64,000 bases of DNA. Origin: Halichondria panicea (taxonomy: Eukaryota; Porifera; Demospongiae; Suberitida; Halichondriidae). Both the position numbers and the translations under genes were made by a program. Below the pieces are notes generated by a model that made no database searches, was not told the origin of the DNA, and was given only the letters and a program-made list of their open reading frames with translations. This document shows positions 1 through 64,000 of the stretch, one piece after another. Position 1 is the stretch's first letter. The number at the start of each line of letters is the position of its first letter. The DNA is taken from NCBI RefSeq assembly GCF_963675165.1, contig NC_087378.1, positions 5,265,205-5,329,204 of the forward strand, in the 5' to 3' direction.

Positions 1-75
1 TTTTGTCGAGGTCAGCTTGCCCACAAATAATTATAATGAATGTTTTACTTCACGAAAATTACCTGCTATACGGTA
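1..75. repeat. Truncated copy of the ACCGTATAG inverted-repeat element (family A)
   Basis: The window opens inside a non-coding element. Its right end reads CGAAAATTACCTGCTATACGGTA, i.e. the same terminus as the full copies at 4360-4566, 39337-39548 and 47346-47551 with one or two changes. The left end lies outside the window. It sits downstream of, or within an intron of, the lectin gene on the minus strand. Confidence 0.7.
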
Positions 76-482
76 GCTAAATTAATACACAAATTATTAG
101 CTTTTATCCAAGCTACAATATACTGTCAGAGGAGGTACGACGGTACAATAAGCTAACGTGATTGCCATTCTCTGCAGTAGAGGCCAAAAAACAAGAGTAA
201 AAATTTTTTCTAGAGTCTACAAGTAAAAAATTATCAATGCTCATGCTCAGATATTGCAAATGCATAATATATAGACACAGAAGAATTGACTTAGGTCAAG
301 TACGTGGTGATTGATTGAAATTGGTACTTCACATCTTAGAAAAAAGAACGCAAATGTACTCACTCTACAAAAGTATACTCATTATAATAATATTCATTAT
401 CCTTATGATTGGTCACGTGACTGTGTGCAATACCTCTTTTTGTACACTGATTCATTGCATGCATTTGTACATGGTAGCTCAC

Positions 483-1905
483 CATCACTTGTCTGTTGAT
501 GTATGAAATAGCAACAAAAGTATCCTGCTGGGAATTCCGAAATTTCACCTGAAGAAAAGCACAAACTCGTGATCATAGCTAAGGCATAGCTAAGGCACAC
601 AAACTGCGGCCTTTTTTTTGATAGGCAGCATCAACATACAAAAAAGCAAAAAAATTTAGCCCATCATAGTAAAAAAAAGGAGCAAGCGGGGGGGGGTCAA
701 AACCGTAGCAGACGGACCTGAACAGTCAGTGTTGCCAAGCAACAAACACAGTACACATAGCTTACAGAGCATCCTGCCATTTGACTGTGAGTGCCATCTC
801 GGTCATGGTCATAATGAACAGAGCCGTTGTTCACCATTGCTGAAATATACGGATGGTCATGCTGTGTGGGAATTGGTAGCAACATGTGTAGTAATTAAGA
901 CTGCCGTGTTTGTCACAGAGCGCACTCTATACCATTATATAATCTGTTATATTAAATGCATGCAACACAACGTACAGCTTGTCATAGACAATCAAGCACA
1001 CTCACCACATGCTCTCCATTATGGTTGCTATAGGTGTCTAGAAACACCCCAAGGCCAGTAAAGTAATCACGGTTACCAAGCACAGGCCCCTTCTCCCCTC
1101 TTTCCTTAGTGTACCATATCGCAGAGCCATCCCCAAACAAAGTCTTGCCTTGACCGTGGACTGCAAAGTGAATCAGAATCTCCCAGTTGTGCATCACCAC
1201 TGGCTGAAAGAGAAAAAAATGGATAGATACTAGGACTTCATTATTATAGCGTACAAAGACATGGGAATGGGATAACTCAATACTTTGCAGTACAACTCTC
1301 TACCCCATGAACAAAAGCACTTCACAAAAGATGACAAGAACAGTGCTACAATTAATGTCTGAATGGTTTTTTTGTTTTATTACAGTGACATCAATATTGG
1401 ACAATAGCATTAAAAGTAAGGTTGTAGGATTATAGGAGCCATTTTCATATCACCCCAGACCTTTAATGATCCACGAATATATGGTGGTCCAGGCAGATTC
1501 TGATTCAGAAGCTACACATCCCAAAAAATCACCGGGGCTTGCTTTTGATTTATACAACGTACGACTAGTGTAATCATTACCACGGTGTTCCAAAGCATTC
1601 CGTTTTTGCTCTGTCTGTCAGGGGTAAGCCTCACGTAGTTGGTGCTCACCACAGTGCTGCCTCCAAACTCCCAGTTAGGAACGTCCATACCTGTGCCTGA
1701 AATAGACCCCTACATTCAAGAATACCAATTTTTAGAGTATAATGGTCGCACCATGATATGGCTGTGTCAAAGAGTATTCTCTTCTGTAGTATCCATCTTG
1801 CTCTATGCTGTCAATCATTTGTCCTGCGTCTTGCGCACAAAATACTAAGCTCAGTAAGGAGCATACTACTAGGAGGAAGGCTGATGAAGAATAAATAGTA
1901 CACAT
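483..1905 (-). CDS. LMAN2: L-type lectin, VIP36/LMAN2-like cargo receptor (partial, 3' exons not found)
   Basis: Type I membrane lectin of the ERGIC-53/VIP36 family, expected to bind high-mannose glycans in the early secretory pathway. Five exons join in phase (1905-1752, 1696-1581, 1203-1006, 861-766, 548-483; 210 codons). Exon 1 begins MCTIYSSSAFLLVVCSLL, a signal peptide, followed by REYSLTQPYHG. Exon 2 has STVVSTNYVRLTPD, exon 3 has GDGSAIWYTKE and FLDTYSNHNGEH (the Asp and Asn of the calcium/sugar site), exon 4 has HPYISAMVNNGSVHYDH, and exon 5 has FRNSQQDTFVAI. All are in VIP36 order. The rest of the lectin domain, the TM segment and the cytosolic tail should follow further left; I did not find them in bases 1-482, so they may lie outside the window. 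ERGIC-53 is less likely because spacing follows VIP36/VIPL. VIPL cannot be excluded. Confidence 0.87.
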
Positions 1906-2071
1906 GATATTATATAGACTGAGATCTGAGAGTGTTGAGTCAGCTAAGAATTAGGGCAAAGGTCACAAAAACATTATGTGTGGGTGGTGTGTTGAGTCAG
2001 CCATAGATTGAAGAGGGCAAAGGTCACAAGTACAAAAACATCAAACCTTTCCTAGATCCTATGGCTTATAT
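1906..2071. promoter_or_regulatory. Divergent promoter region, LMAN2-like / UVSSA
   Basis: Only 166 bp separate the start codon of the lectin gene (minus) from that of UVSSA (plus). Two related segments containing GTGTTGAGTCAGC and GGGCAAAGGTCACAA occur in direct order at about 1930-1970 and 1990-2035, so the promoter contains an imperfect internal duplication of about 60 bp. The TGAGTCA core matches an AP-1/bZIP site and AAAGGTCA matches a nuclear-receptor half site; both are present twice. Functional use is inferred. Confidence 0.6.
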
Positions 2072-5000
2072 ATGGATGCATCTGTAAGAAAAGAGATAAG
2101 TTCTCTTTTAGAGGAGCTCACCCATTCTGGATCTACTACATTAGATCCTAATCTCATTAAGAGGCTCAAATCAATATGCAGGTATGTGCTATGATCAAGC
2201 CTGTCTCAAAATGGCACTTTACTTTATTTATCAGGTCTTCCGATATGTACGTGAGGGCAGTCTATGAGATCACAATGGGCCACTTGTCGAAGGATCATGC
2301 CGAGGTTCGTCTCTCTTCATTCCAAGTCATCAAAGAGCTCTTCTCACGTTCTCACATATTTCGAGAACTCGTCATCTCCGAATTTCAAAAGTTTTCCGTC
2401 CTTGTAGCGGGCACTGATGCACACTCCCCTCTCCCCCCACCCGAACAGGCAGCTGCCCAGCTGAAAAAGAAGAGCCTGTTGGCTATTAGGGAATGGAATG
2501 ACAAGTATGGAACTGGGTACCCGAAACTGAAACTGGGATACAACTACCTCAAGACCAATAAAAAGGTATTCCTCATAGCAAAAAGTGTATAAAAGTATCT
2601 CAATTTCCTGGGAGCTTTATGTACCTACTTGTTTTGAATAAACACCTGACTTGTTTGCTGGTCTGCGATCCACTAGCTGATGATCCCTCTCCCAAGATGT
2701 TCAAATTGCTGTATTCTTTCTTTCTCTGCCCTTTTAGGTAAACTTTGATGAGCTGGTTGCCCAGACCGAGGTTGCTAGGAGGAGGCAGGAGGAGAGGGCC
2801 GGGAGACAGAGAGCTGTGCTCCAGCAGAAGATACAGGAAGTCAAGCAAGAGATGAAAGGTGCGTTAAGGGCCCTGTGTGTGTGTGATAGTAACTGTGTGG
2901 CAGTGAGTAGGCATTTACTCAAAGGATTAGTCAGTTGCTGTGTATAGAAGGCCGATAGTGGGAGTACACATGTCATCTTTTAGGTTGTGCCCATATAATG
3001 CAGCACTGGTCTTCATCAACTGTACTGCACATGCATAAATTTACATGAAACTTCTACCTTTGCAGACCTGACGAGAGACATTGAGGAATGCATTACTGAA
3101 ATTACTTCTTGCTTCAATTTACTTATGCCGAGGTTCGATTTGCCTGACATTTACTCTACCCCAAACATTCCAGAAGGTGGCAGGTACTCAAGTGACGAAC
3201 CCTCACAAGCTATGACAGTAATGAGGGTGCCTCAACTCACCAGTGAGATCAGCGTTGAGCAGAAGAAGTCAGAAAAATGTGTCACTAGGAATCTAAGCTC
3301 TTCCTCGTTTTGTTCGCTCAGTGAGCACAGCGACTATGAGGAGGACACTCTGGATTCATTGTTGGATATCAAAGGTTTGCCTGATCAACAGCTGACTGAG
3401 GAGTCTAAGGAAAAAAGTGCCTCTTCCGTTGAGAACACTCAGCATATAGATAGTGAGCCCGACGATAGCGATAGTGAATTTATAAGGAGACACTATGGGA
3501 TATCAACTGGAGAGACGTCTGGGGGCATGAAGAATTGCAAGAGTGGGGGTAAGGGGAAAGCACAACTCGAGACCACCCCAAATGAGCTGTTTGCTGAAGT
3601 GCCAGATAGTTGCACTAATGAACAGTTTGAATCTGGATCTGGATCTGATTCAGACTCAGACTCTGAATTGGAATGGGAAGATGTGGATCCAGCGTTTGAT
3701 TTTGACCTTCAAGCTCATGGCATTGCCACATATGGATTTTCTATTCCGATACAGCTGGATGCAATACCAGTTCTGAGAGAAGATAAAAACAATTCCAGCA
3801 TACTGACTGCTTTAAGAGAGAGCAGGCATCTCTTGGCTGACAAATACCTGCTGACTATAAACAAATGGATGGAGGTACATGTAATAGTTGTACCATGGCT
3901 AGCTATTTATGTAGGATGTATTGGATATGTGCCCAAGGGCATGCAGGTTTATGTAATATAATAATATACCGTGGCTGTAGCTAGTAGAGGTGCATTGATT
4001 TACCCTAGGGTACATAAGATTTTGTGACCTTCATGTACACCTTGGAAGAGTACATGGCATTGTACCTATAATATGCTCGGAGGGCAACAACTTTGGGTAC
4101 TATAATTACCGAAATTTTCGAGGCACTTATATTTTGTGGAATGGCCTCTAAAAGCATTTTGTTGCACAATGTTCGCGGAAAGACTGCTTACCGGAAGCCA
4201 TGCCTTTAAATCTTTGCACGTTATATAGCAGATAATTCTAATTAAAGAATAATTTTTGTGAACTTAATTTTCGTGTAGGATTGCTAACCCACGAAATCCG
4301 CGAAAATTTCGCGCTATACGGTATACGCTGATGCATAATCATGTACATTTCAATTGATTACCGTATAGCGGGTAATTTTCGTGGGGTAAAATATTCGTTA
4401 TTTTCGTGGGCAGGCTGACCTCCACGAAATTTTATCGTAGGCGTGGCTTATCTAAACGTAGGAATGCCGTGCAGTCACGAGACTAAACGAAAATTTTACT
4501 CACGAAAACTACCGTTTCTCGAGTTGAACGAATTTTTTACCCCACGAAACTTACCCGCTATACGGTAGTCATGCAGTTAATCAATTTCTAACTAGCTATA
4601 TAGATACCACCAAGAAGAGAAGAGTGTCAATCACACTACTACACAAAAACTGTGGACAAAGTAACGTGACATCCTGTCAATTGCACGTGAGCAACTCTTA
4701 ATTTATGACGTTTACAACAAGCTTGTGCATCTATTACGCAAACGCACCAAATTTGCAATTGAAGAGGATCAACTCGACTATTTTTTGTGAAAAGATTGTT
4801 TCCTGGAGTGAGCAGCTCTGAACGATTAGCTAGAATCAGATGTCATTGTTCAATCACCACACCCCTAAAAACTTCACGGTTAACATTTACTAGGAGATTA
4901 CTACAATGCTTCGTCACATTCGAGTCATGTATTACTTTGTGCACAGTTTTTGTGTAGAACTATCGGTAGTTGACATTCTTCTCTTCTTATAATAATGAAA

Positions 5001-5632
5001 GCACCGCAGGTGCTGATGCCTCGATGGAGATGCCAAAGCTACACATAACCCTGCATGCAAACTCAAAGATTGGGTAATGATCGACCTGATTGTTGTTAAG
5101 AACAATCGATGCCAAAAGTTCAAGTCTAAAACTACCGTATAGCTGGTAATTTTCGTGGGGCAAAATATTCGTGGTTTTCGTGGTTGGAGGTCTGACCACG
5201 AATATTTTACCCACGAATGAAGCGACCTTGCCTACCTTTACCTACAATCCAAGCAGCAACCACGAAAATATTATCCACGAAATGTCTCAATATTGCTGAA
5301 CCACGAATATTTTGTCCCCTGAAAATTACCCGCTATACGGTAATGGCTGCCATCAGCAGAGCCTTGCAGCTCTCTTCTCACTCTTACAGCTACCAATAGC
5401 TAGCGTTCTAATGCAGAGCTAACTTCTAAGTAGAGTAGCAACATTCTGAAAACAAGTTTGGCTACGTGCTCTTCTGAAAAGGCTGCAATGGCATTCCAAG
5501 TAAGCAAAACTAGGCATAACTCGAGAACGAAGCATTATTTTGCAAATCCACGAATTAAATCCAAGAAAACATGACTAGAAGCCTATAGAAACTCTTACTT
5601 GCACTTCATTGATCCTTGAGCAGCTGTAGCAG

Positions 5633-5674
<42 letters not shown>

Positions 5675-7899
5675 ACCGTATACCTCGCTTGTGCATGCGC
5701 ACCGAGGCATAATTATTATACTCTTTATACCGCGCACTTCTCATAATTGTATTCATGGTTTCTGAACAGTGCATGCACGCACATATAACTTCTCAACTGT
5801 GCTGAAATTCATATTTTTCAATTCAGTGGTTGTCAAAAGCAGGTGGTGAGGATACTTCTCTGAGAGAGGCCATTGACTTGAAACACAAAGTGCAAGTGAC
5901 GCTTGACAAGTTTGAGAGGATTTCAATCATCTTTAAAGAGTCGCCTCTCAAGAGGAAGGAAGAAGAGGCTGCTGATTTGAGAGATGACGAGGCACAGATC
6001 ACCAATCCTGAGTGGGAAATACAGCCTCCATCCAGTATCTCAACGTTCGATTTGGAATTGGACCCAACCACACCTCAGGCTCAAATTGCTAAACTCAGAA
6101 CAAATCTCAGGTGTGGTTGTATTTTTGATAGCCTTCTATATAATTAGCACAGAAACAAACCAGTGTACATGTTTGCACTGCAACCAGCGACTGACAATTA
6201 ATCCTATGATGTTCAATCTCTGCAGTGCACAGGCCAAAGATCAGTTGAATCCAGCCCACACAACTGTGCTATCGAATAAGAACAGCATGCTCTCCAAAGC
6301 TCCTGTTGTGCCGTTCGGCATGGACCTCTACCACTGGGAGACCCCCACCCACCAGCTACAGCCCCTCACAAAGGCACCGTGAGTCTTGACGTAGTTTGGA
6401 ATTTAGAATTAGGGTTTGTGCCAATGTTTACTGCAATACAGTAGACTCTCGTTAATCCGGCCACCCTTGGAACAGTGCAGCTAATTGGCCGGAATAGTGA
6501 GGTGGCTGCATTTCAGAAAACAGCTGCAGCTAAAAAAACGACCTTACCTCGAATCTAATGACTATTTTTACTGTTCTGCCTTGAGGATAATAATTTTATC
6601 TGCTGAACCACACCCAAACGTAATATCCGGCCATAATAAATTTACAACCTAGCATGCAGCAGTATTTCAGGGCGAGTTTTGTGCAGTAAACTGTGCCAAA
6701 CCAAATGGTCAGTATATATTGAGGCGGCTGTACTTCAGAGAGCCGGAATAGTAAGAGTGTACTGTACTACTGTAATTACTACGTATTTACAATGTAGATC
6801 TAGTTAAGTACGTGCCTGTTTCACTTGTTTTCAGATTGGGGTCCCTCCATCGTTTTTGGGCCCAAGAGAGGGATGTGGACATTTCCTCGGTGAGTGGCAA
6901 CACTCCAACCCACCATCTTACTTATTTTTTGAGCCCAAGCATTGTTAACAGACTCAGTTTCTCATAGGCTTCGTTTTTGGCCGACATTTGTTTGTATGTA
7001 AGTAACTGTTGCTACTAGGTGAGAAGCATAGTTACGTTCCTCATGCATTTGCACCATAAATAAGTATTTATAGTGTAATCTTGCACTCATGTAGGATGAG
7101 CAAGCCAGAATGAGGTGTCGAACCATCACCTACCCAGGGACCTTCGAGCCAGTTGAGAAAACCTGCCGAGCTCGCCTGTCCAATGGCAAGCTCTGTTCAA
7201 GAATGGACAGATTTAAGGTCTGCTATCTTGTCTACGTGTATGTTAGGAACTCAGCGTTGTGTTGCGTTACCGTATATAGTACTACGTAGCTTTTGCTGTA
7301 TCAAACAGGCATTTATACTACTGTATAATTATACGTAGATATTGGTGTGTATCGAGGTGCTTTCTGAATACACAGTGTCCTTTTCATGGAACTATCATCC
7401 CTAGAGATGAGCAAGGGGACCCGGTTTCAAAGTCGCAACGCCAGTCTATCGTGCCCCTAGATCCAGAGCTCCAAGAGGCAATCAGGGACGCTCAAGGAAC
7501 TGAGTTGCTCCAGGGAAGAAAAGAGAAAAAGAAAGGTGGGAAGAGCTAGGAGTACGTACGTAGCACTCAGCTTTCTACAATAGTGCATTAACCATGAATT
7601 AATTATTAACCTGTCGGCTAGTGCATGCAAGTGGCTGCTCTTTTCTCTTATACCCTCTCTTGATAACCTACATGTACATACATTGATGGTCACACCTTGT
7701 AGGGGGTAAGCGGAAGGTGAAGAAGCACCCAGGGCTCACAGACCTCAAAGTGCAGAAGGACACTCCACGGACCAGACTAGAGAAGAAGATACTCAGTAAG
7801 AGAGCACTGAAAAGAGTTGCTGAATCTGTGGACACTGCAAATGCTAAAAAGTACAAGGACAAGTTTGGATATAACTTTAACTATGCACTTGGCAAGTGA
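2072..7899 (+). CDS. UVSSA: UV-stimulated scaffold protein A (transcription-coupled repair factor)
   Basis: Scaffold that joins stalled RNA polymerase II to TFIIH in transcription-coupled nucleotide excision repair. Ten exons close in frame to 780 aa: 2072-2181, 2235-2565, 2738-2858, 3066-3874, 5827-6110, 6226-6378, 6835-6889, 7095-7217, 7376-7535, 7703-7899. The N-terminal VHS/ENTH-like helical domain (about residues 1-150) has LSSFQVIKELFSRSHIFREL and LGYNYLKTNKK. A long acidic, Ser-rich middle follows (SGSGSDSDSDSELEWED). The C-terminal DUF2043 domain has VPFGMDLYHW, HRFWAQERDVD, a Cys/His cluster CRARLSNGKLCSRMDRFK then CPFHG, and the basic end LEKKILSKRALKRVAES. The human protein is about 709 aa, so this one is slightly longer, mainly in the middle. 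Start chosen because MDASVRKEIS begins the helical domain; an ATG at 2061 is out of frame. Confidence 0.96.
4106..4322. repeat. Non-coding inverted-repeat element, family B (ends TTCGAGGCAC / CGCTATACGGTA)
   Basis: Lies in UVSSA intron 4 (3875-5826). The left end ACCGAAATTTTCGAGGCAC and the right end GAAATTTCGCGCTATACGG are imperfect inverted repeats. The interior shares GCAGATAATTCTAATTAA and nearby sequence, in opposite orientation, with 53430-53572. The same end type bounds 24625-25136. No coding potential. Confidence 0.6.
4360..4566. repeat. MITE-like inverted-repeat element, family A, about 207 bp
   Basis: Starts ACCGTATAGCGGGTAATTTT and ends with its inverse, TTACCCGCTATACGGTA, flanked by TA on both sides. 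The interior is rich in CGTGGG / CCCACGAA motifs and encodes nothing. UVSSA intron 4. Confidence 0.8.
5134..5341. repeat. Family A element nested in family C
   Basis: Bounded by ACCGTATAGCTGGTAATTTT and its inverse AATTACCCGCTATACGGTA. It belongs to the sub-group that also includes 39337-39548 and 49902-50096 (shared CCTTGCCTACCTTTACCTAC block and TATTGCTGAACCACGAA). The flanks read CTAAAAC-TA and TA-ATGGCTG; the empty paralogue reads CTAAAATTAATGGCTG, giving a TA duplication. Confidence 0.85.
5635..5671. repeat. CA microsatellite inside the family C element
   Basis: About 16 CA units at one end of the element at 5017-5709. The copies at 19107 and 37833 carry a GT tract at the same place, so the microsatellite is part of the mobile unit. 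Confidence 0.85.
6438..6766. repeat. Inverted-repeat element with CAGTAGACTCTCG ends (pogo/Tigger-like termini), about 330 bp
   Basis: Left end TACAGTAGACTCTCGTTAAT and right end GTAAGAGTGTACTGTA, both next to a CCGGCC/GCCGGAATA block, lie in UVSSA intron 6. CAGT termini beside TA with an inner CCGG motif resemble non-autonomous pogo-type (Tc1/mariner) elements. No transposase remains. Confidence 0.6.
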
Positions 7900-8227
7900 C
7901 CTTTAACCAATAATTAATTCAAATCCATGTTTTATCTTTTTATATAATTATACATAATATCGCATTTTTATTATACTATTATTATAGGTGAATCTTTTTA
8001 ATCCTTCTCATGATCACAATGACATTTTTAATTCTTTCCAATGCATGATTCTATGACTGTAACATAACTATACGATGATCATAATTATTCTTACAGTCAG
8101 TTTCTTATTATAACATCACGCTTTCACAAAAACCGAACAAGATAGAATCATGATCATAAAAAGATCGTATTAATAATTATTGATAAAGATGGTGAATTTG
8201 GTGTATTTGAAGAAAAGTTAGAAAAGT
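7900..8227. other. Convergent intergenic gap UVSSA / RhoGEF
   Basis: 328 bp of A+T-rich sequence holding both 3' ends, with many TAATAATTATA-type palindromes. No repeat element or gene recognised. Confidence 0.6.
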
Positions 8228-10654
8228 CTATACTTTACTCTTAGATTTCTTGGATCTTCCAAATCGTCTCAACAAAGACTTGTGTTCTGGTTCATCTTTA
8301 GTTTTGTTTGATGACCGACCAAATCTGAACAAATTCCCGATAGAAGATGTTCTAGACACTTGTTGGGGGACATGGACAAAGGACTCGTCCATTGAGTTGG
8401 CTGAGTGTGTGGATGTATATATGATGGGGGGGGGGGGGGGAGTACAATATCCTAAATCTAAATACTAAGCCGAATCTTTGATATTGATTTTCATTGCTAC
8501 CATGCACAATGTCAATTTTAATAGCATGATGGCAGAGCACCAAAATTAAACGACTTTACCCCACTACTGTACACTGCTGACTGCATGTGACATACTTCTC
8601 GTCATCTTGTTGCTGCCAGTTCTCCGTCTCCCCATCTCTTCCGCACTCCTTTCTGTGAGGTTCTCATAGAAGCTTTTAAGGTCCTTCACCCCAGGCTTGG
8701 ACCCACCCTCCCTTTTGTTGGCAGAGGCATGGACAGAAGACTGTTGAGCAGACGCTAAGCTTTTGTCTTCCATGTAACTGAACCTGCGAAATGGGGTGCA
8801 TCAGACAATTAGGCTGATCCTATACATAATTATATTATACGTATGTAGGTCTAAAACAAGGTCAGCAAGAACTACACACAATCATTAATCATAATCAGGG
8901 CTGCATACAGGATTTTGGGTCAGGGGGGCAAATTGGGCAAATGAAAAATGGAGGGGGGGGATGGCGGCGAAGGCATGCACCAAAGGTGCATGGCAAACTA
9001 GAGTGGTCTGGGGCATGCTCCCCCCAAAAAATTTGGCTATTTGGGGGCTTAGATAAATTCTGTCACAATTTCAGCTCATAGGAGAGCTATCAATTTATCA
9101 TCAGTAGTGTTAGGTGCGCAGAATAGCTGTTTAAAACTAAACTGACTACCTACATGTACCTCAGCTTCCTATTGTATCAAACTCAAATCCCAGGGGGGGG
9201 GGGGCGAAATACCCCCCTCAATGCAGCCCTGAATTAATGCAATCTAGCGCTGTAATAATTTAATTAAGCTGTATCCCGTATTCAACTCACCTGGTCATGC
9301 TGCTGTGTTTAGGTGAGGGCACTGGGAAGAGGGTGGCTCTAGGAGGGAGGGAGTTGGAGCTGGAAAGGGAGTAGTGAATTGAACCGACATGATTATGGTC
9401 CTGACTGCGCCCATTCTGAAGGTCTACAAGAAAGGAAAACAAAGCACGCAGTACAATTTTACACATGTCAAGCTGTTACTATTTGCAGTACGAAGTAACA
9501 ACAGTTCCTTCCAAGGGTATATAAAGTGTAGTTAGAGGCATTAATAGCTGTAAATCATTGTCAAATAATGGCTCCGGTATACCTCTGAGTTGATTAACTC
9601 TTCTCTGAGCTATTACTTTTGGACTGTTCTTCGGAATTTTGACCTGCAAGTGTAGAGATTCAAAATAATTATACATCAATGAAGGCGAAAATAACTTGCT
9701 GGATCATGAAAAGCTCTGTTTATTTGTAATGCAACAGATGACATCTTCTCTAGAGCTTGCTTGAGTATTTCCTGGCCAGGATGGTCCGTCCAATCAAATT
9801 TCTTACTAAGGTCCTCCAGCAGCAGTGGATATTTCAAGATTCTCTGTACTGGCTTTATCAGGTAGGAAGTTAGTGGAAGAGGGTGACTGAGCTTTTTTTG
9901 GCACTCCTGTGAGTATGGGTATAAATACACGGGTACACGTACACAGCAAAAACACTTGAGATGCATCATCGTATTTTAATTAGTGTCATATTAACATAAA
10001 TGTATGTCATTTCTTGTGTAGTGTATGAGGGTCGATGTATTTGTAAGCCAACAGATCGACAGACAGTATCTTATCAGACTGCATGCATATGTTGTTATAA
10101 TTTAAAAGTTTGTTTTCAAACCAATAATAATGACAACCAATCCCCAAAGTTGTGCGATTGTGTGCAAAAATAAACATTCAAGCTCACGGTAATGAACTCT
10201 TTGATATCACACACGGCACCCAGGGTTTGCTCAAGACGCTTGTTGCCCTTACTGTAGCCGGTACAGTACAGAGTGTACTGGGTGATGAAATCACAATCGA
10301 CAAACACACGAGCAAAATTCTCTGGACTTGTAGAAGCTGACTGCATAGACTCGAGTAGACTTCTGTGTGTGATTCAACAGTGTGTGATGTGTGAAATGTG
10401 TACCGTATTAAAATTACAACACTATTGGATAAAATCATCTAGAGGATAGTAATAAGCAGTTGCACAGTTTATCCAGCTGGTGTGTTCAGTCTGCACAATG
10501 CACAATGTCAAAATATGCAGTATGGACAGTGTTGCAAAAACATACGTGTGAATTTGGTGTATTTTGACTATGTTTCCAAAGACAGTAGTGATAAAGTTAG
10601 GGCTCTCCCCAGTCTGCAACACATAGCTGTATAGAGGAGTCAAATAGCCCTGCA

Positions 10655-10686
<32 letters not shown>

Positions 10687-12431
10687 TGTGTGTGTGTGTG
10701 TGTATTGTAAGTACTACTCATAATGAGCAGTACACTATAATTTGACAAGCTACATTTGTGGGCATATGTCATGAATACACCATTGCATGTTATCACTCTA
10801 TGCTCACCTTGATAACATCAGTCAGTGACTGTACATAAGCACGCTCAGTGACTATCACCTCTTTGACGACGTGAGTGCATTTCACAGGCCAAGAATCAGA
10901 CAACTTCTCTAGTATATCGACATCAGAGAAACTATATAGACAAAACAAAAAACATAAAGGCTTGTAAAGCTATATACACAGCAGATGAGACTTGTAGAGT
11001 ATAACTGTTTTTCGATAGAGAAAAAGAACACGCCAAATGAATTAATGCTTGCTTGGACACAGTTAAATATTTCACACAATCTTCTTACTATGACTGGCTC
11101 ACAAATACGTGAGCCACTGAAGCAGGCACAATAAAAACAAAGATTACCCAGTGCAAATACCCTAAGCCAAAATAAAGTGTATATAAAATTATAGACCTAT
11201 AAGTTATTATAATAGCTGAAAGTACAATCAGAGATAAGCATTCACTTGACAATATAATTATAACTGTTATCAGTACAATAACAGTATAGAGTACATACAC
11301 ATGAAAGGGATTTTACCTGAACATAAATTCCATCGATCGCATGGTCCCTGGGCTTATAGAACAGGGAAAATGGCTGTCGCTATCTTCCAAGAGGGACAGT
11401 CGTGATGTTCTATTAGAGTAGATGCTAGAAGTATCTGTGGGCATTGTTGGTTCAATTCGTATCAGTCTCATACTACTTCGTGTTCCATTGTGAGCTTGAA
11501 ACTTAGTTGAGGGTTTCTGAGTTACATTAACCTTCGTTGATTTTGGGGACACAAATGGACAACTGTTAACGATTGTTGATGTACTCTTTAGAGGTGATTT
11601 TGGCGGGGGAGTTGGTTGTTTGCTGTCTCTAGCAGGTTCTGTTTTATTATCAGTTGGAGATTCTGGATCATGTTTTGGTACTCTTGTAACGGGTGATTTT
11701 AGCGGAGGAGTGGGTGGTCTTCTACCCATGTTGTGCTTTGACAGACTGCTTAGCGGGGATTTAAGTGGAGAGGTTGCTTTGACTGTACCCAGTTCCTTTG
11801 AGTTTGGTCTTGATTTTTGCAGAGAAAACTGCTTGCATACAGGTTCATCAAATTCTCGCTCATTTTCAGCTGATTCAGGTGTTGAAAACATTTTGACAGG
11901 AGATTTCGGTGGCAAAATTGGGTCCTTTGTAGGTATACCAGCTTTCAGCACACACTTTCGAGGGGAGACTGGGGGTCCATTATTCTGTAACAGAGACTGT
12001 TCTTCTTGTTCTTTGGTGACAGTGCCAACATGGATGATGGATGTGAAGCCATTTGGTGTGGTAGAATTTTGCATAGTTGCTATGGCATCAGTTTCAGAGA
12101 TGGCAGAAATCATCGGTGCACACACACATTCAGCTCCAAAACTTGATTGCATTCCATTATGATCACGGTCCATTGTGGAGCAGTCAGTTTCGAGTGGGCT
12201 CAATGGTCTTGTCTCAGAGTTGAGGGCTGTTGGTAGCATCATTGGTAAGTTTGACAGAGCTGATATTTTAGCTGGTTTATTATGAACTCTGAAAGGACTT
12301 AACGAAACCAAAGTTTTAGGCTGAGGACTTTCTTGAATTTGAGATGGGAAGAAAAGGCCATGTTGAGTCCCACAATGGCTGGGTGAATTTGGTGGGAATA
12401 GGGGCTTCTTTTCAACAAAAAGTGATGCCAT
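8228..12431 (-). CDS. Rho guanine-nucleotide exchange factor, DH domain, no PH domain seen
   Basis: Predicted activator of Rho-family GTPases. Nine exons join in phase to 759 aa: 12431-11317, 10931-10808, 10649-10546, 10362-10188, 9906-9700, 9643-9583, 9423-9291, 8783-8596, 8400-8228. Residues 1-371 are disordered and Pro/Ser-rich with repeated KSP boxes (LPPKSPVK, PPLKSPVT, PPPKSPLK), which fit SH3 ligands and proline-directed kinase sites. The DH domain (about 380-600) shows VVKEVIVTERAYVQSL, FARVFVDCDFITQY, TSYLIKPVQRILKYPLLLED and LKQALEKMSSVALQINRAF. After it come only a Ser-rich segment and a basic tail with FRFGRSSNK and RRFGRSKKSK; nothing reads as a PH domain. The intron after exon 5 has a GC donor (CCA|GCAAGT), chosen because it is the only in-phase join. 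An acceptor just upstream of the chosen ATG (TTGTTTAG at about 12462) leaves room for earlier coding exons. Confidence 0.85.
8896..9234. repeat. Inverted-repeat element with TCAGGGCTGCAT ends and G/C homopolymer tracts
   Basis: CAGGGCTGCATACAGGATTT at the left and TGCAGCCCTGA at the right are inverted. Runs of G lie just inside each end. It lies in the RhoGEF intron between the exons at 9291 and 8783. Related G-tract inserts occur at 19176-19368 and within 24625-25136. Confidence 0.65.
10653..10703. repeat. GT/CA microsatellite abutting a splice acceptor
   Basis: A (TG)n tract of about 50 bp. On the minus strand it reads CACACACACATGCAG and directly precedes the RhoGEF exon starting at 10649, so the dinucleotide repeat occupies the place of the polypyrimidine tract. 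Confidence 0.85.
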
Positions 12432-13145
12432 GGCTGACCAGTAAATTAGCTTTTGAGCTTCACTAAACAACAGAACTTTAAGACAGAATCAGTAACAGAC
12501 TAAACTACAGCTAAAGGAGATATCAACTACTTCTACAATGCTATTAGTGCAGTTTAATACAGCACATTGCATATATACATCCCCCTAGCTACAGGATATG
12601 CAACTCATGACAGTGAAATAACATCAACCATTTCCTTGTATAGATTTGTATTGTTTATTTAAGCTTGCACATCAACCATGAAAAAATGTGTCTATGAGCA
12701 ATCATCCACAACCATCCATCAAAAACCGCATAACTTCGATACACAGGGGATAAAATGGCGCTACTGAGAAAATGGGGGAAAACCTAAAGAGTGGTGAGTT
12801 ATAAAAATAGCAATGCAAAAAGTATGTGGTTAGAAAACATAATAGATATGCAAACACAAAGACTTTCAGTAATAATTATACTTGATTGATAATGGCCAAA
12901 ATAAAAACACCGTGACTGTCACTCTTGATTTAAATGTCAGTCTCACAGTATAGTAACAGCTCTGATGAATTCTCAAGTGTATACAACAGGCAGGCGGAGA
13001 GTGCATGCATAGGTGAGTTATAAAACTAGCAATGCTTGTGGTTATAAAACATACATATATAAGATAAATGCAAACACAAAGCTTTCAATGTGATCAACAC
13101 AAGATAATGGCCAAAAAGTAAGTGAAGTGAACACTGTGACTGCTG
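12432..13145. other. Intergenic gap between RhoGEF 5' end and TAF1B 3' end
   Basis: 714 bp between two minus-strand genes. It contains a degenerate copy of the TAF1B 3' end (next entry) and must hold the RhoGEF promoter. No other gene seen. Confidence 0.6.
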
Positions 13146-13212
13146 TCACTCTTGATTGTCAGCATTCAAACCAACACCTTTCTCTGATGAATTCTCAAGT
13201 GTACAACAGGCG
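12793..13212. repeat. Degenerate tandem duplication of the TAF1B 3' end (period about 220 bp)
   Basis: Two units, about 12793-12992 and 13013-13212, share in order GTGAGTTATAAAA-TAGCAATGC, ATGCAAACACAAAG, GATAATGGCCAAAA, TGTCACTCTTGATT and GATGAATTCTCAAGTGTA. The right-hand unit holds the real TAF1B stop codon (13146-13148) and its last codons. The left-hand unit has lost the frame, so it is a non-coding relic. Confidence 0.8.
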
Positions 13213-16200
13213 TCAGACTTTGCAAGTGTTGAAAAAGTTTCCTCCTGAAAAAGGTGATTGGTGCATGAAATACTCAGTTCATCTTCTATTTGGAGTGCAC
13301 TCAACTTAGGCGACGGAGGGTGTGCAATTCCGGCATTGCACTGAAATAGGCTACTAGTAGACTCTTGACTATGTGGCTTAGTTACATCCATGAACAGAGT
13401 TTGATATTGGGAATCAGTTAGCTCAGGACACTCTGGTTCAATTTGAGACAAGCTTGGTGACTGTGAATCCACAATTACATTACAAAATGGTACAGGCAAA
13501 AACCGAGTCTTGGCTTGTTGTGCAGCTATCGCATGGAACTGGGTTTCTGTTTCTGTTTCTGAAGTGATATCCTCTCGATGCTTTATCCCTGTTTGTGGGA
13601 CAGATTCTTTACACTGAATCACTGTCTGCGGTACGGCCTCTACTTGTGGAACAGGTATCTCTGGACACCGGTTCACCGTTTGGGATAACTGATACTCAAA
13701 CATACTAAGTAACGCTTCTTGAAGTTGGGGAAATCTGTGTTTTAAACCAGGAGAAGGGGGGACTACAATTGGAGGTTGGGGTTCATGTAGTTGAGACAGG
13801 TGAGCTCCAGAACCAATTTCCTGGCAATCTGATTCCTGCATGCCAGAAGCTTGAAATTCGTGGATATTGAAGATTTGTGACGGGGACTCAATGGTAATAC
13901 AGTTTTTTGTTTCGGAAAAAGCCACATTAGAATCTTGAATCTTGATATGCAACTGAGACTCAGAATATTGTGGTGCACTTTCTGTGTCAAAAGTAGAACC
14001 AGAATGTTGTGTTGCACCTTCTGTGTCAAAACTAGAACCTAAAGTCTCGATCTTGGAGCTAACAGAAGGTTGTGGTGAACCTTTAGTTTCTAAAAGAGGC
14101 GCGTGGATATCGACAGAATCAGAATCTTGCGATTGAGCATCAGAGCTAAAATCAAAAAGGTCGTTAATTTTAAATTCCGAGAGGCTCATGTTCATTATTT
14201 CTTGAAACTGAGAGTCATGACAGCTGAAATTCAGCTCATGGCTTGAAGTCTGAGACTCGGAGATACTCGAATACTGAATATCATCAGTTTGGGTCTTTTT
14301 TTCAAACTTCCAGCGTCCTAACGGTATACGAACCTCCGGATCATCTGTTTCAGGCACAAACATCCAGCGCCTAAATGGTATACGACTGCTGGGTTTCTTG
14401 TTTTGACTAACATTCTGCACTCTCTGAGGCAACGGGAACAGTGCCTCCTCAGTCTGTGTCTGTGAATGTGTCTGTTTTTCACTGTATTGATATTTATTAC
14501 CGGTTTTAAACTCCAGCAATATGCTGTACGCCTGCTTTAACGTGTCAGTTGCAGACACGATCTGCGATTCAATACAACACACTTGTTCGTAGAGTTCTGT
14601 TGCCGAAACATCAAGAATATTAGAACAAGTCTGTAACAAGAATTTAAAAGAGTGAGAGAATTCAATTTCATGAAATCTGTTACTCTTAGGGCCTCTCTGT
14701 AGACAGTCAAAAAGTTTCCAGGAAACATGTTCTGACTTCACAAGGTCGGAAACGTACACTCTCCTTATTGGTCTGAATGTCACTTCACACTGGCGCTTGT
14801 CGTTGCAGCCAGGTGGTAACTCCTCCCATTTATTTGTTTTCAACCGAGCTCGCTTTATAATATCGCTCAATTCACTGCAGAACTCAGGATCCAAGGGTTG
14901 AACTGTGCAGATGAAATTATAGTACACTGTCACAAGCACCTAAACCACTCATGTGAATATAAGGAGAACTCTACTAATTACACCTATAATGATGAATGTC
15001 CGGTGATAAATTATACACAAGCAGTAGTAGCCGGGTACTTACATTGAAGAGCAATTATACTACTGTAGTGAACATTATTATCATTAACTATACATTATGT
15101 ATGTGTACGTAGTAATAAATGCACATAAGAAGGAGAATACTGTAATGGAAATGCTTCGCTACAGTGAAAACTTACGGGTATCAGGATTTTTGTCAGTAGG
15201 ATTAAAACGAGCACTCGTCAGAAGCTCATCATGGCAATACTCGATGAAATTGCTGGGATTCGTGACTAAGGCAAGCTCACTGTTAAAAGGAATTAATGAA
15301 ACCAATAAATATTATGAATCGATGCTTTAAATGTTTACGGCCCGCTTCCAAATCACACCTACATGTATACCATTTGTGAACACAGACATTTACTGAAAAT
15401 AACTAGAGCACTGAAGTGATAAACCCTCGGCGATTTTACGTCTCATAATACGTGTCACAACTCCAGATTGTTGCACAAATTAAGTGAAAGTTAGTATAAG
15501 AATGTACATGAACATGGAAACCTAGCAGCAACTACCCGGAGGAAAATAAGATTTGAAAGCTTTGACAAGGTTTTGAAAGCGGGCAGTGGTGCATGCACCA
15601 AGTAGAGCCAGCAAGCCTAAAATGTTGTCTGGACAGCTATCCATGCTGTAAACGCAGTGCTATGCATGGCATCCAGATGAGTAGACTCAGATATCACACA
15701 AAACCAACCGCAGCCACGCCTCGGGTAACAATTGCTATAAACCAGCGTGTAGATGAACGTACAATGTCATACAGTATATACCTTTTAAACCTGTAGGCAC
15801 TTGGGTTGTACCATAGCTACCTTGAATGCAAATTATAGACATGTGTATCACCAACCCAGAGTATACAGCCATCTATTAGCCATGGAATAATTACTTCCCC
15901 ATACCTCTTATTCTCAGGAATGCCATTTGAGAGAGATACAAGTCTCTTTTTGCAGTAGAGCGCTACCCAATCTTCCCACAGGTATAAGTAGTCACCATCA
16001 TCAGGTGGGTTCTCTTCCTGACAATCTTGACGAACCCACTCAACCATCTCACTACATAGCAGAAGAATTCTCATCAAAACAAAACTGCACTGTGTTTGAG
16101 GAGCAGTGAGGGATTGAACTTGAAACAAAGCCTCTAAAATAGCAGCTCATAATTATGACCGCTTCGGAAATAACAGTACATGTAGATATGGGAAGGTATC

Positions 16201-19200
16201 AGCCTGTACTGTGAATAAAGCTGTACAAGGAAGGCCTGAAAATACACTAACGCAAAATAATTATACACATGCATGTATGATGTATTTACTCAGTGAATTT
16301 CATGAGCACAAGGTCATAGGTGTGCAATTCAAACTCACTCACAATTCATAAATATCATCTAAGCGGTAGGCCATCCTCAGCAGGTACACAACGATTGACA
16401 TGCACCGAATTTCAAAGGTGCGATGAGTGTGAATGAAAGCAGCATCAAACTCAGGGCTTTCGATACAACTCAAAGCCCTGCCCACCATTTTGTTGAAGTA
16501 CTCAGGAAGATGCAGTTTCTTGGTGAAGATCTGGCACATGGTTGTTGGGGTGATGGTGGGTATTGGTGGGAGAGGAAGGTACCAACACAGATTACGCAAA
16601 AAAATGTACAGTTGATCCGCAGACATGTCTCCCTGTGCATGCAAACAGCATAATAAACAATAATTATTAGTCAACTATAAATTGATGACAGATAGCTAAG
16701 CATACTTACAAATAAAAAAGTTTGATAAAAGCAATTTAAATCCATGTACACAATATAATATACAAGCCACTTCTTAGTCCAACATGAGTTGCTTACTGCC
16801 TTAGAAGAAAGTGAGGTTGCGTCCTTGCTTTGGAAGTAGCTGCTAGGGAGCAGGCTCAATACATTGTGATATGGGAATTGATTAAGCTGGATCCATCTGA
16901 GAAAAAATATACAACTTTTTGTGTGAATAATATTATAGTCTACGACAGTTTTTTGTACGAATGCAGCAGGATCAGCAATATTCCAGTAGTCTACAGCTAG
17001 CATAATTATTTTCAAAGCTTTAAGGACAATTTTCTGTGTTTCCTAGCTACTACATAATTGTGTATACATAAAAAATTAGCAATGGTATGCAAAAACACCT
17101 TGCAAAATCGCTTAGAAGAACATTCTGTTGTGTGTAGAGAAGACCCAGGTAGCAGATAGCCACAGTGTGCTTCAGAGATAGAACCCTCATGTGTGATCCA
17201 CCTTGCTTCTTAAGGGTCTTGTAGTACTCATCAGCCTCCTCTTTAGAGTTGTCTTTACTAACCAACTTTTCCACAGATGCAGTATTCTCCTCATCAGAAG
17301 CGCTGCTCTCTTCAAATAGGTGTACATCATCAGAGAATCCACTCAGAGGACTATTAGGTTCTTCTTTCACGTTTGTCGACAACATTTTTCCAGCCTTTTC
17401 TAAAAAATCTCCATCATAGCCAACCTTTGCCTCTGCAGTCTTTACAGTGCTTGTTGTCTCAGTAGGGTGTAATAACTTTTCAAGATCGTGTGAGAGCTCA
17501 GCATCAAAGTCAATCTTTCTCCTAGCACCCTTGTTCTTTGAACTAAATTCATGCTTATTGGACTGTATCTTAGCTTTAATACCAACACCAGTGTGGCCTT
17601 TTTGTGCATTTCTCGACATTTCAGTAACACTCTTTCTTTTTATTTTCATAGGACTTGCTTTTGTTTTTTTAGAAATTCTTCTACGCTTGGATGGCATTGA
17701 CTCGCACTCACAAACAAAGTTCTCATCATCAAGATCACGACTTGTACCGGCCTTTAATTTCCCGAACCTTACACATGCTTTACAAGTACATTCTTTTTTA
17801 GTAACATGAGGTGTGAGGGTAGGTAGGGAATTTTTACAAGAGGGGCATAGAGACTGCTTTCTCTTGGGTGCTCTGGCCTTAGTGATACGATTCTTCACTT
17901 GCTTTGCTGTTTCATTCGAACGCACTTTTGGATTATTCTTGTATTTCAATTGCTTTTCTGAAAGATCTTGATGCATACATTTTATGGGAAGTTCTATTGA
18001 GTTCTTGAAAGCATATCCACTGTATTTAAGGAACCTGAACCAGACGAGCTTAACAGCTTCCTATGAATAAATTTAGAGAGAAAAACCACATGCAAAACTA
18101 GAGCACTAAAGTGCAAACCCTCGGCTGGTAACATGACAATAAAAAAACCAGAGGAATGATATAATTATAATGCAGTGCATGTAGCATATGTAAACAACTC
18201 AAGAGCAATAAAACTAAACTAACAACGTGCACAACAACAACTTTCATCTTAATGTCTAATTACACGTTGACAAAAGATTAACAGGAAATGAATTCAGGAC
18301 AGATCGTATATTGGGTTTAGAATGTGCCACTTAGTCTGGCCACGCCCTCCCCAATTCCTATCGGGTCAAGTTAACTGTTCGTGACGACACCCTAAGAGAT
18401 CTTGGGGTGTGAAACCGCACGCATGCAGTTGTGTAAACTCAGCATCACGTGCATATACTAAGTGCTCTTATAATGACAAAATGTCGTCCTGGCAGTGGTG
18501 TTTGAGGAAAAAAAAAAGAAAGGTCTTAAGGACAAACCATTAATCTGATTCTAGCCATGTGTCCAGACTCCCAATCATCTAGTGTTCATGTAAACTTCTC
18601 AGTGCTAGTGGCAGCAGTTGCAGACTGGGATGGGAGAATACTCACAAATATCAGTCGAGGCTCTTTTCTTCAGCAGTAGCATGGCTATTTTAGGTATAGA
18701 TCGGCTACAGCTAGTATTATCAGTAGAGCTATCTGTATCATGACTGGCACTGTGCACTCGAATCATTTTTCTAGGAGCAGCTTACTGTGTTCACACGTGG
18801 CAGAAAATTTTACCGAGCATGCACATCTGAGGTTACTAATTGCAATTATTGTCCGGAAATTGCCCTGTGGCCGGACGTTAATAAGAGCACTGATATATAG
18901 ATGGGCTCGCCTATATATCTCAAGACTGAGCTCAAAGAACTACAGTATGAGACACTGTGGAGCATGTCATTTTTATATTATGGAGCTATTATATAGTGCC
19001 TTAGAATTCTTGGACAGCCGAAGGAAGTCCTAAAAACCTGAGTGACAGGGTTCGTTCTAGACACATGAAAATATTAACTTGAAGTCTTTATTTGTGTACT
19101 GAATTATGCCTCGGTGTGCATGCGCAAGCGAGGTGTACGGTAGTGTGTTTGTGTGTCTGTGTGTGTAGACTGCTACATCTGCCAGGGTGTCATACAGAAT

Positions 19201-21231
19201 TTTGAAGTAGAGGGGGGAAATGAGTAAAGTAACCAGAAAATGTTGCTAAAAAAAGGTTAACAGTTATTTCAATACCCAGCTATGGACACTCAGTCATAAT
19301 TGAAAGGGGGGGGGGATTGGAGCTAGGGGGGATATCCCCCCTCCCCCCTCGTATGACAGCTAGCCTGTCTGCTCAAGGATGAATCAAGTGCAAGTAAGAG
19401 TTTCTATAGGCTTCTAGTCATGTTTTCTTGGAAATTCGTGGATTTGCAAAATAATGCTTCGTTCTTGAGTTTTGCTTACTTGGAATGCCATTGCAGCCTT
19501 TTCAGAAGAATGCGTAGCAAAACTTGTTCACCGAGTGTTGCTACTCTACTTAGTAGTTAGCTCTGCACTAGAACGCTAGCTATTGGTAGCTGCAAGCTAT
19601 TGGTAGCTGCAAGAGTGAGAAGAGAGCTAAGGCTCTGCTGATGCAGCCATTAATTTTAGACTTGAACTTTTAGCATCGATCGTTTTTAACAGCAATCATG
19701 GTCGATCATTTACCCACTCTCTGAGTTTCCGTTTCCCTTGTGATTCTGCCTGCATGCAACTAAATTAATTTAATGCAAAAGCTATTAGTTATGTAGCTTT
19801 GGCACCTCACCGAGGCATCAGCACCGCAGACTTTCATTTATTGTCAGTGTCAGAACACATGCATTATTACTCTTCGACTACTAAAAACAAGGTACACAGA
19901 ACAATCGTCTTGTAACCGCGCCCCATTTCGGTAGAGTGAAATCTGATGTTGTCGTACCTCCTCTGACCACAGTGGCTAACACTTAATTTAATATCACCAC
20001 TCAGTTATCTAACCGCGGCACTTATAAGGCGTGACACAACTCTTGATCTATCAAGACCCTTTTCCAAAGAGGCTGATATACGAGACTATGCGTCTCCTTG
20101 CGGATGACACTTGTACAAGGTACAAGCCTGATTGTATTTCTAACTATGAGAATTGCATTTGATCTGTATGCTAACTGTATGCGCATGCCTCTCTCCACTG
20201 TAAAAGTATGTGTTAAGCAATTTTTAATGAGAAGAGTCGAACAGGGTGCATACAATTTTATTTACAGTAAAAACAACAAAACATTGCTTGCCAAAATTTA
20301 CCTACTACCGAATGTTTTGTGAGCATCAAACATTTGAGAACTTTGCGATAGTTGATCAATTCGCAACAACAAAATCCTAATTATTACACACGATCCTTGC
20401 CAGAACGCAGTAGTTAGATCGCAAAGGGTCAAATTTTCTGCTGATTTGGCTCATTCGCAAAGGTTTTTCACCCGCAAAATATTCTAGTAATACGGTATAA
20501 AATATTCTGTACTACCATTAGCGGGTAACTTTTGTGGGGTAAAAATTTGTTTATCTGAAAAACGGTGGTTTTCGTGAGTAAAATTTCGTTTAGTCTCGTT
20601 GCCTGCACTGCATTCATACGTTCTGGTAAGCCACACCTACGTTAACATTTCGTGGAGGTCAGCTTGCCTACGAAAACAACGAATTTTTACCACACGAAAC
20701 TTACCCGCTATACGGTATGTACTTTTCTACATAGATCCAAAAGTGTTGTGCTAGCAAGAACAAATCTTAAGCACCAACTCATCTACCATACCTTTAAAGA
20801 GGGGTCACATCCAAGGCGAATAAGAGCATTACACTGTATCTGCAGGATTTTTTGAAACTTTTCGAGGATTGTTACTTTTTCTTCTTTTTCATCATTATTT
20901 TCCTCTTCTATAAATAGCCATAATTATGTGGATTGTCATGACAATAAATGATTATAGGTACCATGTACCAATAAATAGTACTATGGTATGACCACCAACC
21001 TTTTATAGGAGTGGGTATGGCAACTTGAGAGGATTCGATCTTTTCCTTGACAACATACTGCTCTCTTGCTTGCTAGATAATTAATGTAGTATCTATCAGT
21101 GAATAGCTTTATAGTTAGGCACAGGCTAGGCTTGCCTGAGATTGTGTGCCACATTCCGAACAGAAAAAGAAACCGTTATCATTGATAAGATCTTCGCCAC
21201 CACATATCTCACACTTTTCGCTAACATCCAT
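13146..21231 (-). CDS. TAF1B: TAF1B, RNA polymerase I SL1 subunit (TFIIB-like), with long C-terminal extension
   Basis: TFIIB-related subunit of SL1/TIF-IB that recruits Pol I to rDNA promoters. Nine exons join in phase to 1242 aa: 21231-21136, 21072-21000, 20907-20792, 18060-17099, 16896-16797, 16632-16343, 16051-15821, 15279-15176, 14902-13146. Exon 1 encodes the zinc ribbon CEICGGEDLINDNGFFFCSE (C-X2-C-X14-C-X2-C). Exon 3 has EKFQKILQIQCNALIRLGCD. Exon 4 ends with a cyclin-fold start, HTVAICYLGLLYTQQNVLLS. Exon 6 has LPEYFNKMVGRAL and MSIVVYLLRMAYRLDDIYE. The last exon begins with the conserved FSHSFKFLLQTCSNILDVSA region, then runs on for over 400 residues of Gln/Ser/Glu-rich sequence. 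Human TAF1B is about 588 aa. Intron 1 has a GC donor (CAG|GCAAGC). The final acceptor is inside the longest open frame (CTGCACAG), as only that one keeps phase. Confidence 0.92.
19107..19817 (+). repeat. Inverted-repeat element family C with nested G-tract insert
   Basis: Ends TGCCTCGGTG and CACCGAGGCA. A GT-rich tract follows the left end. About 19176-19368 is a second element (TGTCATACAG ... GTATGACAG with G and C runs). The copy at 5017-5709 lacks it: there the sequence runs directly from GACTGCTACAGCTG to CTCAAGGATCAATGAAG. Confidence 0.75.
20513..20716. repeat. Family A inverted-repeat element
   Basis: Left end ACCATTAGCGGGTAACTTTT, right end AACTTACCCGCTATACGGTA, about 204 bp, in TAF1B intron 3. 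Internal order matches 4360-4566 and 47346-47551 (GTTTAGTCTCGT, TGCACTGCATT). Confidence 0.75.
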
Positions 21232-21689
21232 AGATCTATAGAGCAAGTACTGAGCGAGAGCGAAGAGAGACCAAATAATGAACACACAGAAGAATTTAAC
21301 TACACATGGCATGTACATGTTGTAATTAAAAGATGAAAACAATCCACGTGGGTGAGTGGAACTCTATAGGAAGCACACCACTCTGATTGATGCACACCAA
21401 ATCTGTCTCGCAATCACCAATCACGTGCAAAATCTTCACAACAATCATATTTAATACTGATATTAAACTTCAATCACCCCTCTGAATTGGACCCAGCCAC
21501 CAGGAAACTATTCAGGTGAGCTACAGAGCAACTAAGTGAATGTACCTGGCCATGATAATTATGATGATAGGCCTAGGTCTTGCCAGCATAAGATCACACA
21601 TGCCATGTACATGTGCTTTTACACTTTTTTGTTTATACATGTATAGGCATCACAATGGTAGCATGATCCTTGTGTGAAGCCCCCTGAAC
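21232..21689. promoter_or_regulatory. Divergent promoter region TAF1B / Kelch gene
   Basis: 458 bp between opposite start codons. Two CACGTG-type blocks are present (ATCCACGTGGGTGAG near 21342, ATCACGTGCAAAATC near 21420). An intron could end within the stretch upstream of 21690. Promoter role inferred from geometry. Confidence 0.5.
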
Positions 21690-24600
21690 ATGGATACATC
21701 CAAAGATGTAATTATTTCCACCAAGCCCTCTGGTGTTGTTCTCTCCAATACCATGCCGAACTTTGTAGATGACTCTCTCCCAAAGGAAATGCTCGAGAGC
21801 ATGTATACACTTCGACGAAATGGAGAATTGTGTGATGTGGAATTGGCTGTTGATCAAAACTGCTTTAGGGCGCACAGAGTTGTTCTTGCGGCTAGTAGCA
21901 TGTATTTTAGGGCCATGTTTTGTCGGCAGATGGCTGAGAGTGGTCAGAGAAGAGTGGTGATCCAAGGAGTGGATGGGGAAGCACTCGAATCCCTCATCAA
22001 GTTTGCTTATACCTGCACACTAGAGATCAATGAAGAGAATGCACAAAGCTTGTTGGCAGCTTCAAATTTTCTGCAAATGTTGCGAGCGAGTGAAGCATGT
22101 TGCAAATTCCTTCAGGAGCGACTTGATTCCTCCAATTGTTTAGATGTTGCAGATTTTGCCGAATTCCAATCTTGTGGGGAACTGTTAGAGGCTGCTCTAA
22201 AATTTGCCAGGCAAAATTTCTCAGAAGTATCGAGGCATGAACGCTTCTTGCAGATTTCCTACTCTCGAATGAAACATTTCATGAGCAGGAATGACTTGCA
22301 CCTACCTGATGGGGAAGAGGTGGTATTTCAGGGCCTTGTTCGCTGGTCGAGGAGCAACCTCTCTGAACAACAGGTTCATTTTGCTGAGCTTCTGGACCTT
22401 GTCAAGCTTCCCTTGTTAGGTAAATTTGGATGGATTTCCTGGTGACGTACATCTAGTTTTAAATTATCTATTCCATAGGTCAAGAGTTTTTTGCGGTAGA
22501 AGTTGCAGCAAACTCTCTAGTGAGCTCAAGTGATGCTTGCATGCGGCTAATTCGCCAGGCAGCCAGAGCCCTGTACAACGAGACGTACCCTAGTGGGATG
22601 TCCCACCTCTGTCGACTCCCTACTCAGATCCCTATGAAATGGTGGCCCAGAGACACCCTCAGGGCTGGAGAGGTCATCCATATTCTTGGTAAGCTGAGTG
22701 GTTGAGTTTCAACATGTACTTGGGCCAGGTGCGGTTGTATCTAGAATCGTCTCTCTCTTCCTGTTCGGACTAGTATATTATCTTTGTATATATGTACAGT
22801 ACATGCACAATGGTTATACATGTACATTATGCCAGACAGCATAAAATACACACACGTTTTGTATTTAACTTCACAATCCAGACTACATGTATCATGCTAA
22901 TTGCTAACGGATGGTTTTGAAGTAGATCTTGCCTCTCAGGCAATTGTTTGCTATAATTATAGATCTTGGCACAAAAATAGTGTACACTTGCAGAAATGTT
23001 AATGACATTCTCTGTCTCAAATGTCAGGAATGTAGTATACAATAACAGTCAATGGTGTAAATATTATAATATTATGATGCCCATTGTATAATAGAAGAGC
23101 TGAGACACAAGGTGGTCTATCATAATTATGTGAATACTTTGCACCCCTTGAAACTGAATGTGCTGAAACTACACGTAGCCTCATGCACCCTCGTGCCGTG
23201 CAGGAGGTGTATCTGAGCACGAGACTCTGGGAAATGTGGAGTGCTATGATCCGGAGACGGATCGCTGGGTGGTGGATGTTATTCCTCAGATGAGATATCG
23301 GAGGAGTGGTGTGGGCGTGGCAGTGCTGCAAGGCCTCTTGTTTGCCATTGGTGGGTACTTGGAGGGAAAAACAAGTACTGATGCCGTTGAGTGTTACAAC
23401 CCCCGTATCAAAAGGTACATCTAATATGTGATAGTTGTACCATGGATTTGTACCCTGGGGCAGTTCTGTCCAGTATGCATGTGTGCCCCTCGGGGAGTAC
23501 ATACAACTGCACGTGGGTTCAATCCAAGCACACTAAAGATAGCCATGATACAGGTGGCTTGTATTATGATATAAACGACATTTACAACTGAGTAGGGTCA
23601 ACACTGTTTGATCTATGCCGTGTACGCATGTGCTTTATAGACAGTCCATAGGAAGTAGGATCCCTATAAATTAATAATTAAGGCAATGAACCATTATAGG
23701 GCGTGGGTGGTGCTTGCACCGCGGATGCTGATACCTCGTTGGATGTTGTGCTAAACCTACATATCATAAAGCTACTCGCTACTGCTAATACACACATGAT
23801 TGATATCATGATGAACTTTTTGCATTTACTGCATGCTGGCAGAATCACAGGGAACTTAAAGAGTGGGAAATGATTGACCATGTTAAAAAGGATGCCCAAA
23901 GTCTAAAATTAAAGGCTGCTGCATCAGTAAAGCCTTGCATGCAGCTCTTTTCTCACTTTTGCAGCTACCAATAGCTAGCGTTCTAGTGCAGAGCTAACTA
24001 CTAATTGGAGTAGCAGCTAAGAGTGACACGTATGTTGATGTGTACATAATCCAGTATATGGTAGGTGATCATAAGGGAGCTTGGGTATACATGTAGGCTA
24101 CGTTTATGTTTGTAATACCATGGATCTTTTCATTGGTATTGTTTTAGGTAGCCCAGATGATAGGTTAGACACACAAGACTTCAGCATTGGTGTGTTACAG
24201 TTATGAACTCACCCATTTAGGTGGATGCCTGTAGCCAATATGCTGACAGCTCGCATGAACCTCGGAGTAGGGGCCATTCGAGACATGCGGGACGCAGTGA
24301 CGGGTACTTCATTCAACGCCATCTATGCCATTGGAGGCTACAGTGGAAAAGCTATCCTTGGCTCGGCTGAGAAGTACGAAATTCAGACTGACATGTGGAC
24401 TGAAATTGCCCCAATGAAGACTCCCAGGAGGAATGTTGGTATGTAATTGCTCTACATAATTTGTATAATTATGTCATTTGTAACTCTTATCTTGGTGTGT
24501 AGCTGCAGGTATACGGTAAAGCTGACCGTGTGTGTGTGTGTGTGTGTGTATGTGTGTGTGTGTGTGTCTATTCTAGCTGTAACTGCTCAGCAGTCGCAAC

Positions 24601-27600
24601 GCGACTACAACTAAGAGCTACTACCGTATAGTGTGAAATGTTCGAGTGGGGCTGTGAGATGTGGTAGAGAGGGGGGGTTAGCAATCCTACACAAACATTG
24701 TTATAGCAGTTCTTTTATTTGCTATAACGTGCAGACAGGAGATTATCAGATACACAAAATGCATGTATACATTTTTATGATACCCTTTGAAATTTAAACC
24801 TTACAACATACATGTAAGTAGTGCATGTACATAGTGGGATCATTGGCTCTAGAGCGTACACACAAAAGAGGTCAATTTGAGTAGCTTTTCTGCTTTGCTT
24901 AAAACTTTTTTCAGGCGAGGTGAAGGTGTACAATGCAGTAAAAACAGTTAAGAACTAGTTTTAAAGCACAAAAACCTCCAAATTGCACCTTAGACAATCA
25001 TTCCGCCAAATTTTCTCTGGGGGATGCCCCCCAGACTCCTAAATTTTCAACGGTCTATGGCCGTCGTCATTCCCCCCTGGCTAAAAATCCTGTATGAGAC
25101 CCTGAAGTGCCTCGAACATTTCACGCTATACGGTATAATTATAGGTGCCACCTTTCTTTAGATGTTGATTCGTGGATTTGCTAACCCAGAGCTTTGTTCT
25201 CGACTTACATTGTATAGCTATTGAAAGCCACTGCAGAATTGTGCTTAGCAATCATAGAAACATTTATTTCTTATACATGTAACTGCATGACTGTATATCC
25301 TCGCACTAAGGGCTATATTTAGTGCGAGTAGAAAAAAAGTACAAGAAGAAGACAAAAGCTACAAAGCTGTCATTTTGAACTTCAACCTCTCAGATTAATT
25401 TTTCATTGACAGGAAATGCATGTACATATACATATACGTACTACACCCAGAGGTATAAATAACACGTCTTACAGGACGTACTACACCGTGCAGAGGTATA
25501 AATAACACGTCTTACACGTACGTACTACACCGTGCAGAGGTATAAATAACACGTCTTGATTGTCCTGACAAAGTGTTCTAGAATATTATGTTCTGTCGTC
25601 AGATATATTGGTTGGACACTAAAAAGTACCCATGGATGCAATGTCCTTAGGAGGGTCTAGGCATAGATGGAGTAGAAGAGGGATTGGAAGCAAAATATTT
25701 CTATGTAGTGGCTTTGGAACCATCCTTTTTTCTCTTCATACCTCCCACAAAAGCTCGGGAAACTTATTCCATACATCTCAGAGCTATACTCATTACTGAA
25801 TCACATGCCCCCTGATGATAGGTATCATTTGGGAGCAAAGAAAAATTTAATCGATTGTCGTGAAGTAGCTAGAGTACACAAAGCGCTTGTGTTCCTATAG
25901 TACCTATAATAATTATAGCTAAGGCTGTGTAACTAAGTAATGTGCTGTGTCCCAAATGGCCTCAAGTATGAGATGAAAGTTGATGCTTAGCAGCAGAACT
26001 GCTCTTGAACTTTTTACCGACAGGAAAACATGTTAGCCCTCGTGTTGTTACTTAATTAAAACCGCAGGAGATACACGGGTGGTACTTCAAGGGTACTTCC
26101 GTCCAATCCCTCTACTCGATCTACATGTATGGTCTAGGGAAGGTAAGGTAATGCTTCGCTCATAAAAGTGGGGATATCCCCCAGCTGGCGCAAATGTCCC
26201 CCCCCCCTCTTCTAAAATGTTCATTCAGATACACCTCTATCTTTCAAGATGGAATCTGTTCCACTAGAGATGCTTCCTGCAAATTCACAAAACCGCCATC
26301 GTTTAAGGTTACGGTAAACCGTTTGCTCACTAATTATTCCTAGGCTAGATGTATTGTATGAGCTGGAAAGTCCAGCTAAAACGCAGTAGTTATTTCATAG
26401 CTCGAATAATAGACACCGCTACTGTAGCTTAACTATATGCAGGGCCACTCGAGGTTACGGCAAACCGTTTGCTCACTAATTATTCCTGGGCTAGATGTAT
26501 GAGCTGGAAAGTCCAGCTAAAACGCAGTAGTCATTTCATAGCTCGAATAATAGACACCGCTACTGTAGCTTAACTATATGCAGGGCCACTCGAGGAGTAA
26601 AAAGGCTACTGGCTACTGAAAGCTCACGAGAGGCCTTGGCTCTGTCAGCCATTTTAAGTACATTTTCTTGTTTTGTGAGAGTTTCTCGGCCTGGAACGAA
26701 AAAAAAAAACGCTTCGTGTTGCCCTCCAGTATGTAAGAATTAAGTATTCTATAAGAGCAAGAACACAGAGCTAGAATTATTTTTGTAAGTCTAAAATGAC
26801 TGCTAGTTTGTGTTGTTACCCGAGGCCGTGCGGCGGCCAGCACAGCAGGTATTGTGCGGGTATAGTAGTCTGTTGATTTGTTTGTTTGGTCTGTCTGTTT
26901 GTAATTTCCGAGTCTGCTTACCTCGATGCCATAGGCGGTGTGTTTACAGCATGGATAGCCTTCACACAACACGGTATTAGTTTTATAATAGTGGCATGTT
27001 TTGATGTTATAGCTTCGTTATCGAATAAAACCTAAGAAGCTTGAACTTGCACGTTTGCAGCTACCTACGCGCGGCCTTTATTCGAGGTACATATTTACAG
27101 CTGAAGTGATCCCGTACCAGGAATAATGGAAAAGGATCACTAGAATAGAAAGCAAGAATGTTGTTGTTGCTTCTTTGATAAAACTAGCTCCAGAGGAGGT
27201 CTGACACGAGTACCTCGATTTGAGTTAATTAGTCACATGCAACACTGACTTTACTGTTGAATTTTGCACGTGACCAAACCTAATTATTTTCTCTTCTCAT
27301 ACCTCCTCTGTCCTAGCTCCAAAACGTACCAAGAGCCATATTTCTAAGACTCCAGGCTTCTTTGCTGTGAAGAGAGGGATAGGTTCCTTGATTCGGAAGT
27401 GTTATACACAATAAATTTTGGGACGGAAGCACTATCCTCCATAAATAATTATATGGCACTTAATAAGTGTATAATTATAGTGTGCCCCCTTATTTGGAGG
27501 GTCCTTTATCGGAAGTTTCCTATAGGTGCTTTCTTGTAAAAGTTATAACAACATAACCAACGCTTTGAATGTGCCATACGTTCCCATGTATAGCATCACT

Positions 27601-28486
27601 CTCTGCATATGTACTGAAGTGTCTGATGGCCTATGTTCTCAATAATGACTGTTCTACTCATGTTATAACTCGATCTTAACTTATAATGCTTCTTTGTCTC
27701 CCCTTCAGGTGTTGCAGTCATCGACAACCTAGTGTATGCGGTAGGTGGCAGCAACCGTGATGATGGCACTCGGTCTAACCTGAACTCAATGGAGCGTTAC
27801 AACCCTGAGAAAGATGAGTGGGAGGATCTCCCCCCCATGCACCGCTCAAGAGGCGCAGCCAGTGTCACTGCCCTCAACAGTTGTCTCTATGCTGTCGGCG
27901 GTTATGATTCAGGTCAGTGCACAGACTTGATTGGAGGGGGTTTAAATGTTTCCCATTCTCTTGATCATACATATCTAAATACACATGTAAATTGCATCTA
28001 TTTCTATGCCCAACCCATTTGTCTCCCATAAATTCTGTGGGAATAGAATACGATTTTATATGAAACAAGTTACAACTCTTAACTTGAACGTCTATAGGAC
28101 AATGGCTGTGTGAGGTGGAACGGTTCAACCCAGCTACCAACCAGTGGAGTCTGATTGCCCCAATGCTACACAGCAGAACTGGAGTGGCTGTTACTTCAGT
28201 TAGAAGTAAGTGACTAATATGCTATGTGAGTGGCTGTCTACAGGAAGAAATTTTCACCTATACTGTGACTCTGCTTTTTCTTCCCGTAGATGAAGTCTAC
28301 GCCATTGGAGGGTACAATGGAGTGAAGACAGTAGACGTTGTAGAGAGATACAACCCTGATGAGGGAACTTGGAAAGAAGTCGCTCCGCTTGTATTTGGTC
28401 GCTCAGTTCCTGGCATCGCAGTCGCTTATCTCTGGCCTGTTCAGTCCACCATGAAAAATTTTTGGGAACCTGAATCTCAGTTATAG
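21690..28486 (+). CDS. Kelch-like protein (BTB-BACK-Kelch), likely CUL3 substrate adaptor
   Basis: Seven exons join in phase to 625 aa: 21690-22419, 22479-22688, 23204-23414, 24221-24438, 27709-27912, 28098-28205, 28290-28486. The BTB domain (about residues 30-140) has ELCDVELAVDQNCFRAHRVV, ASSMYFRAMF and LIKFAYTCTLEINEENAQSL. The BACK domain (about 145-250) has LDSSNCLDVADFAEFQSC and ALKFARQNF. Kelch repeats follow, each with a GG-Y or GG-N turn and a distal W: VECYDPETDRW, FAIGGYLEG, YAIGGYSGKA, YAVGGSNRDD, YAVGGYDSG, YAIGGYNGVKTVDVVERYN. Family members bind CUL3 through BTB-BACK and substrates through the propeller. I cannot place it on one KLHL paralogue. The end, YLWPVQSTMKNFWEPESQL, is not a typical closing strand. 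Confidence 0.9.
23715..24020 (-). repeat. Partial family C element
   Basis: GCTGATACCTCGTTGG near the left and AGCTACCAATAGCTAGCGTTCT with TAACTACTAATTGGAGTAGCA at the right match 5017-5709. The right end with microsatellite and CACCGAGGCA is missing. It also has the uninterrupted AAAGTCTAAAATTAAAGGCTG site where family A sits in the 5017 copy. Confidence 0.65.
24625..25136. repeat. Family B inverted-repeat element, about 510 bp
   Basis: TACCGTATAGTGTGAAATG at the left is the inverse of CATTTCACGCTATACGGTA at the right, and GTTCGAG / CTCGAAC adjoin the ends. G-tract and C-tract blocks inside (AGAGGGGGGGTTAGC, TTCCCCCCTGGC) suggest a nested or fused G-tract element. Confidence 0.7.
25436..25558. 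repeat. Three-copy tandem repeat, unit about 41 bp
   Basis: Units share GTACTACACC, then CAGAGGTATAAATAACACG and TCTTACA. The first unit lacks CGTG before CAGAGG. Each unit carries a TATAAAT block, probably by chance. Confidence 0.85.
25662..26132. repeat. Family D foldback element (CATAGATAGAG...GGGATTGGAA ends)
   Basis: Left arm CATAGATGGAGTAGAAGAGG then GATTGGA; right arm TCCAATCCCTCTACTCGATC then ACATGTATGG. The same ends bound 56932-57454, and a solo arm lies at 33108-33190. The interior shares GGTATCATTTGG and GAACTTTTTACCGACAG-type blocks with the 56932 copy in opposite order. Confidence 0.7.
26306..26593. repeat. Two-copy direct tandem duplication, about 145 bp per unit
   Basis: AGGTTACGG(T/C)AAACCG through GCAGGGCCACTCG occurs twice back to back (26306-26451, 26452-26593) with only a few changes and one small deletion (GTATT). 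Recent by its identity. Confidence 0.9.
27192..27309. repeat. Family E inverted-repeat element (AGAGGAGGT ends), 118 bp
   Basis: AGAGGAGGTCTGACACGAG at the left, CTCATACCTCCTCT at the right. Related to the better preserved copy at 54818-54957; isolated ends occur near 128 and 19955. Confidence 0.6.
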
Positions 28487-28990
28487 TCTTGTATCATCAA
28501 ACCTTCTCATCCTCACAGTCACCATTTAATCTGTATGCATACATCATTATCTCTATACTGAATTCTGATCTTTATTATGTTTTAGAATGATCACTGATCA
28601 TCTCTCAGTTTTATCATGTTTTATACCTATGTTTATCATGTTGCTGTTCTATCAAAAGCTACGTACTGCGCATGCTCAAATACTGATTCTGGCGGTTTTT
28701 ATAAACAGACGTCGCATTCGCTTGGAGACCAGAGGCAATTAATCGATCACGGGTCGATCAGAGGGTGAGGGTTTTGAAAGTGCTGCAGCTAGTGCTGTTA
28801 ATGTTACAGTGAAACTGGAGATGTGCTACTACTTGTACTATTGACAGGATCTCTAGACAGTGCTATTTGAAATAGGGTGCTGCCACCTCTCTAGTACGTA
28901 CCTTTAATTAACTTTAAAGTTTAAGACACCTTTTCTGGAAATAGCTAGCTAGCTAACTAACTAGATCTACTTGTCCACTGAGATCTAGAT
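28487..28990. promoter_or_regulatory. Intergenic region upstream of CDC25
   Basis: 504 bp in tandem orientation: the Kelch 3' end and the CDC25 promoter/5' UTR. No repeat element recognised. GCTAGCTAGCTAACTAACTAG at 28944-28964 is a short CTAG-rich run. TACTGCGCATGCTCA at 28665 resembles an NRF1-type palindrome (GCGCATGC). Confidence 0.45.
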
Positions 28991-31900
28991 ATGGAAAATA
29001 AAGCACTACTCTCAACTCCTGGTTTAACCAGACTGGAGGAGGCCCATGAAGCAAAGAAGTTGTTTTCTCCCTTTTCTCCGGGTGGCAATGAATACAGAGA
29101 AAACCAGAGGTTCAATTTATATACTTCTCTATCACACTTGATATGTTAAAAGCCACAATGTGTGACTGCTTGCTGGTGTTTGATTTTACAATATTTGTAT
29201 TGGCACTCAACTTTGTACTTCTCGACAGTGTCCCCAGTGCCATTATAACACCAAAGCGTAGACTGTCTCTAAACGACATGGACGACAGCATGCAGTCCCC
29301 TTCGTCTCTAGAAGGTGATACAGGTACGTAAGTCCTCGCAATGCTTCAACCCTATTGTGTGACTTGTGTCTACATAATTAACCTTAATGGCTTCACAGTT
29401 GCCAGCCAAATTGGCTACTGGTGTGGTTCTAATGATCTTATCTACTCATTGTGTGCGTAGTACAATGTAGTAGTGTTTAATGCTCATTTGGCTGTTTTTT
29501 TTAGGGTATGGTAACAGTTTGAGTTCATGTTTCTTTGAAAATTCCAATGATGGGCTATCTTTGGAAAATAACAGGTAATTACGTATCTATGTTTTGTCTT
29601 GCTGGTCTTGAATATCGTTGCCTGTGGCTTGTTGGTATTCTAAATATGTGAGTACATGTACGTCAACAACTGTAGTGCTAACAGTCTGGTATATTTCAGT
29701 CTTCATAATTTATGCTTTACTATTCTGTGTCTAAGAAGAATGTGATCACCCGTTGTCTAGGATACTAAGTAGTTAAAAGGAATTCTAGTGGTTTAGGTGA
29801 TCACACCCAGAAACCTGAAGCCTGCATATTTATAGTGAACAAGGATGTTTTAATATCTTTGGTAGGATGTGTGGTGAGTACCTCTTTTTTTACCGTACAG
29901 GTCCCCACTGAGTGAGCTGAATGCAAATAGTCCACTGAGCACAGGTAAAAGAATAATTTTGCAAGCAAAAAGGCTGAAGAAAAAATCTTTGTCACTCGTC
30001 AATGAGGTATGTTGTGCTTCAGTATAATATTTGCACACATGCATAACTAATAAATGCATCACACTCACAGTAGGAAGAATCATCACTTTCATTAATGATG
30101 TTCTTGTACACAGAAAATTGGAGATCCCTCAAAATCAGCATTCAGAGTACCCTCTCTATCTACCATTCACTCCACTCGTCCCTCTTCCCTGCCCTCACTG
30201 GCTGAGATGTCTACTCGAGAGAGCACTGGACGCTCCTGGATCAGACAGATCAGCTCCCCACTGGTAAGTTGTGCACTGTACTACATGTGTGCTTCACTTT
30301 GCTGTACTTTCAGTAGAGTCACTATGTGCTTGTGAAAGTTTGCTGTAAAATTTCCTGTAAATGTGAGCTTGTAACAAACCTTTTGTAATAATTATGTTCA
30401 TACATGTAAAAATTATGTCATCCCTATATGCATCTACATGAACCTTGTGGCATTTATGTACTTAATAATGTATTTCGATCATGACATTAATTTGTCCCCA
30501 AAAAACACAATAGGAAAAAATGACTCTGATGTCCCCCACTGGCCAAGTTGTGTTTTCATTCGACTCAAATTCCTTTCCTTCTCAATCCATTGGCTCCACC
30601 CACTCACTCCCACTACGTCCAAGCAGCCTGACAAGCACTGCCGACAGTGATGGCTACTTTTCTGAAATAGAAGTTTTTGATAACGACGAAATGGCAGATT
30701 CAACTTCTGACACTATAAAGACACTACTCAGCGCACCACTTTCTAGTAGTTCTTCCCTCGCAAGCAAAGCACGAAATTTACCCTGCCCTACACCCATTCG
30801 ACCATCACGCACTAACAGCAGCCCTCAGATACATGTACCTTCCACTACGTGTATCACAAAGAAACCACATCTCAAAGTAAGTGCAGAGCTCTGTCAATCA
30901 AGAATGCACATACACTGTATGTATGATTATCTGTTTTACCAGCGTTCGAGTCCCTCAAGTGAATTTGTTCAGTTACATCAGCCGAAGCGACCACCACTTC
31001 CTTTTCTTCACTGTTCTAATTCTCAGGACTCCCCAATTACTCTACTCTCATCCCATACCAAACAGCTAAAGGTGTGTCCATTGCGTGCACGATTCTGTGC
31101 GTATCATTATTCCAACTACTATTGTACAGGGTCGCTGCTTGTTGCGCTCGCAGTCTTACTGCATGCCTCTCATCAGTGGAACAGGAAAAGCTGCTCCTCT
31201 GTCTCCAAAGGAACTCATTGGAGATGAAACCATGGCAAGTGTACACTTATTTACATGTATAGTAGGCAGCTTTTTACGAATACACGACTGCACATTATTT
31301 TGTGTACCTGAGTGAGATATTACTTACATTCAATACAGCCCTATGCCTTGCCTCTTGTGAATGGAAGCCTGCCGGGGCTCAAGTGTGTGTCCCCTGAAAC
31401 ACTAGGCAGACTGATGGCTGGTGAATTCACTGACAGAGTTGACACCTATACTATTATAGACTGTCGCTACCCTTACGAGTATGAAGGAGGGCATATTCAG
31501 GGGGCTGTAAATATCTACGAGGAAGAAGTTCTAAAGAAAAAGTTCTTTAGTAATCCTGAGCATCCAAAACAAGGAGAAAGAATTATTTATATATTTCACT
31601 GTGAGTTCTCTTCCAAGCGTGGACCGAAAATGTAAGCTTCGCAAATACTTCAGTTTTGTATCCTCATGCTGCACATTGATCAATCTCCAGGTGTCGGTTA
31701 CTGCGGGATATTGATAGGAAAAGGAATGGATTACAATTCTTCCCAAAATTGTACTACCCTGAACTGTACCTCTTAGAAGGCGGATACAAGGCTTTCTATC
31801 CTACATTCCAAGTATGTGGTGACTTGCATTCTGTTAGTTGTTTTTGGGGGTGTTAAACTTTAGCAATCGTACATGTACAACACAGTGCCTGCATGCATTG

Positions 31901-32241
31901 TTTACCACGTGGTTACTCCGAGGCGTAGGAAGATATATGAGTACATCCTCCTCGTAGGTGTGGTATATCATAATACCTATACATACATGTAATTAGTAAA
32001 CTATACACAATTATAGGAGCTTTGTGAGCCTAAGAGCTACTGCCCAATGGAAGATGAGAACCATAAGGATGATCTGCGGCACTTCAAGCAGCGAGCCAAA
32101 TCATGGGGATGTGACTCTATTCTTCAGACTAAGCGACAAGTCCCAAGCAGGTGCAGAAGACGAACGACTGTTACCTCCGACAGTAGACCAAAATCTAACT
32201 CACTCAGCTCAATTGCATCCAGTCCAAGTCTGAACTCATGA
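28991..32241 (+). CDS. CDC25: CDC25 dual-specificity phosphatase (M-phase inducer)
   Basis: Removes inhibitory phosphates from Thr/Tyr of cyclin-dependent kinases. Eleven exons join in phase to 591 aa: 28991-29109, 29229-29323, 29505-29574, 29901-30006, 30114-30263, 30514-30876, 30943-31071, 31130-31234, 31339-31631, 31691-31811, 32017-32241. The regulatory N-terminus is Ser/Pro-rich and contains [21 protein letters not shown], just before the phosphatase domain, has the spacing of the 14-3-3 site (RSPSMP in vertebrate CDC25). The rhodanese-fold catalytic domain has [20 protein letters not shown], the active-site loop [12 protein letters not shown] (C-X5-R intact), [16 protein letters not shown] and [11 protein letters not shown]. 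Intron 8 has a GC donor (ATG|GCAAGT); intron 1 has an unusual donor GTTCAA. One gene covers the role split among CDC25A/B/C in vertebrates; a second copy elsewhere cannot be excluded. Confidence 0.96.
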
Positions 32242-32653
32242 CAAAAGTAACTCAAGCGGCTTAGTCAAAATTTTACTATTTAAAAGAATGATTCTGAAAG
32301 ATCTTTATTCACACTTACACTTGTATATAATTTATAGACTAAATTAATGTGTATTATTTGTATTGTATTCTGGGATATCGCTCGCATTTTTCACAGCACA
32401 TGATTACTTTACTTCGTTGTTGTAGTGATCTACTGCGTTTTATAAACTTTTATTGTCTGTCTGTTGATCAGTTGTATAATAATAATTACAAAGAGTCAAA
32501 CATGTTACTGTATACGTAAACAATATTTAAACAAACTATTATCTGCCTATAATTATAGCTAGTGTATGTAATCATACATGCATGCAGACATTTAATGTTG
32601 TGGTATGTTAGATCTATAGCTACCTGTGTCCACAGTCAGTGCACTCATGCTAG
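32242..32653. other. Convergent intergenic gap CDC25 / four-TM gene
   Basis: 412 bp, A+T-rich, holding both 3' ends. No repeat element or RNA gene recognised. Confidence 0.55.
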
Positions 32654-34109
32654 CTAGTAGAGCATACTTTTGTCTCCAGTCCCACTGAACTCACTTTGGA
32701 CGGGCATTTGCGCACCGGAAATGGGAGAAATGGGCCCTGCAGCTGCGGCATTCATTGCCATGGCCATATTGCTCATAGGCAGCATGGAAGCATTAGGAAC
32801 TGGATTCCCTTCCGCATCAGCCACTGCTCCTTTGTTTTGGATTTTCTCTACTGGAAGCAAAACCAGTAGTCGCCACGAGATGAGAATCACCAACACTGGC
32901 AGAAAAGAGCCTAAAAAGAGGAATATACAACAATTAGCACGTGGACCCACGATCAACATAATTATTATACTTGACATACCATAATTATTATAGCAGAAAA
33001 TGTTTGTGAGGTGCAAAATTTCATGTTTTTGAATGACAGAGTGGTTAATGCGCGGGAAAAAACTGGTCCCACGCACCGGTATTTTACATGCAAAGCTGGC
33101 ATCATAGATAGAGTAGAGAGGGATTGGAAACAGAAGTGATTCACGTGATGTTTTACAATGAAGTCTACGTAGTGGCTCTGAGACCATCCGTGTAGCGAAA
33201 ATTTGCACCAGCGAAAAATTATACATGTGTACGGTAGAACATAATATCCATCATAATTATACCTCCAATCTGTAGTGCAGATGAATAGTGTAGAGTTGGT
33301 ACTCTGGTGTAACTCATTAGGTAAAATGTAGCTGCTTCATTCCCTGGAATGATGAAGCTATCCATAAACACAATTGCGGTGTCCATGTCCCAGAGGTAAA
33401 AATCAGCAAACAGTGCAGTTGCTGTGAATGCAGACAAACCTAGTGGAATAATGAATACATCATGTAGTAATAATTGGTTAGTTAAAGTTGAACCAACTCA
33501 CTTGTTAAAACACTCAAGATGTACATCATAGAAGGGCCCTTCCACCATGTTGTCACAGTTTGATAGCTGTTTATAAAAGTGACAGCAATAAGCGCCAAAC
33601 AGAATAGCATAGCGATCAGTGAGAAAGCGAAGGTTGCGTAGAGTCGAGATATTAGGATGTTTGTGTATCGCTCAACTGTTGAGAAAAACAGTCATTGAAA
33701 AAGACCACAATCAATGAAACTATAATAAACTGCTTACAAACAAGGTAACTTTCTTCATCCCTGTCAATAAAAGTATCTGCTCGCAGTTCAATGACATGTG
33801 AGCCACTGAAAATGCCAAAGGCAATATATCCTTTGTCAGGATCAGTTGTACTTGTCGGTTCTGACAAATTGATCTGTGGCAACAGTAAAAATCCAATAGT
33901 TCATAGAGAGATACACTACTTACCTGAACCCACATTGGAGTTCCAGCTGCCACTGCAAAGCAAATAAGAGCCCCAGCCGTGAGGATAATTGCCAAAATTG
34001 GCCATAGCACCTTCTCAAACCCTCTAGTATGACATCTCAAGGCAACTACTGTCTTCTCTGCCACAATAGAGACCACTGAAGGCAATGCTGTCAGAGATTT
34101 TGAAGCCAT
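32654..34109 (-). CDS. Four-TM (claudin/PMP22-topology) membrane protein, family not recognised
   Basis: Five exons join in phase to 309 aa: 34109-33924, 33873-33738, 33675-33502, 33439-33263, 32910-32654. Four hydrophobic segments: VLWPILAIILTAGALICFAV (about 34-56), LYATFAFSLIAMLFCLALIA (about 119-142), MMYILSVLTSLSAFTATALF (about 157-178) and FLPVLVILISWRLLVLLPV (about 226-244). The two extracellular loops are unequal, about 60 and 45 residues, and both termini are predicted cytosolic. The tail is Met/Ala/Pro-rich (MAMAMNAAAAGPISPISG). The loop-1 W-GLW-C-C signature of claudins is absent, so membership in the PMP22/claudin superfamily is by topology only. Head-to-head with KCMF1. Confidence 0.8.
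33108..33190. repeat. Solo arm of family D
   Basis: CATAGATAGAGTAGAGAGGG then ATTGGAAACAGAAGTGATTC and TACGTAGTGGCTCTGAGACC match one arm of 56932-57454. It lies in the intron between the last two exons of the four-TM gene; no opposing arm seen. Confidence 0.7.
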
Positions 34110-34524
34110 CTTTCTACTAGCAACTCGTTGTATATTTTTAAGCAGCCCCTCCCCTCTTTTGGCTGGTGATGACACACCTTCGTTTTGTACGCATGCGCAG
34201 AATATTGTTAGGGGCTTTCCAGTAATGTTGTGATCATGTGCCATTCGCTTTGTCAGCAAACGTGGAAGAAAATGGCAGCTCACTTTCAGATCTGATAAAG
34301 AGTTGCCAGTCAGTGAATGAGACGTATAGTACATAAGGAACCTGGTGAGGATCATGCATCTGCTAGTTTGTGTCACTGTGACTGTAACTATGTGTGTAAC
34401 TATGTGTGTTCTGTCTTTCCTAGATTTGGTGTGTTGGTTCGTATGGTTGAATATTATATGTTTTTGCTTACCAGCTTAATTCATGAGTCTCACACCCAAA
34501 CCCCATCCAACCAGAGTCCCCAGA
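34110..34524. promoter_or_regulatory. Divergent promoter region four-TM gene / KCMF1
   Basis: 415 bp between opposite start codons. TACGCATGCGCAGAA near 34190 is an NRF1-like palindrome. No repeat element. Promoter function inferred from position. Confidence 0.5.
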
Positions 34525-37500
34525 ATGTCTCGAAACATGTCCAGGCATAATGGTAATTACATACTTCACACGTACACGTACACGTACATGTACATGCAGA
34601 CCTGTGTGTATGGAAGTATGTATATCTTCGATGGCCTATTAATATCATCTTAGAAGCAACTTGATGTACAGTATGCTTTTACTATGTAAAAATGAGCAAT
34701 TATGACCAATTTGTGAGTAAGAGCATCATTTTGTGATGATTACCTACTCTAAGCTCACTAGTCTGACAACTCCCATTTAATAAGGCAGGCATTTCACGGG
34801 TTTCCCCTTGTAGAATAAGATGTGTGATCGAATTGTATACCAGCTGATCTCGTCTCTACATACATGTTAGCAAGCTTGTTGAAGATTCTGTATTCATTTA
34901 GCAAAATTTTACGGGTGTTCATATGTACATGTATCTGTTGTGAGAGTTGTGTCACATTGTGTCAATCTTACTGTGTCTCTATCTAGCTGATCACCCTTTA
35001 GTTGCTATACAAACAATGAAGTGACTGATGGCATGTTGTTTAGTGTACAAACACTTTGTACGCGCACACACACACACTCAGGTGTCAGCTGTGATGCTTG
35101 CGGGAAGGGAGGGTTCTCTGGAAATCGTTACAAATGCCTTGTGTGCTACGACTTTGACCTCTGTGGTGACTGCTATAGTTCTGGAGAGACAGGAACCGGC
35201 AAACACAGCAGCAGCCACCCAATGCAGTGTATACTCACTAAAGTCGATGCTGGTAAGTAAGTCATGTAGGTACACTGTATGAATATGTGTTTGAATTGAG
35301 CTGATAGTGTTCTAGCTGTTCTGGTGGATAGGATGTGGTGGCATGCTATGATGGTTTACAAAGAGTGCGCACGACTAGTTAAGGGGGCATGCAATCATGA
35401 ACCTGCCTGGATTTGTATGTGTACAGCAATTACGTTGCACATGTGCATGACCGAATGTTTGTTGTAAGGCGGCAGTAGCAATACCTCTCACATGCTAACA
35501 TGGTTTATCTTTGATTCCCCTATACACCTTCAGATTTGTTTTTTGGTGGTGACTCCCAAAGCCCAGAGCATGCCCAGTCATTCACTTGCCCCTTATGTGG
35601 TCAACTGGGGTTCTCCGAGCCAGAGCTGAGAGAACACGTAACCAAACAACACGCTGACGGGGTGCCTCAAGAGGTCATCTGCCCGGTTTGTGCCACTCAT
35701 CCCTCAGGGGATCCTAATCATCTCACTGATGACCTACCCACGCATCTTACTGTCGAACACCGAGCACTCAGGGAAATGGAGATATCCTCTCTGATATAAC
35801 TACATGTTCGTGCTACACACACCCTTGTTCTACATGTATTGTACTTGCTTATATTAAAGCGGCTTGGTGACTGCACGTATCTGTCTACATGTATGTTTTC
35901 ACTGTACATGTAAAGAATGTAACTAGTGCTTAGTCTTAGGCTCAACAAATCAGACCTGAAATAGAATGTTGCACTCCTTGACCCTCTCTCACCATGACCC
36001 CACTGTTCAGAGCAGGGTCCGCAGACTAATAGGGCGTCGAAGAGCAGGGCTTGATCGTTACGTTGGCATGTTTCGGGAGAGTGGACAGGCTCAGGACAAT
36101 GTTGACCCCATCACTGAGCTTCTATCACAGCTCTCAAGTAAGTAGCAGTAGCAATGTGGTCCATTGCCTAGTATTATAGTATTATATAATATGGAAGTAG
36201 CAAGCCAACGAAAGGGTGGTGTCATTGGGGAAAGGCAAGTGTGACTTACAACTATATGAAGTGTAGAGGTACACCCCAAGATATTGACCATACTGACCAT
36301 GTTGCCTATTGACACAACCACCCTTTGTCGCTGCATATGTATTAATAAACTGTTGCCAGCCATGGCAGAGTAATTGTACCTTTCAACCCTCCAGTATTTT
36401 TATGTTAGTTGTCTTTTAACCTTTTGTGACGGCTCCAATACTTCTTTGCTGACTTTGCTGTGATTCTAGTCCCAGTGAAACCTGTTTGTATCGGGAAGCT
36501 AAACACATCATTACACTATGTCTTACTATACCCTACGCCCGCCCGACAGCTTAAGGTTAGGATATAGTGTTTCGCCCACGCAAGAAAGTGGGCGTTCCCG
36601 CTCAGCATCTGTACAGCAATTTAGGTAAAGCTAGCTACAAAACTTCTGCGTCAGTTTTCTACCTTCTTAGCTGATGATCATGTCCTATTTAAGAATGATC
36701 TAATTAAACAAGGTATGGGGCAGGGCCAGATGTAAACATTTCATAGAGAATCGAGACTCTGCAGCTGCAGAGCGCTCACTTTACTGTTCATTTTTGGATC
36801 ATTTTTGCGTATTGATAGTACAAAAGAGCAGATATGACAGAACAAGTATCACAATAAAGAAATATCTAAACATCTGGCTCTAAGGTAAGTATAGATCTTG
36901 TCATAGAGCTCTTGTATGTCACTCCATGGCCTCTGTAGCTCTAGAAAACTGACGCCAAAATAAGGAGTGTCCACCACAGATCTCTGATGGCTATTCTACT
37001 CTTCATGTACTAAAGACAAACAGTTTTAGCTTGAATATGAATATTATCATTGCCTGTATTGATACAAACTCTTCATTACTTTCAATGGCCATGAAATAAA
37101 TAAAAACATATGCCTACCAGGCTGTGGCAGCCTAGTGCTCCAATACTAACGTAGTTTCCACTCCTCTGGCTATGACAAATATTATAGCACCACACCTCGG
37201 CAGAGAGTTTAGCACTTCAGTTAAATGTACCTAAGTTCAGTATAATAAATTATTATGTTAATTAGACATGTACATGTACCGTAAATGCATGTACGTTATG
37301 GTGGAAATTTTATCCGAAAATTCTAACTGCGAAATTATTATGCGCAATAGGTTCTACAGTTGTACGTCACTATTCTGAGCTGTATATACGAATATTTAAA
37401 ATTAATTGAGCAGTTTATGAATACAAAAATTTGCACCAACGAAAATTACCCACTGTTATAGTATTTCCACCATAAAACTTATGTTATTCACACGCACACG

Positions 37501-40417
37501 CACACGCACACACACAAACCTTCCTCCAGGTAGTGGCAGTCATGGTGGGCAACGGCTTGCTCCCACTGATGTTCCTCCTCACATACAACAGTTGCTTGAC
37601 CAGCAGGAAAGACAAGCTCTCGAAAGGCGATCTCCCCTAAGGAGACCAATGTATCGCAAGATAACCTCAGGGGCAGGTGGACTGCTGACATCAGATACTC
37701 ACAGTTTAGCTGGTTAGCCTCATAAGAATGCAGTTACATGAAGGTACATGTAGCTGCTTCCATACACTAATACAGTAACAGTGAGCAATAACATGTAAAA
37801 GATGGTGGTAGCTTTTGCATTGGTCATAATTATGCCTCGGTGCGCATGCGCAAGCGAGGTATACGGTAGTGTGTGTGTGTGTGTGTGAGTTTGCATGCAG
37901 AAAATTAATGTTTGTCATGATGTATAAAAGCAAGAGAACTCTTGATAAAAGCAGCTTTATGTTATGTATAGCTTTGGCATCTCCACCGAGGCATCAGCAC
38001 CCGTGGTGCTTTCATTAAGAGTTCATTGTTGTGTATATAAGTAAGTGATAATGACCAACTGCATTTGTCAACCAGTGACACTAAGTATGTATCAACGAGG
38101 TAATACATCCTTTGATGGTCCAATGGCACATAACTTCAACCACTAATTCCACAAAACTTTCCCTCATCGCCTTCGCCATTCCAAATGTATGTGTGTTAAT
38201 GGTTTCTTGGGTAGCTTCCTTTGATGGTTTAATGGCACATATATAACTTCAACCACCAATTCCACAAAACTTTCCCTCATCGCTTCGCCTTGTTAACCCT
38301 CGGTTGCAGTAGTCTGTCAGTCAGTCTGTGTGTCCGTGTGTGTGTCTGTCGCTCACCTGGTGATTTAGGCATCACAATTTGTACGTAGGGAAAATTGTAG
38401 CATTAAAACTAAGGCTTAAAATTTGGCAGATTTTACAAAGAAGTCTTTGTTTCGCAGAAAAGGCGAGCTAAACCTAATTGCGTACTACTAAACGCGGCTA
38501 TTATTTGAAACATAAACCAATGTAATTAGGTGCGGCTATTATTCTAAACATAAGCCAATAATTACTGATTGTTTGTGGAAAGGGTCAATACAATAGAAAG
38601 CTAGAATTGTGTCTGGTTTGTCTCTGTTAGCCGACTCTGGGATCCTACTCCAGGAGCCATACTTCTCTGTATAAGACTCCAGGCTTCTTTGCTGTGATCC
38701 TAGTCTACAGTGCATATAAAACCCTGTTCTCAAATGTTTCAGCATGCCTCCAGTCTCGTTTAGCTCCTGAGTTGCTGTGCTAGACAGTTTAAATAAGTCA
38801 TACATGATATTCATCACTACATGCACTGCATTATTATTATAACTCTTCTGATTTCTTTATAATCGTGTCACGTCACCAGCCGAGGGTTTGCACTTTAGTG
38901 CTCTAGTTATATCTGTGTTGATAGTTTGCAAGTGGACACTGGTGTACTTATCCCCAGTTATGCATTATGTTGCCCGGGCAACAGCCATTCAATCCTTACT
39001 TTTGTTTTGTTACGTACTTGTATCAATTAACCACCCTTCCCTATCCTTCCAGGTGGTAATGGACTGTTTCAGGCGTCCCTCTCTAAAGACCCATTTGAGG
39101 TATCCAGGAGCATAACTATCGACTTGGACAAGGACAAGAAGGGATCCAGTCACTCTCTGGAGCCTGACAGCAATCACCTTTTAGCCAGGTACACAGTGCT
39201 TATTGTTTTTATCAGGAGTGCATGAACTCCTGTTTTCATGTGGATTCGTATAGCGGGTATATTTCGAGGCTATAAACTTTAGCGATTTTCACTGACCAAA
39301 CATGTACCGGGAACATTTATACCCACGAATTTAAGTACCGTATAGCGGGTAATTTTCGTGGGGAAAAATATTTGTGGTTTTGTGGTTGGATGTCTGACCA
39401 CGAATATTTTACCCACGAATGAAGCGACCTTGCCTACCTTTACCTACAATCCAAGTAGCAACCACGAAAATATTACCCACGAAATGTATCAATATTGCTG
39501 AACCACGAATATTTTGCCCCCCCCCCGAAAATTACCCGCTATACGGTATTAGTATCATAATTATGCTGCTAGTCCGTAAAAGTTAAATCCTTTTGTTTAT
39601 ACCCTCGAAATATACCTGCTTGTACGGTATGCCATACTCTACCGATTACGCCCACCCCCACTTTGAGTGAAAGTTCCTATATAGGCTAATTTGCCTCAAG
39701 AATACGCCCACTTGTATACTTTTCCTTTATACCTACATGTAGCTACTCTCCACTATTGTTGTATATTGATGTATTTCAAAGCTGGCAGGTTTCAGACGCA
39801 GACAGAAAGACTTGTAGTTCTGATGAGTGGACGTAATTTCGAGGCAAAACTACTGTTTTTGAAATTAAGCCCATCCCACCTGTAGATGTTTTGTAGCATG
39901 CAATTAGGGTGGGCGTAATCTTGGTATGCTTTATCAAAGGCCGCACTCAAATAGTAACCTCAGTGAACTTTGGGGCTATGTCTTTGCACGTGGTAGCTAT
40001 ATTGGTATATAGCTAGCTAGATAACAGCTTGTTGCTTTTAAAAGACTTTCTCATGGCAGAGTTCGTTGGTTTTGATGACAAACTAAACGCTATTGATTTA
40101 GCTGGGGCTAATAAACGCCTCTCTTGAATAGTGACCTCTCTCGAATTGTAGCCTCCTCTGCCAGCAAAATGAAACATTTAGTTGCCCGGCCTCTGATCAA
40201 GCATATACGGTGTGTATATTAATACGTACTTGTGTGATACCATTATTTTATTTGTTGTGTTTCACTCTATTCACACAGTTCTGCCCAGCCACAGCTAACA
40301 GAAGAGGAGCAAGTAGAACTGCACAAACGTCGTGTAGATAAGAGCCGTTTTGTGCAAGAACTCTTACTCTCTACTCTAGCATTTTCTGATAGCAGTAGCG
40401 AAGGGGAAGATACGTAG
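34525..40417 (+). CDS. KCMF1: KCMF1-type E3 ubiquitin ligase (ZZ zinc finger + Di19 zinc fingers)
   Basis: Potassium-channel modulatory factor, an E3 ligase acting with UBR4. Seven exons join in phase to 349 aa: 34525-34552, 35082-35252, 35534-35781, 35993-36137, 37530-37712, 39053-39188, 40279-40417. The start MSRNMSRHNGVSCDAC matches the family N-terminus. The ZZ finger is CDACGKGGFSGNRYKCLVCY with DLCGDCYSSG and HPMQCILTKVD. Two Di19-type C2H2 fingers follow: FTCPLCGQLGFSEPELREHV and VICPVCATHPSGDPNHLTDD. After these are VRRLIGRRRAG and DPITELLSQLS, then the conserved end VDKSRFVQELLLSTL and an acidic tail. Exon 3 runs into a stop unless the intron is read as AT-AC; that join gives HRALREME-HDPTVQSRVRR, which is collinear with vertebrate KCMF1. 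CA microsatellites lie next to the acceptors of exons 2 and 5. Confidence 0.95.
35782..35992 (+). other. Probable U12-type (minor spliceosome) AT-AC intron in KCMF1
   Basis: The intron begins ATATCCTCT, close to the U12 donor consensus ATATCCTTT, and ends CTCAC. TCCTTGAC (35975-35982), matching the U12 branch-site consensus TCCTTRAC, places the branch adenosine at 35981, 11 nt before the last base. There is no GT or suitable GC donor between the conserved VEHR codons and the stop codon, and the AT-AC join is in phase and collinear with KCMF1. Length 211 nt. Confidence 0.85.
37833..37993 (+). repeat. Short family C element, 161 bp
   Basis: Bounded by TGCCTCGGTGCGCATGCG and CTCCACCGAGGCA with a GT microsatellite after the left end. 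It is much shorter than the 700-bp copies, so it is an internally deleted form. KCMF1 intron 5. Confidence 0.8.
38108..38285. repeat. Two-copy direct repeat, spacing about 105 bp
   Basis: TCCTTTGATGG then AATGGCACATA, ACTTCAACCAC and AATTCCACAAAACTTTCCC TCATCGC occur twice (38108-38170 and 38217-38285) with small differences. KCMF1 intron 5. Confidence 0.75.
38293..38891. repeat. Element with AACCCTCGG inverted ends
   Basis: TTAACCCTCGGTTGCAGTAG on the left and CAGCCGAGGGTTTGCAC on the right are imperfect inverted repeats. The right-end sequence, including CACTAAAGTGCAAACCC in inverse, recurs near 18105 and, weaker, near 15410. Limits approximate. Confidence 0.5.
39337..39548. repeat. Family A element
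   Basis: ACCGTATAGCGGGTAATTTT and AAATTACCCGCTATACGGTA ends, TA on both flanks, interior nearly the same as 5134-5341. KCMF1 intron 6. Confidence 0.85.
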
Positions 40418-40711
40418 CACTTGTGTGTCAATTTAGTCTATGTTGCTTTAAGTTTGCATAATAATAATAATTACTGTCATAATTAATTTTATTATTCATA
40501 ATTAATTGATTTTGTATCAATCAAGTGATAGTTAAGTTTGTGGGGTTAAGGTAGTTGCAATGGTGAGGGTCATTCAGAACGGATGCTTTAGAACTTGCAA
40601 ATGGAAACAGAAGCCCTGCGTTTAATACGGCATGTTTAGTGTCAGCAAACTGTAATAGGAAACTACTATAAGCCTGCTGGCTACATCTAAATTCTGTTGA
40701 AAACTGAAGTG

Positions 40712-47263
<6,552 letters not shown>

Positions 47264-48189
47264 CAATTAATAGATCTATATTTATTTTATAGTCATTACA
47301 TGCATGTATAGTCGTAAAGAAGAGGCTACATGTGTAGAGCATAATACTGTATAGCGGGTAAATTTTTGTGGGGTAAAAATTCGTTTCAACTGGAAAACGG
47401 TGATTTTCGTGAGTATAAATTTCGTTTGACTTCATTATTGCTTGCACTGCATTGCATGCATTATAGTAAGCCTATGTTTTCGTGGGTAAAAATTTCGTGT
47501 ACCTACAAAAACAACGAATTTTTACCCCACGAAAGTTACCCGCTATACGGTAGTACACGTTTGGTATGACTGTAGACTCTATATAGTAACCATACACCAA
47601 AACCAAAGCACCCTCTACTCTATACCGAAAACATGTACACGGAAAAAATGTCAATGTGGTGTGTGGTGCTTTAGGTTGAATCGTCTACATCTTGGGTATC
47701 ATCATTGATCATCGATCATCAGGTATATTGACCACATCCTGGATATTATACCCAGGCATGTACTGTATTTACAACAGTAACGCAATCGTTTGATATCTGA
47801 CCACTATGACAAAATCCTCTATATCCTAGACTGTAAACAAACTACTGTACATGTATAGCAGGTAATTTTTGGGATTGAAACCCCCGCCCAAATATTTTGC
47901 CCATGAATGAAACGATCAGCACGCACTACAGCCAGAGTGATGAAATCAAGCCATGAACTGACTAAAATAACAATAACTCCTGGAAATTATTTGGACAATG
48001 TGAATGGCAAAAAGAGGTCAAATGGTGGAGAGGGAATGTTGCATTGAGAGTCAGATCAGATAACCCTCTACCTCCGGACCTCAGAAGATGTGCAATAAAG
48101 CGATTATTTATACTGATAATATTTCAGCGTTACAATTTGTGGTTGCATAGAAAAATGTTATGAATAACCTTAAATTGATCACACAATAA
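47264..48189. other. Convergent intergenic gap RTK / AMBRA1
   Basis: 926 bp containing a family A element (47346-47551). A short ATCATTGATCATCGATCATC run lies near 47701. The remainder up to 48189 shows no gene or repeat that I can name. Confidence 0.6.
47346..47551. repeat. Family A element
   Basis: Ends ACTGTATAGCGGGTAAATTT and AAGTTACCCGCTATACGGT. Same sub-group as 4360-4566 and 20513-20716. Confidence 0.8.
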
Positions 48190-51100
48190 CTATGCCGAGT
48201 GGTGGGTACAACTGTCGAAAAGTTCTAATGCTCTCCAAAACAATACATTACCCCCTTTGGCAGTTCCAATGCATGCCCCATAGCCATGACCAGCTGCCAG
48301 AGGCATCCACACAGCCACATTCGACCCACGGCTCGGAATTGAATACACCCTCTGTGAACATAAAGTTATTGCAGTGTTAACTCAGGGCTATATAGACAAT
48401 ACACCATAACATAGTGCTGAGATTTATGGCACTTTGCCTGCCTTTTGGATCTGTTGGTTTACTGCCATAATTATAATCTCTATGCCATGCATGGTGTGAG
48501 TTCCTACGTGCTAGATAATTTACTCCCCTACCTAACAAGGAAGTTATCAATAAAGAGACAGGTGAATATTACAGTTCCTAGCCTCAGTAGGAAAGTAAGA
48601 TATACTAACAACAAAGTGCGGTGCCACTTCAAACTCTCAAAGTCATTAGCATTTAGTAGTAATGATAGTTACCTCCAAGTGTAAATCTATAGATGAAAGA
48701 GTTTCATCATCAGTAGTTTTCGACAAGCGGTGTGGAAAGCTAAATCGACGTATTTCAGTATCACTTGGTACTCTTGATTCCTAACATCAAGGATATCAAA
48801 ATTGTACATAATGAGTCATAATAATACATACGTAATGAAAGGTGCTCCTTTGTGCCACAAAGCCCAGCAAGAGATACCCAGAGCATGGGGAAAGGTCTAC
48901 GCTCACTAGGTTATCTGTATGAAAAATGAGCCGGCCATAACTATACATACAGCAAGTTATTATACTGAAAACTGGGTGCTGACCTCTTGCAAGAAGGAAA
49001 CTGTGCAAGCACACTCCACAAGAATCATCAAGTATAGAGTACAAACACAACTTGTGTGCGCTATTTTTATGAATAATGGAGATGACAAAGTTGGTAGTCG
49101 TAACAAAAGAGTGAGGGCTAAGCACTCTAGCTCCTGTGCACACCAATCGCCAATTTCGTGCCATTGTTGGTGTTGTGGAGCAGTCTCCAAGACTGACGAT
49201 TGGATCCTCATTCCTAGTCAAAGCTGGAGGGTGGTTCTTATGAAAAAAGTGAAGCCCGAGTGTGTATGTTGTTGGCCCACTGCATTGTAAAAGGCACACA
49301 GCATGTTATAATCATAGGGACAAATTCAGACAGTGATCATTTCCAGCTTACGTGTACATTTCATCTGGTATAGTGCTGGTAGCAACGATAATTTTACTCT
49401 CGAAGGGATGGTGCTGAACAAGCCTAAAGGGATAATTGCATGAACACGGATTAATTACACCAGTGCCTTCATCAAAATGGGTCAACATTTTTTATGGCAT
49501 AAATCTTCAAGTTGCACAAACAGCTGGGTATAAATACACAGAGGAGGTTAATACCTTAGCCTTCATTCCGTAATGAACGTACAAAATCACCAAACAATCA
49601 TTATACCTCACCACCCGATATGGCGGCTCTGTCTGTGTTCTCCACACCTCTGACAGGTCAGCTGATGAAAGGAGACAAAGGTAGCTCTTAACAGCCACCA
49701 GGAGCAGGTAGGGGTGGGTGGGCAACGGGGTGATGGAGTTCACAGGAGAGGAAACATCAAGATTGAACGAGCACACGTAGGTTCCGCCTTTCTGTAAAAT
49801 TGGCATGTAGCATGGAATGTAGTGGACACAACAATCGTGACACTCTTCTGTACTGTATTCTACCGAGATTACTCCCACCCTAATGCATGCTACACATCAA
49901 CTACCGCGGGTAATTTTCGGGGGACAAAATATTCGTGGTTCAGCAATATTGAGACATTTCGCGGGTAATATTTTCGTGGTTGGAGCTTGCACTGCAGGTA
50001 AAGGTAGGCAAGGTCGCTTCATTCGTGGGTAAAATATTCGTGGTCAGACCTCCAACCACGAATATTTTGCCCCACGAAAATTACACGCTATACGGTATAC
50101 CAGGTGGAAGAAAACAATAGTTTTGTCTCGAAATTTCGCCCACCCAAAGTGTTGCCTCGAAATTACACCCACTCATTAAGAAACTGTTTTTCTGTCTGAG
50201 TCTGAGTAGGAGGAGCACATAATGCTTTTCTAACTCCCCAAAATTCTAGAGACGGTTGTCATTATTCCCCAACATTATACCTACCTTAAGGTTACTATTA
50301 TAGACGGGTAGTAATTTCAGATTTTTCTCTTTTTTTAGGGTATATATTAATTTTGGCGAATTTAGCACAATTTGTCAAAAGATGTGAGTTTTAGGAAAGT
50401 TTGGGAGTCAGATATAGAAAAAGGTCTAGCTTGCTTAGTATACTCTCAGAAGTGAGATTCATTAAATGCGTTATTATTAAGAATTTAGTACCTGTTTATA
50501 GTATCGTATGGTGGACATTTTCATATAATTATTTCGTATTGAAGAGCATGATACGAAAAATTATTAATTATTCTAGATTCAACGTCACTATCCTGAGCTG
50601 TCCAAATATTTAAAATACGAAATATTTAAATGGTAGTTCATACGAAAATTTGCACCAATGAAAATTACCCGCTACAGTAGTAAAATCCCATAGTTCAAGA
50701 GCACAGTTATATAGCACACATTGACACAAAAATATGAATTTTGGATAACTGTAGCTTCCCCTAAATTGTTGTTTGCAAACGGGATGCTCAAAATCCACTC
50801 TGATCTTCATAGTCCACTTCATTCTGAGCCTCAATTCAAGCAAATTAGCCTTTCACTCAAAAGCAAGGGGCGTAGTAATTTCGGATATGGGTGTAGAATA
50901 CGGTACATTATACATAGTTGAAAAGTGCTCACTATAATGTACCTCTGTACAACTTACATAGATATTCCATTTGCAAACTTTTCCATCCAGACTACCCGAG
51001 TACAAAATGTGAGAATGGGATGGGTCAAAGGTCAACACCCATGGTGTCCGATCATGTCCAGAAAGGGTTTTCCAAAAACGAATACATGGTGTCATGTGAC

Positions 51101-52439
51101 CAATCACTATATCATGAGTGAGGTGGCCACTGGCAAAATACTTCCTAAAAAAGAGAAATACCTTGATAAGACATTAGCCTTTAATATTTGTAGATCTATA
51201 TACTTCTAGCTAAAATTTTGCACTATCTAGAATGGCTGCAAACTTTACTTTCCTTCTTACCCATCACAAGAGAAGGCAACTGCCATAGTAGAACTTCTCT
51301 CAGCCATCGCTGGACTGAGGGTAGTCTATAGAACAAAGGTGACAATCAAGTTACACAATAGAGCTACAAATGACCAGACGGTGCCGGGTCAAGTGCCTGC
51401 CTACCAAGCGTCTAGGTAGCGATTGGTGATACTTATTCCAAGAAGTACCGTAATTCAGAGCCTCCAAGTAGAAACATTTCTTTTCAGTATCATTTAATAA
51501 GGGGCGGGGCAAGCGAGACTAGATAAGCACGTGTTTCAGTATCAGACTCACCACCAGCATAGGGCGCGCATAGAGTTACTACAGCTGTCTAGGGATGCTA
51601 CTAGACACTTCACTGTCCATTTTACAAAACTAAGGCCAGTTATTCTGTAAGCTAACAAAAGGTCACTAATATACTGCTGTGTCACTGTATTAGAAGAGAG
51701 AAATTCGTATAAAACTGTACACTTGGAGGCTCTGAGGCCTGGAAGCACTAATACTCCGCATAAATCAAAGAAGCTTCAGCTGCAATAAGGACAGTCGAAA
51801 GCAGTTAGAGATTAGAGATTACGCTCGTTTTATAGTAATAGTGCAATCAATCATTGATCGCAAACTTTGACCTATTTTTTCTCATAATATACTACCGTAA
51901 GACCTCGATTTAAAGCGATACTTTTTAATAATTACGAAGCCAGAGGTCGCTTCTTTTGGAGGTTGAACAATTATATTAAAGTCCTGGTGTCGCATATTTA
52001 GAGGGTCGCATCTAATTGGAGGTAACTTTACAGAGTCTACTTGCCTTGATTTCAGGCCGCTTAAAAACAGACTGATTTTCCAGTGGGCTACAATCGAGGC
52101 TAGGGAGTGGCTACATTTACCTCTATTTAGAACGTGACTAATTGTAAATGCTATTTTTAGAGGTCAGAAAATTGCTGAGCTCTTGGGTGTCGCATATTTG
52201 GAGGGTTGCCTTAAATCGAGGTATTATTACGGTATACAGAATGTGTTTATAAACCAGAGGCCTTCAATTTCAGCGCTACAAATAAGCATGATAGCATGAT
52301 ACACCCAGCAATACACCTTGATTTTCTGACTAGCCATTTGTCGGATTGCACAGTCCTCACAGAACCTTCCTAGCAGCCCATGCTCCCATTGCTCCACTGG
52401 CAACCACTTCCTTCTCTCCAGGGCAACACAAATATTCAT
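48190..52439 (-). CDS. AMBRA1: AMBRA1-like WD40 protein, compact form
   Basis: AMBRA1 is the WD40 receptor of CUL4-DDB1 that targets D-type cyclins and acts in autophagy. Nine exons join in phase to 421 aa: 52439-52317, 51325-51261, 51144-50958, 49791-49612, 49413-49352, 49279-48984, 48914-48832, 48780-48673, 48351-48190. The N-terminal part has MAVAFSCDGKYFASGHLTHD and SGHDRTPWVLTFDPSHS with YSGSLDGKVCKWNIY, then LPTHPYLLLVAVKSYLCLLS. The C-terminal part has KLCLYSILDD, LVSVDLSPCSGYLLLGFVAQ and VAVWMPLAAGHGYGACIGTA, matching the AMBRA1 C-terminal blades ([20 protein letters not shown] and the LGLAYGTNKGDLV type end). The family in vertebrates is about 1,300 residues because a large disordered region splits the propeller; here only about 100 residues lie between the two parts. 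The long Ser-rich tail is also absent. Confidence 0.88.
49902..50096. repeat. Family A element
   Basis: ACCGCGGGTAATTTTCGGGG and AAAATTACACGCTATACGGT ends, interior inverse to 5134-5341 and 39337-39548. It lies in AMBRA1 intron 3 (49792-50957). A further remnant (GAAAATTACCCGCTACAGTA) ends near 50681. Confidence 0.75.
51893..52234. repeat. Inverted-repeat element with TACCGTAA-ACCTCGATTTAA ends, about 340 bp
   Basis: TACCGTAAGACCTCGATTTA at left; TTAAATCGAGGTATTATTAC then GGTA at right. Internal direct copies of TCGCATATTT-GAGGGT occur at about 51990 and 52190. AMBRA1 intron 1. Confidence 0.75.
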
Positions 52440-52704
52440 ACTTGGAGAGCTCGTTTGGCAATAGCAACTCTCAGCTGCACGTAGATATAAGTAGATCTAG
52501 CTAGCTACACGTACAGTATGTACACGTAGACTAGGTACGTCTACATGAAGAGAAAAGAATGCATGCTCAATCCAGGTCAAAGTTGAGGTCACACCCTTCC
52601 TCCACATTCGATATTCATGCTCTAGCAGTCTCAGAGTAGAGTCTCTGAGTTCGAGTACGAGTACAGTCTAATGCACAAGCACTAGATCAATCAAGAATTA
52701 AAGT
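52440..52704. promoter_or_regulatory. Divergent promoter region AMBRA1 / PGM3
   Basis: 265 bp between opposite start codons. Short palindromic runs TAGATCTAGCTAGCTA and GTACAGTATGTACACGTAGAC occur near 52490-52530, and a GAGTTCGAGTACGAGTAC run near 52650. Promoter role inferred. Confidence 0.5.
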
Positions 52705-55700
52705 ATGGAAGCTGTAGCTGATTCTTTGAGAAAAGAAGAACTCTCTCGTTTTCCTGAGCCTGTGATTTGGAAGTTTGGCTATGGCACTGCTGGATTTAGA
52801 GACAAGTTAGCATAATTGTTACATTCAATGAAAAATATATTATTAGATTTATAAACTAATGTCTTTTAGGGCCGATCGACTGGACAGAGTTGTATTTCGG
52901 ATGGGAATTCTTGCTGGCCTGAGGTCAAAGTGCACTGGGGGTACGTTCAGGCTCTCTAAACCATTCCTGCAGAGAATAATTACTGTTGATCGAGTAATTA
53001 CTGTTGTGCTTTCTATAATTATGCACAGTGTGGCACAGCAATGTTAAGGCGACCCTATAAGAGCAAAAGTATGCACACAAACAATATAGTGCTCTACGTA
53101 CCTGCAATGAGTTAATGCGTTTGTATGACATTATCATGTGGCTTGTACAGTTGACTAATTACCCCGTGCGTGCGTAGAGTGATTGGTGTGTGTTGTGTCG
53201 GTTTGTGTGTGTGGACACAAAAGTGACTGTTTAAGCGAACTAGACACTTTTGTGGACTTCTTTAACTGCTAATGGTGCTAATGAGCCAGTAGTCTAGAGA
53301 GTTGGCAATCTTCGAAGGCGACAAAAAAACCCTGTTTTCTAATCTTTGCTTTATAGATTCACGATCATTCCCCCCATAAATGATAATTTATAATAAGGTC
53401 ATGAACATTTTACCACTATATCCAGGGTGTATTCTTATTAATAGAATTATCTGCTATAACATGCAAAGATTAAAGGCGTAAGCAGTCAACCCACGAAATA
53501 GATTCAATGAAATGCTTTTAGAGGCCATTCTACAAAATTTAAGTGCCTCAAAAATTCGCACTATACAGTAGTGTGTAAAATAAATTTCATCATACAAATT
53601 CGTAAATAAACAGGCAGAGGAACAATACGTCAGACCACGTGGATAGTGGTATAATGTTCATGACCACAATGACAGCCTTCAAAGACACTAGTTGCATAAT
53701 TGTGCTGCAGCAGTGTTGCTTCCTTTAGCTCTGTTTCTATATAGGCAAAGAGGCTGTTTAAGGAGGCCTTCCAAACAGCTAGGAAGAGTGGTTGGCTCTT
53801 CATAAAAACATTAAGTAGAACTAAGTGAATAACTTCCCGTGTGTCAAGTATAAGCTTTCAGGTTTTTTTATTAGCTTCCTTCTTATCTTCAGCAATGACT
53901 TCTTGTGGAACATAAAAGGCAAGATTTGGCAGCAGATTACGCCATATAATTATTACCACAGGAGACCCACAGGAACACATATGCCTTTCCTATAACATCT
54001 GTAGCCTACGGTGTAGGGTGTCGTCAAGTAGCTTATCTCTAGAGACTTGGCTTGACATAATAATGGGCGTAAGCCAAAGCGGAACTTGGTCATCTTTGCA
54101 CAATACTCATATAATGATGTAATACAAAATAATGCGGTTTTATTTTACTGGCAATATCCACAAATAATTTATATGGATTACTCCTCTTTGGAGTAATGTA
54201 CTTCTGCACTGTGATTGATCACTCAATACAGTGCAGAAGTAATGTCATGTGGCATATTTCGCCCTAGCCTCGATTCCAGGCTGCCCTCAAACTGGGATCA
54301 GCGGCCTGGTATGCATTGTATGCGCATGCGTGTACATTACCCCCAAAAGGAGTAATCCAAATTGTTGATTGGTACTTGACCAGTCGATCCCTTCCCCTGC
54401 GGATGCGGGACCGGCAGCGAATCTACGAAATGAATAAGTACTGGGTTGTTATGGTTCGACAAAAATAATATTGCATTTCTACTTTTGCTCTGTCTGCAGC
54501 TACCATCGGTGTAGTTGTCACTGCATCACATAATCCAGTTGAGGTATGTATTGATCAAATTCATATTTTAGCGTCTAACTCTTCTAACTGTTTAGGACAA
54601 TGGCGTGAAGGTTGTGGACCCTCTTGGGGAGATGCTTGCAAGGGAGTGGGAAATATTTGCTAATCAAATGGCTAATGCAAGGTAGCCTCTTGTCAATAAT
54701 TATTATAATTATGCTAAGAGTGCAGTGCTTTTCAAAGATGATTGTTGGAGTGAGTACTCGCACAATAACAAGCCACTAAAAACCACAAAGCTAGACCAGA
54801 CAACCTTGTGGTTTAGCAGAGGAGGTCCGACAGGCACAGTGCAGCTCAAGTAATTAGCCTCTAATTACACCAGGCAAAAACATGCGATGTGGGTGGGCAT
54901 GGGCGGATAATCAAAGGCTAATTACTTGAGTTGCACCGCGCCTGTCGTACCTCCTCTAGTGGTTTAGTGGTGTGAGTACAGTAGTGAGTGCTGACTCTAC
55001 TGAGCACACTTCAACATTCAATTTTGTCAACCTACTTGAAAAGCACTGTTTTTACTCATCTTCTCAAGCCATTACATTAAGCCATACTTGCAGCCCTGAT
55101 GAACTTGGATCGGTCATTGCTGAGATTGCACGGACTACTGGACTGGACATCACCTCCACTGGTCAAGTTGCATGTGCTAGGGACACTAGGTATGTAGTTT
55201 TCTGGCGTAGGTTAGTGGCTGGAGGCGTAATCCTAGGGCATCCAATATCTCCTTCTTCGATTTGCATCAGGATAGTATCTAGCTGTAGCCAATTTTTCGT
55301 TAACACAATTGCAAAGCCTTCCATTGATATAGCACTGTTCAGCCAATTATTTTTTTTGTAGACCAAGTGGTAAACGTCTCTTGAAGCATCTGCTGAAGGG
55401 GGTAGAGCTTACTGGGGTCGATGGAAGAGACTATGGTAAGTCAAATACCCTCGCATCCTGACACTGTAAGAGGCTGTATAACAGTCAAGTTATATCACTA
55501 ATTAAAAATGTGCATGACTCACGACAGTAGTTGGTTTGATTATAGTACTCAGTTGATTTCCCTCTCTTGAAGCTCACACACCACATGCACATGCTAGGTC
55601 TCCTCACTACGCCACAGCTGCACTACATGGTGCGCTGCATCAACACAAATGAAGCATTTGGAGTTCCAACAGAAGATGGGTACTACCAGAAGCTAGCCAT

Positions 55701-58700
55701 GTCTTTCAAGGATCTCTTACCCAAGGTGGCTGGTCACTATGTAACTACATGCTCACTGTTCAGTCAGTTTGAGAGTTAAGATAGTGTTGTTCTTGTTCGA
55801 ACAATTGAATAGCCTTAAATCGAATTAAAAGCAGTTTTGAGAGATGTTAGAAGTCGTGTGATACCAACACTTGCTCTTAATACAATCTTCACAGGCATGT
55901 ACTTATTTTATTAACACTGGACTCACCTATAGGCAGGTCCATGACTAGTTTATTTTTGATTCCAGGTTCTGCCTTCCACTGCCCCCAGAGTCAGGCTGGA
56001 TGGTGCCAATGGTGTGGGAGCTGACAAAGCGAGGAAGTTGGTACAGGTTATTCAAGCTACTGCCGGGAACATAATTGATATTGAGGTGTTTAATGATGGC
56101 ACTTCCGGCACTCTAAATGAAAACGTATGCTACAACCGTGGGTTTACAATGTTGACATACATGTGTTATTGCTATATCAGTATGTATGTCCACCATTGTC
56201 TAATCTGCAACCACCCAGGCTTTGCTAGGTAATTAATTTTGTTGTAGCCAGCTAGTACTTTTCCCAGATTATGAGTTGTTCTCCTGCTACATGCATAAGA
56301 ACAGTGTGGAGCTGACTATGTGAAGACTCAGCAGAAGGCACCGATGGGGATGGAGGTTAACCAGGGAGAGAGGTGTGTCTCATTTGATGGAGATGCAGAC
56401 AGAATTGTTTTCTTTTATATGGATTCAGGTGAATGTGCCAAATAGGAGCGTGTATGTAGTTCTAACTTTGGTTTAAAGGCTTACAACTCACTGAAGTCAT
56501 TGCCACTATTCTTGTCTAATTCTCGGCAGTTCAAAAATTCCATTTACTTGATGGTGACAAGATAGCAACGTTGGTAAGTGGATCCCCAGTGCTCAACAAG
56601 TTATAATTATATTTACCTGTTTCAGGCAGCTGTTTTTATCTATGAACGCTTGAGGATGTTGAAGACAGATCTTTCACTTGGTGAGCCCTTTAATGCGCTT
56701 AATTTCTAATACACATAATTATAGCTCTGTGTATTGGTTTTAGCATGAGGTTCATGGGTGAAATTGTGTTCAACAGTAGATCTATTGCAGCGTTTTTTGT
56801 GTGTTCAATTCTTTTCCCACTGAAGGCTGTACAAACCATTATTGTATTCAGGTGTTGTGCAGACGGCTTATGCCAATGGAAGTGCTACAAACTATCTCAA
56901 CCAAAGTGTAAGCACTTTTACAAAGACCATGCATAGATAGAGGGATTGGAAATGGAAGTACCATCCGTGTATCTCCGTGGTTTTAATCGAGGCTTAACGT
57001 GGAAGGCTAATATGAATAATTCATAAGAATTGTTTGGCTTAACGTGGAAGGCTACCATGAATAATTCATAAGAATTGTTTTGCTGTCTGTAAAAAATCCA
57101 AGAGCAGTTCTAAATTAAAACATAAAGTTTTATCTCATAATTGAGGCCATTTGGGACACAGCATACCTTAGTTCCTTAGCTATAACATAGGTACTATAGA
57201 AACACAAGCATGAAGAGGCGCTCTAGTTACTTCGAAAATCGAGATTATATTTTCTTCGTTTCCAAATAATGATACCTACCACCAGAAAGCATGTGATTCA
57301 GTAATGGGGGTAGTTCTGAGATGTATGCAATACGTTTCCCGGGCTTTCGCGCAAGTTATGAAGAGATACAAGGATGGTCCCAGAGCCACTACGTAGACTT
57401 GTAAACATCGCGTGAATCGCTTCCGTTTCCAATCCCTCTTCTCTTCTATCTATGGTTGCATGTAGTACCCAACAGTCATACATGTACTTCTCACTTACTA
57501 AATTTAATAAGTCTCCTGTGTTTGAGAGATTCTCCACCTCAGAACATCCCTGTGGTGTGTGCTCTAACTGGAGTGAAGCATCTCCACCACAAAGCAGTGG
57601 AATATGACATAGGAGTGTACTTTGAGGCGAACGGTCATGGCACGGTTGTATTCAGTGACCAAGCTTTGGAGACATTCACAAAAGCTGCTGAGGATGGCCG
57701 ATTGAGTGAGGAAGAGAAGGAGGCAGGGAGGCAATTGCTGGCTCTCTCTAGGCTTATCAACCAGACAGTGGGAGACTCATTATCAGACATGCTGCTGGTA
57801 GAGATCATATTGATGCATAAAGGGGTACGTTTGCTCATAAGTATGTATAAGTGCTGTGTGTAGGGTACACATTCTGTTATTATGCTACTATACACTACAA
57901 TTATACCAGTTGTGTGGACTGAGTATATATAAAGGGCGTAGGCAACCTCAAAACTCACCAGAATTCACATAAGACCACCTAATTAAACAATAACTTTCCA
58001 GCCGGCGATATTACATACTAACATGACCTTTTTTTAGCAAAATTTCCTGGTGATTTTCCACCCTCTATTCTCAAAATCCTGTAGTGTCGACACCCTGATA
58101 TTATATTCTGTGCACTGAATCACAGTGTCTCAACTGATCAAGATCAAATGTTGCCAATACAATTATGCAAATGCCATTTATTAATTTTTGTACATTGAGA
58201 GTTGGAACATTTGGTGCTCCATTGACAGATGTTTTTTGCCTGTCCAGTGGGGCTGCTCGGAATGGAATGTCATGTACACAGACCTACCTAACAGGCAACT
58301 CAAGGTGCAGGTCAAAGATCGTATGGTAGTCAAGACAACTGACTTTGACAGGAAGTGCACTTCACCTGAGGGCCTTCAAGAGCAAATTGATGCACTGGTT
58401 TTCCAGGAAACGGGAGGAAGATCATTTGTCAGGTGAAGAAACACTCTAGTGAAATAACACAATAATTATTAGTGTGCAATTCGATTTTTTGCTAATAAGG
58501 CCTTTTGCTTCTGTATGGTTGCTTACAGACCGTCTGGGACAGAAGATGTGGTGAGAGTGTATGCTGAAGCAGAAAAAAGGGTAAATAATGTGTTTCAGTT
58601 AGAGACTAATAATTATTATTTTGCTGCAAGTTTTAAGTTGTTAACGGGAGACTTGCTAATTGCTGAATTTGTCATCTTGAAGTACTAATTTTAGTCAGGT

Positions 58701-60304
58701 ATCTTCCCTATTTTATGGTTCCGTACAGAATGTCAATAAATGAAAAAAATTGCTGTAAGGCCACACAAACTTAATCGCTTGTTTCTCAGGCCCTCCCGCT
58801 TCGTTTTTTTCACCACGCTTGGATCCTTTTATTTGCTCCAGCTACTTCAATATAATTATGGTAATGATTGCCAGGTTTAAAATTAAAATCATCTCATCAC
58901 ATGATGGCACCTCGTGCCTTTCCTGACTTGTGCTTGATATTAATATATGAAAGTGGGCTCCTGTTAATTTTATAGGTACTATTAAAGCAGAGCTAGCTGA
59001 ATTTATATGCTATTTTGTGTGTACTGACATGTAAGGAAGTGTGACCGGAAGTTTTTGCCCCACCCCCCAAAAAAACCTCCTTTCCTCCCCTCTTCGTTTT
59101 TAGTAGAATATGCCTGAGAAACAAGTGATCAAGTTTGTGTGGCCTAAGTATATATATTATAGGAGAGCTTTAATGCCCATCGATACTAAATCTCTACTAT
59201 AATCCTAGGAGGCATTATTATAATGCATCTACATTAAAAATTTCCCCAGGTATATAGGAGAGCTGTAATGACAATGGGCACTAAACTCTATACTTTAATT
59301 AGGGATCATTAATTTTAATGCCTGGCACTAAATCTCAATATTATTTGTGCAGGAGCGCAATGCCTAAGGGCACTAAATCTCTCCTATAATAATATGGGAG
59401 GGACAAATCATATGTTTATTCACTCACTCAAGGGTATCTTCCACCAACTGCACCAGTTTGTGCTTGCCTTCCAATTCCCTTGCATGGCTTATGTTTCAAG
59501 CTGTATAGTCTTTCAATAGTGCTGACTTTCCCAAGCTGATGAGAGCGGTTCGTCACCACATAAAACTTTTATACTTAATAAAGCTCTACGTGTGGCTTTG
59601 AGTGGACATTAGCCACGGAATGGCATAAGTAACGGAATGGCATAAGTAGCATAAATTCTCTGCTTTAGGGAAAACTTAGTACCCTCAATTATTACCCATA
59701 TTATTATAGGAGAGACTTAGCCCTCAGTCATTAAGAACTTTCCATGTTATTTAGGAGTGCAGGGCACACCAATTAAATGATTCCTAGTAAAGGGAGCATT
59801 TAATACAAGGGGCATTACTAATAGGAGAAACTTAGTGACCTCAGTAATTATCTCCCATATTATTATAGTGCCAGTATAATAAGGAGAAGTTTTGATTCAA
59901 GACAGTATAATATTTCAGACGGACAACTATGGATTATAATTATACTACTCTCATACCAAATGTGACAATTGTCAATTCGGAGATAAGTTATAATAGTATG
60001 AGCTTTATTGCTTTAGTGCCCATTGGCATTAAAGCTCTTCTATAATACCTGGGGAAATTTTTTTAATGCACATGCATTATCATAATGCCTCTTAGTGTAT
60101 AGAGATTTAGTGCCGATGGGCAAGCTCTCCTATATACTTTAGGAAATTTTTTCATTTAGTGACATTTTATCCTGACTCGTATTTTATTATGTCATGCTGA
60201 AAGTGAATCTCCTTTCATAGGCTGCTGCTGACAAATTGGCTGTGGAAGTTGCACAACAGGTGTACAAGTTGGCTGGAGGTATTGGAGGTGTTCCTTGTCT
60301 ATAG
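52705..60304 (+). CDS. PGM3: Phosphoacetylglucosamine mutase (PGM3/AGM1)
   Basis: Converts GlcNAc-6-P to GlcNAc-1-P for UDP-GlcNAc synthesis. Sixteen exons join in phase to 546 aa (human about 542): 52705-52805, 52870-52940, 54500-54543, 54596-54681, 55094-55189, 55362-55435, 55598-55725, 55966-56124, 56305-56428, 56530-56573, 56626-56680, 56852-56907, 57543-57824, 58248-58432, 58529-58580, 60221-60304. Key sites are all present: [11 protein letters not shown], the phosphoserine loop [35 protein letters not shown], the Mg2+ loop [11 protein letters not shown], the sugar-specificity loops TGVKHLHH and [19 protein letters not shown], and the phosphate-binding [15 protein letters not shown]. Exon 5 starts at 55094 (acceptor TACTTGCAG); the longer open frame upstream would add about 40 residues and does not fit phase. 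Intron 2 (1.6 kb) and intron 15 (1.6 kb) hold repeats. Confidence 0.97.
53430..53572. repeat. Family B fragment
   Basis: TAATAGAATTATCTGC, GCAAAGATTAAAGGC, AAATGCTTTTAGAGGCCATT and AAAAATTCGCACTATACAGTA are the inverse of the 4106-4322 element, in order. PGM3 intron 2. Confidence 0.7.
54174..54360. repeat. Inverted-repeat element (TGGATTACTCC ends) with inner palindrome
   Basis: TGGATTACTCCTCTTTGG and CCAAAAGGAGTAATCCA bound 187 bp. Inside, ACTTCTGCACTGTGATTGA and its inverse TCAATACAGTGCAGAAGT form a second hairpin of about 40 bp. PGM3 intron 2. Confidence 0.8.
54818..54957. repeat. Family E foldback element, 140 bp
   Basis: AGAGGAGGTCCGACAGGC, then CAGTGCAGCTCAAGTAATTA and GCCT; the right arm is the inverse (AGGCTAATTACTTGAGTTGC, ACC, GCCTGTCGTACCTCCTCT). 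Arms of about 43 bp, small loop. PGM3 intron 4. Confidence 0.85.
56932..57454. repeat. Family D foldback element
   Basis: CATAGATAGAGGGATTGGAA and TTCCAATCCCTCTTCTCTTC, then TATCTATGG, are inverse ends. A block TGGCTTAACGTGGAAGGCTA is directly duplicated just inside the left end (56992-57080). PGM3 intron 12. Confidence 0.75.
59151..60140. repeat. Large foldback element in the last PGM3 intron
   Basis: The left arm (about 59151-59290) and right arm (60011-60135) are inverse over about 125 bp. Shared words include ACTAAATCTCTA, AGGCATTAT-ATAATGCAT, AATTTCCCCAGGTAT and ATGGGCACTAAA. The centre holds repeated TATTATAGGAGA-ACTTAG segments. No coding sequence. Confidence 0.8.
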
Positions 60305-60665
60305 GCAATCATGTTAGAGACTGATAATTATGCTTTAATGTCTCATTTTTGCAAGTTTTTAACAGGAGACATGCGTTAATCTGTTAATTGTTGAATTTGC
60401 CATCTTCAGTAATAATTATGCGTTAGTCTGTTAATTGGTGAATTTGCCAAATTCAGAGATTAACAGACTAGCGCAAGTTTTTTCATTACAGTGCTAGAGG
60501 AATTATGCTACTTCAATGTCTCATTTTTGAGTTATTAACGGGAGACTTGCGTTAATCTGTTGATTGCTGAATTTGCCATCTTCAGTAATAGTGCTATAGG
60601 TACGTATATATATGGTATAGCAGAGCAGTTTTGGTCCATACAGCTAGTATTTTATCCGGCTGAGT
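60305..60665. repeat. Gap PGM3 / surface glycoprotein gene, made of repeats
   Basis: Two direct units (about 60331-60420, 60495-60598) share AATGTCTCATTTTTG, TTAACGGGAGACTTGC (or near), GTTAATCTGTT and GAATTTGCCATCTTCAGTAA. A third, weaker unit is at 58620-58685 inside PGM3. Between them 60419-60475 is a hairpin (TGCGTTAGTCTGTTAAT / ATTAACAGACTAGCGCA). The promoter of the following gene must lie here too. Confidence 0.7.
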
Positions 60666-63600
60666 ATGTTCTTTCTAGTGTTGCTATTATTGGCTAATGC
60701 CATTCCAAGTCACTACTGTTCTACTGTTGAAAGCATATCTTGCTCATCAGAAGTAACTCCAAGTGGTAGTTTTTCCTGTGTCGGGGTGCCAATCCAATGT
60801 ACTCTAACATTGAATGCTACGATTTGCAACGATGATGGAAGTGTCACTCATCTTACCAATGGCGATTTAACTGTTCACATCACAGAAATCTCGTTGAGTA
60901 CGCCACCATTTTTGATTAATCAGACTGGCACTACTGTAGTGGTCACAGCAGACTACTTACCGACACAAGACACCAGCATGCTTGATGTCACTATCACCTC
61001 GACTAATCTGAACTGCGGCTTTGATGTAGTGTCCGGCCCCTTATTGGTTGCACCTTCAGCCAGCTGCAACTATCCTGTCTCTTTCGGTTTCATCAGTAGC
61101 TCACCAAGCTCACAAAACCACACTATCAATGGAGGAGAAATAATAACAGTCAATTTGGGATTAGCTGTAACGGACTCATTGGCAGTCGAAAACGTAACTT
61201 TTGCGTACAATCTAATACATCCTGCATTGAGATTTGTTTCCGAAAACACGACAACTTCTAACCTTGAAACTGCTGTCACCTCTCCAATAACTTCTGGTGA
61301 TGATTATCATAGTCTTCTCACAAGCTCTTTTACACCACTTGTATTGCTTTCGTCCTTGGTCCAAGGTGATAATGTAACGGTGAACCTGCACTTCCAAGTG
61401 CAGCCGTATGTGCTACCACAGTCAACCTTGTACGTATCTCTCCATGTATTCTATCATCACAGAACATTTTCAAGCTATAGTCTGAAACAGAACATCAATC
61501 AACTGAGAAATTACACTGTCTCTGAAGTGACAGTCGGAAATGTCACAATCGATCTGCCTTATTACGACCCTCAGAATTATGAACCAGACACGTTTCCGTC
61601 ACAGGAAGGAGATATTTTCATTGTAAAAATCCCAATTTTAGTACCTTGTGTTTCAACTGATCTCACGCTAAACATTTTGTTACCAGAGTTTTGGTCGGAT
61701 TTCTTCACCAGATATAATGTTACTGTAACTAATGTGACTTTAGTGGCTCCTTCCAACTTAATGTCAATTCCTCATCTTTGCGACTACACTGACCTAAATG
61801 CAAGCAGATGTGATTTCGATGAGCTCTCAGGAACTGGACCAGTAACACTGATGACTTATTTTCTTGAGCAGTGGGCAGTGGGGGATGACAATATTACCGT
61901 AACAACTGGTCCACTCATGTACAATATCACCACTGGCTCAATTTGTGCTAGTACAAGTCCACCAAGTACCTGCAACTGTATTGATGAGGAAATTCAGATA
62001 TTTCTCACAGTGCTCGTTCTAACTGACATGATTTGTGAGAACCAGACTATATCAGACAATATCACGACCACTCTAAACCACACCGCAGACATGACAACAT
62101 GGCTATCACCGACACCTACCCACACAAAGCCGACAATAATTCAATATCAGGACGTGTTCTCGTTTCTACATGCTGTCAATGCGAGTACCCCAGCCATTAG
62201 TCTTCCCATAAGCTCTCATAGAGGAGATGCAGGTGACCCTTTCACAGTAACCTTTGGTGTTGGACATAATGGCGAGTATTCCAAGTTCACGGCCTACGAT
62301 TTGAACTATACATTCAGTATTGATATGCGGCTTGATCCAGAGGAGAAGATTTTGATATGCTTCTTTGATGTGCGCACTGATCCAATTATGTGTGAAGAAG
62401 TTCCATTCGTTGATTATACCATTGTGCGAGAAGGATTCCATGAAATGTCAGTTGTAGTTGTACTGGTTATATAGATCTCGTGGATTGCAATGTATTTTAT
62501 TTTAGACAGTTTTGTGTATGCGATTGGTATAATTATGTGTTTTGAATCTTAGCCCTGTAATGAGAATTGTCTCTATCCATTGCAGTTTTACTCTCCACGT
62601 CCATCGTGTTGAGCTCACACTGAATGTGACAGTCATTCAAGAGGTTGCTCCGGGTATTAGCTTCTGTAATCCAGGAGACACTATCTTTGAAGCACTACCA
62701 GACAATTATACGCTGAACATTTCCCCTCTAGTTTGTACCAACTCATCTTGCGGTAGTGTCAAAATTGATCCAGTGATCCTCTATCCCTGGGTAGTGCATT
62801 GGAGTAATGTACCATGTACAGCTACAGAGGACATAGTTAACCAAGCAATTAATCAACACCATGTTACAATTGAGGAACAGTTTAATACAACTATTGAAGC
62901 TTGTATGCCAGAGTGCTTCACAGGTGTCAACCTCTATGTGTCTATACCAGCTCACAATGGTGTGCCTAAATTGACTGTGGATGATGCGTATGTGACGTTT
63001 ATTGGTTCTGAACTTTACCATACCACACTCTTTAAAGGGGATGGTAAGTGCATACGCTCTTGGTACAACTTATAATGATATCTATTTTATCTACGCAGCT
63101 CTGGCTACTGCTGATAATATCACTGTAACTTCTGATGGATCCATGGTGAGATTTTTCTTCGGTCCTGAAGTTTTAGTGCCTAAGGACAATATTTTGATTG
63201 CGGATGAGCAATGTTTTGAAATTGGGCTTCTCTGGACGGTCGCAAACACCCCAGTCTTCCATGGCGACACTTTTCACTACTCTGCATACGTTGAGACAGA
63301 TTTTGGGATTAGGACAAGCATACAGAGAAATACTCTGAAGGTACGTATTCCAATACACTGTAATACCAAGGGCGTATAAAAGAAGAGAGGGCATGCAACT
63401 CCACTATCAGTACACGTAGCTAGCAGAGTTCAAACGTGGGCGGAGGAATGTGTGCATTTGCATGAAGTGCTAAAAAAGAAATTTCGCACATTCAACCGCC
63501 CACGTTTGAACTCAGGAGTTGCATACCCTCTTTTATTTTAAACGCCCTTGGTAACACCCATGACATATAGTATTTTGCTCCACACCTTTCTATGTACGTG

Positions 63601-64000
63601 CTAATTGTGTATGAATTAGCATGCGCTTTTTACTACCTGTTGATTAGTGTGAAATTTGCAATATTTGAGTAAAAAAGTGATTCTTACGTTTATAGGTGGT
63701 GGAGCCTGATTTGATAACAATACCTTCAATTCCTGGTATCCATGATGCTGGAGACACTGTGACTTCAGTCATCGTTGTGAAGCACTCTTCTGTGACTCCC
63801 CTCACATGTGGTTTCAGACTCAATCTGACAGTGACCTACCCAACTGAGTACTTGTACCTGAACGATAGTGACATTAACTCAACAGTACTCCTACTGAATG
63901 GAGAAACTCGGCTTTACTCAGTTTCACTGGACGTAGCTGCTGGTACGGTGGTATTTAGTACTGATGAACTGCAAATAAATGACAATCTCGAAGTAACTAC
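60666..64000 (+). CDS. Large secreted or cell-surface glycoprotein with repeated beta-sandwich-like units (partial, runs off the window)
   Basis: Not assigned to a known family. Four exons join in phase so far: 60666-62446, 62586-63043, 63099-63340 and 63696 onward, open at the edge. It starts with a signal peptide (MFFLVLLLLANAIPSHYC) and continues with Thr/Ser/Val-rich, Cys-poor sequence carrying many N-X-S/T sequons, as in an extracellular protein. A motif recurs about once per unit: SHRGDAGDPFTVTFGVGH in exon 1 and IHDAGDTVTSVIVVKH in exon 4, each preceded by a Pro/Ile strand and followed by an LxLTV strand. This resembles DUF11/cadherin-like tandem domains, by pattern only. No kinase or TM segment yet seen. 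The donor of exon 1 (AAAT|GTCAGT) was chosen because it alone keeps phase. Confidence 0.8.
63364..63553. repeat. Foldback element with TACCAAGGGCGT ends, 190 bp
   Basis: TACCAAGGGCGTATAAAAGA, GAGGGCATGCAACTCC and GTTCAAACGTGGGCGG on the left are matched by CCGCCCACGTTTGAACTC, AGGAGTTGCATACCCTC and ACGCCCTTGGTA on the right. It lies in the intron before 63696. Confidence 0.85.

Follow-up and report, generated by a model that had tools for sequence, protein, structure and literature searches.

A predicted U12-type AT-AC intron in the KCMF1 gene of Halichondria panicea

Introduction

A 64,000-nucleotide stretch of the genome of Halichondria panicea (contig NC_087378.1, positions 5,265,205 to 5,329,204; referred to here as the window, whose own numbering is used throughout) raises the question of how the third exon of KCMF1, the gene of an E3 ubiquitin ligase, is joined to the fourth. 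An earlier note on this DNA had claimed that exon 3 possesses no usable GT or GC donor before a stop codon, and that it is followed by an AT-AC intron of the minor class. In U12-type introns, the donor and the branch site are recognised together by U11/U12, and the branch A then attacks the donor. The donor consensus ATATCCTTT and the branch-site consensus TTCCTTRAC are common to U12-type AT-AC introns generally, and the donor consensus of U2-type introns is MAG|GTRAGT.

The KCMF1 gene model and its third intron

The gene model built from the window places KCMF1 on the + strand in seven exons, extending from the start codon at 34537, upstream of which an additional in-frame ATG is found at 34525, to the end of the stop codon at 40417. 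The coding part of exon 1 (34537-34552) contributes MSRHN plus one base and matches human MSRHEG, while exon 2 (35082-35252) encodes a ZZ zinc finger (PF00569, E 1e-11) and exon 3 (35534-35781), which ends in ...REME, a zf-Di19 zinc-binding region (PF05605, E 6.4e-14). Exon 4 (35993-36137; HDPTVQSRVRR...DPITELLSQLS) was delimited by the gene model and the alignment with the human protein, exons 5 (37530-37712) and 6 (39053-39188) by the gene model, and exon 7 (40279-40417, including the stop codon) is aligned with the human C-terminal region RADRSLFVQELLLSTL. Joined in this way, the seven exons connect without an internal stop or a break in the frame and yield a product of 345 residues, to which human KCMF1 (9d9z_E) aligns over query residues 1-344 with an E value of 6.4e-69. 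Both the ZZ and the zf-Di19 domain of the spliced protein score above their Pfam cut-offs, whereas a Di19_C match stays under its own (25 vs 29 bits), and the two domains together with the full-length match identify the gene as KCMF1. Identity with the human protein is strong through EHRA, directly 5' of the exon 3/4 junction, becomes poor for a few residues at the junction itself (HDPTVQS), and is high again at DPITELLSQLS in exon 4, where 10 of the 13 final columns are identical.

Five of the six KCMF1 introns have GT-AG ends, and intron 3 alone has AT-AC ends. This intron (35782-35992, + strand; number 3 of 6) is 211 nt long and lies in phase 0. Its donor, ATATCCTCT at 35782-35790, agrees with the U12 consensus at 8 of 9 bases and carries a C at position +5. 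The branch site, CTCCTTGAC at 35974-35982, likewise agrees at 8 of 9 bases and includes the motif TCCTTGAC (35975-35982) with the branch A at 35981. The AC acceptor (35991-35992) follows 11 nt past this A when counted to the last intron base. Excision of 35782-35992 connects the exons in phase and restores an open frame that is homologous to human KCMF1. The AT-AC intron proposed in the earlier note was thus recovered with its donor, its near-consensus branch site and its acceptor at the positions given there, and the restoration of frame and collinearity that the note had predicted is borne out by the 345-residue protein. These motifs, their spacing, the frame and the collinearity with human KCMF1 support the assignment of intron 3 to the U12-type AT-AC class, and we consider it very probable that this intron is of that class and is cut out by the minor spliceosome. 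During such removal, which the sequence leads us to infer, U11/U12 would bind donor ATATCCTCT and branch site CTCCTTGAC jointly, the branch A at 35981 would attack the donor, and 35781 would be joined to 35993. Retention of the intron would end translation at the TAA at 35797-35799, just past the zinc-finger region. A working minor spliceosome in the host would be a fair inference from the presence of such an intron; the Rfam scan of the 64-kb window at gathering thresholds gave no matches.

Frame and homology do not by themselves settle the position of the acceptor, because the junction residues are weakly aligned and the choice between 35992, 35998 and 36010 consequently rests mainly on the spacing from the branch site. 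Among acceptors at 35830-36059, donor 35782 can be joined in frame to AC at 35974, 35992 and 35998 and to AG at 36010. The first of these lies upstream of the branch A. A U12-type intron that keeps donor 35782 and ends at AC 35998 or AG 36010, or a mixture of such products, would preserve the frame with either acceptor. However, these two sites are found 17 and 29 nt past the branch A, outside the optimal branch-to-acceptor distance of 11-13 nt given for U12-type introns in PMC6717393, while 35992 lies at 11 nt, and use of the more distant acceptors thus appears unlikely.

Relation to the KCMF1 intron of fly and human

The earlier note had also hinted that a minor-class intron in KCMF1 might not have been described before, a suggestion that fails because the gene is named in Table 2 of PMC2831892 and also in PMC2952598 and PMC7644725. 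In Table 2 of PMC2831892 (2010), CG11984/KCMF1 is entered with a U12-type AT-AC intron, number 3 of 6, in fly and human. The sources of that study include U12DB, and for cases examined by hand intron positions were also compared on protein alignments; the intron ordinals in the table appear to follow the numbering of the fly gene. CG11984, with KCMF1 as its human ortholog, is likewise listed among the fly genes with U12-type introns in PMC2952598, and Kcmf1-a is counted with the classical U12-type introns of fly in PMC7644725.

The Halichondria panicea intron agrees with that of human and Drosophila melanogaster KCMF1/CG11984 (Kcmf1), as tabulated in PMC2831892, in host gene, AT-AC subtype, ordinal (3/6) and U12-type class. 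By comparison, the U12-type AT-AC introns of PHB2, STX6 and SLC9A7 in the same table share the subtype with it but differ in host gene and position. With subtype and ordinal the same as in fly and human, intron 3 is most likely the ortholog of their U12-type AT-AC intron. The likeness of the 211-nt intron to its fly and human counterparts is one of subtype and ordinal. It might sit at another codon, in which case two different AT-AC minor introns would have been received or kept by KCMF1 in separate animal lineages; we regard this as quite improbable. Given its previous record in human and fly, the U12-type AT-AC intron of KCMF1 is already known and represents an expected conserved feature rather than a discovery, and our analysis adds one more species with this intron. 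The result is consistent with an old and stable AT-AC intron in KCMF1 and offers a clean example of the slow loss of AT-AC minor introns, intron 3/6 having apparently been kept in a further species, while the overall picture of minor introns is left unchanged. In practical terms, gene predictors restricted to GT-AG would misjoin or truncate KCMF1 at this point.

For sponges and other early animals, no passage on the KCMF1 intron was found in the partly covered literature, which included PMC10639083 and PMC2846911 without supplementary tables. The main text of the pan-eukaryotic survey PMC10639083 contains no mention of sponge, Porifera, Amphimedon or KCMF1, and KCMF1 is also unnamed in the main text of PMC6717393. 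Literature retrieved for KCMF1 and exon 3 held nothing on gene structure, as judged by title or the start of the abstract.

Possible splicing by the major spliceosome and the role of chance

A rival account is that the major spliceosome removes intron 3, either as a U2-type AT-AC intron or by using a GT-AG or GC-AG pair concealed close by. Reading on from this exon meets the TAA stop at 35797-35799, and the five GT or GC dinucleotides within 35690-35799 match the U2 donor consensus at only 3, 3, 5, 3 and 3 of 9 bases, compared with 7, 8, 8, 6 and 6 of 9 in the five GT-AG donors of KCMF1 itself. The absence of a usable GT or GC donor before the stop, as claimed at the outset, is in agreement with these counts. 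Pairing donors at 35690-35800 with acceptors at 35830-36059 gives, on paper, 61 stop-free joins in frame; 11 of them have ends that would suit a hidden pair (4 GT-AG and 7 GC-AG), the others being AT-AC (19) or AT-AG (31). However, none of the GT and GC sites near the end of exon 3 exceeds 5 of 9 consensus bases, where the GT-AG donors of the gene have 6-8, and their use would remove EHRA or zinc-finger sequence. Splicing through these sites was rejected on both grounds. Among the donors of the 61 joins, at least 6 of 9 bases of the U12 donor consensus are found only at 35782 (8 of 9), and the search yielded no other credible way out of exon 3.

U2-type AT-AC introns do exist, and those of sodium-channel genes, which resemble KCMF1 intron 3 in their AT-AC ends, have a G at donor position +5 (PMC2831892). 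In contrast, intron 3 of KCMF1 has a C at this position, as U12 donors do, together with a U12-type branch site; the C argues against the U2-type AT-AC class, which was rejected on this ground. A further point in favor of the major spliceosome comes from fly strains whose minor spliceosome had been disrupted. The Kcmf1-a intron is still partly spliced in these strains, and the authors suggested that in this disrupted state the major spliceosome may recognise both of its sites (PMC7644725). Because of this partial splicing, exclusive use of the minor spliceosome for KCMF1 intron 3 is not assured. Taken as an account of the removal of the intron, major-spliceosome splicing nevertheless appears highly improbable.

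To what extent could the motifs assigned to a U12-type intron arise by chance? When the window was simulated with a first-order Markov model, 5,820,000 positions contained 740 AT donors matching at least 8 of 9 bases and 367 branch sites with an AC at 10-14 nt. For a donor and a branch site to occur together near the end of exon 3 (the slot plus 500 nt downstream), the chance was approximately 1e-4, or approximately 4e-5 when the frame is included, values that serve as a guide and not as strict probabilities because the thresholds of the simulation were chosen after the site was known. The donor pattern by itself is common in the window, occurring with at most one mismatch at 9 sites on the + strand and 7 on the − strand. 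The window scan also returned other U12-like donor/branch pairs no more than 2 kb apart, on the + strand at 35782/37592, 34671/35974 and 44366/45397 and on the − strand at 45455/45291 and 21790/20220; these remaining pairs are unlinked to gene models and were taken as chance matches. Finally, an AT-AC appearance produced by an assembly or sequencing artefact or by a pseudogene, to which the single genomic copy might lend itself, was rejected and has a close to negligible probability, as all seven exons connect without a frame break or internal stop, the near-consensus donor and branch site with proper spacing are improbable by chance, and the AT-AC U12 class equals that recorded for KCMF1 in fly and human in Table 2 of PMC2831892.

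Other searches and other features of the window

Searches for relatives of KCMF1 in viral_contigs and genome_contigs returned 10, 54, 59 and 23 pattern matches, of which none was confirmed by tblastn, a result that was expected since these are collections of viruses and prokaryotes. Likewise, a scan of the KCMF1 region for bacterial promoters and terminators found none and is uninformative for an animal gene.

Within KCMF1, short motifs (for example ACCACGAA and CCGCTATACGGTA) recur at 39230-39545 in intron 6 and have, by eye, the look of a portion of a repetitive element. Elsewhere in the window, two long open frames, one of 597 aa on the − strand (13149-14939) and one of 608 aa on the + strand (60648-62471), gave no Pfam matches at E 0.001. 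An exon at 2161-2589 (+) matches the UVSSA N-terminal domain (PF20867, E 6.6e-39), an open reading frame at 17053-18060 (−) matches the Rrn7/TAF1B N-terminal cyclin domain (PF20644, E 1.6e-07), and BTB and BACK domains of the Kelch-like-protein type are encoded at 21678-22442 (+). Downstream of KCMF1, open frames at 41046-44979 (+) resemble, by eye, exons of a receptor tyrosine kinase, and 42993-43349 (+), the sole part of this region that was scanned, matches a kinase domain (PF07714, E 1e-07). Domain III of phosphoacetylglucosamine mutase AMG1 (PF21404, E 4.3e-37) is found at 57405-57860 (+).
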